A stretch of DNA of 64,000 nt, taken from contig CP115555.1 in the NCBI GenBank assembly GCA_030168575.1, positions 558,001 to 622,000 on the forward strand, written 5' to 3'. A program made the translations under genes and the position numbers. The stretch's first letter is position 1; each line of letters begins with the position of its first letter. Of this stretch, positions 1-64,000 are shown piece by piece. Origin of the DNA: Methanomassiliicoccales archaeon LGM-RCC1. Its GTDB lineage: Archaea; Thermoplasmatota; Thermoplasmata; Methanomassiliicoccales; Methanomethylophilaceae. The notes beneath the pieces were generated by a model. It did not search any database and was not told the DNA's origin. It was given only the letters and a program-made list of their open reading frames with translations.

Positions 1-309
1 TCTACATCGGGGGCCCTCATCCAAGCCGTAGCGGAGGATCTCGTTGTACTTCGAGTTGGCCTCTTCTCCTTCCTTCTTCCGCTTCCACGCATCTATCTCG
101 ATACTGATCGCGATCATCTCATCCGCTATCGCTTCGGGGCTCTTAGGTCTGGCCCTGATAACATATGAGGTCATGCGGCGTATCGCCTTGGGGTAGCCCA
201 GTCCTTTGGCGATCTTCAGCCCGAACTCTTCGGGGAATCCGAGATTTAGCAGCGCATCGACGAGATCATCCTTGGCCGCGGCCCATTCCTTCTGCGGTTC
301 GGTGGGCAT
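1..309 (-). CDS. hypothetical protein, C-terminus cut by window edge
   Basis: An open frame runs leftwards from an ATG at 309 to the window edge, giving 103 residues with no stop, so the C-terminus is missing. The first in-frame stop upstream of the ATG is at 352-354, so the start can lie only slightly upstream. The visible part is soluble and probably all helical, rich in charged residues, with a stretch of Arg/Lys around residues 43-55 and a Lys/Glu-rich segment near residue 80. I recognise no family. No clear ribosome site precedes the ATG; the hairpin at 332-345 that ends the upstream gene lies just before it, so it may have its own start or be translated from a leaderless message. Confidence 0.55.
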   Translation of the reverse strand, partial: MPTEPQKEWAAAKDDLVDALLNLGFPEEFGLKIAKGLGYPKAIRRMTSYVIRARPKSPEAIADEMIAISIEIDAWKRKKEGEEANSKYNEILRYGLDEGPRCR

Positions 310-321
310 CAACAGTTCGAA

Positions 322-345
322 AAAGAAGATCGGGGGAAATCCCCC
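322..345 (-). terminator. hairpin terminator after the DUF5654-like gene
   Basis: GGGGG and CCCCC arms (332-336, 341-345) around a short A/T loop. Read on the minus strand the stem is followed by a T-rich run (CTTCTTTTT). It sits 12 bases past the stop of the small membrane protein gene. Confidence 0.6.
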
Positions 346-357
346 TGAGTTTCACAT

Positions 358-615
358 TCACTCCTTGTCCTTCGTGACGGCTTCCTTCGCCTTACCGAGG
401 GCCTTCGAGATCCAGAAGGTCATGATAACGGCCAGGACTGTCACGATGATGGCGTACACCAGGCTTCCCCAGATCGTTCCGTCGTCGTTGGGGAAGATCA
501 TGGCGATGGCCGCCTTGATGGTCTCGTTCCATGCCAGAGCTGCGACGAGTCCGAAGGCTGCGGTGATAAGGGCTGCGAATGTCTCAAGTAGCTGGACTTT
601 GAGTTCTCCTGCCAT
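358..615 (-). CDS. small two-helix membrane protein (DUF5654-like)
   Basis: An 85-residue protein with two hydrophobic segments, about residues 12-31 and 50-72, joined by a short loop containing NDDGT, and a charged Lys-rich C-terminal tail. The pattern 'AAFGLVAALAWNETIKA' near residues 19-35 resembles the DUF5654 family of small archaeal membrane proteins; this is recognition by eye. The function is unknown in that family. It ends in TGA and is followed at once by a hairpin terminator, so it is probably a single-gene unit. No strong ribosome site is visible before the ATG. Confidence 0.7.
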   Translation of the reverse strand: MAGELKVQLLETFAALITAAFGLVAALAWNETIKAAIAMIFPNDDGTIWGSLVYAIIVTVLAVIMTFWISKALGKAKEAVTKDKE

Positions 616-683
616 GGTTGGGGTATTGAATTGGCGGTATTAACGCATTGTGAATTCAGAATACATTTACTCCAATGAACCGT

Positions 684-950
684 TCAATCGTAAATATTGG
701 ACCTATGTCCGATCTCCACTAACAAGATTACAAGTTTCCCTCCATCGATTTTGCTGATGAGTCTGTAGTTTCCCACCCTGTATATCCATAGTCCTGCCTT
801 ATCACCCGTAAGTGCTTTTCCAGATGCAAACGGATCGTCTGTACCCTCGAGATGTTTTGTAATCCAATTGAGTATCATGGTCCTTGTGTAACGGTCCATT
901 TTTCTGAGCTGCTTAACAGCATCCTCAGTGTACTCGACGGAATAAATCAC
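684..950 (-). CDS. RelE/ParE-family toxin
   Basis: An 88-residue protein of the RelE/ParE toxin fold. It has the N-terminal 'YSVEYTEDAVKQLRKMD' strand-helix and the C-terminal core 'YRVGNYRLISKIDGG' followed by 'LLVEIGHRSNIYD', the arrangement seen in RelE-type mRNA interferases, where basic residues and a near-terminal His/Tyr matter. It would cleave mRNA on the ribosome when released from its partner. Its start overlaps the stop of the upstream antitoxin gene by 4 bases, so the two are translated together. Length is normal for the family and no truncation is seen. Confidence 0.88.
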   Translation of the reverse strand: MIYSVEYTEDAVKQLRKMDRYTRTMILNWITKHLEGTDDPFASGKALTGDKAGLWIYRVGNYRLISKIDGGKLVILLVEIGHRSNIYD

Positions 951-1171
951 TCTTCATCACCAAACATCTTCAGAACTTCTGAGTGAGAATAGGTCTTAGG
1001 ATTCTCGAGGTATTTTCTATACGCTGTTTCTCCTACAGCAATATCATACTCATTTTCAATTTTTTCAAACAGAGCTTGTTTGAAAGCCTCTCCCATAGAA
1101 ACGCCTGTCAAGGCTGCATACCTTCTTGCAAGGAGTTCTTCCTCTGCAGTCAGTCTTATTGAGAATGCCAT
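947..1171 (-). CDS. RelB/DUF6290-type antitoxin
   Basis: A 74-residue acidic protein. Its N-terminus, 'MAFSIRLTAEEELLARRYAALTGVS', is a ribbon-helix-helix DNA-binding motif (one strand, then two helices), and its C-terminal half, rich in Asp/Glu/Tyr, would wrap the toxin. It comes first in the operon and overlaps the toxin gene by 4 bases. A perfect 15-base palindrome lies 19 bases upstream, next to the TATA box, as expected for autorepression by an RHH antitoxin. Toxin and antitoxin are both full length. Confidence 0.85.
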   Translation of the reverse strand: MAFSIRLTAEEELLARRYAALTGVSMGEAFKQALFEKIENEYDIAVGETAYRKYLENPKTYSHSEVLKMFGDEE

Positions 1172-1189
1172 TAGATCACCAACGATGTG

Positions 1190-1212
1190 TAGTACATTGT
1201 ACTATTTATATG
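1190..1212 (-). promoter_or_regulatory. toxin-antitoxin promoter with palindromic operator
   Basis: A perfect palindrome, arms TAGTACA and TGTACTA around one T, occupies 1190-1204. A TATA-like box (CATATAAATAG, minus strand) abuts it at about 1202-1212. The palindrome lies between the TATA box and the antitoxin ATG at 1171, so bound antitoxin would block transcription start. Confidence 0.65.
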
Positions 1213-1295
1213 GTGGTTGTGATTGTTTTGATTTCATACATCTGACCTGACTTTGATATATCTTCGAATCCAGTACCCTAATGGATTGATGTATC

Positions 1296-2567
1296 ATGTC
1301 CGACACCATCGAGCACAAATGCCCAAACTGCGGGGCGACGGTAACATTCGACGCCGGCACGCAGAAGGTGGTGTGCGAATACTGCGGATGCAGCTACGAC
1401 CCTGCGGAGTTCATACCTTCCGGCGGGGACGTAAGGCCGGATGCGGACAGCATCGAGCTCCCCATGAACGGCGGAGAGCAGTGGTCCGAGGATGACGACG
1501 TCAGGGAATACTGCTGCAACTCCTGCGGAGGGGAGATCTACACCGAATCCACAACGTCCGCCACGATCTGTCCTTTCTGCGGCAGTACCGTAATCCTCAG
1601 GGGGCGTCTCACGGGCTCCCTCATGCCTGACAAGGTCATACCGTTCAAGCTGTCCAAGGAACAGGCGCTGAACGAGATGCATTCGTTCATAGGCAAGAAG
1701 AGGTTCGTTCAGAAGGGGTTCGTGAACCTCAGCGAACTGGAGGAATCCAAGGGGGTGTACGTTCCTTATTGGATATACGACCTGGAGTTGGACGTCGACC
1801 TCGAATACACCGGTATGAAGCAGCGTACCCTCATCCCGGGAAAGAACGGGGATGTCGTGGAGCAGAGGTTCTTCCGTATCAGGAAAAAGGGATCAATATC
1901 TTTCGACCGTGTTCCTGCCGACGGTTCCTCGAAGATGCCGGACGACCTCATGGAATCTTTGGAACCCTTCGATTCGGAGGAGGCAGTTGATTTCAGGACT
2001 GCTTACCTTTCCGGCTACGTGGCGGACAAGTACGATATCGCCCAGGAGGATGTTGCCCCGAGGATCCGCGAGCGCGTCTGCGAGGAGGTGGACGACAGGT
2101 TCAGAGGGACCATCACGGGATACGACGAGATCACCATGAACGGGTCGTCGATAGACGCGAAGAGGTCCGGGGTGGACTATGTCCTGTATCCAGTCTGGCT
2201 CTTCAATCTGAGATGGAACGAAGAGAAGTTCACTTTCGCTGTGAACGGTCAGACGGGGAAGGTCGCGGGGGACCTGCCACCCAGTAAAACTAAGATGGCA
2301 GTTGCGAGTCTGGCGTTGTTCTGCGTGCTGTGGATAGCATCTTGGCTGCTGTTCAGTCCCGGCGCATCTCTGGACGAGATAATAGATGCCATGACATACG
2401 TCACATTGTTCTGCATCATGATCGCCGTGATCGTTTACGAATCGTTAAAGGACGGACTGAAGTCGGTGGAGAAGAGGCACGGTTCCGAGTACTACTATCG
2501 CGAAGGGAGCATGGACATCAGCGATGAGAGCGAGGAGTTCCTTTACAAGAGGATAACGACCGACTGA
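1296..2567 (+). CDS. zinc-ribbon membrane protein
   Basis: A 423-residue protein. Residues 9-31 form a TFIIB-type zinc ribbon (CPNCG ... CEYCG) and a second pair (CNSCGG ... CPFCG) follows near residues 74-95. A long mixed alpha/beta region comes next, including 'VYVPYWIYDLELDVDLEYTG', then two transmembrane helices near residues 335-353 and 363-382 and a hydrophilic tail. Proteins with this build are common in bacteria and archaea and are sometimes misnamed primosomal protein N'; no biochemical role is known to me. The ATG has a TATA-like element (GATATATC) about 40 bases upstream and no strong ribosome site. It is monocistronic, facing tfb. Confidence 0.75.
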   Translation: MSDTIEHKCPNCGATVTFDAGTQKVVCEYCGCSYDPAEFIPSGGDVRPDADSIELPMNGGEQWSEDDDVREYCCNSCGGEIYTESTTSATICPFCGSTVILRGRLTGSLMPDKVIPFKLSKEQALNEMHSFIGKKRFVQKGFVNLSELEESKGVYVPYWIYDLELDVDLEYTGMKQRTLIPGKNGDVVEQRFFRIRKKGSISFDRVPADGSSKMPDDLMESLEPFDSEEAVDFRTAYLSGYVADKYDIAQEDVAPRIRERVCEEVDDRFRGTITGYDEITMNGSSIDAKRSGVDYVLYPVWLFNLRWNEEKFTFAVNGQTGKVAGDLPPSKTKMAVASLALFCVLWIASWLLFSPGASLDEIIDAMTYVTLFCIMIAVIVYESLKDGLKSVEKRHGSEYYYREGSMDISDESEEFLYKRITTD

Positions 2568-2612
2568 ACCGTGAACGGTCACTCGTTCGACGGATTGAAT
2601 TCGATAGAAGAG

Positions 2613-2640
2613 AAGGGCCGTGAGGCCCTTGTATTGTTTT
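2613..2640. terminator. bidirectional terminator
   Basis: Seven-base arms AAGGGCC and GGCCCTT around GTGA lie between the convergent stops of the zinc-ribbon gene (2567) and tfb (2640). T-rich sequence (ATTGTTTT) follows on the plus strand. Confidence 0.6.
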
Positions 2641-3572
2641 CAGAGCTGGATCTCGATACCGAGCTTCTCGGTGAGCTCCTTGTACCTGTTCCTGATGGTG
2701 ACCTCGGTCACTCCGGCGACATCGGCGACCTCCCTCTGCGTCCTGCGCTCGTTGCACATGATGGACGAGATGTAGATCGCTGCTGCAGCGACACCGGTGG
2801 GTCCCCTTCCGGAGGTGAGCTCCTTCTCGGAAGTGTCCTTCAGGATCTCCGCGGCCTTCGTCTGGACCTCTCCGCTCAGCTTGAGCTCGGAGCAGAACCT
2901 CTGCACGTAGTCCTGGGGCTTGGTGGGCATGAGCTTCAGCTTGAGCTCGCGGGTCATGAAACGGTAGGTCCTTCCGATCTCCTTCCTTCCAACACGGCTG
3001 CTGTTGCCCACTTCGTCGAGGGTCCTGGGAACACCGCACTGCCTGCATGCCGCGTACAGCGATGCAGCTACGACTCCCTCGATGGACCTTCCTCTGATGA
3101 GGTTCTTGTTGACCGCTTTCCTGTAGATCATGGCGGCGGTCTCCCTGACATTCCTGGGGAGTCCCATCGCCGAGGCCATCCTGTCCAGCTCGGACAGGGC
3201 GAACGCCAGGTTCCTCTCGGTAGCGTTGGATACACGGATCCTTCTCTGCCATTTCCTGAGCCTGTACAGCTGTGCCCTGTTCCTGGTGGGGATGCTCTTT
3301 CCGTAAGAGTCCTTGTTCTTCCACGAGATCTCCGTCGAGAGTCCCTTGTCATGGATAGTGTAGGTCATGGGTGCACCGGTACGCGCCCTCTTCTCTCCCT
3401 GCTCCACATCGAAGGCCCTCCATTCGGGACCCTGGTCGATGAACTGGTCGTCGAGGACCAGACCGCAGTCTTCACACAGGAGCTCTCCCCTTTCGTAGTC
3501 ACGTACGAGGTGGTGGCTTCCGCACTCGGGACAGACCTCAATTTCTTCTGCTCCTTCCTTTGTCTTTACCAT
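2640..3572 (-). CDS. tfb: transcription initiation factor TFB (TFIIB)
   Basis: A 310-residue archaeal TFIIB, which binds TBP-DNA and recruits RNA polymerase. The N-terminal zinc ribbon (CPECG ... CEDCG) spans residues 14-36, followed by the B-reader/linker ('GPEWRAFD', then '[17 protein letters not shown]') and two cyclin-like repeats, about residues 120-205 and 215-305, with the recognition helix '[21 protein letters not shown]' near the end. The start at 3572 is set by an AGGAGG six to ten bases upstream; longer in-frame starts would run through gar1. The gene overlaps the 3' end of gar1 by 35 bases, so expression of the two is coupled. Confidence 0.97.
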
Positions 3573-3804
3573 GTTTGTTTCCTCCTGTGGTATAAAGGTC
3601 GGTTCCTTTCTCTCCTCCCGTGGGCTTGGACTTGGGCTCGATGGATGCGTAAGGGCCGGATACAGGTCCGAACACCCTCTTGACAACACCGATCTTGTTC
3701 TTCTCGGCGTCGTAGACGACTTCTCCGATCTCGGGTAAACCGGTGCATTTGACGACCAATTTCCCTTCGGTCGTTATCTCCTGCACACTTCCCAAATAAT
3801 CCAT
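3538..3804 (-). CDS. gar1: H/ACA ribonucleoprotein subunit Gar1
   Basis: An 88-residue protein with the Gar1 beta-barrel: '[54 protein letters not shown]', including the typical V-V-Y-D and G-P-V-S-x-P-Y elements. It takes part in guide-RNA-directed pseudouridylation of rRNA with Cbf5, Nop10 and L7Ae. The charged tail, rich in Gly/Lys/Arg, resembles the glycine-arginine tails of the family. The start at 3804 was preferred because GGCGG lies seven bases upstream; an ATG at 3810 is the alternative. The last 35 bases overlap the start of tfb; gar1-tfb adjacency is common in archaea. Confidence 0.92.
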
Positions 3805-3976
3805 AGTCATTCCGCCTGGGTATGGAGTTATTCCTAACAAATTGTGGTTATACTGGACTACTATATAATACATTGGGATTTATTTATATCGGATATGATA
3901 TTATCCTTCGTTTTTTGTCGATTTTCTCATATTTAAGTATCATTATCTATTTTTTCGGTGGCTGGATGGATTATCC

Positions 3977-4780
3977 TTGGTTGAGTTGAGTACTCATTTT
4001 CCAGTGGAAACAGTGCTCTCTTTCATCCAATTGAACGCTCCGATCAGGAACCCATATAACGACAGAACCCATCCAATCGGCGGCGATCGAATTAGGAAGG
4101 AGGAGTTGTCGGCAGGCGGCAGAAGTATCACGCTTTTCCTAGCGGACACGGCAGGCCGTCCTTTGGTCGTGCTGAATGAGTATTCCGGCGACGGCAGCAA
4201 GGTAGCGGATGCCGTGAAGTCCGGATGCGACAAGGAGTTCAACCTCCTATGCGTGAGCGGCCTGGACTGGAATCATGACATGGCCCCGTGGGATTCTCCT
4301 CCAGCATTCAAGGGCGACACGCCCTGCACCGGAGGCGCGGACGCTTATCTCGATACCCTCACGAAGGAAATCATACCCGAAGCACTGGAGCATGTGAACG
4401 GAAGGCCTTCGTCGATAGGGATCGCAGGCTATTCCTTGGCCGGGCTCTTCGCCGTCTATTCGATCTACCGCTGCGATATGTTCGACCGCGTCGCCAGCAT
4501 GTCCGGTTCCATGTGGTTCCCGGATTTCACCGATTTTGTGGCAAGCCACGAGCCTATGAGGCGGCCCGACCGCATGTACATCTCACTGGGGGATGCGGAG
4601 AGGAACACCAGGAACCCTCTGCTGAGAACTGTCCAGGACAGGACCGAATGGCTGGTAAGCCATTACAGGGAGGCCAGTCTGGACGTTATCTGGGAGCTCA
4701 ATCCGGGCAACCATTTCAAGGATGCGGACCTGAGATGCGCCAAGGGGATAATCTCGATGATATCGGACGATATCCGCTAA
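3977..4780 (+). CDS. alpha/beta-hydrolase, esterase family
   Basis: A protein of up to 267 residues with the alpha/beta-hydrolase nucleophile elbow 'GIAGYSLAGLFAVYS' (Gly-x-Ser-x-Ala-Gly, Ser near residue 158), 'YISLGDAE' carrying a candidate acid, and 'NPGNHFKDAD' carrying the catalytic His near residue 248. This layout matches the IroE/esterase-D-like family, which hydrolyses esters in the cytoplasm. The start is uncertain: no ATG lies near the N-terminus; TTG at 3977 is the furthest upstream and GTG at 4004 is possible. It ends in TAA and stands alone between gar1 and a small membrane protein. Confidence 0.75.
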   Translation: MVELSTHFPVETVLSFIQLNAPIRNPYNDRTHPIGGDRIRKEELSAGGRSITLFLADTAGRPLVVLNEYSGDGSKVADAVKSGCDKEFNLLCVSGLDWNHDMAPWDSPPAFKGDTPCTGGADAYLDTLTKEIIPEALEHVNGRPSSIGIAGYSLAGLFAVYSIYRCDMFDRVASMSGSMWFPDFTDFVASHEPMRRPDRMYISLGDAERNTRNPLLRTVQDRTEWLVSHYREASLDVIWELNPGNHFKDADLRCAKGIISMISDDIR

Positions 4781-4901
4781 AATCGGCGCTGAACACGCCT
4801 TCAGCGTGTCCAGACTCTCACAGATAATTAATAAATATAGGCGAGTTTGTTCCCAATAACATTATGCCCGTGTCACGGGAATGAAAAACGGAGTGAAAAA
4901 C

Positions 4902-5216
4902 ATGGCACTAGCAATCTGGTCGATGGATTTCGTCAGTCTCATCGTCATCGCTTTCGCCCTGGTCATGGTGATCGCAGGCCTTCTGGCAGCGTTCTTCGGA
5001 TCGGGAAAGGCTAAGGGATACGGAGGTCTGATGACCGTTATCGGAGTCGCTTTGTTAGGCATTTGGATCTGGCTTTGCGGCTTCAGCGACATCTCAATCT
5101 TCGCCGATGTACCTCTTTGGGACGTATTCATTGACGCGATTATCAACCTCATCGGTATCCTTGTCGGAGCACTGATCGCGGTTGGTATCTTCCTCGCGGT
5201 AGTTCTGAAGAGCTGA
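4902..5216 (+). CDS. small membrane protein, three helices
   Basis: A 104-residue hydrophobic protein with transmembrane segments near residues 9-32, 40-58 and 76-100, short polar loops and no recognisable active-site motif. The start at 4902 is chosen because GGAGTGA sits five bases upstream; an in-frame ATG at 4881 would add seven residues. An AT-rich element near 4828-4838 (TTAATAAATATA) is a plausible TATA box. It is a single-gene unit closed by a strong hairpin terminator. I do not recognise the family. Confidence 0.7.
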   Translation: MALAIWSMDFVSLIVIAFALVMVIAGLLAAFFGSGKAKGYGGLMTVIGVALLGIWIWLCGFSDISIFADVPLWDVFIDAIINLIGILVGALIAVGIFLAVVLKS

Positions 5217-5218
5217 TC

Positions 5219-5252
5219 GGGGACATTGTCCCCAAACACCTTTCCTTTTTTT
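5219..5252 (+). terminator. hairpin terminator
   Basis: GGGGACA and TGTCCCC arms (5219-5225, 5227-5233) around a single base, so the real loop is formed by opening the inner pairs. A seven-T run at about 5246-5252 follows. Confidence 0.7.
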
Positions 5253-5329
5253 CTCCACTTGATTGAGACGATCGACAGTCAATAGCGATTGCTATGGACG
5301 GACCCATCGGCCATATCATCACAGTCGGA

Positions 5330-5363
5330 TTTTGAAAAAAACAGGACTGGGCAGAGCCCAGTC
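5330..5363 (-). terminator. hairpin terminator of the UPF0147 operon
   Basis: Eight-base arms GACTGGGC (5345-5352) and GCCCAGTC (5356-5363) around AGA. On the minus strand the stem is followed by CTG and seven T residues. It lies 30 bases past the UPF0147 stop. Confidence 0.75.
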
Positions 5364-5392
5364 AAGGAAATAAGAGAATTGGAAGAGAAGGA

Positions 5393-5650
5393 TCAGTTAC
5401 CCTGACTGATCATCTCGAGCTGACTCATGACCTGGTAGATCAACGTCCTTCCGTGCATGGGGATGTTGGGATCGTTGGCCAGGTCGTCGAGGATGACGAT
5501 GGCGCCTGTCGCACGGACGTCCATGGGTTCCTTGGTGTCGAGGAGCCTGGCCTTCGCGTCAGTCGCGCCTTTCCTGATGTTTCTGGGGATGGAGGTGTCC
5601 TCTGCGAGCATGTCGAGAACATCGGTTATCTGTTTCACTTTGTCTGCCAT
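5393..5650 (-). CDS. UPF0147 family protein
   Basis: An 85-residue, all-helical cytoplasmic protein of the archaeal UPF0147 family. The family signature is clear: 'DVLDMLAEDTSIPRNIRKGA' near residues 11-30 and 'ATGAIVILDDLANDPNIPMHGRT' near residues 47-69. Its function is unknown. AGGTGA precedes the ATG at 5650. It is the second gene of a two-gene operon, 15 bases after the stop of a 54-residue protein, and is followed by a strong terminator. Confidence 0.9.
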   Translation of the reverse strand: MADKVKQITDVLDMLAEDTSIPRNIRKGATDAKARLLDTKEPMDVRATGAIVILDDLANDPNIPMHGRTLIYQVMSQLEMISQGN

Positions 5651-5665
5651 GGAATCACCTGGAGC

Positions 5666-5830
5666 TCAGAAGCTCTCGAACTCTTCCTGAAGGTCCTGTA
5701 CCATCTGGTCGAGGACTTCCTCGAAGTTGATCGATTTGTATTCCCTGACGCCGCCCAGATCGCTCTGAATCCTGACGACAAAATCGTTGTTCTCTTTCAC
5801 AAGCTCTACGTTGCACAGAATCTCTTCCAT
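5666..5830 (-). CDS. 54-residue conserved-looking small protein
   Basis: A short gene encoding 54 residues, from 'MEEILCNVELVKENND' to 'MVQDLQEEFESF'. The protein looks like a small alpha/beta unit: two beta strands (residues 4-11 and 16-23), then an amphipathic acidic helix (residues 36-53). GGGGGT lies seven bases upstream of the ATG, and the gene is followed after 15 bases by UPF0147, so it is the first gene of that operon. Codon use looks like that of its neighbours. I do not recognise the family; a role tied to UPF0147 is an inference from linkage only. Confidence 0.65.
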   Translation of the reverse strand: MEEILCNVELVKENNDFVVRIQSDLGGVREYKSINFEEVLDQMVQDLQEEFESF

Positions 5831-6085
5831 TCTTATTACCCCCGTAGGATAGTTGGGCGAACAAGCACGGCATATATATCATTGGCGGTTCTCTCTTTTT
5901 ACTTATAAAGATAACTAATGCGTGAAGTATTAGACTAAACACACCTAGGATAGGTAAGAAAAGCCCCTTTTCATTAGAAACGTTTATAATAGAATGTCCG
6001 TTAGAGGGGTTCGTTCTGTGTTGTTATCGCTTCAGCGAAAGCAAGCACCGAAATAATCGGCAAACGCCGATGGAGAACGATTCAA

Positions 6086-6316
6086 ATGGCAGCAGACGAA
6101 GAAGAGTCAACGTACGAAGAGCTCCAGGACGAGTTCGAGTCGAAGGCACGCGGATTCGGAAAGGGAAAGTACGGAAGGATCATGAAGATGGCGCGCACGC
6201 CCAGCATGGATGAGTACAAGAAGACCGTGTACATCACGGCGATCGGAATCATCCTGATCGGAGCAGTCGGATTCGCCATCATGTGGCTGATGACCGTCCT
6301 GCCGAAATACTTCTGA
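6086..6316 (+). CDS. secE: preprotein translocase subunit SecE
   Basis: A 76-residue protein: an acidic, Lys/Arg-rich amphipathic helix (residues 9-40, including 'MKMARTPSMDEYKKT') followed by one transmembrane helix (residues 48-73). This is the archaeal SecE/Sec61-gamma design; it clamps the SecY channel in the membrane. The position before spt5 and rpl11 is the conserved archaeal order. It ends in TGA, 14 bases before the spt5 start. A TATA-like TTTATAAT near 5982 would give a leader of about 80 bases. Confidence 0.95.
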   Translation: MAADEEESTYEELQDEFESKARGFGKGKYGRIMKMARTPSMDEYKKTVYITAIGIILIGAVGFAIMWLMTVLPKYF

Positions 6317-6330
6317 AGGAGCTGAGCATC

Positions 6331-7140
6331 ATGATGTTCACTGGTGAAAACAATCTGAAGAAGGTTGCAGCCAGCGGTACAGTCTTCTGGAAGTTCCAGA
6401 TCAGCTCGGGTGCGGAGAAAGCGAAACTCTCGTTCTCACTCGTGACCGGACCCGACGCAGAGAATGCCCCTGAGTGGACAGTGGAGCTCCACGATGCAAC
6501 CGATGGGGAGATCTGGTCCAACGGAAGAAGCAAGACAGAGGTCGACGTGGCCCTCCCCGGCAAGAACGCCAAGGAGCTGAAGCTGGTCGTCATCTGCCCC
6601 AACGGAGCAAGGTACGGCGACTCCGTCACCATCACCGTCAACGGCTCTGCCGACGACGGAATGGATTCAATCACATTCGAAGCCGTAGCACAACAGTCCA
6701 TAATGGTCCTTAAGACGCAGATCGACCAGGAGAAGACCGTCGCGAACGAGTTGGCATCCAAGGCGAACAAATCTGCTGACAAGGACATATATGCGATCCT
6801 GAGCCCAGCCGGACTCAGGGGATACGTGTTCGTCGAAGGAATGAACACGGATCGCGTCCGCGAGAAGTCCAAGGACATCAAGAAGGCCAGGAACTTCATC
6901 GAGGGCGAGGCTAAAATTGAGGAGGTAAGTCCCTACCTCACACCCGTATCCGCTGTAGTAGGAATCGTCGAGGGAGACACTGTCGAACTCATCAACGGTC
7001 CCTTCAAGGGTGAGAAAGCAAGGGTACAGCACATCGATCATGGCAAAGAGGAGATCACTGTCGAGCTCACCGAGGCCATGGTCCCCATTCCTGTCACTGT
7101 CAAGGGAGACAGCGTCAGACTAGTTGAAAAGGAGAAATGA
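6331..7140 (+). CDS. spt5: transcription elongation factor Spt5 with extra N-terminal domain
   Basis: A 269-residue protein. Residues 122-205 are the NusG N-terminal domain ('SIMVLKTQIDQEKTVANELA', 'LRGYVFVEG') that binds the RNA polymerase clamp with Spt4; residues 210-266 are a KOW domain ('GDTVELINGPFKGEKARVQHID'). Archaeal Spt5 is usually about 150 residues; here roughly 120 extra residues form a separate, probably all-beta domain ('GTVFWKFQISSG', 'KAKLSFSLVTG', 'PEWTVELHD', 'KELKLVVICPNGARYGDSVTITV'). The start at 6331 follows AAGGAGC; ATG at 6334 is equally near. It lies between secE and rpl11, the usual archaeal order. Confidence 0.92.
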   Translation: MMFTGENNLKKVAASGTVFWKFQISSGAEKAKLSFSLVTGPDAENAPEWTVELHDATDGEIWSNGRSKTEVDVALPGKNAKELKLVVICPNGARYGDSVTITVNGSADDGMDSITFEAVAQQSIMVLKTQIDQEKTVANELASKANKSADKDIYAILSPAGLRGYVFVEGMNTDRVREKSKDIKKARNFIEGEAKIEEVSPYLTPVSAVVGIVEGDTVELINGPFKGEKARVQHIDHGKEEITVELTEAMVPIPVTVKGDSVRLVEKEK

Positions 7141-7143
7141 GCA

Positions 7144-7614
7144 ATGGTAGATACTGTTGAGGCATTGGTGGACGGAGGCCGCGCTTCCGCAGGTCCACCG
7201 CTCGGTCCCGCACTGGGTCCGAAAGGAGTGAACATCGGTCAGGTCATCGCAAAGATCAACGAGAAGACGAAGGCATTCGACGGAATGAAGGTCCCCGTCA
7301 AGATCCTGATCAACGACGACAAGACATTCGACATCAAGGTCGGAACACCCCCTGTGTCCGCACTGATCAAGGGAGAGCTCGGAGTAGAGTCCGGAGCTCA
7401 CAACGCCAGGACCGAGAAGGTCGGAAACCTGACCCTCGACCAGGCAAAGAAGATCGCCGACATGAAGGGCGACGATCTCCTCGGCGCAACGATGAAGGCA
7501 AGGGTTCTGGAAGTCGCCGGAGCCTGTGTCGCCATCGGTGTGACCATCGACGGAAAGGGACCCAAGGACTTCACCAAGGCTGTCAAGGCCGGTGAGTACG
7601 ACTCCCAGTTCTGA
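7144..7614 (+). CDS. rpl11: large ribosomal subunit protein uL11
   Basis: A 156-residue L11 with the hallmark 'GGRASAGPPLGPALGPKGVNIGQVIAKINEKT' (proline-rich N-terminal domain) and C-terminal RNA-binding domain ('GDDLLGATMKARVLEVAGACVAIGVTIDG'). It binds the GTPase-associated centre of 23S rRNA with the L10-L12 stalk. The ATG is 3 bases after the spt5 stop with a purine-rich site inside spt5's end. The unit secE-spt5-rpl11 is closed by a GC-rich hairpin terminator; L1-L10-L12 start anew downstream. Confidence 0.97.
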   Translation: MVDTVEALVDGGRASAGPPLGPALGPKGVNIGQVIAKINEKTKAFDGMKVPVKILINDDKTFDIKVGTPPVSALIKGELGVESGAHNARTEKVGNLTLDQAKKIADMKGDDLLGATMKARVLEVAGACVAIGVTIDGKGPKDFTKAVKAGEYDSQF

Positions 7615-7624
7615 AAAAAATCAC

Positions 7625-7650
7625 GGGGGCTCCGCCCCCTTTCTTTCCTA
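7625..7650 (+). terminator. hairpin terminator after rpl11
   Basis: GGGGGC and GCCCCC arms (from 7625) around TCC, followed by TTTCTTTCC. It begins 11 bases past the rpl11 stop. Confidence 0.75.
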
Positions 7651-7689
7651 TACTTTTGTGCGCGTATGCGCTTTTGAGACTCTATATAT

Positions 7690-7771
7690 AGGTTTATATA
7701 TCAGATGTCTCTAACGGTGGAATACTTGTAGGAGAGCCGCAAGGCTCGCAAGCACTACAGGAGGAATTGTA
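7690..7771 (+). promoter_or_regulatory. promoter and structured leader of the L1-L10-L12 operon
   Basis: TTTATATA at 7693-7700 is a good TATA box, putting the transcript start near 7725. The short leader forms a five-base stem, GAGCC (7734-7738) with GGCTC (7743-7747), capped by a GCAA tetraloop, directly before the AGGAGG ribosome site at 7759-7764. In other methanogens L1 represses its own operon by binding its mRNA; this hairpin is a candidate for such control, by inference. Confidence 0.5.
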
Positions 7772-8410
7772 TTGGCAGAAAAATCAACCGTAATGGCCGT
7801 GCAGAAAGCACTCGAGAGTGCAAAGAAGCGCAACTTTACTGAGACGGTTGAGTTGGCCATCAATCTCGTGGATGTCGATCTGACAATCCCCAAGAACCGT
7901 ATCCAGGAGGATATCATTCTCCCGAACGGAAGGGGAAAGTCGGTGAAGATCTGCGTCATTGGTGGTGGCGAACTTGCCTTGAAAGCCAAGGACGTGGCCG
8001 ATCTTGTGATCACACCCGAGGAACTCGGAGCGATTGCAGACGACAAGAAACAGGCTAAGAAGATCGCGAACAGTACCACATACTTTATCGCTGAGGCACC
8101 TCTGATGGCTCAGGTCGGTAAGAGGCTGGGTACCGTTTTGGGACCTCGCGGAAAGATGCCTAAACCAATCGCACCGGGAGCAGATCCCGCACCGATGATT
8201 GACGGTCTCCGCAAGTCTGTGTCCATCAGAACGAAAGACAGGAAGACATTCCACGCACCCGTCGGCTCCGCTGACATGAGCGCAGAGGAGATCGCTGACA
8301 ACATCGATCTCATCATCAAGCGTGTTGAGGCCCACCTCGAGAAGGGAAGGCACAACATCGCATCCGCTTACGTCAAGACGACCATGGGTCCCTCGGAGAA
8401 GATTCTGTAA
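7772..8410 (+). CDS. rpl1: large ribosomal subunit protein uL1
   Basis: A 212-residue L1: 'ALESAKKRNFTETVELAINLVDVDL', the conserved 'PLMAQVGKRLGTVLGPRGKMPKP' and 'VGSADMSAEEIADNIDLIIKRVE'. L1 forms the stalk that moves E-site tRNA and, in many species, represses its own operon. The start is TTG at 7772: AGGAGG lies seven bases upstream, while the first ATG (7793) has no such site and would cut into the conserved N-terminus. It ends in TAA, and rpl10 begins 12 bases later. Confidence 0.96.
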   Translation: MAEKSTVMAVQKALESAKKRNFTETVELAINLVDVDLTIPKNRIQEDIILPNGRGKSVKICVIGGGELALKAKDVADLVITPEELGAIADDKKQAKKIANSTTYFIAEAPLMAQVGKRLGTVLGPRGKMPKPIAPGADPAPMIDGLRKSVSIRTKDRKTFHAPVGSADMSAEEIADNIDLIIKRVEAHLEKGRHNIASAYVKTTMGPSEKIL

Positions 8411-8422
8411 GGAGGTTTGAAG

Positions 8423-9424
8423 ATGGCACACGTCGCAACTTGGAAGAAGGATCTGGTAAGCGAGCTGGTACAGGATATGCGCGAGGCTCCAGTTGTCGCA
8501 GTTGTCGACATGGAGAACATCCCCGGACAGCAGATCCAGGCCATGAGGGCAGGACTCAGGGCACACGCGAAGCTCAAGATGACCAAGAACAAGCTCATGC
8601 TCTTGGCCCTCGACGAGGTTTCCAGCGCAAAGCCCGGAATCGAGGCACTCAAGGACTCTATCGATGGACAGTGTGCGATTGTCACAACTGACATGGATCC
8701 CTTCAAACTGTTCGCACAGTTGAAGAAGACAATGTCACCCGCACCGGCAAAGCCCGGTCAGATCGCACCCTTCGACATCGTTGTACCTAAGGGACCGACA
8801 CCTTTCGGACCCGGACCGATTATCGGAGAGCTTCAGAAGATTGGCCTTCCCGCAGCAATTGAGGGAGGAAAGATAGGAATCAAGAAGGACACGACGCTCG
8901 TGAAGGAGGGTGAACCCATCCCCGCGGACGTTGCAGCAATGCTGCCCAAGCTCGAGATTCTTCCCATGATCGTAGGATTGGACCTTAGGGCCGCCTACGA
9001 GGACGGAACAGTCTACCACAAAGATGTCTTGGACATTCCTGAGGATTACTACGCTAACATGTTCGCTACGGCTGCACACAACGCATTGGCACTCGGTGTC
9101 GAGATCGCCTTCCCCACGAAGGAGACCACCCCACTGCTCATCGCCAAGGCGTTCAGGGAGACTGTTGCAGTCTCTGTTGAAGCCGCGATACCCAACGAAG
9201 CAAGTATCAAGACACTCGTCGCAAAGGCGGACGCCCAGGCGCTGTCCGTTGCAGCAGCGAGCGGATACCAGAGCGATTCTGTGAACGCTAAGGTAGCCGC
9301 AGCCGCCGTAGCAGCACCTGCAGCTGCAGCAGCAGCACCCGCAGCAGAGAGTGTGAAAGAGGATGAACCCGAGGAAGTAAGCGAGGAGGATGCAGCAGCA
9401 GGCCTCTCGGCACTCTTCGGATGA
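8423..9424 (+). CDS. rpl10: large ribosomal subunit protein uL10 (P0)
   Basis: A 333-residue archaeal L10/P0, anchoring L12 dimers to the ribosome. The N-terminal rRNA-binding domain ('VATWKKDLVSELVQDMREAPVVAVVDMENIPGQQ') is followed by the archaeal insertion, helical L12-binding spine, an Ala-rich hinge and a C-terminal tail '[17 protein letters not shown]' that is nearly identical to the tail of L12 next door. That shared tail is the factor-binding peptide of archaeal stalk proteins. The ATG at 8423 has GGAGG seven bases upstream; a TTG six bases before is too close to it. Confidence 0.96.
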   Translation: MAHVATWKKDLVSELVQDMREAPVVAVVDMENIPGQQIQAMRAGLRAHAKLKMTKNKLMLLALDEVSSAKPGIEALKDSIDGQCAIVTTDMDPFKLFAQLKKTMSPAPAKPGQIAPFDIVVPKGPTPFGPGPIIGELQKIGLPAAIEGGKIGIKKDTTLVKEGEPIPADVAAMLPKLEILPMIVGLDLRAAYEDGTVYHKDVLDIPEDYYANMFATAAHNALALGVEIAFPTKETTPLLIAKAFRETVAVSVEAAIPNEASIKTLVAKADAQALSVAAASGYQSDSVNAKVAAAAVAAPAAAAAAPAAESVKEDEPEEVSEEDAAAGLSALFG

Positions 9425-9444
9425 AATTAAAGGAGTTGAATTAA

Positions 9445-9759
9445 ATGGAGTATATCTACAGCGCAATGGTGCTCTACTCTGCTGGCAAGGACATCACCGA
9501 GGACGCAGTTAAGGCAGTTCTCACAGCCGCCGGAGTTGACGCTGACGCAGCAAAGATCAAAGCACTGGTTGCATCACTCGAGGGAGTCAACATCGCAGAT
9601 GCTATCGCGAACGCCGCAGTCGCAGCGCCCGCAGCAGCACCCGCAGCTGGAGCCGCCCCCGCAGCAGCAGCCGCTGCACCCGCAGCAGCCGCGGAGCCCG
9701 AGGTTGAGCAGGTCAGCGAAGAGGATGCAGCAGCAGGTCTCTCTGCTCTCTTCGGATGA
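9445..9759 (+). CDS. rpl12: large ribosomal subunit protein P1/L12
   Basis: A 104-residue archaeal L12 (P1): an N-terminal helical dimerisation domain (residues 1-58, '[20 protein letters not shown]'), a flexible Ala/Pro hinge (residues 59-85), and the C-terminal acidic tail ending '[11 protein letters not shown]' that recruits elongation factors. Tail identity with L10 lets all stalk arms present the same peptide. AAAGGAG precedes the ATG. It is the last gene of the operon. Confidence 0.97.
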
Positions 9760-9795
9760 ACGCAAGTTGATCTTAAGAGTCAATACAAACCTTTT

Positions 9796-9825
9796 ACCAC
9801 ACCCTTGTGGTTTCTTTTCTTCGAA
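9796..9825 (+). terminator. hairpin terminator after rpl12
   Basis: ACCACA (9796-9801) pairs with TGTGGT (9806-9811) across CCCT; TTCTTTTCTTC follows. Confidence 0.65.
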
Positions 9826-9863
9826 TTCATTATACATCCGTCCGTCATTGGAGAACCGATACA

Positions 9864-10667
9864 ATGAGCGACGTTCTCATCATCATGTGCGGAGGGGCTG
9901 CCGGCAACGCCATTCTCGGACCCGCCGCCGATGAGAACTTCGACGAATCCGTCAAGGACGCCAGGCAGAAGTTCGGCGAGGACCTGGACATCGTCACCAA
10001 GGGGGAATCTACCTTGGACATCAATGACCAGAAAGCATTGGAGGATCGTCTCTCCCAATACCGCATCGTCACCACATACTGTGTTCTGGGCGGGGAGTTC
10101 GGCACCGATCTGGTGCAGGAGATAATCAAGACCTCCAGGGCCGTCGGCTGCAAGATCGTCTCCATATTCGGTATACCGATGGAGATGGAGGCGGACAGGC
10201 GCAAGAGGGCTCTGAAAGCACTTCCTGAATCCGTCGCTCTGACCGATTGCAGCCTGGTGATCGACATGCAGAGATCCCAGGAACTGAACCTCGAGTTCGG
10301 CGACCGTGAATGGAAGAACTTCCTCAGGCTCAGCGACACCATGGTAGTATCGTCAGTCGTATCGGTCAGGGACTGCTTGCAAGGACCGTTCTTCTCGACG
10401 TTCAAGAGCAAGCTATATGCATTCGTATCCCACAGCGACGTCATGCCCGTGAAGGCGGTCATGAAGGCATGGGATAATATCCTGTTCGACGACTCCCAGG
10501 CGCTGGACGACTCCGTCGTCATGGTCGGGAAGAACATCAAATCCTCCGAGATAGAGGATATCAAGAATCAGGTAGTGATGAACCACGGATCGATGCCCGA
10601 AGTGGTCGCCAGATCCGATTCTGACGATTCCAAAGTGATCGTCTTCAGGGCCGTCAAGTCATTCTGA
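9864..10667 (+). CDS. divergent FtsZ/tubulin-superfamily-like protein
   Basis: A 267-residue protein whose order of elements recalls the FtsZ/CetZ GTPase domain: a hydrophobic strand then glycine-rich turn (residues 4-14, 'VLIIMCGGAAGN'), 'TYCVLGGEFGTDLVQEI' near residues 70-86 in the place of the tubulin signature loop GGGTGTG, then 'VGCKIVSIFGIPMEMEADRRKRALKAL' matching the FtsZ strand-helix after it. The signature loop is degenerate (only GGxxGT left) and the protein is shorter than FtsZ (about 350-390), with no clear T7 loop, so polymerisation or GTP hydrolysis is doubtful. The assignment is by pattern, not by search. The stop overlaps the convergent methyltransferase by 9 bases. Confidence 0.5.
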   Translation: MSDVLIIMCGGAAGNAILGPAADENFDESVKDARQKFGEDLDIVTKGESTLDINDQKALEDRLSQYRIVTTYCVLGGEFGTDLVQEIIKTSRAVGCKIVSIFGIPMEMEADRRKRALKALPESVALTDCSLVIDMQRSQELNLEFGDREWKNFLRLSDTMVVSSVVSVRDCLQGPFFSTFKSKLYAFVSHSDVMPVKAVMKAWDNILFDDSQALDDSVVMVGKNIKSSEIEDIKNQVVMNHGSMPEVVARSDSDDSKVIVFRAVKSF

Positions 10668-11390
10668 CCTGTCCTTCTTCCAGGACTTGCCGTACTTCAG
10701 GTACTTTGAGGCATCGCCGAAAACGCCCATGAGCGTGTTGTACTCGTACTTCGTGGGGATAGCACGCCCCATCATCCTTCTGAACATGATGCTGGTGTAA
10801 GGGCGTCTCTCTTTCGGGTACTCGATACCATCCAGCAGGTCCCCGAAGTATGCGTATAGCATCTCCTTCTCCCTCTTGTCCGCAGGCTCGGGCCTCCTGG
10901 GGTCCGTGTGCATGGACATGAAGAACTCGTAGAGGACCGTGTGGGTGGCATGGGACAGGTTCAGGATAGGGTACTCCTCGCTGGCCGGTATGGTGACGAG
11001 GACATCGCAGTAGTTCAGCTCGTCCTGGAGAAGACCGATGTCCTCCCTTCCGAACACAACAGCGATCTTCTCGGTGTAGCCCCTGCAGTGCTCCGCGAAC
11101 TCCCTGACGGGCATGGGCACGCGGGTGTAGTTGCTGTCGCCCTTGGTGACGACACCGCTGGTCCCGACGACTAGGAAGCAATCCTGAGTGGCCTCCTCCA
11201 GCGTGTTGCAGATCACTGCATTGTCAAGGATGTCCGCTCCGTGCTTCGATCTGCGGTACGCATCGTCCCCTAGTTCACAGGGATTCACAAGATAGAGCTC
11301 CTTCATGTCGAAGTTCGCCATGGACCTGGCGATGGCCCCCACATTCCCTTCGTACTTCGGACCGACGATTACCACACGGATTTCTGGCAT
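10659..11390 (-). CDS. SpoU/TrmJ-type RNA 2'-O-methyltransferase
   Basis: A 243-residue SPOUT-class enzyme. 'VIVGPKYEGNVGAIARSMANF' near residues 7-27 is the SpoU motif 1 (N-x-G-x-x-A-R), 'VVFGREDIGLLQDEL' (residues 128-142) is motif 2, and 'IPASEEYPILNLSHATHTVLYEF' (residues 153-175) is motif 3 with its trefoil-knot SAM site. This pattern is TrmJ-like: ribose methylation of tRNA (position 32 in archaeal TrmJ), although the exact target is not shown. The C-terminal 65 residues are a helical extension usual for TrmJ. Confidence 0.88.
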   Translation of the reverse strand: MPEIRVVIVGPKYEGNVGAIARSMANFDMKELYLVNPCELGDDAYRRSKHGADILDNAVICNTLEEATQDCFLVVGTSGVVTKGDSNYTRVPMPVREFAEHCRGYTEKIAVVFGREDIGLLQDELNYCDVLVTIPASEEYPILNLSHATHTVLYEFFMSMHTDPRRPEPADKREKEMLYAYFGDLLDGIEYPKERRPYTSIMFRRMMGRAIPTKYEYNTLMGVFGDASKYLKYGKSWKKDRSE

Positions 11391-11511
11391 ATGCCCCTAC
11401 AGAACGGATTGGCTACATAACATCATCGAACGGGAGAGCGATACATTAATTCGAGACAGGAACATTAAGGGTTCTCAGTCAAGCCGCATATGCGGATCAA
11501 GAGGAAGATTC

Positions 11512-12270
11512 ATGGACATACCAAAGGATCACCCGAGATACAAATCGCTGATGACAAGGGAGCGTCTGGCTCATATGGTCGAGGAAGGTCTTGTGACCCC
11601 CACCGGGCTCATCTCCCACGGAAGAGGGGAGGCATACGACTACCTCATGGGGGAGAAGAGCATCCCGCCCGCATTGGAGGCGGAGAAGGTGGCCGCCGCG
11701 TACCTTCTCAGGGCGAAGAACCCCGTAGTATGCGTCAACGGCAACGCCGCTGCGCTGGACCCGGACAACCTCATCGCGCTCGCCAAGGCCGTACCGGCCA
11801 AGATGGAGGTCAACCTCTTCCACAGGACCCCTGAGAGGATGGAGGGATTGATATCGTACCTCGAGTCCAAGGGCGCCGGCAAGGTCCTCGGAAGGGACCC
11901 CGACTGCAGGATCCAGGGCCTGAACCACGACCGTGCCCTGTGCACGAAGGAAGGCATCTTCGACAGCGATGTGATAGTCGTTCCCATAGAGGACGGCGAC
12001 CGCGCCGAGGCGCTGGTGTCCATGGGCAAGATCGTGATATCCATAGACCTAAACCCGCTGTCCCGCACGTCATGCAAAGCGACGGTTCCCATCTCGGACG
12101 AGATGACCCGTGCATTGGAGAACATCATCCGTTTCATCGGGGAGCTCAGGGGCGACGACGATGCAATACTTAAAGTAATTAACCAATACAGTAGCCTGAA
12201 GAACCGTCGTGAAACCGTCAAATACATCTGTGATTCACTGATATCAGGTTTCGAAACGGGAGATGATTGA
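11512..12270 (+). CDS. 4-phosphopantoate--beta-alanine ligase (phosphopantothenate synthetase)
   Basis: A 252-residue archaeal PPS, joining 4-phosphopantoate to beta-alanine with ATP in archaeal coenzyme A synthesis. The family hallmark 'RYKSLMTRERLAHMVEEGLVTPTGLISHGRGEAYDYLMGE' covers residues 10-49, 'VVCVNGNAAAL' residues 72-82, and 'VISIDLNPLSRTS' residues 175-187. The ATG at 11512 has GAGGAAG just upstream. Its TGA is directly followed by the SAH hydrolase ATG, so it opens a five-gene run with zero or negative spacing. Confidence 0.92.
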   Translation: MDIPKDHPRYKSLMTRERLAHMVEEGLVTPTGLISHGRGEAYDYLMGEKSIPPALEAEKVAAAYLLRAKNPVVCVNGNAAALDPDNLIALAKAVPAKMEVNLFHRTPERMEGLISYLESKGAGKVLGRDPDCRIQGLNHDRALCTKEGIFDSDVIVVPIEDGDRAEALVSMGKIVISIDLNPLSRTSCKATVPISDEMTRALENIIRFIGELRGDDDAILKVINQYSSLKNRRETVKYICDSLISGFETGDD

Positions 12271-13509
12271 ATGGAAGACCTTCTCAAACAGGGATCCCTG
12301 AAGCTCCACTGGGTAGAGACTCACATGCCCGTGCTCCAGGAGATCAGAAAGAATTTCATAAAGGAGCAGCCCCTGGCAGGATTCAAGATCGGAATGGCCC
12401 TCCACACAGAGGCCAAGACAGGTATGCTGGCCATCACTCTGGCGGACGCAGGTGCGAACATCCGCCTCGCGAGCTGCAACCCCCTCTCCACGGACGACTC
12501 CGTCGCCACCGCGCTGCGCGACGAGTACGGACTGGACGTCTTCGCTAAGAAATGGGAGACGCAGGAGGAGTACTACGCGAATCTCAATACGGTCCTGAAC
12601 ATGAACCCGGACCTTATCATCGATGACGGTGCGGACCTGATCACGATGGCCCACACCAGCCGCAGGGAGGTGCTGCCCAACATCAAGGCCGCCAACGAGG
12701 AGACCACCACCGGTGTGACCCGTCTCAAGGCCATGGCAGCCGACGGAACCCTGCAGTTCCCCGTCCTGGACGTCAACGACGCCAAGATGAAGTTCCTCTT
12801 CGACAACAGGTACGGAACCGGACAGTCAGCATTCGACGGATGGATGAACGCGACCAATCTGCTGGTCGCCGGAAAGACCCTTGTCGTCGCCGGTTACGGA
12901 TGGTGCGGAAAGGGAATCGCTATGAGGGCCAAGGGAATGGGTGCCTGCGTAATCGTCACGGAAGTGGATCCCGTCAAGGCCATAGAGGCCAAGATGGACG
13001 GATTCCAGGTCATGAGGATGATCGATGCCGTCAAGATCGCGGACATGATCTTCACGGTCACAGGATGCAAGGACATCATCGCACTGGAGCACTTCCAGGT
13101 CATGAAGGACGGCTGCGTCGTAGGTAACGTAGGTCATTTCGACAACGAGATCAACAAGGAGCATCTCTACGCTCTGTCCGAATCATGCACCCGCGTCCGC
13201 GAGTTCATCGACGAGTACAAGATGAAGGACGGCCGCCGCATCTATCTGATCGGAGAGGGCCGCTTGATGAACCTGGCAGCAGGTCAGGGACACCCCGCGG
13301 AGATCATGGACATGTCCTTTGCGACACAGGCTCTCGGTATCGAGTACATGAGCAGGAACTACGAGAACATGGAGCCCACTGTCCACAGGGTGCCCGAGAT
13401 GATCGACAAGAAGATCGCGAGCATCAAGCTGGAGTCCATGGGAGTGGTCATCGACCACCTCTCGGATGACCAGATAAAGTACACCACTGGATGGCAGGAA
13501 GGCACATGA
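12271..13509 (+). CDS. ahcY: adenosylhomocysteinase (SAH/SIH hydrolase)
   Basis: A 412-residue enzyme of the AHCY family, which splits S-adenosylhomocysteine, the by-product of methylation, into homocysteine and adenosine (some methanogen forms prefer S-inosylhomocysteine). Visible: 'ALHTEAKTGMLAITLADAGA' and 'LASCNPLSTDD' (substrate domain), 'DDGADLITMAHTSR', 'GTGQSAFDGWMNATNLLVAGKTLVVAGYGWCGKG' (NAD-binding GxGxxG), 'NVGHFDNEI', 'LIGEGRLMNLAAGQGHPAEIMD'. It lacks the Lys-Tyr tail of eukaryotic forms, as archaeal ones do. The stop overlaps the kinase start in ATGA, suggesting coupled removal of the nucleoside product. Confidence 0.95.
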   Translation: MEDLLKQGSLKLHWVETHMPVLQEIRKNFIKEQPLAGFKIGMALHTEAKTGMLAITLADAGANIRLASCNPLSTDDSVATALRDEYGLDVFAKKWETQEEYYANLNTVLNMNPDLIIDDGADLITMAHTSRREVLPNIKAANEETTTGVTRLKAMAADGTLQFPVLDVNDAKMKFLFDNRYGTGQSAFDGWMNATNLLVAGKTLVVAGYGWCGKGIAMRAKGMGACVIVTEVDPVKAIEAKMDGFQVMRMIDAVKIADMIFTVTGCKDIIALEHFQVMKDGCVVGNVGHFDNEINKEHLYALSESCTRVREFIDEYKMKDGRRIYLIGEGRLMNLAAGQGHPAEIMDMSFATQALGIEYMSRNYENMEPTVHRVPEMIDKKIASIKLESMGVVIDHLSDDQIKYTTGWQEGT

Positions 13510-14426
13510 AGGAGCCCTTCCTGTCCGTCTACGGCCATGTGACCGTCGACCAGATAATGACGGTCAGGAAGTTCCCCGCGGACAACACCACCGAGGACAT
13601 CGTCACGAAGATGACGACCCTCGGCGGGACGGGGACGAACATCGCCGTGGCGGCGGCCAAGCTGGGATGCCCCACCGCTCTCTGCGCTTTCGTAGGCAAC
13701 GATTTTCCCGGCATGTACGAGAAGCAGATAGCCGATTCAGGATTGATACTGGACGAGTTCCTCCATGTTGACAAGTTCGAGACATCCGGAGCGGTCGTCG
13801 TCAACGATCCCAACATGGTTCAGAAGGTCGTGTTCTACCAGGGGCCCCAGGGTTTCGCTGATGAGGTCGGGATCATGCTCACATCGAATGCGAAGAAGTC
13901 CAAGCACACGCACTTCTGCACAGGACAACCCTCCTATTACATCAAGGTCATGGACGCGATCAAGGGATGCACCAAGATCGCGCTGGACCCTGCCCAGGAA
14001 TCCCACAGGATATGGAACAGGGACAACTTCGTCCCTGCTCTGGAGAGATCGGATTCAATGTTCTGCAACAACTTCGAGGCGGAGTCCCTGAAGAAGTATG
14101 CCGGAGTCGATGACATACTGGATGCCGATGTCGGCATGGTCGTATGCACGCACGGGGCCGAAGGCAGCGTGGCCAGGATCGGCGACGAGAGGATCAGGAT
14201 CCCTACGGTCAAGGCCGACAGGATAGCGGACCCTACAGGCTGCGGGGACACCTACAGAGCGGGATTCTACACCGCACTGTACAAGGGATACGGCATCCCC
14301 GAGGCGCTGACCATAGCATCAGCCGTAGCATCCTTCGTCATAGAGGAGACCGGGGCCCTGACGCACATCCCCGATTGGGATTCTGTCATGGCCAGGGCGG
14401 AGCCCTATCTGAGAGAGATCTCATGA
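13506..14426 (+). CDS. PfkB-family carbohydrate/nucleoside kinase
   Basis: A 306-residue PfkB-family kinase. 'TLGGTGTNIAVAAAKLGCPTALCAFVGNDFPG' (residues 36-67) is the first PfkB signature and 'DPTGCGDTYRAGFYTAL' (residues 239-255) the second, with the catalytic Asp and anion-hole glycines. Substrates of the family include adenosine, inosine, ribose and fructose-6-phosphate. The ATGA overlap with SAH hydrolase points to phosphorylation of the adenosine (or inosine) that enzyme releases; this is inferred from context. The stop again overlaps the next start by ATGA. Confidence 0.88.
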   Translation: MKEPFLSVYGHVTVDQIMTVRKFPADNTTEDIVTKMTTLGGTGTNIAVAAAKLGCPTALCAFVGNDFPGMYEKQIADSGLILDEFLHVDKFETSGAVVVNDPNMVQKVVFYQGPQGFADEVGIMLTSNAKKSKHTHFCTGQPSYYIKVMDAIKGCTKIALDPAQESHRIWNRDNFVPALERSDSMFCNNFEAESLKKYAGVDDILDADVGMVVCTHGAEGSVARIGDERIRIPTVKADRIADPTGCGDTYRAGFYTALYKGYGIPEALTIASAVASFVIEETGALTHIPDWDSVMARAEPYLREIS

Positions 14427-14956
14427 GCCTCTTCGCGATAACGGGCACGCCGGGTACCGGCAAGACATCCGTATCCGCGGAGCTGCGCTCCAGGGGCTAC
14501 GATGTCATAGACATGAACGAGCACATACGCTCCCACGGATTGCTCGGGGAGCTGGACGCCTCCAGGGACACGCACGAGGTGGATCTGGATGCATTGAACG
14601 ATTCGCTTCAACCCTATCGGGATTCCGACGGGCTACACCTCATGGACAGCCATCTCTCCCACTTCATGGACTGCAGCGGGATCATCGTCCTGCGCTGCGA
14701 TCCGGAGATCCTGTACAAGAGGCTGAAGGCCAGGGGCTACTCGGAGGAGAAGGTCCTGGAGAACGTCCAGTCCGAGGTGCTGGACGTGATATTGTGCGAG
14801 GCCACCGACTCGGACATCCCCGTCTACGAGGTGGACTGCTCCGGAGGGGATCCTTCGGTTTCCGCGGATTCCGTGGAAAAAATACTAAAAGGGGAGACTA
14901 CTGACTACTTACCAGGAAAGACCGATTGGTCGCAGGGGATGGACAAATGGTTCTAG
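14423..14956 (+). CDS. AK6/Fap7-type adenylate kinase, ends in amber codon
   Basis: A 177-residue P-loop kinase of the archaeal AK6 family (ATP + AMP = 2 ADP; eukaryotic Fap7 also acts in small-subunit ribosome maturation). The Walker A 'ITGTPGTGKTSV' is at residues 6-17; 'VIDMNEHI' and 'HLMDSHLSHF' match the NMP-binding part; 'LRCDPEILYKRLKARGYSEEKVLENVQSE' is the LID/arginine region. Its stop is TAG (14954-14956), the only TAG stop among the complete genes I checked here. If read as pyrrolysine, translation would go on for 18 codons to TAA at 15011-15013. It overlaps the next gene by 10 bases. Confidence 0.88.
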   Translation: MSLFAITGTPGTGKTSVSAELRSRGYDVIDMNEHIRSHGLLGELDASRDTHEVDLDALNDSLQPYRDSDGLHLMDSHLSHFMDCSGIIVLRCDPEILYKRLKARGYSEEKVLENVQSEVLDVILCEATDSDIPVYEVDCSGGDPSVSADSVEKILKGETTDYLPGKTDWSQGMDKWF

Positions 14957-15621
14957 ACGGACAGAGATCGAAGGTTGATTTCGCGCTCGCGCCAGTCGCA
15001 CGCGCTTTCATAAAGGTGAATCCGAACATCGTTTCTTGGATCGGGCTGCTCATAGCATTGCTGAGCGGTATCGTCCTCTATCTGAGCGGAGCTGACGACA
15101 GGACATGGCTCCTGCTGGTCGGTGCGTTCCTCGTCATCGTATCGGGATACTTCGATGCACTCGACGGCAAGATCGCGAAGCTCGCCGGAAAATGCAGCGC
15201 CAAAGGCGATTATCTCGACCACGTATTCGACAGGTATGCCGATGTTTTCATGATCGGCGGAATTGCGTTCTGCGGCTATTGGTGCAACCCTTACCTGGGG
15301 ATGCTGGCATTGGTGGGTGTCCTTCTCACGTCGTACATGGGAACGCAGGCACAGGCGATCGGTGCACCCCGTCTCTACGCAGGTCTCCTCGGACGTGCGG
15401 ACAGGGTCGTTCTTTCGACATTGTTCCCTATCCTTCAGTTCGTGTTCGGAAGCTTCGGCATGGGATGGTACGACCTCACGATCGGCGATTGGGTGTTCTC
15501 CATAAACTGGCTGACCATCATGATGCTCTGGTTCGCTGTAGTCGGCAACATCACGGCCATCCAGAGGGCGATCATAACTTGGAACAACCTCTCCAAGATG
15601 GATGAGAAGAAGGATCAGTGA
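14947..15621 (+). CDS. CDP-alcohol phosphatidyltransferase (archaetidylinositol-phosphate synthase-like)
   Basis: A 224-residue integral membrane enzyme with about six hydrophobic segments. The catalytic signature D-x2-D-G-x2-A-(K)-x8-G-x3-D-x3-D is complete at residues 69-94 ('DALDGKIAKLAGKCSAKGDY' and on), with Lys in place of the usual Arg after Ala. Archaeal members move a polar head group such as inositol phosphate onto CDP-archaeol. The exact alcohol cannot be told from sequence. The start at 14947 lies inside the end of the AK6 gene; the 3' end overlaps priL, which is convergent, by 7 bases. Confidence 0.85.
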   Translation: MVLDGQRSKVDFALAPVARAFIKVNPNIVSWIGLLIALLSGIVLYLSGADDRTWLLLVGAFLVIVSGYFDALDGKIAKLAGKCSAKGDYLDHVFDRYADVFMIGGIAFCGYWCNPYLGMLALVGVLLTSYMGTQAQAIGAPRLYAGLLGRADRVVLSTLFPILQFVFGSFGMGWYDLTIGDWVFSINWLTIMMLWFAVVGNITAIQRAIITWNNLSKMDEKKDQ

Positions 15622-16676
15622 GACTGCTCCGGCCCGGCAGGGGTCTGCTGACCCTTGTTGCCATCCTTTGCCTTGGTCCTGTAGTACTTGAGCGGATGCG
15701 ACATCCACTCCTGCTCGCACAGCTTATCGGGGTTGTAGCAGAGACCGTTGGTCTTCATCGTCTTGCATTCCGGTGGAGAGTAACCTTCTCCTCCGCTCAG
15801 CTCACCCATGATGTGCTTGATCTGATATTCGGACTTGGATTCATCGAAATCCGGCGATTCTGCGAATACCTTGATGATGTCGTCATACCCCAGCCCCAGT
15901 GCCTTCAGGAACGTGACAATCGCGAATCTGGCGCTGTGAGGAAGGTTCAGACCGTTCCTCGACATCTCCAGTATGTGCACCAGGCATGGCGGCATGTAGT
16001 CCATCTTCATACCCTCTCCGTTGGTGGGGCTCATCTTCATCTTCGTGTCCGCCAGGGCCATGGTCACAGCGGTGACGTCGCCCTCGAAGTACCTCTTGTA
16101 CTCGTCCGGTGTCTTTACCGGAAGTTCCGATTCGATCTTGTCCTGAAGGGCATTCTGCATGAGACGGCTGTACTTGTCCTGCGGGAGGTAGACGATACCG
16201 TGGTGGATGTCGCTGTTGATGAGCTTCCAATCGATGCTGTTTAGCCTGCTGGACAGCCTAAGGTAATCAGGGAACTTCATGTGGATGGTCCCGTCGCGGT
16301 CAACTGTGGACGTGATGCCCAGCTCCTCGGAGACCATCAGGACGGTCTCCCTGTCCTCCTTGTTCAGGAGGCTGTTCATGCGGACAGCTTCCGCGAGAGC
16401 GTACCTCTTGGTCAGGAAACGGTCGCCGATCTGGGAGACTATCATCCTCGCATAGGGATATGACATGACCTCGATGAGCCTGTCGTAATCCGACATCAGC
16501 TCCACATAGGAAACCTCGGATCTATCCAGAGCCTGGAGGACCCTTTCCCTGCCCCTTGTGCGTGCAGGTGCGTACGACTCTGACGTGATCAGGGACTCTA
16601 GGTCTGCGGAATTGTTCTCCGCAAACTCGGACGATTCCCTGAGGAACGGGTATCTAGCCGCACGCTTGGTATCCAT
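15615..16676 (-). CDS. priL: DNA primase large subunit PriL
   Basis: A 353-residue PriL, which with PriS makes RNA primers for replication. The N-terminal half is helical ('RYPFLRESSEF', 'SYVELMSDYDRLIEVMSYPYARMI'); the C-terminal domain carries the four cysteines of the 4Fe-4S cluster: one in 'MPPCLVHILEMSRNGLNLPHSARFAIVTFLKALG' and three in 'YSPPECKTMKTNGLCYNPDKLC'. Length and cysteine order match archaeal PriL. PriS lies 8 kb away on the same strand. The Pro/Gln-rich C-terminal tail is probably disordered. Confidence 0.93.
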   Translation of the reverse strand: MDTKRAARYPFLRESSEFAENNSADLESLITSESYAPARTRGRERVLQALDRSEVSYVELMSDYDRLIEVMSYPYARMIVSQIGDRFLTKRYALAEAVRMNSLLNKEDRETVLMVSEELGITSTVDRDGTIHMKFPDYLRLSSRLNSIDWKLINSDIHHGIVYLPQDKYSRLMQNALQDKIESELPVKTPDEYKRYFEGDVTAVTMALADTKMKMSPTNGEGMKMDYMPPCLVHILEMSRNGLNLPHSARFAIVTFLKALGLGYDDIIKVFAESPDFDESKSEYQIKHIMGELSGGEGYSPPECKTMKTNGLCYNPDKLCEQEWMSHPLKYYRTKAKDGNKGQQTPAGPEQSH

Positions 16677-16767
16677 GCCCGACGGACTATCTTAGGGATA
16701 GATAATGATTGACATCTCCGGTCACAATCGGGACTGCTTGGATCGAGGAAGGTATCCTTGGACCGAT

Positions 16768-18381
16768 TCATCCTAGGTAGATCAGATCGCGTAATCCGTC
16801 CATCACGTGGGGATCCTCGATGACCTTCTCAAGGTCCTCCATGGAGGCGAAAGGCCTCTCTAAAACTAACTTGCTGGCTCTCTTCTTTCCGATACCCGGC
16901 AGAGCCTCCAATGACGACATCGGCATGTGGTTGATGTCGAAGGGATAGGTTATCCCTGTGATCGAACGGAACCCCCATTCGGTGATGAACACGTCGGTGA
17001 ACTGCTCCGTGTCGAGTTTGTACGGTATCCCTATCAGGAGCGGATAGGATCCGATCTGTCTGCCGAACGTCGTGTTCCCGTCGTTCAGCTCCAGATAGAC
17101 GTCCTTGAGGACGGTCCCGTAGGGCACGATGCTCTCCAGCATCGCACGGTCGATCTCCTCGCGAACCTCCTCCTTGAACTTCTTGAATCTGCGCTGGTCG
17201 ACCTTGACGTTGAAAGGTCTTCTGACCGGTAGGACCTGACGTATGTTGATGCGGCGGACCATCAGCCCTTCGTCGCGCATCTTCCTCAGGATCTCCATGT
17301 CCATGTCGTATGTGGCCGGTGTCTCTCCGTCCAGACCGCATACGATGTTGATCCCGGGGAGCAGCTTGGGCATACCTCTCGGGCCCCTCTCGGAGCCGAT
17401 CTCGTTGATGAGCCTGACGGCATCCATGACCTGCTCGGATGTGCTGTTGAGGTTGTTCTCGGTGACCACGAACGGATCCGCCGATTCCATTCCAAGGGCG
17501 AGGACGTTACCGTCTGTGCAGTTGTCAGCGAGTATCTTGAGAACTTCCCTAGATTCCTCCGGGTAGCTGGCGATGACGGCAGGGTTCGCATTGTCCACAT
17601 GTATCGTCGAGAATCCCATGGCGTTCAGGCCTTCGAAGAGCTCCCTTACGGCCGAGGGATTAGGCCTAGGTATCTCGGAATCGTCCTCGGAGCCGTAGGA
17701 AACTATGCATGTCTGGCCGCCTATCCTGATGTTCCTTACACCGAGCTCCCTGAGCCTGGAAGCTTCAGCCAGGATATCCTTCGGGGCCCTCATCAGCGGT
17801 CTGCCCTTCAGAGGCTCGATGCAGTATGAGCATCCTCCCGACTTGTAGCGGTGGCATCCCCTGTACGATTCTATCTCGGCCACAAGGGGATCTGGGAAGT
17901 CCTGATGCTGGGTGACGATGTCGGCACCCAGGAGCATCCATCTGTTCCATTCCTCGAGCGTCCTGAAACGCTCTCCGACCTCCTTGCCGCAGATGCCGTC
18001 ATAAAGCGATGCCGCGGGATCCTTCCTGATGACGAAGTCGAAGAGTCCAGCCTCCTCAGAGTCGGCGGCGGAACCGCTGATCATCTTCCATCCCTTCAGC
18101 TTCGGAGCGATCTCCTTCAGCTCCTTCAGGGACATCGGCATGGTCCTGAGGTACTTACCGGGGACTGTGTTCCCGGAAAGAACGACCGTGACCGCGGCAT
18201 CGGGGATCTTCCTGTGCCTGCGGATCATGTCTATGGAGATGTACTCGACCCTGTCGGCACCGGCATCCAAGGCGGCGCCTGGTATCGAGCGTATCATTGG
18301 CGATATGTAAGGCGGCACCCCCAGTGCGGCCGGGTCGTCGATGTAACCGTCGATGAGGACGATCACTATCTCCTTGGTCAT
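16768..18381 (-). CDS. radical SAM protein, COG1031-type, with C-terminal helix-hairpin-helix
   Basis: A 537-residue protein. The cluster motif reads C-x7-C-x2-C ('GCHRYKSGGCSYC', residues about 176-188) instead of the usual C-x3-C-x2-C, as in the archaeal COG1031 group. The radical SAM barrel follows ('LRELGVRNIRIGGQ', 'GMESADPFVV', 'LLPGINIVCGLDGET'), then a PCNA/RNA-type C-terminal beta domain and a helix-hairpin-helix ('LEALPGIGKKRASKLVLERPFASMEDL', residues 492-518), which suggests a nucleic-acid substrate. The reaction is not known. An N-terminal Rossmann-like stretch precedes the barrel. It is monocistronic with priL downstream. Confidence 0.85.
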   Translation of the reverse strand: MTKEIVIVLIDGYIDDPAALGVPPYISPMIRSIPGAALDAGADRVEYISIDMIRRHRKIPDAAVTVVLSGNTVPGKYLRTMPMSLKELKEIAPKLKGWKMISGSAADSEEAGLFDFVIRKDPAASLYDGICGKEVGERFRTLEEWNRWMLLGADIVTQHQDFPDPLVAEIESYRGCHRYKSGGCSYCIEPLKGRPLMRAPKDILAEASRLRELGVRNIRIGGQTCIVSYGSEDDSEIPRPNPSAVRELFEGLNAMGFSTIHVDNANPAVIASYPEESREVLKILADNCTDGNVLALGMESADPFVVTENNLNSTSEQVMDAVRLINEIGSERGPRGMPKLLPGINIVCGLDGETPATYDMDMEILRKMRDEGLMVRRINIRQVLPVRRPFNVKVDQRRFKKFKEEVREEIDRAMLESIVPYGTVLKDVYLELNDGNTTFGRQIGSYPLLIGIPYKLDTEQFTDVFITEWGFRSITGITYPFDINHMPMSSLEALPGIGKKRASKLVLERPFASMEDLEKVIEDPHVMDGLRDLIYLG

Positions 18382-18415
18382 CGCAGTGAGTACGTCCTAC
18401 TCGTATATCTGTTGA

Positions 18416-18508
18416 ATGGAAGCGCTGACCGATGTCCTTCGGGCTCAGTACCTGCGCACGCCACCCTTGCTGCGGAAGGTTGTGAAGAGTGTGACCAACG
18501 GCAGATAG
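18416..18508 (+). CDS. possible 30-residue small protein
   Basis: A 30-codon frame, starting 'MEALTDVLRAQYLRTPPLL' and ending in a basic stretch with TAG. The composition (amphipathic helix, then Lys/Val-rich) looks protein-like and the GC pattern matches coding DNA, but there is no clear ribosome site and it ends in TAG, rare here. It may be a small gene, the relic of a longer one, or chance. It lies between the radical SAM gene and a membrane-protein gene. Confidence 0.22.
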   Translation: MEALTDVLRAQYLRTPPLLRKVVKSVTNGR

Positions 18509-18536
18509 AAATACTCTCCTAAGCGATTTCGGGGTC

Positions 18537-19070
18537 ATGACATTCGAATTAAACGAATCCGGAGTCAAGGCGTTCGGATGGGCGACGTTGGCCTTCGCGC
18601 TCCTTGTTTTCGGTTTCCTGCTGGTATCAGTACAGTTCGACGTGGAATACTTGGACTATTTCGAAACGGATATGATCATGATCACGTTCGCTTCATATCT
18701 GGCGATCCTCGGAGGCATCCTGATGGTGTTCAAAGGAGGAGCCGCGCAGGGTGTCATCGTGGCCCTTTCAGCCTTATCGATGATCATCATCAGCGAAAGT
18801 TCCTACGTCAACCTGGTCGCCATCCCCGCCTTCCTTGTCGTGATGGTCATAATGATGGCCGCTTCCTACAAAGGCGGAGATTCCAACACACCCGTGTTCT
18901 GCATCTTCATGCTGCTGTTCCTGTTCGTCGAGTGCATCTACAAGAACGAGTGGATCGACATCGTAACAGACGCCGATGCCGTCGTCGGTGCGATCTGCAT
19001 CGTCGCAGCGGCTGTCGCGCTCATCATCGCGTACAAAGAGATCGCAGCACCCAAAGACGAAGAAGAGTGA
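18537..19070 (+). CDS. membrane protein, about five helices
   Basis: A 177-residue protein with hydrophobic segments near residues 12-32, 45-64, 70-90 (two closely packed), 96-112, 118-134 and 145-167 and an acidic tail 'AAPKDEEE'. No signal peptide, no family motif I recognise. The ATG at 18537 follows 'GGGGTC', a weak ribosome site. It is a single-gene unit closed by a strong terminator. Confidence 0.65.
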   Translation: MTFELNESGVKAFGWATLAFALLVFGFLLVSVQFDVEYLDYFETDMIMITFASYLAILGGILMVFKGGAAQGVIVALSALSMIIISESSYVNLVAIPAFLVVMVIMMAASYKGGDSNTPVFCIFMLLFLFVECIYKNEWIDIVTDADAVVGAICIVAAAVALIIAYKEIAAPKDEEE

Positions 19071-19084
19071 TCCCAAACCGATTC

Positions 19085-19112
19085 CCGGGGTCCAGCACCC
19101 CGGTTTTTCCTT
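19085..19112 (+). terminator. hairpin terminator
   Basis: A perfect seven-base stem, CCGGGGT (19085-19091) with ACCCCGG (19097-19103), loop CCAGC, followed by TTTTTCCTT. Confidence 0.85.
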
Positions 19113-19204
19113 CTCTATATTAGCATTATATACTTGGTAGGGGCATCGCCTCAATTACCGACTACGGCTGGCGATGGGTATCAGCACGTATCGAGGTGAA
19201 TAAG

Positions 19205-20554
19205 ATGGTAAATGACCAGGAAATTAGCGTAGAGGAGCGTCTGGCCAAGGCGAAGAAGCCCGGACAGGACGCTATGAAGATGCACCCGTACTACGGAGGA
19301 AAGATCGAGGTCGTACCGAAGGCATGCGTAAGGTCGTTCGACGACTTCGCGATTTGGTACTCCCCGGGAGTGGCAGAGCCCTGTAAGGACATCGCTGCCA
19401 ATCCGGAGAAGGTGTATGAGCACACATGGAAATGGAACACCGTTGCCGTTGTGTCCGATGGAACACGCGTTCTTGGTCTCGGGGACATCGGTCCTGAGGC
19501 GGCCATGCCCGTCATGGAAGGAAAGGGAATGCTGTTCAAGTACCTCGGAGGAGTAGACTGCGTCCCCATCTGTCTGGACACCAAGGACCCCGACAAGATC
19601 ATCGAGACCGTCAGGCTCATCGCACCCTCGTTCGGAGGAATCAACCTCGAGGACATCTCGAACCCCAAGTGCTTCGATATTCTCGATGAGCTCAGAAGGG
19701 ATTGCAAGATTCCCGTATGGCATGACGACCAGCAGGGAACCGCTACCGTCGAGGTGGCCGGAGCCATCAACGCCATGAAGCTCGTCGGAAAGAAGCTCGA
19801 GGACGCACACATCACCGTCATCGGAGCGGGAGCGGCATCAATCGCAATCGCGAGGCTTCTTCTCGCAACCGGATTCAAGCCCGAGCACATGTGCATGTGC
19901 GACTCCAAGGGAATCCTCAACCAGTCCAGATCCGACGTCGAGAAGGATTTCAAGCAGAAGTGGGAGATCTGTAAGAAGACCAACGGAGCCGGTAAGACCG
20001 GCGGAATGAAGGAGGCCTTCGAGGGAGCCGACATCGTAATCGCGGCATCCAAGCCCGGACCCGGAACCATCCCCGCAGAGTACGTCGACCTCATGGCGGA
20101 CGACCCTGTCATCTTCGCCACAGCCAACCCGATCCCCGAGATCTGGCCCTGGGAGGCGAAGGAGCACGGATGCAAGATCTTCGCCACCGGAAGGTCCGAC
20201 TTCCCCAACCAGGTCAACAACTCCATGGGATTCCCCGCTATCTTCCGCGGTGTTCTCGATGTCAGAGCTAAGACCATCACCGACGAGATGTGCATCGCGG
20301 CCGCAAGGTCCCTCGCGGCATCCGCCGAGAAGAAGGGAATCACTCCCGAGTACATCGTCCCGACCATGTCGGAGACCGAGGTGTTCATCGACGAGGCCGT
20401 CGCGGTCGGAGCCAAGGCTCAGGAGCAGGGCGTCGCCAGGCTCAAGCTCTCCAAGCAGGAGATGCACGACAGGGCAGAGTTCATGATCAAGAGATCCAGG
20501 AACCTCACCGCCCAGATGATGAAGGACGGCTTCATCAAAGAGTACGTCGAGTGA
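19205..20554 (+). CDS. malic enzyme (malate dehydrogenase, oxaloacetate-decarboxylating)
   Basis: A 449-residue bacterial/archaeal-type malic enzyme, converting malate to pyruvate and CO2 with reduction of NAD(P). Seen: 'AIWYSPGVAEPCKDIA' (malic signature with catalytic Tyr), 'AVVSDGTRVLGLGDIGPEAAMPVMEGKG', 'PVWHDDQQGTATV' (metal-binding Asp pair), 'VIGAGAASIAIARLL' (dinucleotide fold) and 'TANPIPEIWP', 'FPNQVNNSMGFPAIFRG'. Length is normal. In an autotrophic or acetate-fed methanogen it would supply pyruvate or NADPH. ATG at 19205 follows GAGGTGA six bases upstream. Single gene between two terminators. Confidence 0.95.
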   Translation: MVNDQEISVEERLAKAKKPGQDAMKMHPYYGGKIEVVPKACVRSFDDFAIWYSPGVAEPCKDIAANPEKVYEHTWKWNTVAVVSDGTRVLGLGDIGPEAAMPVMEGKGMLFKYLGGVDCVPICLDTKDPDKIIETVRLIAPSFGGINLEDISNPKCFDILDELRRDCKIPVWHDDQQGTATVEVAGAINAMKLVGKKLEDAHITVIGAGAASIAIARLLLATGFKPEHMCMCDSKGILNQSRSDVEKDFKQKWEICKKTNGAGKTGGMKEAFEGADIVIAASKPGPGTIPAEYVDLMADDPVIFATANPIPEIWPWEAKEHGCKIFATGRSDFPNQVNNSMGFPAIFRGVLDVRAKTITDEMCIAAARSLAASAEKKGITPEYIVPTMSETEVFIDEAVAVGAKAQEQGVARLKLSKQEMHDRAEFMIKRSRNLTAQMMKDGFIKEYVE

Positions 20555-20569
20555 AATCCAATTTATTCA

Positions 20570-20592
20570 GGGGCCTCAAGGCCCCTTCTTTT
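20570..20592 (+). terminator. hairpin terminator after malic enzyme
   Basis: GGGGCC (20570-20575) pairs with GGCCCC (20580-20585) across TCAA, followed by TTCTTTTT. Confidence 0.85.
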
Positions 20593-20632
20593 TGCATAAT
20601 CGGTAAAACCGATAATCTTCATACATGAGGTC

Positions 20633-21859
20633 ATGAAGACCCTTGCCGACATCCTCTCGGAGATAGACTCGTTGAAGGACGAGATGATCGAGACCACAAT
20701 CGAGATGATCAGGATACCGGCTCTCGCTCCGGTGAACGGAGGGGACGGGGAGGGAATGAAGGCCGACTACCTCATGACCAAGACCGGAGGGTTCGACGAG
20801 GTCAGGCGCTACGACGTCCCTGACAAGACGGATCCCTTTGTGAAGAGGTCCAACATAGTAGCTGTCAAGAAGGGGAAGAAGAAGGGCACCGTCTGGATGG
20901 TGGCCCATATGGATGTCGTTCCCACAGGCGATCCTGAGCTTTGGGAGAATCCTCCGTTCGACCCGATCGTGAAGGATGGCAGGATATACGGCAGGGGAAC
21001 GGAGGATGACGGGCAATCCGTCATATCGTCCATGTTCGCCTCCAGGCCGTTCCTGGAGGAGGAGCTCGAGGGGATGTCGATCGGCATGGCATGGGTGGCC
21101 GATGAGGAGACCAGCAGCGTATGCGGTATCCAGTATCTTCTCGAACAGGGGGTATTCACGAAGGATGATGTGATCATAGTCCCCGATTACTGCACCAAGG
21201 ACGGCAGCAGGGTCGACGTGGCGGAGAAGCACATCCTCTGGCTGAAGTTCTGCATCGAAGGGAAGACAACACATGCCTCCACGCCCCATCTGGGGGTCAA
21301 TGCGTACAAGGTATCGACTCTCCTCCTCATGGATCTGATAGAATCGTTCGATAACAGATTCGGCGATGTGAACAGCATGTACCTTCCCAACGGGTCCACG
21401 TTCGAGCCCACGAAGAGGATCTCCACCGTGGACAACATCAACACGATTCCGGGCTACGACGAGTTCTGCATGGACATCCGTCTCAATCCGGAATACGATC
21501 CCGAATCGGTTCTGAAGATGGCCCGGGAGAAGGCCGACCTGTATTCCGAATCCACAGGGGCAAGGATCACCGTGGAGGTGGTCCAGAAGGCTGTCGCAGG
21601 GAAGCCATCGCCGATAGATTCAATCGGCTACAGAGCTCTGTCGGAATCCATAGAATCCGTCATGGGCAAGGCCCCCGAACCGGTGGGCATCGCTGGTGGA
21701 ACCTGCTCGAATTTCTTCAGGGAGAAGGGTCTCGACGCATATGCGTGGCAGACCGGCGTTGGAACACTGCATGCTCCTAACGAGTACCTGCTGATCGATA
21801 ATCTTGTCAACGATACGAAGGTGTTCGCCACACTGTTCTACAAGCTCTGCCTGCAGTGA
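20633..21859 (+). CDS. M20-family metallopeptidase / deacylase
   Basis: A 408-residue M20 zinc hydrolase. Metal ligands are visible in order: 'MVAHMDVVPTGDPELW' (His, near residue 92), 'GRGTEDDGQSVIS' (bridging Asp), 'VADEETSS' (catalytic Glu-Glu), 'VPDYCT' and the C-terminal 'VGTLHAPNEYLLIDN' (His). The dimerisation lid 'CIEGKTTHASTPHLGVNAY' lies between. Family members cut dipeptides or remove acyl groups (e.g. succinyl-diaminopimelate desuccinylase); the lid sequence suggests a peptidase, but the substrate is open. Its stop touches the ftsY stop; the two are convergent with no spacer. Confidence 0.88.
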   Translation: MKTLADILSEIDSLKDEMIETTIEMIRIPALAPVNGGDGEGMKADYLMTKTGGFDEVRRYDVPDKTDPFVKRSNIVAVKKGKKKGTVWMVAHMDVVPTGDPELWENPPFDPIVKDGRIYGRGTEDDGQSVISSMFASRPFLEEELEGMSIGMAWVADEETSSVCGIQYLLEQGVFTKDDVIIVPDYCTKDGSRVDVAEKHILWLKFCIEGKTTHASTPHLGVNAYKVSTLLLMDLIESFDNRFGDVNSMYLPNGSTFEPTKRISTVDNINTIPGYDEFCMDIRLNPEYDPESVLKMAREKADLYSESTGARITVEVVQKAVAGKPSPIDSIGYRALSESIESVMGKAPEPVGIAGGTCSNFFREKGLDAYAWQTGVGTLHAPNEYLLIDNLVNDTKVFATLFYKLCLQ

Positions 21860-22948
21860 TCACTCGAACATCCTGTCGATCATCCACTCGGTGTTGAACA
21901 TGACGATGTCGTCGTATTCCTGACCGTTGCAGACGAATGCGATGGGTTTGCCGATCGTGTGGGCTATGGAAAGCGCCGCGCCGCCCTTGGCGTCGGTATC
22001 GATCTTGGTGAGGATCACAGCATCGATCCCTACAGCGTCGTCGAAGACCTTGGCCTGCTCGATTGCGTTGTTACCGGCAAGGGAGTCGCCGACGAAGACC
22101 TTCAGGTCAGGTTTGGCGACCCTTACGATCTTCTTCATCTCCTCGATGAGGTTGCTGTTGGTCTGCATGCGTCCGGCGGTGTCGACGAGGACGATGTCCC
22201 TCCTCTTAGCCTTCGCATGCTCCACTGCGTCGTAAGCCACTGCAGCGGGGTCCGCGTCCTGCGTCTGCTTGACGATCTTGCATCCGAGCTTGTCGGCATG
22301 GATGCTGAGTTGCTCTATGGCACCGGCCCTGAAGGTGTCGCATGCCGCCATGACGACGGACTTGCCGCTCTTCTGGAGACGGTTGGCGATCTTGGCGATG
22401 GCCGTGGTCTTGCCGGTTCCGTTGATACCGACGAACATGATGACCGTCGGCCTCTGCTGCTCCTCGACCCACTGGTCGAAGTTGAACTCATTGAGCTCCA
22501 GGACGTCCCTGACGGCATCCTTGACGGACATCTCCACTACCTCCTCCAGAGAGTAGGAGCGGTCGTACTTCTTGCCGGTGAGGTTGGCCCTCACGCCCTC
22601 CTTGATCTTGTCGGCCACGGGCAGGGCCACGTCGGCCTCCAGAAGGGTGAAGTACAGTTCGTCGAGGATCTCGTCCAGTGCGGAGTCCTTGATCTTCTTT
22701 CCGCCGCTCTCCGATACCACGGAGGCGGACTTGTGCGTGTCCTTGCCGGATGCCCTCTCCTGCTTCTGGAGCTTCAGCATCTCCTTCCTGGAGAGCTTGG
22801 GTTGTTCCGGTTCGGGCTGAGAATCCTGAATGGGGGTTTCGGGAGTGGTGGTCTGTTCGGTCTCGTCCTTGAAGATCTCCTTCTCGTCAAGGTCATCCTT
22901 GGCCTTGCTGAAGAGGCTCTTCATCTTGGATTTGAGAGATTCGAACAT
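21860..22948 (-). CDS. ftsY: signal recognition particle receptor FtsY
   Basis: A 362-residue FtsY, the GTPase that docks SRP-ribosome complexes to the membrane. An acidic N-terminal A region (residues 10-55) and amphipathic helix precede the NG domain: N bundle 'LDEILDELYFTLLEADVALPVADKI', G1 'GINGTGKTTAIAKIANRL', 'DTFRAGAIEQL' (insertion box), 'VLVDTAGRMQTNSNL', 'TKIDTDAKGGAAL'. Length and motifs are complete. It is the third gene of rpl18a-pfdA-ftsY, a conserved archaeal order. Confidence 0.97.
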   Translation of the reverse strand: MFESLKSKMKSLFSKAKDDLDEKEIFKDETEQTTTPETPIQDSQPEPEQPKLSRKEMLKLQKQERASGKDTHKSASVVSESGGKKIKDSALDEILDELYFTLLEADVALPVADKIKEGVRANLTGKKYDRSYSLEEVVEMSVKDAVRDVLELNEFNFDQWVEEQQRPTVIMFVGINGTGKTTAIAKIANRLQKSGKSVVMAACDTFRAGAIEQLSIHADKLGCKIVKQTQDADPAAVAYDAVEHAKAKRRDIVLVDTAGRMQTNSNLIEEMKKIVRVAKPDLKVFVGDSLAGNNAIEQAKVFDDAVGIDAVILTKIDTDAKGGAALSIAHTIGKPIAFVCNGQEYDDIVMFNTEWMIDRMFE

Positions 22949-22958
22949 CCCTTACCAC

Positions 22959-23387
22959 TCACTGAGTTGAGGTTTCCTGTCTGTTCGCGTACTCGATCTG
23001 CACGGCCTCGGAGACCGTGGAGAGGGCCTGCTGGACCTCCTGGAGTGCGTCAACTGTCTTCTTCAGCGCCTCTGTGAGCTCAGCGGCGTTGGCGTCCATG
23101 TACTTCGATGCGTCCTCGGGGGATTTCTCCACGGAGATTCCCGATCCGATTCCCGTAACGATGTCCTTCTTGGACGAGACCTTGACTGTCATGAACGACG
23201 AAGCTCCGATAGGGATCATGATCTCGTCGCCCTCTTTCGCGGCCATCAATGCTTTGATGGATTCGTTGGCGAGGTTGACCTCGTCGAGGGTCGAACGGAG
23301 CACCTGGACCTGACGGCTGAGCGCCTCGGTCCTGGTCCTGTAGTTTTCCATCAGAGCCATCATCTGACGGAGTTCGTCGTCGTTCAC
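22959..23387 (-). CDS. pfdA: prefoldin subunit alpha
   Basis: A 142-residue prefoldin alpha: two long coiled-coil helices (residues about 3-45 and 95-135) around a beta-hairpin core ('GDEIMIPIGASSFMTVKVSSKKDIVTGIGSGISVEKS'). It forms the jellyfish-shaped hexamer with PfdB that hands unfolded proteins to the thermosome. The start is GTG; I chose 23387 because GGTGA, at the end of the upstream gene, stands six bases before it, whereas the GTG at 23393 would directly abut that site. It lies 3 bases after the rpl18a stop. Confidence 0.92.
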   Translation of the reverse strand: MNDDELRQMMALMENYRTRTEALSRQVQVLRSTLDEVNLANESIKALMAAKEGDEIMIPIGASSFMTVKVSSKKDIVTGIGSGISVEKSPEDASKYMDANAAELTEALKKTVDALQEVQQALSTVSEAVQIEYANRQETSTQ

Positions 23388-23389
23388 GT

Positions 23390-23617
23390 TCACTCACCGA
23401 TCTGGTATTTCACGACGTGGTTGGTGACTTCGTCGGCGGACAGCTCTTTGACATCGGTGATGTCGATCTGCCATCTCTTGAGCTTGTGCTTGCTTCCGAT
23501 TGTCGAGAGTGCCTTCTCCTTGACAGCCGCTTCATCGTCAGCGGCCATCTCGACAGCGAAAGGCTGCCTGACCTGCCTGACGTCAGCGTAAGTTCCTGAT
23601 ACGAGGAATGCTTTCAT
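23390..23617 (-). CDS. rpl18a: ribosomal protein eL20/LX (L18a)
   Basis: A 75-residue LX protein: 'MKAFLVSGTYADVRQVRQPFAVEMAADDEAAVKEKALSTIGSKHKLKR' and 'IDITDVKELSADEV', a single compact alpha/beta unit as in other archaea, where it sits on the large ribosomal subunit. Short length is normal. It leads the rpl18a-pfdA-ftsY operon. Confidence 0.93.
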   Translation of the reverse strand: MKAFLVSGTYADVRQVRQPFAVEMAADDEAAVKEKALSTIGSKHKLKRWQIDITDVKELSADEVTNHVVKYQIGE

Positions 23618-23748
23618 TTTATTACCTGTTCCTCGTGATAAAGACCCTATTAATAAAGCTAACGCGTTTATTTACAGGCGTTTAATAAGGGAAACATCAT
23701 GCCCATGGGCATAGTTCAAAGATAAAATCCGTATGTGCCAGATAGGGA

Positions 23749-25005
23749 TCAGAACAACTTCTCTTTCTCCACTTCCTCGGATTTGTAGCCGAAATCGGCC
23801 ATCTTCCTGCCGACGAGGAATATCGCAGCGTATTCGGGCACGGTGGTCTCTCCGCTGAGGTCGAAGTGCTGCCCCTTCATGTCGAGCTTAGCGTCCTTCC
23901 TCATGGTGATCTTGACCTCATCGTCGGAGTACTCGTCGGGCACCGCCATCTGCAGAGGATCGAAGTCTGTGAGCTCCGCTCTGGTGATCGGGGTGACCCT
24001 CAGACCGCTCTTGCCGTGGACGGATCCGGGCAGACGGATCAGCCTCTTGATGTCGGCGGTGACAGGTTCGTCCACCTCTCCCGAGAGACGGGGTGCCATA
24101 TCCTCCTTCATGACCTTGACCAGTATGTTCTGCGTGGATTGCGACAGCATCGCCATGGTGTTCTTTTCGAAGAGGAGGCCTCTGGTCTTCCTCAGCTCTT
24201 CCTGGGCCTTGAACAGCGTGGTGCTCTGACTGCCTTTGATGCTGGGGTACTCCTTCTTGAACTCCTTCACATCCCCGTCGCACAGGTCGTTGACCACATC
24301 CATGAGGGAATTCCTCATCATCAGCTTCCAGCCGCCGGCATCTGCCGGGGGTATGAGGCGGTCCTTCGCGACATTCGTACGGACACCGCTGCCGGTGGCT
24401 ACCTGGGAGGTGGCCACCCTGTTGTATGGGAACACCCAATCGATGTTCAGTCCGGAGCCTGTGATGAAATCCACCAGCTCCCTTCTCTCAGGAGAGCCCA
24501 GCCCCATGATCTCCGGGGTCCTGACGTGGGCGTGGTAACCCCTTCCTCCAGAGAACGTGATGAGGATGTCCTCCTCCTGGAATCCAAGATGATCCATCAG
24601 GAAGGTGTCTACCAGGTGTATCATCTGCTTGCGGATCTCGATCAGCATCTCCGCATAGGTCATGTTGCCTGCGCCTTCCAGGTGGTCGGCATCCAGGTCG
24701 AAGATCAGCTCCGCCCCCATCCAGCCCTTCTCGTCCATTGTTGGCGCGTCGGGCTTGCGGTAGTAAGATGTGGAGTAGTAGCTGTGCGAGGGCACCTGGC
24801 CGAGCATGAACTTGTGCAGCTCGGATTGGTTGGTGAACCCCATGTGCCTCTGGACGAAGTTCTTGTCGAAGAACATGAATCCGAACTCCCTGCGGGTGAA
24901 CCTGTCCGGTAGCATCGGCGTGTTCACCTTGTAGTACTTCCTGAACGCTTTGAACAGGAAGCGTTGGTTCGAATCCATGGGGAAGCGATTGTGTACTTCG
25001 AACAT
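23749..25005 (-). CDS. priS: DNA primase small subunit PriS
   Basis: A 409-418-residue PriS, the catalytic primase subunit. 'REFGFMFFDK', the metal-binding 'ELIFDLDADHLEG' (two Asp near residue 101), 'DILITFSGGRGYHAHVRTPE' (nucleotide-binding Ser-Gly-Gly-Arg-Gly-x-His) and 'LIRLPGSVHGKSGLRVTPI' are all present. The start is not certain: ATG at 25005 gives 418 residues; ATG at 24978 ('MDSNQRFLFKAFRKYY') starts nearer to the conserved part. Neither has a good ribosome site, so the message may be leaderless. It is monocistronic and divergent from the TatD-like gene. Confidence 0.94.
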   Translation of the reverse strand: MFEVHNRFPMDSNQRFLFKAFRKYYKVNTPMLPDRFTRREFGFMFFDKNFVQRHMGFTNQSELHKFMLGQVPSHSYYSTSYYRKPDAPTMDEKGWMGAELIFDLDADHLEGAGNMTYAEMLIEIRKQMIHLVDTFLMDHLGFQEEDILITFSGGRGYHAHVRTPEIMGLGSPERRELVDFITGSGLNIDWVFPYNRVATSQVATGSGVRTNVAKDRLIPPADAGGWKLMMRNSLMDVVNDLCDGDVKEFKKEYPSIKGSQSTTLFKAQEELRKTRGLLFEKNTMAMLSQSTQNILVKVMKEDMAPRLSGEVDEPVTADIKRLIRLPGSVHGKSGLRVTPITRAELTDFDPLQMAVPDEYSDDEVKITMRKDAKLDMKGQHFDLSGETTVPEYAAIFLVGRKMADFGYKSEEVEKEKLF

Positions 25006-25081
25006 TAAGGTTGTGCTGTGCGGTATAGCTGCGTTCCCTCATCAAAAGTAATTAATCGATGCGTACCCAATCAGATGCCAT

Positions 25082-25918
25082 ATGAGCGAGAAGGTGCCCG
25101 TATACGACAACCACCTCCACATGAGCCCCTCGGGCAGGAACGTGGATGCCCTGAAGGAGTTCGAGGCCGCAGGAGGGACCGGTCTGACGCTGGTCACGCT
25201 GCCCCACAAGGAGGTTCCGATCACCAGCGGAAAGGATTTCGCAGAGTCGTACGAGGTCACCTACAGGCTTGCGGACAGAGCGAAAGCGGAGACCGACCTG
25301 GAGATCAACATCGCTGTCGGTCCCTACCCGATCCTCCTGATATCCCTGGCGGAGCAGTTCGGCCTCGAGAAGGCGGAGGAGATGATGATCGAGGGCATGG
25401 AGCTGGCGGCCAAGGACATAGCCGAAGGCCGTGCCAAGGCCATAGGTGAGGTCGGAAGGCCGCATTTCCCGGTGGACAGCGAGATCTGGGATGCATCCAA
25501 CAGGGTCCTTCTGAGGGGATTCGAGCTAGCCAAGGAGCTGGACGTCCCCGTGATAATCCACTGCGAGAACGAGGACGATACGGACAGATCCCTCGCGGAG
25601 CTGGCCGACAAGGCCGGTCTGGACAGGGGATTGGTGATCAAGCACTCCTCTCCGCCTTGGGTAACCCCAGAAGAGACGCATGGGGTGATGCCGTCCATAC
25701 CCGCATCCAAATCCAACCTCAAGAAGGCCCTGTCCAAGGGCACCGACAGGTTCATGATCGAGACGGATTACATAGACGACCCGGAGAAGCCCACCGCCAT
25801 CATGGCGGTCACTACAGTGCCCAAGAAGGTGGCCTCATGGGTCGCCAACGGGCAGGTCCCCATGGAATCGATTTATAGAATCTGCAAGGATATACCTGAC
25901 TCGCTATACCATCGCTGA
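25082..25918 (+). CDS. TatD-like metal-dependent hydrolase
   Basis: A 278-residue TIM-barrel hydrolase of the TatD family (amidohydrolase superfamily). Metal ligands: 'YDNHLHMSP' (HxH, residues 8-16), 'AIGEVGRPHF' (Glu, near 122), 'VIIHCEN' (His, near 158), 'VIKHSSPP' (His, near 189) and 'IETDYIDD' (Asp, near 228). TatD relatives are nucleases or deoxyribonucleases; the activity here is not proven. No ribosome site precedes the ATG, so translation may be leaderless. The next gene begins 10 bases past its stop and is probably co-transcribed. Confidence 0.85.
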   Translation: MSEKVPVYDNHLHMSPSGRNVDALKEFEAAGGTGLTLVTLPHKEVPITSGKDFAESYEVTYRLADRAKAETDLEINIAVGPYPILLISLAEQFGLEKAEEMMIEGMELAAKDIAEGRAKAIGEVGRPHFPVDSEIWDASNRVLLRGFELAKELDVPVIIHCENEDDTDRSLAELADKAGLDRGLVIKHSSPPWVTPEETHGVMPSIPASKSNLKKALSKGTDRFMIETDYIDDPEKPTAIMAVTTVPKKVASWVANGQVPMESIYRICKDIPDSLYHR

Positions 25919-25927
25919 GGTGCAGAA

Positions 25928-26674
25928 ATGACCGCGAAGATCACATGCGTTTACGACGAAGGCTCCCTTCCGGGAACCAGTCTGATCGGTGCCAAAGGCA
26001 CGTCCATGCTCGTAGAGAAGGATGGGAAGAAGATCCTGTTCAACACCGGGCTGCGCGACAGATACCTGTCGCACAACATGGACTATCTGGACATCGATCC
26101 CGAATCCATTGACATGGTGGTCGTTTCACAGAGCAACCCCTGCGATTCAGCGGCACTGAACGGTCTGCTCAAGAGGAGGGAGAAGCCCATCGATGTGTAC
26201 TGCCCCAACGGTCTGTACGGAAAGAGGTCATTCATCTCCAGGGGTGTCGGTCTGGACGATTCCAACGCATCCAAGCCAGTCTATCACGACATAGGTTCGT
26301 GGGAGGAGCTGGTGCCGGGAGTCCTCATCACACCTTACTTCTACGATGACAAAGGCTACGGAGAGACGTTCATGGTCGTTACCGACGGCAACAAGGCGGC
26401 GATCCTCAGCGGACGTTGCTCATGCTTCCCGGACAAGGTCATCTCAGAGGTCGAGCAGCACACCGGCAAGAAGATAGTGGCGTTCATCGGTCCCGTCTTC
26501 CTCGAGAAAAAGAAGAAACCGGTCGCGAAGACCTACGCGGACATGCTTTCTCCTATTCCCGACCTTTACATCAACCATTGCGTCGGCAAGGACGGAATAG
26601 TGAACCTCCGCGTCCATCTGGGCCTGACAGGGGTCAAGGATTTCTACGTGGGTAACTCGTACGAGCTGAACTGA
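25928..26674 (+). CDS. metallo-beta-lactamase-fold protein lacking metal ligands
   Basis: A 248-residue protein that follows the COG1237 branch of the metallo-beta-lactamase fold: 'GTSMLVEKDGKKILFNTGLRDR' (N-terminal strands and the Asp-Thr-Gly position, here Asn-Thr-Gly), 'IDMVVVSQSNPCDSAALNGLL', 'LVPGVLITPYF', 'TFMVVTDGNKAAILSGRCSCFP' and 'DLYINHCVGKDG'. Where the family has SHxHxDH, this protein has SQSNPCDS, and the GCSH motif reads GRCSC. Zinc-dependent catalysis is therefore unlikely by the usual route; binding without catalysis, or use of cysteines for metal, is possible. GAGGTG precedes the ATG; it follows the TatD-like gene. Confidence 0.75.
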   Translation: MTAKITCVYDEGSLPGTSLIGAKGTSMLVEKDGKKILFNTGLRDRYLSHNMDYLDIDPESIDMVVVSQSNPCDSAALNGLLKRREKPIDVYCPNGLYGKRSFISRGVGLDDSNASKPVYHDIGSWEELVPGVLITPYFYDDKGYGETFMVVTDGNKAAILSGRCSCFPDKVISEVEQHTGKKIVAFIGPVFLEKKKKPVAKTYADMLSPIPDLYINHCVGKDGIVNLRVHLGLTGVKDFYVGNSYELN

Positions 26675-26687
26675 ATCTTTCGTATAG

Positions 26688-26734
26688 TATCCAAACGGAT
26701 AGCGCCACGCTTTATACTATCAAAAAGATAGTAT
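26688..26734 (+). promoter_or_regulatory. palindromic operator before the small cysteine protein gene
   Basis: A perfect inverted repeat, arms ATACTATC (26714-26721) and GATAGTAT (26727-26734) around AAAAA, ends five bases before the ATG at 26739. A weaker copy (TATCC/GGATA, 26688-26701) lies upstream. The same TATC-AAAAA-GATA core recurs before hcp at 27507-27523, and the HxlR regulator gene lies between the two. Confidence 0.6.
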
Positions 26735-26738
26735 GTGC

Positions 26739-27077
26739 ATGTCATCAACCATCGAGACCAAGATGAGTATCTGCGACAAGTACATCAGAGTGACCGCTGA
26801 CCAGAGAGAGGACGGCACCATAGGGATCAAGGTGGAATCGGATTGCGATGCAATCCAGGGGTTCGCCGAGAAAATGACCGCGGTGACCATGGACGACATC
26901 CTGAATTTCGAGACTAGCACCATCAACAAGGAAGAGGTCCGCGGAAACATGTCAATGATATGCGTCGCACCGATCATGGTCTATCAGGCTGCGTGGATGG
27001 AATGCGGTATGCTGTCCAGAAGGATATTTCCCAAGAGTGGGCCCATCACCATAGACATGGGCAGAGACGAATGGTAA
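26739..27077 (+). CDS. small cysteine-containing protein (DUF6951-like)
   Basis: A 112-residue soluble protein with four cysteines spread through it ('SICDKYIRV', 'ESDCDAIQGF', 'SMICVAPIM', 'WMECGML'). 'GTIGIKVESDCDAIQGFAEKM' and the last Cys region resemble the archaeal DUF6951 family of about 110 residues, whose function is unknown; this match is by eye. An in-frame ATG two codons earlier (26733) lies inside the operator and is less likely. The operator immediately before the ATG is shared with hcp, so both genes would be switched together by the HxlR regulator encoded next to it on the other strand. Confidence 0.65.
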   Translation: MSSTIETKMSICDKYIRVTADQREDGTIGIKVESDCDAIQGFAEKMTAVTMDDILNFETSTINKEEVRGNMSMICVAPIMVYQAAWMECGMLSRRIFPKSGPITIDMGRDEW

Positions 27078-27095
27078 GTCCTGTCATAGGAGATA

Positions 27096-27452
27096 TCAAA
27101 GTCTGCATTTGCAGCAGTTCAGCTTTTCGCATGGTTTATTGTCGATTTTCCACTTAAGGGCCCACATCTTGACATCCAATATGATATCAGTAAGTTCAAA
27201 CCCGGCTTGGGTCAGGCGGTATTCGCTCTTGATAGGGACTTCCGACGAGTCAACCCTGTGCTCTATCAGATCTTCCTGTTCCAATTCCTTCAGTCTCTCT
27301 GTCAGTACCTTGGGAGTTATGCTAGCCATCCTCATGTGGAGCTCGGAGAATCTGATCCAATCGCCAGATCTTCTCATTTCGAACATGATGACCATTGCCC
27401 ATTTCTTTGAAAGATAATCCAGGGTGTTGTACACGGTGCAACTCTCGTGCAT
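27096..27452 (-). CDS. HxlR-family transcriptional regulator with cysteine-rich tail
   Basis: A 118-residue winged-helix protein of the HxlR family: 'YLSKKWAMVIMFEMRRSGDWIRFSELHMRMASITPKVLTERLKELEQEDLIEHRV' (residues 13-67) is the recognition helix and wing, and 'YRLTQAGFELTDIILDVKMWALKW' the C-terminal dimer helix. The first residues hold Cys5 and the tail reads 'CEKLNCCKCRL', four cysteines in eleven residues. Such cysteines could sense redox state, NO or metal. The gene is convergent with the DUF6951-like gene and divergent from hcp. Confidence 0.85.
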   Translation of the reverse strand: MHESCTVYNTLDYLSKKWAMVIMFEMRRSGDWIRFSELHMRMASITPKVLTERLKELEQEDLIEHRVDSSEVPIKSEYRLTQAGFELTDIILDVKMWALKWKIDNKPCEKLNCCKCRL

Positions 27453-27536
27453 GCTTTCCGCTTAGAAACTTGGTGGTATATATAGACTAGTATCTATTTG
27501 AAATCTAATATCAAAAAGATATTGAGGTTTGAGAAG
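27453..27536 (+). promoter_or_regulatory. HxlR-hcp divergent spacer with operator
   Basis: An 84-base spacer. GGTATATATAG near 27471-27481 can serve as a TATA box for either direction. The palindrome AATATC (27507-27512), AAAAA, GATATT (27518-27523) matches the core of the operator before the DUF6951-like gene. A partial copy (TATCTATTTGAAA) lies at about 27491-27503. GAGG at 27524-27527 is the ribosome site for hcp. Confidence 0.6.
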
Positions 27537-29093
27537 ATGAAATGCATGCAGTGTGAGGAAAGCATCGCCGTTACGGGATGCATAAGGAACGGAGTTTGCG
27601 GAAAGAGCGGAGAATTGGCAGACAAGATGGACAAGCTGATCGCTTCCTTGATAGAGATCTCAGCGGCAACCACGGACTGCACAAACGAGGGATTCATCAA
27701 GGAAATCGACGAGCACATTGTCGATTCTTTGTTCATGACCCTGTCCAATACCAATTTCGATATGCAGAGGATAGATGATGCAATATCCGTCAGCGATTCG
27801 TTCATGAGGAGGGCGGGTAAGCAGTACTCGCTCTTCGGGGAAGATTATTCCGTCGATACCTATGATTCCAACGAGGATCTGAAATCTTTGAAGCTGCTCC
27901 TCCTGTTCGGACTCAAAGGATTGGCAGCCTACTATCATCACGCTTATGTTCTGGGAGCCAGCGATGTATCGATCACCGCCTTCACGAGGAAAGCACTGGC
28001 CGCAATCAAGAAGGACAAGTCAGCCGAGGAGCTCATAGCGTTGAATATGGAGTGCGGAGAGGTCGGTGCCAAGGCCATGGCTCTTCTGGATGAATACAAT
28101 GTGAAGTGTTATGGCAGCCCAGAGATCACACAGCTAAGGACCGGAGCAGGAAAGAATCCAGGTATCCTGATCACCGGACATGACCTCAAGGACCTCGAAC
28201 AGCTTCTGGAGCAGACCAAGGGCACGGGCATCGATGTCTACACCCACGGAGAGATGCTCCCCGCACATGCCTATCCCGCGTTCAAAAAGTACGACAATCT
28301 GGTCGGCAACTACGGCAACGCATGGTATCTACAGAAGGACGAGTTCGAGAAGTTCAACGGTCCGATAATAGCTACGACCAATTGTGTCCTGATCCCTAAG
28401 GACGGATACAGGCAGAGGCTGTTCACCACAGGAACCGCCGGTGTCGAAGGGGTGAAGCACATTCCCGAGAAAGACGGTAAGAAGGACTTCTCGGAGGTTA
28501 TCAGCATGGCCAAGGAATGCCCCGCGCCCACCGAGATCGATGATAAAATCCTCACCATCGGATTCGCCCATGGGCAGACCCTTGCCTTGGCCGGGAAGAT
28601 CATCGATGCGGTCAAGGCTGGAGCCATCAAGAGGTTTGTGGTCATGGCCGGATGTGACGGAAGGGAGAAGGCAAGGGATTATTACACCAGATTCGCCCAG
28701 GAACTTCCCGGGGACACCGTCATCCTCACCGCAGGATGCGCTAAATACAGATACAACAAGCTGGACCTCGGTGACATCGGGGGCATCCCAAGAGTCATAG
28801 ATGCCGGACAATGCAACGATTGCTACTCCCTTGTAGTCATCGCCAATGCCCTTGCTGATGCTTTCGGCACCGATGTCAACGGGTTGCCTCTGTCGTTCAA
28901 CATCTCTTGGTACGAGCAGAAGGCCGTCCTTGTGCTCCTAGTACTGTTGAATCTCGGTGTCAAGAACATCATGCTCGGTCCAAGGCTTCCCGTATTCCTG
29001 ACCCCAGGCGTTACAAACGTTCTGGTCGAGACTTTCGGCATCAAGGCGAACAGCGAGCCTGCTGCTGACAGGGTCATTTTGAACATCGATTGA
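27537..29093 (+). CDS. hcp: hydroxylamine reductase (hybrid-cluster protein)
   Basis: A 518-residue hybrid-cluster protein. Its N-terminal cysteines (3, 6, 15, 21; C-x2-C-x8-C-x5-C) bind a 4Fe-4S cluster, and later Cys/His/Glu residues ('GHDLKDLEQLLEQTKGTGIDVYTHGEMLPAHAYPAF', 'TTNCVLIP', 'MAGCDGREKARDYY', 'TAGCAKYRYNKL', 'DAGQCNDCYSL') bind the hybrid Fe-S-O cluster. It reduces NO and hydroxylamine and protects against nitrosative stress in anaerobes. The ATG at 27537 follows GAGG by nine bases; a longer frame would start inside the operator. Codon use matches its neighbours. Confidence 0.96.
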   Translation: MKCMQCEESIAVTGCIRNGVCGKSGELADKMDKLIASLIEISAATTDCTNEGFIKEIDEHIVDSLFMTLSNTNFDMQRIDDAISVSDSFMRRAGKQYSLFGEDYSVDTYDSNEDLKSLKLLLLFGLKGLAAYYHHAYVLGASDVSITAFTRKALAAIKKDKSAEELIALNMECGEVGAKAMALLDEYNVKCYGSPEITQLRTGAGKNPGILITGHDLKDLEQLLEQTKGTGIDVYTHGEMLPAHAYPAFKKYDNLVGNYGNAWYLQKDEFEKFNGPIIATTNCVLIPKDGYRQRLFTTGTAGVEGVKHIPEKDGKKDFSEVISMAKECPAPTEIDDKILTIGFAHGQTLALAGKIIDAVKAGAIKRFVVMAGCDGREKARDYYTRFAQELPGDTVILTAGCAKYRYNKLDLGDIGGIPRVIDAGQCNDCYSLVVIANALADAFGTDVNGLPLSFNISWYEQKAVLVLLVLLNLGVKNIMLGPRLPVFLTPGVTNVLVETFGIKANSEPAADRVILNID

Positions 29094-29126
29094 GATGTAT
29101 CAACCTCCTAGCAAAGAAACGTTTTA

Positions 29127-29165
29127 CCGCAGTCTTCGGACTGCGGGTCATTCTGTCTTCGGACA
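29127..29165 (+). terminator. tandem UUCG-loop hairpins after hcp
   Basis: CCGCAGTC (29127-29134) pairs with GACTGCGG (29139-29146) across TTCG, and a second shorter stem TGTC/GACA with the same TTCG loop follows at 29154-29165. TTCG tetraloops are unusually stable. The position, 34 bases past the hcp stop, fits a terminator or an mRNA 3'-end protector, although no long T run follows. Confidence 0.5.
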
Positions 29166-29223
29166 TCAGGCTTCGCAAGTTCTTCAAATTTTCATTCTGC
29201 AGTTCTATATATTAGAACAGTAA

Positions 29224-30132
29224 GTGGCCTTCTGTGATAAATTGAGCCTTTGGCATCTGAGAACGGCAGGTATGTTCGTTGCGATGACAGGGATACTGGT
29301 AGCACTGGGTTCCGTCATCGGCTATGCATTCGACAGGATGTGGACCGGACTTTACATCATGTTGGGGATCTCCATATTGGTGAGCTTCGCCTCCTACTTC
29401 TTCTCGAAGAGCATGGCGCTGTCGGCCAACAAGGTCCGCATAGTGACGCGCGAGGAGGAGCCCAGGCTATATGGTATCGTCGAGAGGCTCGCCATGAAGG
29501 CCAACCTACCGATGCCTGAGGTAGGGATATCTGAGGTCAACATGCCCAATGCATTCGCTACAGGACGCAATCCGAAGAATGCGGCTGTAGTGGCTACGAG
29601 ACCGATCCTCAGTCTGCTCAGCGATGAGGAACTCGAAGGTGTGCTGGCACATGAGCTCTCGCACGTCAAGAACAGGGATATCCTTGTTATGTCTACAGCC
29701 TCGGCGCTCGCATCGATAGTGTCATTCATATCTAGGATGGCGGTGTGGTCCGCCGTGTTGTCCGACAACAGGAACCCTTACGGATTGGTCATCGCTATTG
29801 TCGCCGATCTCACATTGCCCTTCGCGGCCATGCTAGTGCAGCTCGGTATCTCCAGGAACCGCGAGTTCCTCGCCGACGAATCCGGCGCGAAACTGACAGG
29901 CAAGCCCATGGCATTGGCCAGGGCGCTTCAGGCATTGGAGACCGGATGTTCCTCAAGGACCAACAAGTACGACAATCCCTCGGGAGCCAACATGTGGATC
30001 ACCAACCCCTACGGTAAGAAGAAAGGAATCGGATTGGCAACACTGTTCAGGACCCACCCCTCGACCGAGGAGCGCGTAGAGAGGCTCATGAAGCTTGATG
30101 AGAAGCTCAATGGGGTACGCCACTTTTACTGA
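29224..30132 (+). CDS. htpX: HtpX-family M48 membrane protease
   Basis: A 302-residue zinc protease of the HtpX family. Two N-terminal transmembrane helices (about residues 15-35 and 41-62) anchor it; the zinc motif HELSH is at residues 143-147 with its third ligand in 'NREFLADESGAKLT'; two more hydrophobic segments follow ('ILVMSTASALASIVSFI', 'LVIAIVADLTLPFAAMLVQLG'). It degrades misfolded membrane proteins. The start is GTG at 29224, or TTG at 29242; neither has a strong ribosome site. The end overlaps the convergent Hps-RraA gene by 7 bases. Confidence 0.93.
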   Translation: MAFCDKLSLWHLRTAGMFVAMTGILVALGSVIGYAFDRMWTGLYIMLGISILVSFASYFFSKSMALSANKVRIVTREEEPRLYGIVERLAMKANLPMPEVGISEVNMPNAFATGRNPKNAAVVATRPILSLLSDEELEGVLAHELSHVKNRDILVMSTASALASIVSFISRMAVWSAVLSDNRNPYGLVIAIVADLTLPFAAMLVQLGISRNREFLADESGAKLTGKPMALARALQALETGCSSRTNKYDNPSGANMWITNPYGKKKGIGLATLFRTHPSTEERVERLMKLDEKLNGVRHFY

Positions 30133-31418
30133 ACGGGTTCCCATTTCGATAATTCGTTGACCTTCGAGAGAGTGGATCCGCGGTTGATCTCCTCTCTCGT
30201 ACGGTTCTCCCTCTCGTGGACGTCCAGCGAGCGGTTCGCTACCTCGACGGCCACCTCCTTGGGGACGACTATCAGACCGGATTCGTCTCCGATTATCCAA
30301 TCGCCGGTCCTGACCCTCTGACCTCCGACCGTGACCTCGATACCGATTCCCCCGTAACCCTTGGGCTCTCCGGCGCACGGAGCAACGGTTCTAGAGAATG
30401 CGGGGAACTTCAGGTCCCTTATGTCATCTATGTCCCTGATGGCCCCGTCGATGACGATCCCGGCGGCGCCCATGACCATCGCCGAACATGTGGCCAGTTC
30501 TCCCCATACGGCGACGGGGGCTCCGCCCACGTCCACCACGATGACGTCCCCTTTCTTGACGTGATCGATGGCCTCGACAGGTTTGGCCCAGTCTCCGTTC
30601 GCTGTCTGGACGGTGAGTGCGCGTCCGACCATCCTCTGCTTGTGCTGAAGGGACTGCGGAACGATTCCGATCATGACGCCCTGTTTGTGGAATGCATCCG
30701 AGATGTTGCATGTGGAAACCTTGGAGAAGGCCTCGAAGAGTTCGTCCTCGGTGTACTTCTTGGAGATCCCGGCATCGATCTTCGCTCCGTTGATCGCCTT
30801 CTTGACGTTCTCGGCGGCTTCCTTGATGTTACCGGTCTTGATGATCGCACCGCCGACGATGATGTCCGTCGCTCCGGCCTCGGCATAGAGTCCGGCATTC
30901 TCCGCCGTGATGCCTCCCGCCACAGCGACAGGTATGGAGATCGTTTCGACTACCTTCTTGAGCGTGTCGATGGGAGGTTCCTCACCCTTCATCTGGGTGT
31001 CGATGCCCATATGCAGACAGACGTATGCCACGCCGAGCTTCTCCACTTCCTTGGAGCGGGCAACTTTGTCGGGGACGTTGATCATGTCGACCATGACCTC
31101 TGCGCCGTACTTCCTTCCGGCCATGACCGCCTCCTCGATGGTGGAGTCCTCAGAGAGCCCCAGGACAGTGATTATGTTCGCGCCCGCTTTGGCCATGATC
31201 TCGACCTCGACCCCTCCGACGTCCATGGTCTTTGTGTCGGCGATGATTTTCTTGCCGGGGAACTCCCTGCGGAGAGTGCGCACGGCCTCTGCACCCTCAC
31301 TCTTGATCAGCGGGGTTCCCACCTCGACCCAATCCGCTCCGCCGTCCACGGCCTCGTGGGCTATGACTACGGCTCTGTTCAGCTGCATAAGGTCCAGTGC
31401 GATCTGCAATACGGGCAT
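30126..31418 (-). CDS. 3-hexulose-6-phosphate synthase fused to RraA-like domain
   Basis: A 430-residue, two-domain protein. Residues 1-212 are hexulose-phosphate synthase (OMPDC-like barrel: 'LQIALDLMQLNRAVVIAHEAVDGGADWVEVGTPLIKSEG', 'IIADTKTMDVG', 'VAVAGGITAENAGLYAEAGATDIIVGGAI'), which interconverts formaldehyde plus ribulose-5-phosphate and hexulose-6-phosphate; in archaea lacking the oxidative pentose path it supplies ribulose-5-phosphate. Residues 225-420 are an RraA/aldolase-type domain ('STCNISDAFHKQG', 'VVDVGGAPVAVWGELAT', 'GIVIDGAIRDIDDI'). The fusion is known in archaea, where the second domain's role is unsettled. It is monocistronic. Confidence 0.92.
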   Translation of the reverse strand: MPVLQIALDLMQLNRAVVIAHEAVDGGADWVEVGTPLIKSEGAEAVRTLRREFPGKKIIADTKTMDVGGVEVEIMAKAGANIITVLGLSEDSTIEEAVMAGRKYGAEVMVDMINVPDKVARSKEVEKLGVAYVCLHMGIDTQMKGEEPPIDTLKKVVETISIPVAVAGGITAENAGLYAEAGATDIIVGGAIIKTGNIKEAAENVKKAINGAKIDAGISKKYTEDELFEAFSKVSTCNISDAFHKQGVMIGIVPQSLQHKQRMVGRALTVQTANGDWAKPVEAIDHVKKGDVIVVDVGGAPVAVWGELATCSAMVMGAAGIVIDGAIRDIDDIRDLKFPAFSRTVAPCAGEPKGYGGIGIEVTVGGQRVRTGDWIIGDESGLIVVPKEVAVEVANRSLDVHERENRTREEINRGSTLSKVNELSKWEPVQ

Positions 31419-31555
31419 GTTCCTGCGTTAATCCCTGTGCGTATATACCTATTGGGATTGTGCGTTCGTCGAACCGATCTACTCTCAGACAGCAGGAGGC
31501 GGTCTACCATATGGTTAATTACGGTTGACCACATTCCGTTATCAGGTGTATGCGC

Positions 31556-33016
31556 ATGACCAGTCATCAGACCCTGACGGAAGCTGTTAAGGAAGCGAGC
31601 GGAATTTGCAGCCAGTGGACGGATCCAGAGAGCGGGAACACAGTCTCTTCTTCGGAATTCTCATCAATGGCGGCGGAGGTTGATGCTTCAGGCATCCTCT
31701 ACGGCGGGGAATGTTACGAGGTCTCTTCGGACGGTACGGTATCCGTCATCGTCCAAGGTTCTCAGAGGGTCATAGCGCAGGCACAGTCAAGTCCGGCCCC
31801 TGCCGGCAGCGGATCCACCGATGCCGTCAACAGACCGATCTTCACTTTCGATTCAGAGGCCTTAAAGGCCAAAACGGGAAAGGTTACGGAGGATGCGAAG
31901 AACATGGCGCTGGGCGCCATGGCATCCCTGTCGGGATTCGGAAAGGGTCTGAAGGAGAAGGCGGCAGAAGCGACATCCAAGGGTTCCGGATTGGGAATGA
32001 AAGACCGTCTGGGCGGTCTCAAAGGGAAAGGGTTCGGTTCGTTCGGTAAATCCTCTTCCAAGCAGTTGACGGAGAGCACATCCTATTCCGTGCCAGAGGA
32101 GATCAGCCAGCCCAGCACCCCCAGTCAGCCTGCATCATCGGTCCCCAGCGGCGGTTTCTCCCTTCCTCAGACCATGGACAGGTCATCGGGATCCAACATA
32201 GGACCATCGAGCGGAGGATCCGGTACATCTTCGGACAGCGGGGAGGCACCCGCACCCGCTAAGAGCACCGCAGCGGATCCTGTCGCGGGAAAGTTCAGCA
32301 AGCTGATGGATGCGGCAGATGCCGCTTCTACATTCTGCTCATCATGGTACTTCTTCGATGACGAGAGCGAGCATTTCGACATCAAGTCATTGAAGGACAT
32401 GGCGGAGATCTCCGATCAGGAGGAGACCCTGGACTATGACGAGTGGTATATCGTGCTGAAGGACGGATCAATAGGAAGGCAGGAGGAGGGCGGCATGGCC
32501 GATTGGCTGTTCGTCCCCTTATCCGGTCAGGATAAGGAGATCCTCGAGGCATTCATGGGCGAGGCCGACGATTCCCTCATAGGCTACTCCAAGATGCTGG
32601 ATGACCCGGAGATACTGGATGCGGCCCATAAAAGGGCCAGCGGGATCTTCGGCAAGAAGAACGACGGTCTGATCTGGGAGGGAACGGTCATCAACAAGCA
32701 GCACGAATCCGAGACCGTCAAGAGAGGATACGACGAGGACACAGGTGAGAGGCTGGAGGATGTCCATAACAGGTACACCATCACCGTCGCAAGGTACGAC
32801 GGTCAGATGTACACCATGGAGGAGGGGGATGACAATCCCAATTACACATGGGTGCATGAGGGCGACCGCGTCAGGTATCTCCCGATGTTCGATATGCTGG
32901 AGAAGTACGACAAGTCGAAGGACTCCAGGATACCTTGTATGGTGTGCAGGAAGATGAACAAGGTCGACCCGGATCAACCAAGATGCTTCAGCTGCAAGTT
33001 GCCGCTGTTCAAGTGA
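31556..33016 (+). CDS. uncharacterised protein with disordered middle and C-terminal zinc ribbon
   Basis: A 486-residue protein. Residues 1-80 look folded ('WTDPESGNTVSSSEF', 'GGECYEVSSDGTVSVIVQGSQ'), 80-240 are low-complexity Ser/Gly/Pro/Lys and probably disordered, and 245-470 form a second domain holding 'DYDEWYIVLKDGSIGRQEEGGMADWLFVPLSGQ' and 'RYTITVARYDGQMYTMEEGDD'. The end is a zinc ribbon ('CMVCRKMNKVDPDQPRCFSC'). AGGTG lies seven bases before ATG 31556; an ATG two codons earlier would abut that site. No family is recognised; a scaffold or sensor role is conceivable but unsupported. Confidence 0.65.
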   Translation: MTSHQTLTEAVKEASGICSQWTDPESGNTVSSSEFSSMAAEVDASGILYGGECYEVSSDGTVSVIVQGSQRVIAQAQSSPAPAGSGSTDAVNRPIFTFDSEALKAKTGKVTEDAKNMALGAMASLSGFGKGLKEKAAEATSKGSGLGMKDRLGGLKGKGFGSFGKSSSKQLTESTSYSVPEEISQPSTPSQPASSVPSGGFSLPQTMDRSSGSNIGPSSGGSGTSSDSGEAPAPAKSTAADPVAGKFSKLMDAADAASTFCSSWYFFDDESEHFDIKSLKDMAEISDQEETLDYDEWYIVLKDGSIGRQEEGGMADWLFVPLSGQDKEILEAFMGEADDSLIGYSKMLDDPEILDAAHKRASGIFGKKNDGLIWEGTVINKQHESETVKRGYDEDTGERLEDVHNRYTITVARYDGQMYTMEEGDDNPNYTWVHEGDRVRYLPMFDMLEKYDKSKDSRIPCMVCRKMNKVDPDQPRCFSCKLPLFK

Positions 33017-33099
33017 TCTGACCTTCAGGTAGGAATATCTGGCCGCCAGATGCTAGATTTTGGCATACATTCATTAAAAGGAACATCCATTATTCCCGC

Positions 33100-33975
33100 A
33101 TGGCAGACAAATTTGATCAATTAGTCATCAAGGCAACCGATGGCGATGCTGAGGCCATGTGCGAACTGGCCAATATCTACTATGACGTTTTCGACGAGCA
33201 TTTCGATCCGGCAGTGGCCGCAAAGTGGTATCTCAAGTCTGCCGAGGCAGGTGTCGCCGAGTCTCAGTTCTGCATCGCGAGGCTGTACTCCTGGGGAGAC
33301 GGCGTCGAGGTCAACGTGGACGAGGCGCTCAAGTGGTACAAGGCAGCCGTCAAGCAGGGCCACACCGATGCGATGTGCGACCTGGCAAGCATGTACCTCT
33401 TCGACCCCGAGGTCAGGAAGTCCAAGAAGAAGGCGATCAAGCTCTACGAGGAAGCAGCGGCTCTCGGTAACCCCAATGCACAGTACTTCCTCGGTCTGCT
33501 CTATCTCGACGGGGACTACGTCGAGCAGTCCTACGAGCAGGCGAAGATGTGGTTCGAGAAGGCAGCGGAGAAGAACAACCCCTACGCGCAGTTCGATCTG
33601 GGAGAGATGTACTTCCTTGGAATCGGCGTCAAGAAATCCAAGAAGACAGCTTTCAAGTGGTACCTCAAATCTGCAGAGAACGACCATGCGCTGGGACAGT
33701 ACGCTGTCGCTACTATGTACCTCGAGGGCAAGGGCACCAAGCAGTCCTACAAGGATGCGTTCAAATGGATGAAGGAGGCCGCGGAGCAGGGAGTCACCAG
33801 CGCCATGTACGACCTCTCGCTCATGTACCACTACGGGACCGGTGTCAAGAAATCCAACAAGGAGGCCTTCAAGTGGATGAGGATAGTCGCCGACGATCTC
33901 TTCGAGGAATCCGAGATGATGTATGACGACTACTTCGAGGAAGAGGAAGCCGTCCCTGAAGAGAATGAGGAGTGA
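33100..33975 (+). CDS. Sel1-repeat (TPR-like) protein
   Basis: A 291-residue protein made of about seven 36-residue Sel1 repeats, each of the form A-M/Q-x-x-L-x-x-x-Y ... A-x-K-W-Y/M-x-x-A-A (for example 'AKWYLKSAEAGVAESQFCIA' and 'ALKWYKAAVKQGHTDAMCDL'). The acidic tail 'FEEEEAVPEENEE' follows the last repeat. Sel1 repeats form a helical solenoid for protein-protein binding. No signal peptide is present, so it acts in the cytoplasm. The partner is unknown. It ends at a strong, bidirectional hairpin terminator. Confidence 0.88.
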   Translation: MADKFDQLVIKATDGDAEAMCELANIYYDVFDEHFDPAVAAKWYLKSAEAGVAESQFCIARLYSWGDGVEVNVDEALKWYKAAVKQGHTDAMCDLASMYLFDPEVRKSKKKAIKLYEEAAALGNPNAQYFLGLLYLDGDYVEQSYEQAKMWFEKAAEKNNPYAQFDLGEMYFLGIGVKKSKKTAFKWYLKSAENDHALGQYAVATMYLEGKGTKQSYKDAFKWMKEAAEQGVTSAMYDLSLMYHYGTGVKKSNKEAFKWMRIVADDLFEESEMMYDDYFEEEEAVPEENEE

Positions 33976-33991
33976 TCCTCTAAACTAATTA

Positions 33992-34018
33992 CGCGGACGT
34001 ATGTCCGCGATTATTTTT
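33992..34018. terminator. bidirectional hairpin terminator
   Basis: CGCGGAC (33992-33998) pairs with GTCCGCG (34003-34009) across GTAT; ATTATTTTT follows on the plus strand. It separates the Sel1 gene from the convergent AbiEii gene, whose stop codon lies in the T run. Confidence 0.8.
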
Positions 34019-34877
34019 CCCTTAGTTCTGACGTCAGTTGTATGAACATTTCCGGACACCAGATCTCAGTCGATTTCAACGCTTCTGGATTCAGGAACGG
34101 GACAACATCCTGTTTGGCAGTGTCGTAATCTATTTCGCGGAATCTATCGTTGAGCATGGCCACGATATCCCTATGCGACAATCCGTTGCCCACGTCGATA
34201 CCAGACATTGACAGTTTGTTGTTGAGGAACTCAATGTTATACGGAGTTTTCCGATCCAGATAGAAGAGGTAATCGTACAGATCACGGCCTTTGAATCTGT
34301 TCGACCAAGGGCGGCATAAGATGGCATGAAGTTTACCAGAGAACATCGTCGGCATGTCGCAAGCCGTCACCCTATAACCGTATGGGGATGTCCTGAATAC
34401 GTTCTCTGAACGTGCTCCCTTCGCGGGGCTTATATCTATCTCCAATTTGATTTTGGTAAGCTGTGTTCCGTAGATGTCCTTAAAATATGGTTTGTCGGAG
34501 AAGAATTTCAGATACAGATTTCTGGTGCTGGACTTCAACACTCCTTCCTTTATGTTCGATTCCGTTTTCTTAGTCGTAGGTTCCACAGATATGTCCAGGC
34601 CATAGACGTTCATCTGTCTCTCGATCTCAGGTATGTATGTCTCGATGGAGAACTCCGGATCGGCTGTTTTCAGTATGAAATCCAGGCCCTCCGAGAATCT
34701 GTCCAGACCGTGGAGTATCCTAAGGGCAGTACCTCCCATGAACGATGCGCGGTTGAAGAAATCTGTCTTTGAGAGACTGTACAAGGTGAGTTCCTGTAGA
34801 ACCTCTCTGATAGCATGATCACGTTCAGTTTCGGTACTGGTTTCATATCTGGAGATCATCTCCTCTAAGATATTCAT
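34011..34877 (-). CDS. AbiEii-type nucleotidyltransferase toxin
   Basis: A 288-residue nucleotidyltransferase of the AbiEii/AbiGii family, the toxin half of a type IV toxin-antitoxin pair used in phage defence. 'FMGGTALRILHGLDRFSEGLDF' (residues about 46-67) is the catalytic Gly-Gly-Thr ... DLDF region; the usual 'SEDLDF' reads 'SEGLDF' here, so one metal-binding Asp is replaced by Gly. 'KLEIDISPAKGARSENVF' holds the third acidic residue and 'GRDLYDYLFYLDR' a conserved basic/acidic motif. Both partners look intact. AT-rich codon use compared with neighbours suggests transfer. Confidence 0.85.
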   Translation of the reverse strand: MNILEEMISRYETSTETERDHAIREVLQELTLYSLSKTDFFNRASFMGGTALRILHGLDRFSEGLDFILKTADPEFSIETYIPEIERQMNVYGLDISVEPTTKKTESNIKEGVLKSSTRNLYLKFFSDKPYFKDIYGTQLTKIKLEIDISPAKGARSENVFRTSPYGYRVTACDMPTMFSGKLHAILCRPWSNRFKGRDLYDYLFYLDRKTPYNIEFLNNKLSMSGIDVGNGLSHRDIVAMLNDRFREIDYDTAKQDVVPFLNPEALKSTEIWCPEMFIQLTSELREK

Positions 34878-34878
34878 A

Positions 34879-35463
34879 TTACATCCTCCTGACGAATCTG
34901 GAGAAAAGCGAGACGTTCTTAGACCGGTATAGTTCAGACAGGGATTCTATTGTGTCGATATTTAGGTCGTTAAGGTCTTCTTCATAGATCCGTAGATCTT
35001 CTGAAATAACAATATCCATGTTCTTTAGCGAGCCTATTGGCGAGAGTGAATACATTTTGTCGCACATCGCTTTTTCCGGACTGGCCATCAGATAAGTGTA
35101 TCCGTTTTTTGTGTGTATATTCACTTCTTCCGCGAAAGCATCCTTCGGGACATCATTGTACGTGTACACGCCGAAAGGGGTCTTGTACATCTTGGACCTG
35201 TTCTTTCCGAATGTAGCTGAAGTGAACGTATAGACCCTTTCGGGTATGAGGCCGTGATAGTTCAGTGCGTAATCGAAGGACAGGTATGAAGGGTTATAGA
35301 TGGCACTCGCCAGAAGGTATCCTTCGGTCTTCGGATCGGTCTCGTACAATCCCCTGATGATCGGTGTGTACTTGCCTTCCTTGACCATCCTGGCGATCCT
35401 GCATTTCGGGTTAGAGTACTCATCGCTGAGCTGATCGATGAGCATGGAGGTTGTAACTATCAC
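34879..35463 (-). CDS. AbiEi-type antitoxin
   Basis: A 194-residue protein of the AbiEi antitoxin family. An N-terminal winged helix ('CRIARMVKEGKYTPIIRGLYETD', residues about 20-42) binds DNA; the C-terminal domain ('YLSFDYALNYHGLIPERVYTFTSAT', 'YLMASPEKAMCDKMYS') neutralises the toxin. The toxin gene begins one base after its stop, so the pair is one transcript, probably self-repressed through the winged helix. Confidence 0.85.
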   Translation of the reverse strand: MIVTTSMLIDQLSDEYSNPKCRIARMVKEGKYTPIIRGLYETDPKTEGYLLASAIYNPSYLSFDYALNYHGLIPERVYTFTSATFGKNRSKMYKTPFGVYTYNDVPKDAFAEEVNIHTKNGYTYLMASPEKAMCDKMYSLSPIGSLKNMDIVISEDLRIYEEDLNDLNIDTIESLSELYRSKNVSLFSRFVRRM

Positions 35464-35508
35464 GATTATCTCCAGTAAGTATTGAAATATAATACTTTAT
35501 GGAGGATT

Positions 35509-36084
35509 TCAGTAGTCGTGTTCCTCTATGATCCTGAGGAAGTTCTTGAAAATGTCTACGCCGTGCTCGGTATTCTCGACCTCTGGGTGGAACTGGACTC
35601 CCCAGATGGGCCTGTCCTTGCAGCGGACAGCTTCGTGAGGACACGCTTCCGAATGGGCGATGACCTCAAATCCCTCGGGAACGACCTTGACCTCGTCGTT
35701 GTGGGATGCCCACACGGTGAACTCGTCGGGGAGATCTTTGAACAGGTCGTCGTGGTTGGTGACCTTCAGTGGAACGGCTCCGAATTCGGGGGTGGAACCG
35801 GCCTCTAAGGTCCCTCCGAAATGCTCGCAGAGGAACTGCATCCCTGCGCACACTCCCAGGATTGGGAACTCAGCTTTGTCCAGATACTCTCCGTTGTTCC
35901 CCATTGCCGCTCCTTCGGTAGCGACATTGGGCGCTCCTCCGGAGAGGACCAGTCCGTCTACGTCCTTGATCTCGTCGAACGGGGTCGTGTTGGGCACGAT
36001 CTTGGTGTCGACCTTGAGGTATCTCAGGACGCGCCATTCGCGGTGCGTCCACTGGCTTCCGTTGTCTATGACGTAGACTTTCAT
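35509..36084 (-). CDS. guaAA: GMP synthase, glutamine amidotransferase subunit
   Basis: A 191-residue class I glutamine amidotransferase. The catalytic Cys lies in 'FPILGVCAGMQFL' (near residue 79), with His and Glu in 'GVQFHPEVENTEHG' (near residues 165-168). It delivers ammonia to the ATP-pyrophosphatase subunit encoded at 37094-38041 to turn XMP into GMP. As in many archaea the enzyme is split in two proteins. Here the two halves are parted by an ADH-synthase-like gene, but both are on the minus strand. Confidence 0.95.
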   Translation of the reverse strand: MKVYVIDNGSQWTHREWRVLRYLKVDTKIVPNTTPFDEIKDVDGLVLSGGAPNVATEGAAMGNNGEYLDKAEFPILGVCAGMQFLCEHFGGTLEAGSTPEFGAVPLKVTNHDDLFKDLPDEFTVWASHNDEVKVVPEGFEVIAHSEACPHEAVRCKDRPIWGVQFHPEVENTEHGVDIFKNFLRIIEEHDY

Positions 36085-36171
36085 TGCGCACGCAATCTTG
36101 CAGATTGGATAAAAAACGAACGGTCAGACAACTGTGATTATCATTTCTCTGGTCTCTTTGACATGTCGAAC

Positions 36172-36966
36172 TTAGGATTGAAGGTGCTTCTGGGCTTCCT
36201 CCACCGTAGCTCCATGCAAGACTATGTCCGATACCGCGCTCATCATTCCGCGGACGTTCTTGTGCTGGAAGATGTTCCTTCCCATAGATACGCCATGTCC
36301 TCCCGCCTCAAGCGAGTCATGGACCATGTTCAGCACATCCAAATCGGAATCCATCTTCGGCCCTCCGGCTATGACGACAGGGACCATTGTACCCTTCACG
36401 ACCTCACTGAAGGAATCGATGTCTCCGGTGTAGCTGCACTTGACGATGTCTGCGCCCAGTTCCGTTGCCACCCTTGCGGCGTGAGCGATGGCCTGCGGGT
36501 CGAAGGAGTCCTTGATCTTGGGCCCGCGGGGGTAGGCCATGGCGATGAGGGGCATTCCCCATTGACGGCATTGTCTGGAGACCATTCCCATATCGGACAG
36601 CATCTGAGGTTCGCACTCGGCACCGACGTTAATGTGCATCGAGACCGCATCTGCTCCCATGGACAGGGCTTCCTCGACGGTTGCGACAAGGACCTTGTTG
36701 TTGGAGTTCACTCCTATATCGGTGGACGCCGAGAGATGCAGGATGAGACCGGCATCGTGTCCTGAGGTCCTATGACCCAGAGGTACTATTCCCTTGTGCA
36801 TCAGGACCGCGGTTGCACCGCCTTCTACGACGTCGTCGACCGTGCTCTTCATGTCCGTGAGGCCTGAGATCGGACCAACGCTAATCCCGTGGTCCATAGG
36901 TACTATTACAGCGTTCCCGCTCTGTCTGTCCATTATCCTTTCGATCCTGATGTTCTTGCCGTACAT
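36172..36966 (-). CDS. 2-amino-3,7-dideoxy-D-threo-hept-6-ulosonate synthase (ADH synthase-like)
   Basis: A 264-residue DeoC/FbaB-type aldolase, start 36966 (GGTGA five bases upstream). '[22 protein letters not shown]', '[15 protein letters not shown]', '[12 protein letters not shown]' with the Schiff-base Lys, and '[13 protein letters not shown]' match archaeal ADH synthase, which starts the alternative route to 3-dehydroquinate and aromatic amino acids. A true fructose-bisphosphate aldolase is the main alternative, as the two are close relatives. It lies between the two GMP synthase genes. Confidence 0.85.
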
Positions 36967-37051
36967 CTCTGTCACCGTGCTAAGTGTTAGCACGCCACAC
37001 TATAGAGGCGATATATTTAATCATTTTGACAATTTTTTGATAAGAATCAAT

Positions 37052-37090
37052 CAAAAACAGTCGGTACCGGGAGATCCCGGCACCGGTTAG
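37052..37090 (-). terminator. hairpin terminator after guaAB
   Basis: An inverted repeat around 37061-37085 (inner arms CGGGA and TCCCG, outer arms CGGT and ACCG) lies next to the guaAB stop. On the minus strand it is followed by ACTGTTTTTG. Confidence 0.65.
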
Positions 37091-37093
37091 GTT

Positions 37094-38041
37094 TCACTCC
37101 CACTCTATGGTCGCGGGAGGCTTGTTGGTGATGTCGTAAACAACGCGGTTCACGGACTGCTTCATGGTGTTAGTGATGCGCTGCGACATCGCGTCCAGGA
37201 CATCAAGGGGTATCTTGGAGTATGTGGCGGTCATACCGTCGATCGAAGCGACGGCGCGGATGGCGATGGTCCTTCCGTATGCCCTCCTGTCTCCCTGAAC
37301 TCCGACGGATTTCGACGGTAGGAGGACAGCGAAGTACTGCCAGGGAAGCTCCATCTTGCCGGCATCGGCGGCCTTCCTGATCTCATCCTCGACGATGTAG
37401 CATGCTTCGCGTACGACCTCGATGTTCTCTGGGGTGACTTCGTCCAGGCATCTGACAGCAAGTGCGGGTCCGGGGAAGGGCTGCCTCTCCGAGGCAGCGA
37501 CATTGAGCATCCTGGCCAGATCCCTGACCTCATCTTTGTAGAGGTCTCTCAGCGGCTCGTAAAGGGACATCCCCATCTCTTTGGGGAGCCCTCCCACGTT
37601 GTGGTGCGATTTGATGGTGTCACGGACGCCGTCCCCGGATTCGATCCAGTCGGGTGCGATGGTTCCCTGGATGAGGAACTCTGCGCCGTACTCTTTCGCT
37701 CTCCTCTCGAAGACGCGGATGAACTTCTCTCCGATGATCTTCCTCTTTTTCTCGGGCTCGGTGACTCCTTTGAGTGCTTCGAAGAACTCATCGGCGGCAT
37801 CCTCGATGATGTAGTTGAAGCCCATGGATTTGAACATGGTCTCGACCTCCTCGGTCTCGCCCTTCCTCATCAGTCCGTTGTCCACATAGACTGCGAGGAG
37901 CCTCTCTCCGATGGCCTTGTGCACCAATGCTGCCGCCACCATGGAGTCCACTCCTCCGGAGCAGGCGATGATGGCCTTGCCGGTGATCTTGGCCTTGGTG
38001 TCCTCTATGGTATCGTTGATGAAATCCTCAGCACCCAGCAT
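37094..38041 (-). CDS. guaAB: GMP synthase, ATP-pyrophosphatase subunit
   Basis: A 315-residue PP-loop enzyme: '[42 protein letters not shown]' (residues 21-62) carries the SGGVDS loop, and the C-terminal dimerisation domain ('[29 protein letters not shown]', '[19 protein letters not shown]') is complete. It adenylates XMP and joins ammonia from GuaAA. Its first 14 bases overlap the end of purE, linking two steps of purine synthesis. Confidence 0.96.
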
Positions 38042-38507
38042 CTTCCTGCACCTTCTGCGAATCCGCGATGACCTTGTCCGCCTGCTCCTTCCTGTAGTCC
38101 GCGAGCTTCTGCTTGAGGGATCCGTCGGAGACTGACAGGATCTCGACTGCCAGGACGGCAGCGTTGTCCCCGCGGTCCAATCCGACTGCGGCCACCGGGA
38201 TTCCCGGGGGCATCTGGACTACCGACAGGAGTGCGTCGTAGCTCAGGGTGCCGCTTACGGGCACTCCGATGACGGGTTTGGTCGTGAACGATGCTATGAC
38301 TCCGGGAAGAGCGGCCGAAAGTCCTGCGATGGCGATGAAAACGTCGGCACCGCTCTTGGTGACGAGCTCCTCGACCCTGTGGGGGGTCCTGTGGGCGGAT
38401 GCTACGTTGATCTCGTATCCTACGCCGAACTTCTTCAGGATGTTGATCGCTTTCTCGGCGACCGGCAGGTCGCTTTTGCTTCCCATGATGATGGAGACTG
38501 TGGACAT
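38028..38507 (-). CDS. purE: 5-(carboxyamino)imidazole ribonucleotide mutase PurE
   Basis: A 159-residue PurE with '[18 protein letters not shown]' (residues 5-22), '[13 protein letters not shown]' (catalytic His), '[15 protein letters not shown]' and '[47 protein letters not shown]'. It moves the carboxylate in purine ring assembly. The last 14 bases overlap guaAB. A longer C-terminal Lys-rich tail than most is present. Confidence 0.95.
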
Positions 38508-38724
38508 TATTTGTCTAAATCAGATAATCCGATAAAAAGAATAGTGAAACGGCGGGCACGGGTCCCTACGCCGGCCTGACATATTTTCATTTTTGATGGA
38601 AGCGAGCTTAAGTTGTCGTTCCGTATCAGTACAGGACTTATGGCTTCCGTTTCGGTCTATGATCTTGTTGTCCCGATAAGAACGTATCGGCAATATCATA
38701 ACCCTCCATTGCGTTCCATGGACC

Positions 38725-39192
38725 ATGCCATCGGACGAGGAACTTCTCAGGATCGCAGTGGAAGAGGCGAAGATCGGGATCAGGGCCGGTCACGGAGGAC
38801 CATTCGGCTGCGTCATAGCAAAGAACGGAGTGGTCCACGGCAAGGGCCATAACCGCGTTTTGATCGATAATGATCCTACAGCCCACGGCGAGATTACAGC
38901 GATCAGGAACACCTGCAGGGAGCTGAAGACCATAGACCTCTCCGATTTCACGCTCTATACCTCATCAGAACCCTGTCCGATGTGCAAGGCGGCCATAAGT
39001 TGGGCCAAGGTCGGCAGGGTGGTCTACGCGGCATCGATGGAAGAGGCCAACGAGATCCTCGGGTTCAAGGATCTCCGCATGAGCAATGCCATGAAGAACG
39101 GGGAGGACCTCACTCCGTCCGAGAGGATCCATGTCGAAGGGTATCTCGAACCTTTTGAGGAGTACCGCGACATGCAGGGCACGATCTACTGA
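38725..39192 (+). CDS. nucleoside/guanine deaminase (CDA superfamily)
   Basis: A 155-residue zinc deaminase. 'DPTAHGEITAIRNTC' (His and catalytic Glu, near residues 53-56) and 'SSEPCPMCKAAISWAKV' (two zinc Cys) define the fold; 'GHGGPFGCVIAKNG' and the C-terminal 'RIHVEGYLEPFEEYRDM' resemble guanine deaminase of the GuaD type rather than tRNA adenosine deaminase. Context among purine genes supports a base- or nucleoside-deaminating role in salvage. It is a single-gene unit with its own terminator. Confidence 0.85.
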   Translation: MPSDEELLRIAVEEAKIGIRAGHGGPFGCVIAKNGVVHGKGHNRVLIDNDPTAHGEITAIRNTCRELKTIDLSDFTLYTSSEPCPMCKAAISWAKVGRVVYAASMEEANEILGFKDLRMSNAMKNGEDLTPSERIHVEGYLEPFEEYRDMQGTIY

Positions 39193-39269
39193 TCCGGCCA
39201 GTAATTGGGTGTATTGTCCGATAAGGCGCACGCTAGAAGATAGTAGGTGTAGGTTATTGGTGGTAGGTG

Positions 39270-39296
39270 CAGGGGGCTTGGCACCCCCTGTTCTTT
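39270..39296 (+). terminator. hairpin terminator
   Basis: CAGGGGG (39270-39276) pairs with CCCCCTG (39284-39290), loop CTTGGCA, followed by TTCTTT. Confidence 0.7.
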
Positions 39297-39314
39297 GACT
39301 TGGCTTAGGGTTTT

Positions 39315-39425
39315 TCAGAATGCTGGCTCGAATCTCATTTCGAGGGGCTGACCGCAGTTCATGCACCTTGAGAACGGATTCAACTCATCATTCGTCGTTC
39401 CGCAGTATTTGCAAATGCATCCCAT
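39315..39425 (-). CDS. 36-residue zinc-ribbon protein
   Basis: A short minus-strand frame of 36 residues with two Cys pairs, 'CICKYCGTTNDE' and 'CMNCGQPLEM', spaced as a mini zinc ribbon (C-x2-C-x14-C-x2-C). The C-terminal 'RFEPAF' is hydrophobic. Such one-ribbon proteins are frequent in archaea and often bind RNA or partner proteins. ATG 39425 or 39420 may be used; the upstream ribosome site is weak. It is separate from its neighbours. Confidence 0.55.
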   Translation of the reverse strand: MGCICKYCGTTNDELNPFSRCMNCGQPLEMRFEPAF

Positions 39426-39610
39426 AATCTACGGTAAGAGTTTACCGTATTTATTGAGGTCTAAAGGTCGGAACTTAACCGTTGAAAATTATCGGCGCAT
39501 TATACCCTGTTAACATCTTCGGATAGACTGTATACGGAGTAAAGGCATAATATGCGCAAGATAGGACGAAATATCATCCAACATAGGATAGGGATGACGG
39601 GCAGTGTCCA

Positions 39611-40237
39611 TCATTTCTTCTGAACACGTCTGGAAAGGGCAATCTTGGATTCAGGTGTATCCGCCGGCGGCAGGAAACCGAGGTAGGTGTAGAACGGATT
39701 AGTGTACTTGGATTGCATATAAGTCTCGTAATCGGGGTCCAGGCTCGAGATGATCTTGAGTAGTATGTTACGGAGTTGCATCTTCTCCTCTATGGAGATG
39801 CTGTTGAAAGGGGAATTGATGGTCGTCTCGAAGTGCTCCATCGCATGTTCCGCAATAGCCCTGCCCATGTCGGTGATGTAATAATGATACTTCTTGCTGG
39901 TCGCGGATTCGCGGTCGTCCGTGACGTATCCCTTCTCCTTCAGGACCCTCATGACCCTGTTGGTGTTGGTCTGGTCGAGATCCAGGAACCTGGACAGTTC
40001 GACGATGGTCTGGCCGTCCTGAAGTTTCAATGCGATGAGATAGATGACATGTGCACTGGTGATACCGTAGCCCTTGACAGCCTCTGTCATGTTCTTCTTC
40101 ATGACATAGCTGACCCTGTCCATGAACGTCGGGAGGAGGGTATTCCAATAGTCGTCGTAGATCTCACCCATGTCATTCAAGTATTGTTCCTTTCTTATTT
40201 GAATGATATCTCCGTTGATATCAGAATGCAAGAGCAT
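39611..40237 (-). CDS. MarR-family transcriptional regulator
   Basis: A protein of up to 208 residues with a MarR winged helix: 'GYGITSAHVIYLIALKLQDGQTIVELSRFLDLDQTNTNRVMRVLKEKGYVTDDRES' (recognition helix) and wing 'KKYHYYITDMGRAIAEHAMEHF', with flanking dimer helices. The start is unsure. The ATG at 40237 lies only about 18 bases from a TATA box (TTATAATA near 40251-40258), so transcription may begin inside it; TTG 40180, seven bases after AAAGGA, or ATG 40171 are alternatives. It follows the methylamine operon and is the best candidate to control it. Confidence 0.85.
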   Translation of the reverse strand: MLLHSDINGDIIQIRKEQYLNDMGEIYDDYWNTLLPTFMDRVSYVMKKNMTEAVKGYGITSAHVIYLIALKLQDGQTIVELSRFLDLDQTNTNRVMRVLKEKGYVTDDRESATSKKYHYYITDMGRAIAEHAMEHFETTINSPFNSISIEEKMQLRNILLKIISSLDPDYETYMQSKYTNPFYTYLGFLPPADTPESKIALSRRVQKK

Positions 40238-40262
40238 CTTTCTTTCACCGTATTATAAAGTG

Positions 40263-40288
40263 TGGACCCGGCCCTGAGGCCGGATCCG
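40263..40288 (-). terminator. probable terminator of the dimethylamine operon
   Basis: GGACCCGGCC (40264-40273) and GGCCGGATCC (40278-40287) flank CTGA; on the minus strand all ten pairs form with one G-U. It begins ten bases past the stop of the 39-residue gene. It has no long T run, so termination is not certain. Confidence 0.5.
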
Positions 40289-40297
40289 AACAGGTTT

Positions 40298-40417
40298 TCA
40301 AAGTTTCTTGTGGAAGGTGCGTCCGATGTATGCGGAGACCACATACAGGGCAGCGACGACCACGATGAAGGCGATATCTGCGCCTTCGAATGCAAGCCAT
40401 TCGTCGATTCCGAACAT
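40298..40417 (-). CDS. 39-residue single-pass membrane protein
   Basis: A tiny gene encoding 39 residues. An acidic N-terminus ('MFGIDEWLAFEGAD') is followed by one transmembrane helix (about residues 15-31, 'IAFIVVVAALYVVSAYI') and a basic end 'GRTFHKKL', giving a strongly predicted orientation. GGAGTGA overlaps the previous gene's end and lies five bases before the ATG; spacing to the previous stop is 4 bases. It is the last gene of mtbC-mtbB-transporter-94 aa-39 aa, so a helper role for the transporter is likely from context only. Confidence 0.7.
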   Translation of the reverse strand: MFGIDEWLAFEGADIAFIVVVAALYVVSAYIGRTFHKKL

Positions 40418-40421
40418 GCTA

Positions 40422-40706
40422 TCACTCCAATAGGGTCTCGACTCTCATCGATCCGAAGTCGGTCAGCTTGTACTTGAACACGACCAAGTCCGCCTTGAAA
40501 CGGGATCCGTCGTCAATGGCTTCCTCGATGACCTCCAGCATTCCTCCGCCTGACAGCTCCATCAGGTAGAACCTCAGGGTGAACTTCCAGTAGTCGTTGT
40601 CGATGCCGTATTCGTTCTGGATCTTGCTTACAGCCTCATAATCCCACATGGGACCGTCCTTGAACGACTTCAGCAGTGCTGACTTGGTAGGCAGGACTTT
40701 GCTCAT
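40422..40706 (-). CDS. 94-residue unknown protein of the dimethylamine operon
   Basis: A 94-residue soluble protein, starting 'MSKVLPTKSALLKSFKDG'. It looks like a small winged-helix-like or alpha/beta unit: helix 7-20, helix 22-36, strand 40-47 ('KFTLRFYLMELSGGG'), helix 52-60 and beta-strands near the end ('LVVFKYKLTDFGSMRV'). GGAGGTG is six bases before the ATG at 40706, one base from the transporter stop. I recognise no family. Its place directly after the transporter suggests a function in dimethylamine uptake or its control. Confidence 0.7.
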   Translation of the reverse strand: MSKVLPTKSALLKSFKDGPMWDYEAVSKIQNEYGIDNDYWKFTLRFYLMELSGGGMLEVIEEAIDDGSRFKADLVVFKYKLTDFGSMRVETLLE

Positions 40707-40707
40707 C

Positions 40708-41763
40708 TCAGGCACCTCCAGTATCACGCATGCTGTCCTCGAGAGAATCGCTCTCCCAGTACATCACGAAGGTTCCGACGACTGCCAATACCACACCGAC
40801 GATAAGGGTCCAGTCGGGGATGATTCCGAGGAACACGAAGAGTGCGACCACGGATACGGGGACATACAGCGAACCGATGGCAAGGGTACGTCCGACTCCG
40901 AGCAGGGGGAATCCCTTGTACTGCATGACGTAGCACATTCCGAGAGTCATTCCGGCCATTCCGACCCAGAACAGGAAGTCTACATTGGAGTATGCCGCGG
41001 AGAACATGGTTCCGAAGTTGTCCATACCGAACAGTGCGATGGTAATGGGGAATACGATGACGAACCATACCAAGGCCTCCATGGAGTACCTGACGACGAC
41101 GCTTGAGTCGGAGTCGGTGACATCCAGTGCCCTGGACACGAAGTTACCTTCGAGTCCCCATCCGATGGCGGACATAATCGCTCCGATGTATCCGATGGCG
41201 GATCCTCCGGAGGAGATCTCCTCTATCATGACCGCAGGGTTGAGGATGACGACTCCTCCCACAACGATCAGGAGCAGACCGAGGATGGTCTTCTTGGAGA
41301 GCTTCTCCTTGTTGACGATCCTTCCGACTATCGCACCGACGACAGTTGACATCAATCCCATCGCAGCGGCGAACTGGGCACCGATGGCTCCGGTAGCGAT
41401 CATGGATCCGAGGATGGCGATAGGTCCGCCGAAGATGCATCCGACGAGGAACCATTTCGTGATCTTGAAGTTGCGGATGGTCCTGACGTAATCCTTCAGC
41501 TTTCCGGTTACTGCGGTCCAAAGGATGAGCAGGATGATGGTGAATAGCAATGCCTGCGTGGCAGATATGATGACCGAGGCCATGATGGTCCAGCTGGACT
41601 CATCCATGGTGACGGGCCCGTCTATGAACGGGGGCACGAACCATGCGAGCTGGAGAGGTACGTATCCGAGTCCCCAGAAAGCTGCGACCAGGAACACCCA
41701 GATGAATCCCCATCTTACACGGTTCTTCTTCGTTTTCTTTGACATTTCAGATAGGTCCGACAT
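40708..41763 (-). CDS. DMT/EamA-family permease, probable methylamine transporter
   Basis: A 351-residue membrane protein with ten hydrophobic segments arranged as two EamA-like halves (residues about 20-170 and 190-335). 'FWGLGYVPLQLAWF', 'GQGAIGAQFAAAMGLMSTVVGAIVGRI'-like and 'EGNFVSRALDVTD' elements fit the drug/metabolite transporter superfamily. The gene lies 42 bases after mtbB, which makes an amine substrate likely; Methanosarcina uses a different (APC-type) permease. The substrate is inferred from context. Confidence 0.82.
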   Translation of the reverse strand: MSDLSEMSKKTKKNRVRWGFIWVFLVAAFWGLGYVPLQLAWFVPPFIDGPVTMDESSWTIMASVIISATQALLFTIILLILWTAVTGKLKDYVRTIRNFKITKWFLVGCIFGGPIAILGSMIATGAIGAQFAAAMGLMSTVVGAIVGRIVNKEKLSKKTILGLLLIVVGGVVILNPAVMIEEISSGGSAIGYIGAIMSAIGWGLEGNFVSRALDVTDSDSSVVVRYSMEALVWFVIVFPITIALFGMDNFGTMFSAAYSNVDFLFWVGMAGMTLGMCYVMQYKGFPLLGVGRTLAIGSLYVPVSVVALFVFLGIIPDWTLIVGVVLAVVGTFVMYWESDSLEDSMRDTGGA

Positions 41764-41805
41764 AGTATCACTTGTTTAAGTTTGGATTCTTTAGCGATAA
41801 TCTGT

Positions 41806-43215
41806 TTACCTGTGAAGTTTCGCGATCTCTCTGAGACGGCTGCAGCTTGCGATCTCGATGCCCAGAATATCCTCGATGTTGAACTTGGCCTCGAGTCCGT
41901 AGGGAAGACCGGCTACTCCGGTGACGACACCGAGACCGTGCTCCTCACGGAATTCCCTCATGAAGCACTCGTCGGTGAGGTTGTTCTCATCGATTCCGAG
42001 CTTGTCCATGACGTACTTCTTGGAATCGGCAACCCTCATCTTGTTGCCCAGCTGGACCCTTGAGACGAGATCTCCTGCTGCACGCATTCCTCCGAGACCT
42101 GCTGCGAAGGTGTGAGCGATAGCTCCTCCGGGATCCCCTACTCCGATCTAAATACCGTCGACGTGGGCGATCTCGACCATACATTTGTCGGCACGGGTGA
42201 TCGCGTCGACCGGAGGCACCTCGTACATAGGCGTTCCGCCGACTCCCATTCCCATGTTGACCTGCAGAGGTACGTTGGATACCCTGGAGCACTCCTTGAT
42301 CATAGTGACCGAGCGTGCTACGTTCCATGCGGTGGACTTTGAAGTGTTGGTGTTGACGACAGGTCCGAATGTTGAAACCCCTGCCTTCTCTGCCAATGCG
42401 ACCTGCTGGTGGGGATACAGTCCTGCGACGACCTTTCCGTCATACTCGCAGACACCGTTGATTCCGAGAACGGTCTCGGCAGACATTCCCATCTGTATCA
42501 ACGCGTTAGGATAGAGCTCGCGCATCTTCTCGACCGCTTCGAGGCATCCTACGAAATCGATGTCCCCTCCGGAAGCGGATGTGTCGAAGTCAAGACCGTC
42601 CATTCCGACGGACATGAGCCTCTCTCCCATGAAGATGATATCATCGCGCATCGCGTCCTTGGCGAGCTGTCCGGCCTCCATGGCTTCGTCGATCTTGAAC
42701 TCCCTCATTAGGTCCGGGGGGTTCCCGAAGGGTCCGGTAGGCTCGTAGTACAGACCGATGTTGGGCATGAACATGTACAGCAACGGCGACACGGTGTTGG
42801 CCAGCGCGTTCTGGCAGTGGACCATCTCTGCTCCGATGACGGGCTTGATGGCCTTGGTGCTGGCATCGAAATAGGCAATCTCACAGACATCCAGCGAGCT
42901 CATGCGCTCGGTCACCTGGACGGCTGCCGTACGGCTCATCTCCAATCCCAATGCGGAGGAACCGCTGTCGGACAGGATCTTCTGCTCTCCTCCGTCGGCG
43001 GAAAGGACGACCTCCTCTCCGGGCTCGACGGAAACGATACGGCTCTTCTCGCACATTATGTCAACAATACGGGAGAGATCATCCTCGGTCAGTGCCGGGA
43101 CCTCTGCACAGTCGACGGCGTTGTGCATTCCGTCCTCGACATCTGCGCGGATCTGCTCCTTGGACATCCACTGGAGACTTCCGTCTCCCATACGCATACG
43201 ATAATCTAGTGTCAT
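41806..43215 (-). CDS. mtbB: dimethylamine methyltransferase MtbB with in-frame amber (pyrrolysine) codon
   Basis: A 469-residue MtbB that moves a methyl group from dimethylamine to the corrinoid protein MtbC. The frame holds one TAG, at 42148-42150 (codon 356), the position of pyrrolysine in Methanosarcina MtbB; the sequence before ('VEIAHVDGI') and after ('IGVGDPGGAIAHTFAAGLGG') continues the family. Read with Pyl the length (469) is normal; read as a stop it would lack the last 114 residues. The start, ATG 43215, is one base after the mtbC stop. Substrate follows from family identity. Confidence 0.95.
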
Positions 43216-43216
43216 C

Positions 43217-43855
43217 TCAATCACTCGCCAATGCTTTGACCTTGGTCGCGGTCTCCGATGCGGACTCTCCGTAGATGTCCGCGCCGATCTTCTCACAATA
43301 TGCCTGAGTTACGGGCGCTCCGCCGACAAGGATGGTGGTTTTGTCGCGGAGGCCCTCGCTCTCCAGCATCTCGATGACAGTCTTCATTCCGGTCATCGTG
43401 GTGGTCATGAGAGCGGACATTCCGCACATCGCGGCTCCGTTCTTGCATTCTTCAACGAAATTCTTCAGGGGTACATCCCTTCCGAGGTCGTGGATGTCGA
43501 ACCCTGCGCACTGAAGCATGGTCGATGTGATCGACTTTCCGATGTCGTGCACATCTCCCTCGACGGTACCCATGACGATGACCGTCTTCTTTCCGGCCTC
43601 TTCCCCGTCCTTCAGTAGGAGAGGGCCCAGCGTCTCCATGGCCTTGTTCATGCCTGCAGCGGCAGAGAGAACGTGGGGCAGGAACAGTTTCCCTCTCTCG
43701 AAGAGGACTCCTACCTCCGACATAGCATCTGCCATGGCGTCTATGATCGCTACAGGGTCCATACCTGCATCGAGCGCAGAATTCATCGCGCTGACGATCT
43801 CAGGTACTTTGCAGCCGACCATTGCGTCATGCAGCTTCTGTACATTTTCGTCCAT
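43217..43855 (-). CDS. mtbC: dimethylamine corrinoid protein MtbC
   Basis: A 212-residue corrinoid protein. Residues 1-85 are the four-helix cap; the cobalamin domain has 'GTVEGDVHDIGKSITSTML' with the axial His at residue 103, 'GMSALMTTTM' and 'ILVGGAPVT'. It carries the methyl group from MtbB to MtbA. GGAGGAATG precedes ATG 43855. It heads the operon; the leader carries a GGGACC/GGTCCC hairpin at about 43870-43886 between promoter and ribosome site. Confidence 0.94.
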   Translation of the reverse strand: MDENVQKLHDAMVGCKVPEIVSAMNSALDAGMDPVAIIDAMADAMSEVGVLFERGKLFLPHVLSAAAGMNKAMETLGPLLLKDGEEAGKKTVIVMGTVEGDVHDIGKSITSTMLQCAGFDIHDLGRDVPLKNFVEECKNGAAMCGMSALMTTTMTGMKTVIEMLESEGLRDKTTILVGGAPVTQAYCEKIGADIYGESASETATKVKALASD

Positions 43856-44143
43856 TGATTCATTCCTCCATGGGACCTTCTCGGTCCCCGTGAAAAATAA
43901 ATTGATTTAGCAATTATATAAATCTTGATAACTCCACAAAAATGATTAGAACACATGAATTTTCATGCCTTATCGGTAAAGTATAATTTACTTAAATTAG
44001 TTTTATTTATAAATATATAGGAAAGTATGTCCATAAATCAAGAATTTGTACTTGTTTTGAAATATTTATCATTTGTTTGAAAAATAATGAGTACTCACGA
44101 TTAAATATGAGTAGTACGATAATTTATTCATAAGGTGAAGTTC
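43856..44143. promoter_or_regulatory. divergent control region of the mtb and mtt operons
   Basis: An AT-rich spacer of 288 bases. On the minus strand a TATA box (TTATATAAT type, near 43912-43921) serves mtbC; its leader forms the hairpin GGGACC-GAGAA-GGTCCC. On the plus strand TTTATTTATAAATATATAG (about 44001-44019) is a probable TATA region for the mttB fusion, leaving a leader of about 100 bases. Between the promoters lies a 14-base palindrome (CATGAA, TT, TTCATG; 43954-43967), a candidate operator. AAGGTG before ATG 44144 is the ribosome site. Confidence 0.6.
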
Positions 44144-46366
44144 ATGAAGAACATCAGAAGCGAAGTATTGACCAAAGAGGAATTGGATCGGATCCATGAG
44201 GCCACGATGAATGTCCTGATGAATCCGGGTCTCCGCGTGGATCATGATGGTGCAAGAGCCCTGCTTAAAGAAAAGGGCTGCATAGTGGACGATGAGACTC
44301 GTGTTGTGAAATTCCCCAGAGAGCTTGTAGAAAAATGCATCGAGTCCACTCCCGACACATTCTTCATGTACGGGCGTGACGGGAAGCACCCTGTCGAGAT
44401 GGTCAGCGACGGTTCGAAGACCAACTATCTGACCTTTGGTGTAGGAACCGAGTACGCCGAATACGTCGGTCCCGGCAAGGTGAATGTCAGAGCAAGCACC
44501 ATGAAGGACCTTGCGAACATCTCGAAGCTCACTAGCGGTCTGGAGAACATAGATTGGATGTGCGCACCTGTTTCCGCCATGGATATGGCGATCGAGACCG
44601 ACAAATGCAGGCCGCTAAGGGAATGGAAGGCGATCTTCACAAACCTTGTCAAACCGCTCATGGCGGATCCCGATCCGAGATACATCAAAGAATATTTCGA
44701 GATGGAGGTCGCCATGTACAACGGTGACCGCGAGAGGGCTCTGAAAGAACCCATCTCCATCATGGGATGCTGTCCTTCAAGTCCGCTCCAGTTGGATGAG
44801 GGATTCGGAATGTTCGCACTCGAGGCACCGAAATACGGATTCCCAATGATGGTCCTAAGTATGGCCATGGGCGCCGCTTCGGCCCCCATCAACATCGCGG
44901 GAACGCTAGTCATCCACAACGCCGAGGTGCTTGCAGGAATCACACTCATCCAGTGCGCCTTCCCCGGAGCTCCCTGCTTCTACGGAAGTTCCACCACCGC
45001 GTTCGATTTCTACAGCAATTCCGCACCCGTCGGATCTCCCGAGCTCGCTCTCATCAGCTCCGGAGTAGCACAGTTGGGAAGATACTACAGAATCCCCACC
45101 GTCGTCGCCGGTACATAGTCTGATGCCAAGAGGTCCAACGCACAGGCCGGTCACGAGAAGACCATCACCGGACTGCTGCCCGCACTCAACGGAGCATCCA
45201 ACATCTACGGTTCCGGAATGCTCTCTCTGGGAATGGACTTCTCCATGGAGCAGCTGGTCATCGACAACGATATCATCGGCATGATGAACTACGCCATGGG
45301 CAGGGGAATCGAGGTCAATGAGGAGACCATCGGATACCAGACCATCGTCGATGTCGGAATAGGTAACAATTTCCTGTCCTGTCCAGACACCCTGTCTCAC
45401 ACCGACAACCCCTCCAGGCCCAGAGTGATCGACCGTAACATGCGTCCCGATTGGGAATCGAACGGATTCAAGGACACGGCAGATTTCGCGCATGAGATCG
45501 TCGTTGACATTCTCGAGAACTTCGAGGTCGAACCTCTGAGCGATTATGCGATCAAGAGGATCGACGAGATCATCGCAGAGGTCGAAGCCAGGATGAAAGA
45601 GGAGGCGGAGGCAGCTCCTGCGGCAGAAGCAGCCACAGAAGTCCCCAAAGAATCGTCAGCCAAAAAGATGAAACCTGCAGCCGAGACCAAGAAGAGGACC
45701 ATCGACGTCTCCCCGGAGAGGCAGAAGGAACTCGAAGAGACAGCATTCAACTGCGTATGCAAGTATGATGTCAACGGATGCAAGAAGGTCTCCCAGGCCG
45801 CCATAGATGAGGGCGCGGACCTCATCAGCCTGATAGACAATGGATACACCAGGGCGATCCAGCACATAGGCGAGCTGTTCGATCAGGAGAAGATCTTCCT
45901 GCCCCATATGATGGCCGCAGCAGGTTCGATGAGCGCAGGTGTCGATATTCTCTCTCCATACCTTGCATCGGATTCAACGGATTCCAAGGGCAACATCGTC
46001 ATGTGCACCATCGAGGGAGACATCCACTCCATCGGCAAGGACATTTGTTCCATCATGCTGAAGGTCGGAGGATACAACGTCATAAACCTCGGTAAGGACG
46101 TCCCCCTTGATACCATAGTCCAGGCTTGCAAGGACAACGATGCGGTCGGAGTCGGAACATCAGCACTCATGACCTCCACCATGGTTGGTCAGAAGACATT
46201 CGAGGAGAAGATCGTGCAGGCCGGGCTCAAGGGCAAATGCCTGACGAATGTCGGTGGCGCACCTGTTAGCCAGCAGTGGGCCGATGACATCGGTGCGGAC
46301 ATATATTCCGAGAGCTCCAACGATATCGTCAGCAAATTTGACAAAGCTCTGTCGGATGCAGATTGA
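44144..46366 (+). CDS. mttB-mttC: trimethylamine methyltransferase-corrinoid protein fusion (MttB-MttC) with in-frame amber codon
   Basis: A 740-residue fusion read through one TAG (45116-45118, codon 325). Residues 1-480 are MttB, which demethylates trimethylamine; the amber codon lies between 'RIPTVVAGT' and 'SDAKRSNAQAGHEKTI', the Pyl site. A linker rich in Ala/Glu/Pro/Lys (about residues 485-525) leads to a complete corrinoid domain: helical cap, 'CTIEGDIHSIGKDICSIMLKV' (axial His 628), 'GVGTSALMTSTM' and 'LTNVGGAPVSQQ'. In Methanosarcina MttB and MttC are separate. ATG 44144 has AAGGTGA upstream; GTG 44135 is a weaker option. No separate mttC is seen nearby. Confidence 0.92.
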
Positions 46367-46375
46367 GGTGATAAG

Positions 46376-47872
46376 ATGGAGAATCTGAAGCTTCAAATCC
46401 TCACGGAGGAAGAGATCAAGAAGATCCATGCATGTTCGCTGGACATCCTGTCGACAGTCGGTGTTTCAGTGGGTGATTCCGAAGCTAGGTCGATATTCAA
46501 GAAAGCTGGATGCTCAGTGGACGAATCCTCGAAAGTGGTCCGCATACCCCCTTCCATCGTGGACGAATGTCTTCATTCTGTTCCTAAGAGCTTTATCCTT
46601 CACGGTCGCGATTCGAAGTTTGATGTAAAGATGGTCGGAGATGGTTCCGTCACCAACTACATCAACCTTGGAATAGGGACGAGAACCGCCATATACAACG
46701 GAGACGGCTCGTATGACATTAGGGATGCGACTTTGAGGGACGAGGCTAACTTTGCCATGGTCCTAGAGAGCTGTGAGAACATCAATTGGTTTACTCAACC
46801 TGCCTCTGCGATGGATCTGATTAATACCAAATGTGCCCGCAGCCTGCATGAAGTGGATGCGATGATGAGTAACTGTGCAAAACCGTTCCTTCCCGATCCA
46901 GATGTCAACTATATCGACACATATTTCGAGATGATCAAGACGGTCTATAGCGGAGATGAGGAAGAGGCCAGGAAGAGGCCTTTTTTCATTATCGGAGGAA
47001 CAACCTCCAGTCCGCTACAGCTCGATGCTCATATGTGTCAATTGTACATCCGTGCATGTAGGAATAGTCTGCCGGTCATGACAATGACCATGGAGATGGC
47101 AGGAACCACTTCACCGATACACCTGGCGGGTACCCTGGTCCTGCATAATTGCGAGGCACTTACGAATGTGGTTCTGGCCCAACTGTGCAGGAAGGGGACA
47201 CCCGTTATCTACGGCACTGCTACTACAGCTTTCGATTTCGTGGACAGCACTGCACCCTTCGGATGTCCCGAAGCTGCTCTTCTGAGTTCTGCACTGGCTC
47301 AGATAGCACAATTCTACGGTCTTCCGAACATCACGACAGGTGGAGGTTCCGATTCCATTCATGTCGATGCACAGGCAGGACACGAGAGCACCCTGACCGC
47401 TATGCTGACCCAATTGGCCGGATCTAACAACGTATTTGGTTCAGGACTAATCGAACTCGGAATGACATTCTCATTGGAGGAACTCGTGCTCAGAGATGAG
47501 ATGATCTCCATGGAGAAGAGGGTTAAACATGGGATAAGGGTCGATGATGAGACACTTTCAGTAGATGCCATCAAAGCAATAGGTATTGCAGGAGACTTCA
47601 TAACACGCCCGGAGACTATAGCAAACTTCGATTCGATGTCCAAGACTTTGACATTCAACAGAAAGATGTATGATGATTGGATCAATTCCGATCCTAGAGA
47701 TGCTCTGGATCGCGCGCATGCAAAGGTGACCGATATCCTCTTTAACTATCAGCCTACCCCTGTTGATTCAGATGTGCGTAAGCAGCTTGATCAGATTATC
47801 ATAAATGCCGATAAGGCAGAAGGTGCAACGGAATCTACACAAAACCTCCTAGATCGTGTTCACCATCTATAA
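46376..47872 (+). CDS. MttB homologue without pyrrolysine (MtgB-like methyltransferase)
   Basis: A 498-residue member of the trimethylamine methyltransferase superfamily, co-linear with the MttB half upstream. At the Pyl position it has Gly (GGT at 47345-47347, codon 324), in 'NITTGGGSDSIHVDAQAGHES'. In other organisms non-Pyl MttB proteins (MtgB and relatives) use glycine betaine, carnitine or other quaternary amines, so a non-trimethylamine substrate is likely. It starts 9 bases past the fusion gene (GAGGTGA, four bases before ATG) and could pass methyl groups to the fused corrinoid domain. Confidence 0.88.
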   Translation: MENLKLQILTEEEIKKIHACSLDILSTVGVSVGDSEARSIFKKAGCSVDESSKVVRIPPSIVDECLHSVPKSFILHGRDSKFDVKMVGDGSVTNYINLGIGTRTAIYNGDGSYDIRDATLRDEANFAMVLESCENINWFTQPASAMDLINTKCARSLHEVDAMMSNCAKPFLPDPDVNYIDTYFEMIKTVYSGDEEEARKRPFFIIGGTTSSPLQLDAHMCQLYIRACRNSLPVMTMTMEMAGTTSPIHLAGTLVLHNCEALTNVVLAQLCRKGTPVIYGTATTAFDFVDSTAPFGCPEAALLSSALAQIAQFYGLPNITTGGGSDSIHVDAQAGHESTLTAMLTQLAGSNNVFGSGLIELGMTFSLEELVLRDEMISMEKRVKHGIRVDDETLSVDAIKAIGIAGDFITRPETIANFDSMSKTLTFNRKMYDDWINSDPRDALDRAHAKVTDILFNYQPTPVDSDVRKQLDQIIINADKAEGATESTQNLLDRVHHL

Positions 47873-47882
47873 ACACCTTAGA

Positions 47883-47914
47883 CCCTCCCAATACTCGCTC
47901 GGGGGAGGGTTTCA
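47883..47914 (+). terminator. hairpin terminator of the mtt operon
   Basis: CCCTCCC (47883-47889) pairs with GGGAGGG (47903-47909), followed by TTTC. Confidence 0.6.
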
Positions 47915-47985
47915 ACCTTGTTTCAATCCTTTGACCGGATGAAGAACGGAGAGTTCTGATCAGGATTCAGTCATTAACCGCCTAA

Positions 47986-48036
47986 AAACATCTTACAGGC
48001 TGGACGATGTTTCCTCCTATTATATGGTCCAGCCTG
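47986..48036. other. potential H-type RNA pseudoknot in the spacer
   Basis: Two long, perfect, interleaved complementary pairs: AAACATC (47986-47992) with GATGTTT (48006-48012), and CAGGCTGGAC (47996-48005) with GTCCAGCCTG (48027-48036). The second stem's first arm lies in the first stem's loop, which is the classic pseudoknot layout, or two mutually exclusive hairpins. The strand is not known: it could be the 3' region of the mtt operon or of the 58-residue gene on the minus strand. The rest of the 47873-48085 spacer shows only the terminator. Confidence 0.45.
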
Positions 48037-48085
48037 GATCTGTTACATTCATTCTGTTTTCACAGACAAATAGAGTAAGAGAAGT

Positions 48086-48262
48086 TCAGTCCTCTTCCTC
48101 TTCGTCGCTGTCCTCGAAGACGGCCTGCTTGTCCCCGTCCTTGGACGGTGCGACATAATCCGGGCTTGCCTCCGGCCTGTCCGAGGGGTACTCCTGCTCG
48201 AAGGTCGATCTGTAGTCCTCGTCGGAGACGAGCTTTCCAGAGGGGAACCTGTAAAGGGTCAT
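48086..48262 (-). CDS. 58-residue acidic small protein
   Basis: A short minus-strand gene of 58 residues: 'MTLYRFPSGKLVSDEDYRST' followed by an acidic, Pro-containing end 'AVFEDSDEEEED'. It has no membrane segment or cysteine. It lies 51 bases after aEF1-beta on the same strand and could be its third operon member. I do not recognise it. The base composition looks like its coding neighbours. Confidence 0.5.
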   Translation of the reverse strand: MTLYRFPSGKLVSDEDYRSTFEQEYPSDRPEASPDYVAPSKDGDKQAVFEDSDEEEED

Positions 48263-48313
48263 GGTATCAAAATGAAAAAGAACAGAGGGGTGACCCTCCG
48301 TGAGATGTTTCTT

Positions 48314-48583
48314 TCAGAGAACTGTGGATGCTACGCACTCGATCTCCGCGATTCCGGGAATTGCACGGAGCGCGTCCTCGAGCTTGCTTCCGATCTCCGA
48401 ATCGGTGTCGTCGATGACGAAACCGGCCGTGATCTTCATGAGACCGAATGCAACAGGGTTGATGCTGGTCTCGGTGATCTGAATACCTGCGGGGATGTAG
48501 CTGGCCAGCTTATCGATGATAGCCTGGAGATCCACTTCCGTTCCCTCGGGCATGAGGTCGTATCCTGCAACAATCTGTCCCAT
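48314..48583 (-). CDS. translation elongation factor 1-beta (aEF1B)
   Basis: An 89-residue archaeal EF-1 beta, the nucleotide-exchange factor for EF-1 alpha. 'IVAGYDLMPEGTEVDLQAIIDKL', 'PVAFGLMKITAGFVIDDTD' and 'ALRAIPGIAEIECVASTVL' are the family's alpha-beta sandwich elements. GAGGTG lies eight bases before ATG. It follows the zinc-ribbon gene by 9 bases, an archaeal gene pair. Confidence 0.93.
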   Translation of the reverse strand: MGQIVAGYDLMPEGTEVDLQAIIDKLASYIPAGIQITETSINPVAFGLMKITAGFVIDDTDSEIGSKLEDALRAIPGIAEIECVASTVL

Positions 48584-48592
48584 TTCAACACC

Positions 48593-48760
48593 TCATGGTC
48601 CGATGAATCCGCATTTCTTGCACTCGTAAGGGACACTCTGGTCGCGGCACTGGTCGCACCTTCCGATCTCGTAGTCCCCGCACTTGGGGCACTTGAAGAA
48701 AGTGTTGCCGTGGCCGATGAGCCTCTTACCGCATGAAGAGCATATTTTGTCAGCTGCCAT
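48593..48760 (-). CDS. zinc-ribbon RNA-binding-like protein
   Basis: A 55-residue protein with eight cysteines in four pairs: 'ICSSCGKRL', 'KCPKCGDYE', 'RCDQCRDQS' and 'ECKKCGFIGP', forming a tandem zinc ribbon of the archaeal type (HVO_2753-like) linked to translation. The ATG at 48760 follows a TATA box (TTTATATAA, minus strand) by about 25-30 bases, so the message is probably leaderless or nearly so; an upstream extension would be non-homologous. It is first in the operon with aEF1-beta. Confidence 0.85.
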   Translation of the reverse strand: MAADKICSSCGKRLIGHGNTFFKCPKCGDYEIGRCDQCRDQSVPYECKKCGFIGP

Positions 48761-48951
48761 GTTCTTTGCGATGATATAACTTATATAAAACACCAATCCT
48801 CGGTATGGGGGCGAAGAGGGGGAGTGGACCCCCTTTTCGGTCATTCTGTTTAGGTGTAGTGAGACAACCCTATCGATACATATATGCTATGGTTTAACAT
48901 TGTTAACATTCTTAGATCAAATGGCGGCCGAGATGTTATGTTTGTGCATTT

Positions 48952-50046
48952 TCAGGACACGATTTTGAAGTCAGATATGTCCTCGATCCTCCTCGAATTG
49001 GATAGACCGACGATGGTTCCCGTTATTGATACCATCTTACGGGTGCGGGAAGCATCATATGCAGTATCGACATCTTCGGGATCCACTTGGAATTTTGCTG
49101 TGTAGACCTTGTTATTGTCATCATTCATGTATTTGATCTTCATTGTTATGGGCTCGCCCTTTGAATTTTCACGGATATCATTCAATTGTACCAATCTGCC
49201 GATGATTGTACATTGTTCGGACATGAAATCCGGACGCATTTCTTTATCTATTCTCTCTATATTACGGAAAACACCTTTAGAGAGATTCATGGGTTTTGGT
49301 TGTACATCTGTGTTCAACGTTTTGTAACGCTGGATGTCGATCTCTGCGCTCTCGAACCTGAGATCCATCAGAGAATCTACAAAGTTGTATGATATTTTTA
49401 GTTCCTGATCTAATGATGACTTACCACGTTCAGCTGCATCGATTATTGCGGAGATAGATGTTTCGATTTTATCGCACAATATGCGGAGATTTGGATTATC
49501 CATTTTTATCTCGCCATCTACCGTGCTTTCCATATAGGATTTTGATTCCAGTCCAGGGTAAATAAACTGTACTATATAACTGCCAGGGATAGTCGGACCG
49601 ACACGGACAGCATCCAGACATTTGTCATATTTTCCGCGTCCTTTGTAGAAAGGCTGGAAATCTAGAGCATCACGCAGACCGAATTTGTTGAGGTTTTCTC
49701 CTGCCTTCAGTATGTTTCTGAGATCTGGAATAGGTATCAGACCCACCTCTCCGCCAGAAGGTTCATAATGATATTCTACAACGTCTGTAAACGTAGATAT
49801 CGTAAGACCTGCGGTGATCAGATCAGGCTTTTCATCATAGAGTCTGGATAGATCCGATATTAGTTCTTTAATTCTTTTTGAGTAGTCGCTGTAAGAATTA
49901 TCGTTTGGAACGATAAGATCTTCATCGAACGAAGGATTGGAATACACATCGAATTTCTGTTCACCGCGTTGCTTCTCCCATTTTCTAGATGAGAGATACA
50001 TGCGAACTTTTTGGGGGGTAATTTTGTTAAGGCTAGCATCTAACAT
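48952..50046 (-). CDS. unknown 364-residue partner of the DUF4365-like protein
   Basis: A 364-residue soluble protein, AT-rich in codon use compared with neighbours. Residues 1-140 hold a helical start ('ITPQKVRMYLSSRKWEKQR', which looks like an N-terminal DNA-binding helix) and an acidic middle; residues 260-360 look like an OB-type beta domain ('QCTIIGRLVQLNDIRENSKGEPITMKIKYM', 'MVSITGTIVGLSNSRRI'). I know no named family. It begins one base after the DUF4365-like gene's stop, so the two act as a pair; a regulator or effector partner of that nuclease-like protein is my inference. Confidence 0.65.
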   Translation of the reverse strand: MLDASLNKITPQKVRMYLSSRKWEKQRGEQKFDVYSNPSFDEDLIVPNDNSYSDYSKRIKELISDLSRLYDEKPDLITAGLTISTFTDVVEYHYEPSGGEVGLIPIPDLRNILKAGENLNKFGLRDALDFQPFYKGRGKYDKCLDAVRVGPTIPGSYIVQFIYPGLESKSYMESTVDGEIKMDNPNLRILCDKIETSISAIIDAAERGKSSLDQELKISYNFVDSLMDLRFESAEIDIQRYKTLNTDVQPKPMNLSKGVFRNIERIDKEMRPDFMSEQCTIIGRLVQLNDIRENSKGEPITMKIKYMNDDNNKVYTAKFQVDPEDVDTAYDASRTRKMVSITGTIVGLSNSRRIEDISDFKIVS

Positions 50047-50047
50047 C

Positions 50048-50647
50048 TCAGGACCCCATATTGCTTATTAGTTCTTCATTGGCCGCTTTTCTTATCATCA
50101 TTTGCAAGCTGTCGGGATTCACTATGTTTTTGACAGGTATTTTTAACCTGACAGTCTGTTGATTGTCTTCCGGCACTTTGTCGCAATCTGCAGGATTATA
50201 CCATAAAGCGTGGTTCTTGATCATTAGTTTATCGTAATCAACACCGACCCATTCACTAATCTTTTTCGGTAGTATTAGTATCATGAAAATTGTCGGGTTC
50301 ACTGCACTGGTATTTTTCATCAAGTTGAATACATCCGTACTCAGATCGAAGTTTAGGAATTGCTCATCTTTATCATATTTAGGGGACGATGTACATTTCA
50401 TCTGCACATCTATTCCTGGTTTCGGATTCTTCGTGGGACCCAATCTTCCCTGAGGAAGCCTGAGAGATACATCTATTCCATCGTCATCGATCATACGTCC
50501 GGTCTTACTGAAGTCCGCACCGATGTATGAAGCGATCGATTTCAGGAAGCTATAGCTGATCTCCTCTTTAATCAGATTATACTTCTTATCGTTAGGTTCG
50601 AACTCCCTGTCGTATGAACCACAATATGCCCTTTTTGCTTCGCTCAT
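50048..50647 (-). CDS. DUF4365-like protein, nuclease-type fold
   Basis: A 199-residue protein. 'IKEEISYSFLKSIASYIGADF' (residues about 26-46), 'MIDDDGIDVSLRLPQGR' (53-69) and 'GIDVQMKCTSSPKY' (78-91) line up as Glu, Asp and (Q)xK of a PD-(D/E)XK nuclease core, the layout of DUF4365. The family is often found near restriction and other defence genes. Its context here (an unknown 364-residue partner, AT-rich DNA, next to a membrane protein) fits a mobile defence cassette, but no activity is shown. Confidence 0.68.
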   Translation of the reverse strand: MSEAKRAYCGSYDREFEPNDKKYNLIKEEISYSFLKSIASYIGADFSKTGRMIDDDGIDVSLRLPQGRLGPTKNPKPGIDVQMKCTSSPKYDKDEQFLNFDLSTDVFNLMKNTSAVNPTIFMILILPKKISEWVGVDYDKLMIKNHALWYNPADCDKVPEDNQQTVRLKIPVKNIVNPDSLQMMIRKAANEELISNMGS

Positions 50648-50771
50648 GTGTGCTTCGGTTAATCGATGAGAGGCGGTGTTTATAACGGTATGCCCGGAAG
50701 TAACTATCGCTATTATATACCGGTTTTATGACCGCATAATATTGAGATCTGTGATGATTCCGCTTCAGAAG

Positions 50772-51695
50772 TTATTCATCCATTCCCTGATCACTTACGG
50801 TGGATTCGGATATAGTATCTGAGGATATGCGCATATCGGGATCTTCGATGATATAATCGGGATCGTAAGGATCGTATTTCATCGTTCCATACCATTTGAT
50901 CTCCTTGGGGCGGAAGTTACCTGATAACGAAAATAATGAGATGTATGATAGGAATAGGGCTATCAGCAATGTGATGGCGGACTCCAAAGTCATTGCGTAT
51001 ATTGTTACCATGAGGATCGGTGAGACGGAGAGTACAGCTGATACAATGCACCAGTGAGGACCGAGACCGTTTGAGGAGTGGACGCAAGCTATCATCAGGA
51101 CAGGTATGTACAGAATGAGCGAGATTTGTAACGATGCTTCCTGGTCGATGAATTCCGCCATTGGGACCGTTGTCGATATCAAGACTGCGAAATAGATCAG
51201 GAGAGTATCCGTGATCTTACGCTTCATAACGAAGCAAGGCATTCCGGTCTCGGCGTAACGATCGATACGGTCTTTCCTGAGATCGTAAACGAACCATTCA
51301 GAACAGATCTTTCCTTCCGAAGTATCCAATAAAAGTTTGATCGGGATGTACGGGTAATCGCTCCATAAGAGACGGTCACGGAACTGCATGATCATATCAA
51401 TGAACTCAGAACGTTCGATCCGGATGCAGGAGGATCCGTCTTTTTTGAGGCCTGTTCTGATGAGTTGCTGCCTTATCGGGATCCTCACTGTCTTGTTCTC
51501 CGTTCTTGTCAGGAATGTCCCGTATATTCTGACATTGTATTTGGAACGGTTCATGATATGGAATTCCAATATGTCTGTATTGTCCGATATCGATAGTTGG
51601 AAATATCCCTTGATTGACGAGGAGATATCAATTGAGATAGTGCGGAGTGTAGCGGATGCTGCGATCAATGCGAGGATAAGATTGATTACATCCAT
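50772..51695 (-). CDS. membrane protein with N-terminal and central helices, unknown function
   Basis: A 307-residue protein. One transmembrane helix opens it ('MDVINLILALIAASATLRTI'), a soluble beta-rich domain follows (residues about 25-150, 'DNTDILEFHIMNRSKYNVRIYGTFL'), then four or five transmembrane helices (about residues 165-265) and an acidic tail rich in Asp/Ser ending 'VSDQGMDE'. AGGTGA precedes ATG 51695. It belongs to the AT-rich stretch with the DUF4365-like pair but is separated by 124 bases and may be an independent unit. Unrecognised. Confidence 0.6.
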   Translation of the reverse strand: MDVINLILALIAASATLRTISIDISSSIKGYFQLSISDNTDILEFHIMNRSKYNVRIYGTFLTRTENKTVRIPIRQQLIRTGLKKDGSSCIRIERSEFIDMIMQFRDRLLWSDYPYIPIKLLLDTSEGKICSEWFVYDLRKDRIDRYAETGMPCFVMKRKITDTLLIYFAVLISTTVPMAEFIDQEASLQISLILYIPVLMIACVHSSNGLGPHWCIVSAVLSVSPILMVTIYAMTLESAITLLIALFLSYISLFSLSGNFRPKEIKWYGTMKYDPYDPDYIIEDPDMRISSDTISESTVSDQGMDE

Positions 51696-52237
51696 GGATA
51701 CTCACCTATGGACCAGATTTTGTCTTGTGTGGAAATTGTCAGCAATATGAAGAGCATCGATGATTATCGCGTACGGGGCCAGATCGGATTTATTGTCACA
51801 TGTTGCGAATGTTATTGGGTTACTCCGATGGAACATTCTGGATCCCCTTTCGAGGCATTGAGACGATCTGTTGGTTCTTCTTTTCATCTTCATTCGTACC
51901 GATGTGAGACGAATGAAGTGTCGTTTTAGAAAAGCTGGGGAATCTTTCGGTTTAGAAAGCAGGATTTCGTAAAACTGATTATTGGAGCAATTTTACTTTT
52001 CATTCCCGACCTTCTTAATATAGAGAGTTGATTGAATGTTTTAGACCATATCTTCCTACATCGACGGAAATTAGGGGCCTTAGATTAGGGGGAAGGTCGG
52101 GCGGTGAAGGCCCGCAGGATCCATGAAAAAGGGCATGGGATCCTGCAAGTAGACGGAGGTTTTTCGACATCATCCTTCCGATTTCAGGAGGGAACCCGGA
52201 TCAGAGGTATGGTCACCGCTGAAAGGAGAAATGAGAT
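51696..52237 (+). promoter_or_regulatory. long promoter and leader region of the first giant surface protein gene
   Basis: A 542-base AT-rich spacer with no gene I can support. The first half is low-GC and looks non-coding. TTAATATAG near 52015-52023 is a possible TATA box; the transcript would carry a leader of about 190 bases. The leader holds a GGGC/GCCC stem (52099-52113) and a long stem GCAGGATCC (52114-52122) with GGATCCTGC (52138-52146). The RNA ends with AAAGGAG, the ribosome site, before ATG 52238. A matching GGATCC-containing hairpin occurs before the next giant gene. Confidence 0.5.
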
Positions 52238-55200
52238 ATGAATACAAAAGGAATGAAATTCCTGGCAGTCTTGGCTGTTCTCGCTATGGCTTTCGCTGCA
52301 TTCGCTGTCATCGCACCTGCGGAGACAGAGGATGCGTCTTCTAATAGCTCGGCACAGAACATTCCTGTGGTGCCCACGGACAAGATACTTGTGACAAGCG
52401 GTAAGTATTACACAAGTCAAAGCATCGAAGTCCAGTTGGACGGAAACCAAGACAATACTGGGGAAAAACTTATCACTCTGTACGTAGCGACAGGAGCAAC
52501 AGTGACTGTGACCGTCGCAGATGGAACATCAGACTACGGTCATATTGCGATCTATCCTGTCATATCTGCGACACAGAATCCCAACGGAACATACAATGTT
52601 ACCTTCGATGGCACAGCGTATCACTACGTTACGCCTGAATTGGTGACCGGCGAATCCATCGCTGTGAACTCGATTCTAACGAGTGCGAACACAGCCCAGA
52701 TAGTCTATACGGCCATCGAGTCGTTGACCTCCACAAATGTTGTCAGCGAAGTCACCTTCAAGGGAACCCAGAACAAACCTGTCGTTTTGAGTGCTAATAC
52801 AAGCGCAGTAATCAATGCTGAGAACTTCTCATTGACTGGCGAGGGTGTTACCCTGTACATTTCAGGCGATACCGCCAAATTTGTCACTCTGAAGAACTTC
52901 ACAGGAAAGATCGGATACGGAGCAGAACACACACTCGTCATCACCAACATATCCTCTGGAAGTGTCATCTCCACCGGATTGGACATCGTGTTGAACGGAA
53001 CCGTCAGCGCCAACGCTTCGCTGACAGTCAACGACGCAGCGCTTACTTCAGACGGTGCAGAGTCTAGTCTGAAGAACTACGGAACGATCGTCGTCGAAGA
53101 CACTGAAGCCGACGGAGCTGCAACAATTGATGTTGCAACGGCCTATGATAAGACAAACAGTTCAGGTACACTCACGATCAAGGGTTTCACACCCGTAGCA
53201 GCTAATGTGCCGTTTGCTTTCAACTTCTATGCCCATGACGACAGCCCAATCTCGCAATACACGGTAGATGGACAACTATTCACCATCGCCGATGTCCAGA
53301 CGATCGGTGGCGTGTCCTATGTAGCTTCGACCAACACATATACAGTGTATGGAGTCTTCACCGGCGTTTCTGGAGCGGCGTTAAACAGTTTCAATGCCCT
53401 TTACGGTGAGACCTACATAAGCAACGGTCACTACTATTACGGACTGTTGTTTGGAAACGCTACTGCGGGAGCTTACTTCCAGTTCGGATTGAATTCGTCC
53501 TGGACTGAGGCCTCGGTTGTTAACAACAAATGTCTGAAGGTATTTGACGGAACCTCTCAGTCCTTCAAATTCAAGACCTCGGCCACATCTTCCGGCTCTA
53601 ATCCCACAGAGTACACGATCAACATCGATGTTACTGGTGCATCAATAGCAACACAGGAAGCTCTGGATGCTCTAATTGCGAACAGCAACTCTATCGATTC
53701 CGATCTTACGATCACCAATGCTGTCATACTCAAGAATGATGCTGTTCTTGCGACTGGAAAGACCATAACGCTCAATGGAGGAAACCTCACTGTTGATTCC
53801 AACAAGAGGCTGACGCTTGGTAGTGATTCCAAGATCATCAAACAGGCTGATGAGAAGATTGTCAACAAGGGAACCATCTACGCTTCCAAAGATGCGACAA
53901 TCTCTGCTTCAATTGAGTCCGGAACCGGAGATAATGTAGCTGCTGCAACACTCGATAACCTCAAGGCAGGAAACGGTGGACTGACATTCAACGTCGGATC
54001 CATAGATATGTACGGAAGCATCACGAGCGGAACGTTCACACTGACCGACGGTGTACTGAAGATCACCAGGAACCTCACCATCGGTAACGGCACAGCTGCA
54101 GCATCCATTGTTATCAACTATACGAACAACGAGAAAATCGTTATCAGCAAGAATGTTACCGTTACCGTTTCAAAGAATGCAACACTCGGAGATAACAACA
54201 CCGAAATCATTGAGAACTACGGAACCATAGAGGTTTCTGGAACCGTCGTCGGAAAGATCCAGGGAACCGCAAAGGACAAGGGAACGGTCTCTATCACGGA
54301 CAAAACCGCAACATTCCTCGGAAGCGATATCGATCTGGACACCCAGAGCGTCATCACGACCGCCATCAAGGATCCCGCAACGATGTCAGGTAACGTCTAT
54401 GCGGATAATACCTACTTCGTAGGACAGTATCTCACACTGACAGGTGACACCACTTTGATGAACGAGACTGATTGGATCTTCCAGACCGCTACCCTCGAGA
54501 TCCCTGCAGGGGTAACCCTTACCATCAGCAAGGGATCGTCGATCGCACTTATGGGATACTCCCAGATAATCAACAACGGAACCATTGTGATTGCGAACGA
54601 TGCCGACGGAAAGGTCATTAAGCAGACCAACGCTGGTGAATTTGGACATTCTGACACATCCTACATCATCAACAACGGAACCATCTCGTTCACCGCCGCC
54701 TCTGGAAAGGAGATTACTAACGGCCATGACCCGATAGACTCTATTGTTAAGAACGCAGGAACCATTCAGATGAAAGGAACTGCGGCTAGCACCACCCCTC
54801 TCGTAGCTGTCGGAACAGTCGCTCTTACATTCGACAATCTGAACAACACGGAGAACGGAACGATCCTCGTAGATAACGATGCGACCCTCACCGCTGATAC
54901 AAAGTTCGTTAACGCAGGAGTCATCACTGTGAACGGAGAGATCGCAGGTGAGATTAATGAGAACAGCGGATACGTTACCGTCAACGGTGTCCTCAACGCG
55001 AATATTAGTAAAAACTCAGGAGTCGTCACGATCAACGGAAAGCTCAAGAGTGATGTTATCATCACCAATGTCAAGGCTTCCGCGAACTCAAAGGTCACCG
55101 GCGCTTATGTCATCATCGAGAAGGTCGTAAGTGACCCGGATACATACAGCCTAAAGACCCTGACCATCAGGGATGGAGACGGCCCCAACGACAACAGCGT

Positions 55201-57703
55201 AGCTATCGTCTGCGGCACCATCATGCACGGCGACACCTCGGCAAGCGACACCGGATGGGATTTCAAACTCACCGGACTCAACATCTACTACGCAAGTGTC
55301 TATGACGATTCGACAGCAACACCTGTTGTCGAGAACGGCATGTTCCTCAGCGGAGACGTTGCGGTCGCATACACCGGAGACAAGGCTTTCAAGAACCTCA
55401 CCAGCGCAGTCACCATCAGGCTGGCCGGAGACGATCTCGGAGTCACATCGGAACTCACAACCGACAAGGGCGTGAAGATCGTTAACAACGGTGTCCTAAC
55501 AGTCGATGGAACGATGAAGTACAACAACTCCACCGATGCCATCCAGGAGGATCTCTCCGCTAAGATCGTCGCCCTCGGAATGGTCGAGACCTACGTCAAG
55601 CCCGTCACCGGACAGGTCGACGGCGCCATGTACACCACATACGTGGAGATCGAAGAGGTCAAGTACTACACCTACCACTACACCACCCTGGTCAAGGCCA
55701 TCGAGAACGGTGCGACCGAGATCACCATCAGCGGAGAGCAGGAAGTCGAGGAGAGCGTGACCGTGCCTTCGGGAGTCACCATCGTCCACGACAGCCTCAT
55801 CACCGTCAACGATGATGTCACCATGACCATCAAGGACGGCGCCAAGATAACCGCCACCGATGAGTTCTACAACACCGGAGAGGTCACCATCGATGTCCTC
55901 GGAACATTCGTCGTGGAGGACAAGACCACCGGAATCGGAAAGGAGAAGATCCAGAGCGATGTCCTCAACGCCGGCGACAAGCTCGCCCAGTACACCAACA
56001 TCAAGAAAGCACTGGACGCAGCAGTGTCCGGAGACACCGTCAAGCTCAACAAGGACGAAGTGTCGACCACCAAGGACCTCACCGTCAATACCGGAGTCGT
56101 CCTCCAGATCGACGGAGGCAAGACCCTTACCGTCACCGGAGCAAAGCTCACGAACAACGGTATCGTGTTCCTCAACTCCGGAAACCTCGTCGTCAAGGAC
56201 AAGGATGCCAACACCAAGGGATCCATCGAGCTCAACGGACTCATGAAGTCCACCGAGTACTTCCAGAACCCTGTTGCCGGAACCAACTACGCCAAGAACA
56301 TCAGCGGAGCGTACTACCAGGAGGGTGCGTACTACTACATCTCCTCCATACCCTACGCCATGAACAAGATCGACGACATATCAGACATCAGGTTCGGAGG
56401 AACCAATGTGCTGACCGCTGACCTCACTGTGTCGCCCGCAGCCGCCACCTCCATCACCGTTCTCGGAGACTTCACCGTCACCAAGTTCATCATGTCCAAG
56501 ATGACACTGAACCTGACTGAGGGCAAGAAGCTCGTCGGAACCTTCGGAGATGCAAACGGATCCATCACACTGACCGATGCAACCGTTGGTACTGTCGGAA
56601 AGAAGATCGAGACCTCTGCAACCAAGGGATTCGTAGTCGACACCACTTTCGGTACCGTGACCAACGGAACCTTTGGCGCATCCACCGACGGGGCCGTGAC
56701 CATCAACCAGAAAGTCACGCCTCTGACAGTCAAGACCGGAACCGCCACCCTCAAAGCAGATGTTGCTAAGCTCACCGTCAACGCCGGCGCAGTCGCAGTT
56801 GCCGGAGCCAACATCAAGGTAACCGAGGCTACCATCTTCGGAGAGCTCAACGGAGTGAAGAACGACGACACCACATACACGGTCACTTCTCAGATCCTGT
56901 ATGTTGGCGGAAAGTCGAGCGACATCCTTGCAGCCACCGGAACCATCGGACCCAAGGTGCTCCTGGAGACCAATGGAGTAGCTGGTTCTACCACTGGTGT
57001 AGCTTATGTGCTCCCCGGATGCACTGTCAGCGATGACCTTGCAAAGCAGGAGAACGTCAAGCACGTGACCTTCACCGTCGAAGGAAAGAAGATCCTCGAT
57101 GTCTACGTCCTCAACGGACAGAAGATCAAGCAACCCAAGACCTCTGTCGTCGACGGAGTCGTTAGCAATGAATGGAAGGACGGCAACGACACGTTGACCT
57201 TCACTAACAAAGTATCTGGAGCAGTTAACAAGGATCTGAACCTCATTGCCCAGATCGAGACTAAGATCTACGATGTCACCCTCAGGGTCGACTCCGGTAT
57301 CGGAACCGTCTATTTCGAGGGAAGGATTCTGGAGCCCACCGAAGCTGGTTCACACACCTATGTGATCGAGAACTTGGCTAAGGGAACCTACACCTTTGAC
57401 TACGTCATCGCAGCCGGATACAACGAGTTCACCGCAGAACTCTCTATCGGTTCAGATACCGGAGATGAAGCTAAGTACGTGACAGTAAGTGGCCTCGAAT
57501 TCACCCTCGGCGGATCTTCTGCTGACAACACTGCAATCAATCTGGACCTCTACGGATCCACCGCAATCGACGACACGCCCATACCCGAGCCCGAACCCCT
57601 CGCGCCCGAGACCTGGAGCGTCACCACCATCCTCCTGCTGATCCTCGTGATCCTGATCGCCATCATGGCAGTCATCGTCGCGATCAGGCTCAACAGGAGC
57701 TGA
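52238..57703 (+). CDS. giant surface protein, beta-helix adhesin-like, with C-terminal membrane anchor
   Basis: An 1821-residue secreted protein. A signal peptide ('MKFLAVLAVLAMAFAAFAV', residues 6-24) leads a very long, Thr/Asn/Gly-rich chain of beta-helix units of the form 'NNGTI..' ('IINNGTIVIAND', 'IVKNAGTIQMKG', 'VNAGVITVNGEIAG'). Two copies of a larger module ('YTTLVKAIENGATEITI', 'YTNIKKALDAAVSGDTVKL') lie near residues 1150 and 1250. The end is a Pro/Glu spacer and one transmembrane helix ('SVTTILLLILVILIAIMAV') with a basic tip, so it is anchored in the cell membrane. It is likely an adhesin or S-layer-linked protein. GC content rises from about base 55,150, marking a mosaic. Confidence 0.88.
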   Translation: MNTKGMKFLAVLAVLAMAFAAFAVIAPAETEDASSNSSAQNIPVVPTDKILVTSGKYYTSQSIEVQLDGNQDNTGEKLITLYVATGATVTVTVADGTSDYGHIAIYPVISATQNPNGTYNVTFDGTAYHYVTPELVTGESIAVNSILTSANTAQIVYTAIESLTSTNVVSEVTFKGTQNKPVVLSANTSAVINAENFSLTGEGVTLYISGDTAKFVTLKNFTGKIGYGAEHTLVITNISSGSVISTGLDIVLNGTVSANASLTVNDAALTSDGAESSLKNYGTIVVEDTEADGAATIDVATAYDKTNSSGTLTIKGFTPVAANVPFAFNFYAHDDSPISQYTVDGQLFTIADVQTIGGVSYVASTNTYTVYGVFTGVSGAALNSFNALYGETYISNGHYYYGLLFGNATAGAYFQFGLNSSWTEASVVNNKCLKVFDGTSQSFKFKTSATSSGSNPTEYTINIDVTGASIATQEALDALIANSNSIDSDLTITNAVILKNDAVLATGKTITLNGGNLTVDSNKRLTLGSDSKIIKQADEKIVNKGTIYASKDATISASIESGTGDNVAAATLDNLKAGNGGLTFNVGSIDMYGSITSGTFTLTDGVLKITRNLTIGNGTAAASIVINYTNNEKIVISKNVTVTVSKNATLGDNNTEIIENYGTIEVSGTVVGKIQGTAKDKGTVSITDKTATFLGSDIDLDTQSVITTAIKDPATMSGNVYADNTYFVGQYLTLTGDTTLMNETDWIFQTATLEIPAGVTLTISKGSSIALMGYSQIINNGTIVIANDADGKVIKQTNAGEFGHSDTSYIINNGTISFTAASGKEITNGHDPIDSIVKNAGTIQMKGTAASTTPLVAVGTVALTFDNLNNTENGTILVDNDATLTADTKFVNAGVITVNGEIAGEINENSGYVTVNGVLNANISKNSGVVTINGKLKSDVIITNVKASANSKVTGAYVIIEKVVSDPDTYSLKTLTIRDGDGPNDNSVAIVCGTIMHGDTSASDTGWDFKLTGLNIYYASVYDDSTATPVVENGMFLSGDVAVAYTGDKAFKNLTSAVTIRLAGDDLGVTSELTTDKGVKIVNNGVLTVDGTMKYNNSTDAIQEDLSAKIVALGMVETYVKPVTGQVDGAMYTTYVEIEEVKYYTYHYTTLVKAIENGATEITISGEQEVEESVTVPSGVTIVHDSLITVNDDVTMTIKDGAKITATDEFYNTGEVTIDVLGTFVVEDKTTGIGKEKIQSDVLNAGDKLAQYTNIKKALDAAVSGDTVKLNKDEVSTTKDLTVNTGVVLQIDGGKTLTVTGAKLTNNGIVFLNSGNLVVKDKDANTKGSIELNGLMKSTEYFQNPVAGTNYAKNISGAYYQEGAYYYISSIPYAMNKIDDISDIRFGGTNVLTADLTVSPAAATSITVLGDFTVTKFIMSKMTLNLTEGKKLVGTFGDANGSITLTDATVGTVGKKIETSATKGFVVDTTFGTVTNGTFGASTDGAVTINQKVTPLTVKTGTATLKADVAKLTVNAGAVAVAGANIKVTEATIFGELNGVKNDDTTYTVTSQILYVGGKSSDILAATGTIGPKVLLETNGVAGSTTGVAYVLPGCTVSDDLAKQENVKHVTFTVEGKKILDVYVLNGQKIKQPKTSVVDGVVSNEWKDGNDTLTFTNKVSGAVNKDLNLIAQIETKIYDVTLRVDSGIGTVYFEGRILEPTEAGSHTYVIENLAKGTYTFDYVIAAGYNEFTAELSIGSDTGDEAKYVTVSGLEFTLGGSSADNTAINLDLYGSTAIDDTPIPEPEPLAPETWSVTTILLLILVILIAIMAVIVAIRLNRS

Positions 57704-57948
57704 AGGTAACTTCGGAATGACGTCGAAAGAAGACCAATAACCGAAACCATAAACAAAGGGCATCGTCCGGATCCCGACTCTTGAAGGAGTGAGGATCCGG
57801 CCGATGTCCGATCATATAGAGGATCGCCGGGGGAAGGAACCCTCGAGTGTGGATATGCGTGTAAAAAACGCTTTAGATCGATAAGGGACAAAGAGACTTC
57901 CCTTACTCAATCCGAGCCCTAGGAGAGGCGAGGAAAGGTGAGATTAAT
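57704..57948 (+). promoter_or_regulatory. leader and hairpins before the second giant surface protein gene
   Basis: A 245-base spacer. A long stem, CATCG-T-CCGGATCC (57761-57774) with GGATCCGG-C-CGATG (57793-57806), encloses a smaller stem (ACTC/GAGT) and lies 58 bases past the previous stop; it may end the first gene or control the second. A further small stem GCGT/ACGC flanks GTAAAAA near 57855-57869. The ribosome site AAAGGTGA precedes ATG 57949. The GGGGGAAGG block here also occurs in the leader of the first giant gene. Confidence 0.5.
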
Positions 57949-60900
57949 ATGAACAAGAAAGGAACAAGGTTCATGGCGATGATTGCAGTCCTTGCAATGT
58001 TCCTGGCAGGAGCGATCATCGTCGGACAGGATGAGGTTGTTGCAGACGGCAATGACGTCGTCCAGGTCACCACGCTGGGTGGAACCACCAGTAATTATTC
58101 GACATTCGGACAGGCGTTGTCCGAGGCAGAGTCAGGTTCGACACTGACGCTTTTGAATGATATCGATCTGGGTTCGGAAGGATATGTGATTTCGAAGACC
58201 CTGATTTTGGATCTCAACAATCATAAGATAACATCCCAGGCCAATAGCGATGAGAGCAACCATCGTACATTTAAGATCACAGGAACGGCCGATTTCACGA
58301 TAAAGGACCTCAGTGAATCCAAAGGCGGATCGATCGAGGTCAAAGGAACACATGACGGCAGCAGCATAACAGGGGCCTATGGGGCCATAAGGTTCGAGAG
58401 CAGCGGTACCCTGTATCTGAATGATATCAAACTGGTCAACGGGCCGATCAGTACCTCGGACAATCACATCTGGGGACTGAACGTCAAGATGTTGAACGGT
58501 ACCGCGTATATCGATAATGTGACCATCGAATCCACCGTAGGAGGTTGCATCGAAGTATCATTCGACGACGAGATCGTTGGAGCAACACCTGCCACGGCAT
58601 ACATAACGAACGGGAAGTTCACACAGAGCGGGCAGGACACAAGCACCTGGATTTCCACTGCGTTGGCAGTCTCCTATGGAGCAACAGTCGTGGTCGACGG
58701 CGTCGAGTATACGGCGCAGGCATCTGCCGTCTACGTGTACAGCTCAGGAGGCAATGTCATCCTGAACGACGGTACGTTCAGCGACTCCAACTCAGGGGCA
58801 GGGAACGTGATCATATCTAATGTTGACACCCAGACATATCCCACAGGGGCAGCGTTCGTTACCGTGAACGGCGGAACATACACCGGAAAACTCGGAGTAA
58901 GCAATCAGGAAGCATCCACATTGAAGATCGCGGGAGGGACATTTACGGATGATCCGTCTTCATATCTGGTAGAAGGAGCGACCGCCAAACTGATAGATGG
59001 AAAGTATGTGGTCACATCGGAGGCTGCACTCAACGGAATCCCGTATGGATCGCTGCAGAATGCCATCAACAGTGCTCAGAATGGTGACACGGTCACTCTG
59101 TTGAAGGATGTAGAGATCGGAACAAGCACAATTATCAGCATAAATGAGTCCATAACATTGGATGGTAATAATCACTCAATTACCGGATATTGGGATAGGG
59201 GGTATTCTAAGCCGACCATAGCGTTGAATTACGACAATAGTAGTTTGGGCTATTCGAAGAATAACGGCATATCCGTTGTATTGAAGAATTTGACAGTACA
59301 CAACAATTACAACTCTGCTAGTCCACGCCCTATAGAATTAAGAGGAGGAGTTGAATCCCTTACCATCGAGAATTGTGTAGTCTATTACGCAAGTGGGGGA
59401 GAGGCACCAGCCGACATCCAACCTATCACCATAGGTGGAGACGATACAGACTGGGACAGCATCACCAAGCTGAATATCAAGAATTCGATTATTTCAACGA
59501 AGGATCCACATCCTGATAATTGGGATCATACCGATGGATATGTGATTACGACATTCAATCCAGTCATCATCAATATAGACGATTCAAAATTATCCGGCTG
59601 GGCTAACTTCAACATCAAGGCCGCGAGTAGTTCTAAGGGGTCCGCAGGAACCGAGATCACCGTCACAGGTTCAACTCTGTATGCCGAGAATAGATATTCG
59701 GGAGAGACTAATGGTTATGGCCTGATGAAATTTGAGGATTCTGGAATATCCGTCAAGATTATTGACTCCAAGATCATCACGGATTCCACCACTGAGAACG
59801 AGCAGACATTCATCGATGTTGAGTCGTATGTGAATTCTCAGGCCGGTACTGTCAGATTGACTGGACTTAGCGTTGAGGTGGAATCGTCCGAGATATACAT
59901 CTATACTCCTTCAGCTGAGCTCGTATATGTGAATAATGGTGAGCTTTCTTTCATACTGAAAGAAGGCACGAAGACGTCTGTCGATTCATCCAGATATCTG
60001 GATGGCGGATACATGGCTCAGTACGATTCTTCTACGGGGCTGTACACAGTGACTTATTCTCCTGAGGCCAAGATCGGGGATGTGCAATATGATACATTGA
60101 TCGAGGCGATCGCCGCGGCCGTGAATGGGGATACGATAGAACTCCAGAGGGACATAAAGGTCTTCGAGCAGATCGTGATCAGCTCAGGGAAGTACATCAC
60201 GATCGATATCGGCAATTACGATATCATAGGCGATTACAACGGTAAGCTGATCCGCAACGAGGGATCGCTCACCATCAACGGTGACAACGGATGCATATAC
60301 AATACCGAGATTTCTGAACAGGGCCATGATGCGGTAGTCAACTACGGAACTCTCACCATCAACGGAGGCTGGTTCGGAGATTCAGATAACGACATGACCA
60401 ATGGCAACAACGTCAACAGGGGAGCAGGCGTCAGGAACCTGGGCGGGATCGTCACGATCAACGGCGGACACTTCACTGCGGGTGACAACTACCTGAACAG
60501 CGGTTGGGCGTACGCCATAATCAGCGGTAATGGATCTGAGAACGATTCCGGAGTGATCACTATAAACGATGATGCTGTCGTCTACGGACAGAACAACGGT
60601 AACATCGCTGTCAACAGCGGAAAGGTCATCGTGGACGGAGGTTCATTCTCCATCACAGGATCCGAATCTCATTACAATCTCTACACCAGTAGTGGTGCGA
60701 ACGCAGAGATCGAGGTCACGGGCGGAACATTCTCCAAATCTGCTAATGCTAGAGCATCCATATATTCGGAGAAGAGCGTGGTGATCTCAGGAGGTACCTT
60801 CCAGAACGCGGAAGCTACATCGGGCATGTATGTAAAAACGGACAGCGGAGACATCGAGATTTCCGGAGGAACGTTCAGTTCCGATCCCGGAAGTTATGTC

Positions 60901-63900
60901 GTCGATGAATTCGTGGCGACCTTCTCGGGAAGTAACTACACGGTCATCCCTGCGGCAGCTTCGCTGACGATCGGTTCCGAGACAACATACTACGAGACCC
61001 TTGCAGAGGCGTGGAACGCAGCTGTTGCACAGTCCGGTCAGGCGACCATAACCCTCCTATCGGATTCAGAAGGTTCCGGATTGGCCATCGCCGATGATAA
61101 TGCGTTGCAGATCGACGTCACATTGGATCTGAAGGGCCACAAGTACACCATAACCAAGGATAAGGTCGGATCCTCCGGAACCAAGACGCAGGGAATGCAC
61201 CTTGCCAACAAGAGCACAAACAATGTCGTGATCATCAAGAACGGGACCATAACATCCACGCTTGAAGGTCTCAAGATGATCATACAGAACTACTGCAACC
61301 TGACCTTGGATAACGTGACCTTGGATGCGTCCGTCATGGGATACAGCTACGCCCTGTCCAACAACAGCGGTACCGTTACGGTGACGGATTCGGTCCTCAA
61401 GGTCGCCGCAGGTAAGACGGCATTCGACGTGTACAAGTTCAAGCAGTACACAAGTCCCTCGGTCACATTGAAGGGTTCCAAGATCTACGGTAACATCGAG
61501 ATCGGAAAGGGCTCCACGGCCAGTGTCGTTGATACGCTCTGTCTGAAGATCGATGTTGGGACCGTGATATACGGTTCATTCGACGTCGATACTGACAGTA
61601 TGACCGAACAGTCCTGGGAGATCGGTAGCAAGAACACAGCTATTGCAGCGCCTGACGGATTCACATGGTCGGCGGATGCTGATGATGATGGTTACTACTG
61701 GATAAACGAGACTTCCACAGGAGTCGTTATGATCGATGCCGAGAGGTATGCGACGTTCGGTCTCGCGTACGCCGCAGCACAGGATGACGACACCTTGACC
61801 CTCCTGACCGATATCACAGAGGATATCGTCATCGGAAAGGATCTTATCCTCGATCTCAACGGCTATAAGATAACCAATGTAGGATCTCACACGATAACTG
61901 TTCAGAACGGATCCGAACTGACCATCATCGATACATCTGCTGGATCTACTGGAAAGGTCGACAACATCACTCACGGAAAGGCTGCCATCTACAACATGGG
62001 AACAGTGGTCCTCGGAGGAGGAACATACCTGAGATCGGCAGAGGCGGGAACATCCAGCAGCAACAACGGGGGCAATTCGTTCTACACCATACTCAACCAC
62101 GGAACGATGACTGTCAACTCCGGGGTCGTCGTGAAGAACGAAGGGAAGTTCTCCTCCTTGTTCGAGAACGGATACTACAGCTACACGAACAAGGATGGAA
62201 TAAACTCGCCTTCATTGACCATCAACGGAGGTACTTTCGACGGAGGATTGAACACCATCAAGAACGATGATGACGCCATTCTCACGATCAACGCAGGAAC
62301 ATTCAAGAACTACACCCAGGCGGCGTTCCAGAACCACAGTATCGCAACGGTGAACGGAGGAAGTTTCACCGTAGAGGGCTCGATCTACGCGATCGATAAC
62401 TGCGGTTGCGATGCGACCCATGATACCGGGGCATTGACCATCAACGGAGGAGAGTTCACAGGCAAGATCAATAACAGAAGTGCGTACGGGGTCATAACCA
62501 TCAACGGCGGAACCTTTGACGGAGTCTTCGTCATCAACGCCGGTGCTCAGGATCCCGTCGTTGCAGGCGGAACGTTCACGGACGTCAATGTCCTGTCCTA
62601 TCTCAGCAGTACAGCATCTTCCTACTCCGTGTACATCGACACGGACGGCACGGCACCTGAAGGCGTGACCATTCCTGCTGTCGCGAACGTAGTCATCAAC
62701 GGCGGAAAGACATTGACGGTATCCTCACCCATCATACTCTTAGGGAAGCTTAAGGTGTCCGGTACATTGGATTCATCCGTCGCCTACTTCGCTGCTGACA
62801 TCGGAACGGGCGCTCAGGTCATACTGAACACCGGAGCGGTCTGGAAGAACTCCACGGATGTCATTGTCGGAACTGGCGGTATATTTGAGCTTTCATCGGG
62901 TAGCGTCGTGCTTTACCCGAAGGACAATGCTATGGTCGCGAAGATCATCGGCAAGGCCACACTCACGCAGAATTACGACCTCGATACCGATGTGCTCGAG
63001 CTGGCCGAGGGAGCGGAACTCACTATTAAACAGAATGTAATATTCTCCGGAACCATATACGGTCCTCAGACTGTCGGTCAGGATGCCAATACTGATAACA
63101 TCATGGTTCTCAAGAACATCAAGTTCGGAAACGATGCCACCATAGTGGGAGGATCGCTTACCATCGATGGAGAGTTCACCCAGAACGGTGACGGTTCGAC
63201 GATAACCGTCACAGGTACCAATGTGAACATCTCAGGAACGCTCGATGCCTATGTGACACTGAATGTCGTTTACGGTGCATCCGTTACGTTCTCCGATTTC
63301 ACTCAGGAGGAGGATTCGACCATCGTCTTCGACTCTGATGCGGATGAAAAGAAGAACGTTGTCACGGCGGACAACTACAGCGTAGGTAACAACGTCACGC
63401 TGATAGGATTGCCCTACACCCTTGGTGGAACGACGGTCAGTTATGTCTACGACGGAGAGCAACATCCTGCCGGTACTCCAGCGATATCATATCCTGGATA
63501 TACTTTGGTGTCTCTGGCGTCCGATCCTGACAAGACAAGCTCCGGAAGCATTCAGACGGATGTCGGAAAGTATCACTTGTACTACATCCTGACTTTGAGG
63601 AGTAACGTGTCACCTTATACCGAATCGTCCTATAATATTGATTATGTCTGGACGATCACCAAGGCCGATCTGTCTGCAGCTACTGTCTCTGTCGGAGATC
63701 TTACCTACAACGGATCGGAGCTGTCGCCATCTGTGACGGCCACATTGGCTTCTGTCACTACCGGTTCGCCGACCGCGGGAACGGATTTCACCCTTTCCTA
63801 TTATTCAGATGTGGATTGCACCGTCCCCGCCACCGTGCAGGATGCGGGAACGTATTATGTCCTCTTGACACCCGTCGATGATGGGAACTACAAGAACACC

Positions 63901-64000
63901 GTCAGTAAGGGATTCACGGTGGACCGTGCCGCAGTCACCATCACGGCGAACGATAAGAACAAGGCATATAATGCTGCGGATCCGACGTTTGATGCTACGG
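57949..64000 (+). CDS. second giant surface protein, 3' end cut by window edge
   Basis: An open frame from ATG 57949 to the window edge, 2017 codons without a stop. The signal peptide ('MNKKGTRFMAMIAVLAMF') matches that of the first giant protein. The body is beta-helix repeats ('LTINGG..F', 'VTVNGGTYTG', 'IAGGTFTDDPSSYLV') with at least five larger modules 'x-A-L-x-x-A-x-x-G-D-T-V-T-L-L-x-D', near bases 58105, 59038, 60085, 60994 and 61750. From about 63,400 the repeats give way to MBG/YDG-type Ig-like domains ('VTITANDKNKAYNAADPTF'). A terminal anchor lies beyond the window. Likely a surface adhesin. Confidence 0.86.
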   Translation, partial: MNKKGTRFMAMIAVLAMFLAGAIIVGQDEVVADGNDVVQVTTLGGTTSNYSTFGQALSEAESGSTLTLLNDIDLGSEGYVISKTLILDLNNHKITSQANSDESNHRTFKITGTADFTIKDLSESKGGSIEVKGTHDGSSITGAYGAIRFESSGTLYLNDIKLVNGPISTSDNHIWGLNVKMLNGTAYIDNVTIESTVGGCIEVSFDDEIVGATPATAYITNGKFTQSGQDTSTWISTALAVSYGATVVVDGVEYTAQASAVYVYSSGGNVILNDGTFSDSNSGAGNVIISNVDTQTYPTGAAFVTVNGGTYTGKLGVSNQEASTLKIAGGTFTDDPSSYLVEGATAKLIDGKYVVTSEAALNGIPYGSLQNAINSAQNGDTVTLLKDVEIGTSTIISINESITLDGNNHSITGYWDRGYSKPTIALNYDNSSLGYSKNNGISVVLKNLTVHNNYNSASPRPIELRGGVESLTIENCVVYYASGGEAPADIQPITIGGDDTDWDSITKLNIKNSIISTKDPHPDNWDHTDGYVITTFNPVIINIDDSKLSGWANFNIKAASSSKGSAGTEITVTGSTLYAENRYSGETNGYGLMKFEDSGISVKIIDSKIITDSTTENEQTFIDVESYVNSQAGTVRLTGLSVEVESSEIYIYTPSAELVYVNNGELSFILKEGTKTSVDSSRYLDGGYMAQYDSSTGLYTVTYSPEAKIGDVQYDTLIEAIAAAVNGDTIELQRDIKVFEQIVISSGKYITIDIGNYDIIGDYNGKLIRNEGSLTINGDNGCIYNTEISEQGHDAVVNYGTLTINGGWFGDSDNDMTNGNNVNRGAGVRNLGGIVTINGGHFTAGDNYLNSGWAYAIISGNGSENDSGVITINDDAVVYGQNNGNIAVNSGKVIVDGGSFSITGSESHYNLYTSSGANAEIEVTGGTFSKSANARASIYSEKSVVISGGTFQNAEATSGMYVKTDSGDIEISGGTFSSDPGSYVVDEFVATFSGSNYTVIPAAASLTIGSETTYYETLAEAWNAAVAQSGQATITLLSDSEGSGLAIADDNALQIDVTLDLKGHKYTITKDKVGSSGTKTQGMHLANKSTNNVVIIKNGTITSTLEGLKMIIQNYCNLTLDNVTLDASVMGYSYALSNNSGTVTVTDSVLKVAAGKTAFDVYKFKQYTSPSVTLKGSKIYGNIEIGKGSTASVVDTLCLKIDVGTVIYGSFDVDTDSMTEQSWEIGSKNTAIAAPDGFTWSADADDDGYYWINETSTGVVMIDAERYATFGLAYAAAQDDDTLTLLTDITEDIVIGKDLILDLNGYKITNVGSHTITVQNGSELTIIDTSAGSTGKVDNITHGKAAIYNMGTVVLGGGTYLRSAEAGTSSSNNGGNSFYTILNHGTMTVNSGVVVKNEGKFSSLFENGYYSYTNKDGINSPSLTINGGTFDGGLNTIKNDDDAILTINAGTFKNYTQAAFQNHSIATVNGGSFTVEGSIYAIDNCGCDATHDTGALTINGGEFTGKINNRSAYGVITINGGTFDGVFVINAGAQDPVVAGGTFTDVNVLSYLSSTASSYSVYIDTDGTAPEGVTIPAVANVVINGGKTLTVSSPIILLGKLKVSGTLDSSVAYFAADIGTGAQVILNTGAVWKNSTDVIVGTGGIFELSSGSVVLYPKDNAMVAKIIGKATLTQNYDLDTDVLELAEGAELTIKQNVIFSGTIYGPQTVGQDANTDNIMVLKNIKFGNDATIVGGSLTIDGEFTQNGDGSTITVTGTNVNISGTLDAYVTLNVVYGASVTFSDFTQEEDSTIVFDSDADEKKNVVTADNYSVGNNVTLIGLPYTLGGTTVSYVYDGEQHPAGTPAISYPGYTLVSLASDPDKTSSGSIQTDVGKYHLYYILTLRSNVSPYTESSYNIDYVWTITKADLSAATVSVGDLTYNGSELSPSVTATLASVTTGSPTAGTDFTLSYYSDVDCTVPATVQDAGTYYVLLTPVDDGNYKNTVSKGFTVDRAAVTITANDKNKAYNAADPTFDAT

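What the first reader, a model, noticed from the sequence alone, without database searches (positions are those of the whole stretch)
44144..46366. MttB fused to its own corrinoid protein, with pyrrolysine codon inside
The frame with TAG at codon 325 continues into a full MttB C-terminus, an Ala/Glu/Pro/Lys linker, and a complete corrinoid domain (axial His in GDIHSIGKD). In described methanogens MttB and MttC are separate. A fusion would tether the corrinoid cofactor to the methyltransferase and fix stoichiometry, while the neighbouring mtbB and mtbC remain separate. Whether the fused domain can still reach the MtbA methyltransferase or a second MttB is open.
Basis: partly seen in the sequence, partly recalled or inferred. 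Interest (0 to 1): 0.75.

Follow-up and report, generated by a model that had tools for sequence, protein, structure and literature searches.

The report
Amine demethylase fused to its cofactor carrier
A gut methane-making archaeon carries, on a strain-specific gene cassette, one gene in which an amine-demethylating enzyme containing the rare amino acid pyrrolysine is joined to the B12-carrying protein that normally comes as a separate partner; the join is real but rare, found in 3 of 97 relatives examined.

Summary
In detail: one frame (44144-46366, 740 codons, about 80.4 kDa) encodes an MttB-type methyltransferase with a single in-frame TAG at codon 325, a 41-residue linker, and a complete MttC-type corrinoid domain. 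It is not a sequencing error: two other genomes carry fused homologues at 69% and 55-56% identity. The fusion is rare: 3 of 97 full-length MttB-family proteins in 147 Methanomassiliicoccales genomes, 0 of 58 canonical MttBs. (1) The methyltransferase half is not the canonical trimethylamine MttB; it belongs to a divergent Pyl-MttB group (called MttB-II here). This genome keeps an ordinary, unfused mttB and mttC elsewhere. (2) The gene lies on an 8.6-kb cassette absent from a same-species genome, and its MttC half descends from another genus. (3) Fused MttB domains fall in two lineages, so fusion happened twice or was reshuffled. Catalytic residues of both halves are intact. Most likely it works as a tethered MttB-MttC pair feeding MtbA. 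Because the UAG lies upstream, the corrinoid domain is made as part of this protein only when pyrrolysine is decoded. The substrate is unproven. No description of an MttB-MttC fusion was found in the papers searched. Verdict: new variant of a known kind.

The parts
44144..46366 (+). Fused gene, MttB-II (Pyl) :: linker :: MttC, 740 aa, stop TGA
44144..45604 (+). MttB-II methyltransferase domain, residues 1-487; Pyl325, Tyr355, Gly99, Met240 match M. barkeri Pyl334, Tyr364, Gly110, Met249
   Evidence: TIGR02369 548 bits, cut-off 525
45116..45118 (+). In-frame TAG, codon 325 (pyrrolysine position)
   Evidence: aligned with Pyl334 of 7xcl
45605..45727 (+). Ala/Glu/Pro/Lys-rich linker, residues 488-528, predicted disordered at 499-516
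45728..46363 (+). MttC-type corrinoid domain, residues 529-740; triad His628, Asp626, Thr679
46376..47872 (+). Pyl-less MttB paralogue; Gly at the Pyl position, Phe at the Tyr364 position; its Shine-Dalgarno touches the stop of the fused gene
43217..43855 (-). mtbC, separate dimethylamine-type corrinoid protein
41806..43257 (-). mtbB, dimethylamine methyltransferase with in-frame TAG
40708..41763 (-). EamA-type membrane transporter, conserved cassette member
40422..40727 (-). 101-aa conserved cassette protein, no family match
39611..40237 (-). MarR-family regulator, conserved cassette member
39491..48082 (.). Strain-specific cassette: the flanks abut, 12 bases apart, in same-species genome G077

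Best explanation
The gene makes one polypeptide: a pyrrolysine-containing MttB-family methyltransferase of a divergent group (MttB-II) carrying its methyl-accepting corrinoid domain on a flexible C-terminal linker. By homology (inferred): Pyl325 binds a methylated amine (trimethylamine or a related tertiary amine); the tethered corrinoid, ligated by His628, docks over Pyl in its own or the dimer-partner subunit and takes the methyl group; MtbA then moves it to coenzyme M. Tethering replaces diffusion of a separate MttC and makes the corrinoid domain, as part of this protein, only if UAG 325 is decoded as Pyl. Shown: the frame, the domains, the catalytic residues, fused homologues in two other genomes, cassette mobility. 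Inferred: activity, substrate, docking, tethering benefit.
For: Continuous frame with both domains complete. Fused homologues in G040 and G077. Coding-type substitutions on both sides of the join. Pyl, Tyr364-, Gly110-, Met249- and Gly372-equivalents kept; corrinoid His/Asp/Thr kept. Predicted fold (mean pLDDT 84) with a disordered linker; MttB half matches 7xcl (TM 0.91 by target length), MttC half matches 7xcn chains (about 0.80). Pyrrolysyl-tRNA synthetase and MtaA/MtbA-family methyltransferases are in the genome. In M. barkeri six MttC dock on one MttB hexamer, each touching the dimer partner's loop (PMC9842639), which fits a 1:1 fusion. In some relatives mttC lies directly after mttB-II (G119 C3, G075 C15), so loss of one stop would give the fusion.
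Against: No expression or protein data. MttB-II differs from canonical MttB at positions contacting MttC or corrinoid (E225Q, T111V), so partner fit and substrate may differ. An internal ATG at codon 484 has a fair Shine-Dalgarno (-7.9 kcal/mol), so some free MttC could be made too. The corrinoid domain scores below the curated TIGR02370 cut-off (199 against 215 bits).
Confidence: 0.75

Rival explanations
1. Two products from one gene: internal initiation near codon 484, or proteolysis in the linker, releases free MttC, so the fusion is functionally ordinary MttB plus MttC.
For: ATG 484 in the window has an SD-like site of -7.9 kcal/mol against a median of -8.1 for 83 separate mttC genes; linker disordered.
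Against: G077's fused gene has no good internal start (GTG 509, -2.7) and G040's is weaker (-5.9). No stop separates the halves, so any ribosome that passes the UAG makes the full fusion.
Confidence: 0.12
2. The tethered corrinoid domain mainly serves the Pyl-less MttB encoded 10 bases downstream, or both enzymes, acting as a shared methyl carrier for a Pyl and a non-Pyl substrate.
For: No separate mttC in the cassette. Seven of 11 non-Pyl MttBs lie beside an MttB-II gene. In G097 mttC lies between an MttB-II and a non-Pyl MttB; in G124 it follows both.
Against: The other two fusion cassettes (G040, G077) lack a neighbouring non-Pyl MttB. Fusion to the Pyl enzyme favours that partner.
Confidence: 0.3
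3. A decaying or misassembled horizontally acquired gene with no function.
For: Strain-specific island; long branches of fused MttC domains.
Against: All catalytic residues kept; coding-type substitution pattern; two other genomes share the architecture.
Confidence: 0.05
4. A canonical trimethylamine MttB that merely happens to be fused.
For: Passes the TIGR02369 equivalog cut-off, 548 against 525 bits. In G040 (about 91% complete) it is the only MttB found.
Against: Outside the canonical clade, which is supported 100/100, with group-specific changes near the active site. 14 of 19 genomes with MttB-II also hold a canonical MttB, suggesting a different role.
Confidence: 0.35

Closest known systems
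MttB and MttC of Methanosarcina barkeri (PDB 7xcl, 7xcn; PMC9842639)
   Same: Both folds, Pyl, Tyr364/Gly110 and the corrinoid His-Asp-Thr triad; one MttC per MttB subunit
   Different: Separate proteins there; 45% identity; E225Q and T111V here; here both sit in one chain with a 41-residue linker
MttB and MttC of other Methanomassiliicoccales (e.g. M. luminyensis, PMC5688252)
   Same: Pyl-MttB with its corrinoid partner beside mtbB/mtbC
   Different: Unfused in 94 of 97 cases; the canonical clade is never fused (0 of 58)
Fused corrinoid/methyl transfer proteins MtsD, MtsF, MtsH and CmtA (cited in PMC7374477), CmuA (own knowledge), MetH
   Same: Corrinoid domain in one chain with a methyltransferase
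   Different: From own knowledge those join the corrinoid domain to an MtaA/MtbA-type or MetH-type enzyme; here the substrate-activating, Pyl-containing MttB is joined
MtgB-type Pyl-less MttB superfamily (2qne, 9yce)
   Same: MttB fold
   Different: 26-27% identity in the fold comparison, no Pyl

Membership tests
MttB, trimethylamine methyltransferase (TIGR02369, PF06253) | Score above the curated equivalog cut-off | tested here: met
   548 against 525 bits
MttB, trimethylamine methyltransferase (TIGR02369, PF06253) | In-frame amber codon at the Pyl334 position, with the activating Tyr364 and Gly110 | tested here: met
   Residues 325, 355, 99
MttB, trimethylamine methyltransferase (TIGR02369, PF06253) | Lies in the clade of canonical MttB with M. 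barkeri MttB | tested here: not met
   Canonical clade 100/100 excludes it
MttB, trimethylamine methyltransferase (TIGR02369, PF06253) | Demethylates trimethylamine | not testable with these tools
   Needs an assay
MttC, corrinoid protein (TIGR02370 and MttC clade) | Score above the TIGR02370 cut-off | tested here: not met
   199.4 against 215.3 bits
MttC, corrinoid protein (TIGR02370 and MttC clade) | Groups with MttC rather than MtbC or MtmC | tested here: met
   Inside the clade with M. barkeri MttC, 99/99
MttC, corrinoid protein (TIGR02370 and MttC clade) | Axial His with Asp and Thr triad | tested here: met
   His628, Asp626, Thr679
MttC, corrinoid protein (TIGR02370 and MttC clade) | Binds corrinoid | not testable with these tools
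   Needs purified protein
Fused corrinoid/methyl transfer proteins (MtsD/F/H, CmtA, CmuA) | Corrinoid domain fused to an MtaA/MtbA-type (MT2) methyltransferase | tested here: not met
   No TIGR01463 match in the fused protein

The most novel reading that the evidence does not exclude
A Pyl-gated, self-contained methyl-transfer enzyme that has arisen at least twice on mobile cassettes: the corrinoid domain is translated only after UAG is read as pyrrolysine, stays tethered within an MttB hexamer, and also serves a Pyl-less MttB made from the next gene, so one carrier handles a Pyl-dependent and a Pyl-independent substrate not used by the canonical TMA system.
Probability: 0.2. Interest if true: 0.7.

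Novelty: new variant of a known kind. Interest (0 to 1): 0.5.

Why it matters
MttB and MttC have been studied as separate proteins that must find each other. A natural 1:1 fusion gives a ready-made single-chain complex for structural and kinetic work on pyrrolysine-dependent methyl transfer, and a direct test of whether corrinoid proteins must leave MttB to reach MtbA. It also marks a little-studied group of Pyl-MttB enzymes, spread on mobile cassettes among gut and rumen methanogens, whose substrates are unknown, and it shows how translation of a corrinoid domain can be placed behind a pyrrolysine codon.

Tried and rejected
Long 'open_frame' values (over 700) reported for other MttBs with the fused query (e.g. 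G108, G105) proved to be adjacent genes in one frame separated by TGA or TAA, not fusions. Alphaproteobacterial MttB frames of 578-688 aa had no corrinoid match and their extra length is upstream. A scan of genome contigs with the single protein found nothing; the second scan, with an alignment, found only the two known fused relatives, three unfused relatives and a distant homologue. One common origin of all three fusions: rejected for MttB domains (lnL difference 197, p-AU 2e-72) but not for MttC domains (p-AU 0.33), so one fusion followed by replacement of the MttB half stays possible. Literature searches for an MttB-MttC fusion gave no description.

Full report
What is there. The window is bases 558001-622000 of a single-contig 1.66-Mb genome of the Methanomassiliicoccales (and later genome search outputs). 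Frame 44144-46366 encodes 740 codons with one internal stop, TAG at codon 325. Pfam places MTTB at 6-481 and the two B12-binding domains at 531-603 and 617-720. The closest solved structures are M. barkeri MttB (7xcl/7xcm) over 5-479 and MttC (7xcn) over 529-737. Between them lies a 41-residue Ala/Lys/Glu/Pro-rich linker. The frame is preceded by a Shine-Dalgarno; the next gene, a Pyl-less MttB at 46376-47872, starts 10 bases after the stop with a strong Shine-Dalgarno.

Is it an error? No. The order was searched with the protein and with PF06253 over 147 genomes. Of 97 full-length MttB-family proteins extracted, three are fused in one frame: the window, G040 (68-69% identity, contig SUSU01000015, MAG SIG2) and G077 (55-56%, contig SUTB01000001, MAG SIG9, a genome of the same species as the window). 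Several apparent fusions were in-frame neighbours separated by TGA or TAA. Differences between the window and G040 concentrate at third codon positions in both halves, as expected for translated sequence; the linker itself is barely conserved (27% identity).

What the methyltransferase half is. In trees of MttB domains, M. barkeri MttB and 58 Pyl-MttBs of the order form the canonical clade; the fused proteins sit outside it in a divergent set of 24 Pyl-containing proteins from genera g1, g7, g9 and g14 of one family, called MttB-II here for convenience. MttB-II is not resolved as one clade: four of its members fall beside the canonical clade with 80/93 support. MttB-II keeps Pyl334, Tyr364, Gly372 and, in 22 of 24, Gly110 and Met249, the residues discussed in PMC9842639, but has Gln for Glu225 (the salt-bridge partner of MttC Arg130) in 22 of 24, Val or Ile for Thr111 in 22 of 24, and Ala for Gly253 in 22 of 24. 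Fourteen of 19 genomes with MttB-II also have a canonical MttB. The window's genome has its canonical mttB at C1 135657-137150 with a separate mttC at 134975. So the fused enzyme is an extra methyltransferase, and calling it 'the' TMA methyltransferase is not established, although it passes the TIGR02369 cut-off and in G040 it is the only MttB found.

What the corrinoid half is. It falls within MttC, with M. barkeri MttC (99/99). In the window and G040 it nests among the separate MttCs of genus g7 (100/98), not with the window genome's own MttCs, which group with genus g1. The window's gene therefore has a foreign corrinoid half. The cassette's mtbC genes in the three fusion-bearing genomes also group together across genera (100/98). 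His628, Asp626 and Thr679 match the triad His107-Asp105-Thr158 described for MttC.

Mobility. In G077, of the same species, DNA flanking the window's cassette matches at 99% and 95% and is contiguous: window 39490 and 48083 are 12 bases apart there. About 8.6 kb (MarR regulator, 101-aa protein, EamA transporter, mtbB, mtbC, the fusion, the Pyl-less MttB) is therefore absent at that site. G077 has its own related cassette, with a 55-56% identical fusion, elsewhere. The same gene set recurs around unfused MttB-II genes in other genomes. No tRNA gene was found in the window, and no mobility gene was identified in the cassette.

Origins. Fused MttB domains are split between {window, G040}, with unfused G034 as sister (100/100), and G077, with unfused G045 as sister (100/99); holding the three together costs 197 log-likelihood units (p-AU 2e-72). 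MttC domains do not reject one clade (p-AU 0.33). Two fusion events, or one fusion followed by replacement of the MttB half, both fit. All three fusions lie in MttB-II (3 of 24 against 0 of 58 canonical). In relatives such as G119 C3 and G075 C15 mttC follows mttB-II directly, a simple precursor for fusion by loss of a stop codon.

How it most likely works. The prediction gives two folded halves and a disordered stretch at 499-516 (mean pLDDT 84.4), matching MttB (TM 0.91 by target length) and MttC as in the MttB-MttC complex (about 0.80). In M. barkeri one MttB hexamer carries six MttC, each touching its catalytic subunit chiefly through the cofactor and the dimer partner's loop. A fusion keeps that 1:1 ratio, and the linker could let the domain reach its own or the partner's active site; this is inference. 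Pyrrolysyl-tRNA synthetase and MtaA/MtbA-type methyltransferases are present. Because the UAG lies 5' of the corrinoid domain, that domain is made as part of this protein only when the UAG is decoded. A separate internal start at codon 484 is possible in the window but is not supported in G077.

Literature. Papers on Methanomassiliicoccales methylotrophy and pyrrolysine (PMC4153887, PMC3941956, PMC5011839, PMC5688252, PMC7824343, PMC10804542, PMC10673518) and on MttB structure (PMC9842639) were searched for fusion terms without a description of an MttB-MttC fusion. Fused corrinoid/methyl transfer proteins of another kind (MtsD/F/H, CmtA) are known (PMC7374477). Only open-access text was searched, so an earlier report elsewhere cannot be excluded.

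Verdict. Real, rare, probably functional; a new variant of the known MttB-MttC system. Interest 0.5: the architecture is striking and testable, but each half is of a known family and domain fusion in corrinoid methyltransferases has precedents.

Noticed in passing
window 46376-47872, with loci L077, L080, L083, L084: A Pyl-less MttB lineage (9 proteins, one clade 100/99) with Gly, Ile, Val or Ala at the Pyl position and Phe or Thr at the Tyr364 position; of 11 Pyl-less MttBs tabulated, 7 lie beside an MttB-II gene. It looks derived from Pyl-containing MttBs, but the rooting is weak. Substrate unknown.
   Followed up: partly
genome C1 152394-153929 (locus L092): A third MttB-type gene with Glu at the Pyl position, beside an mttC nearly identical to the canonical one at C1 134975.
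   Followed up: no
locus L084, 98-1573: A member of the Pyl-less MttB lineage (Ile at the Pyl position) whose read-through frame nevertheless contains a TAG elsewhere.
   Followed up: no
window 39491-48082: Clean strain-specific insertion of a methylamine cassette with no recombinase or tRNA identified; the mechanism of insertion is unknown.
   Followed up: partly
window 52238-57703: A 1821-aa repetitive protein with a signal-like N-terminus and a C-terminal membrane helix, probably a surface adhesin-like protein.
   Followed up: no
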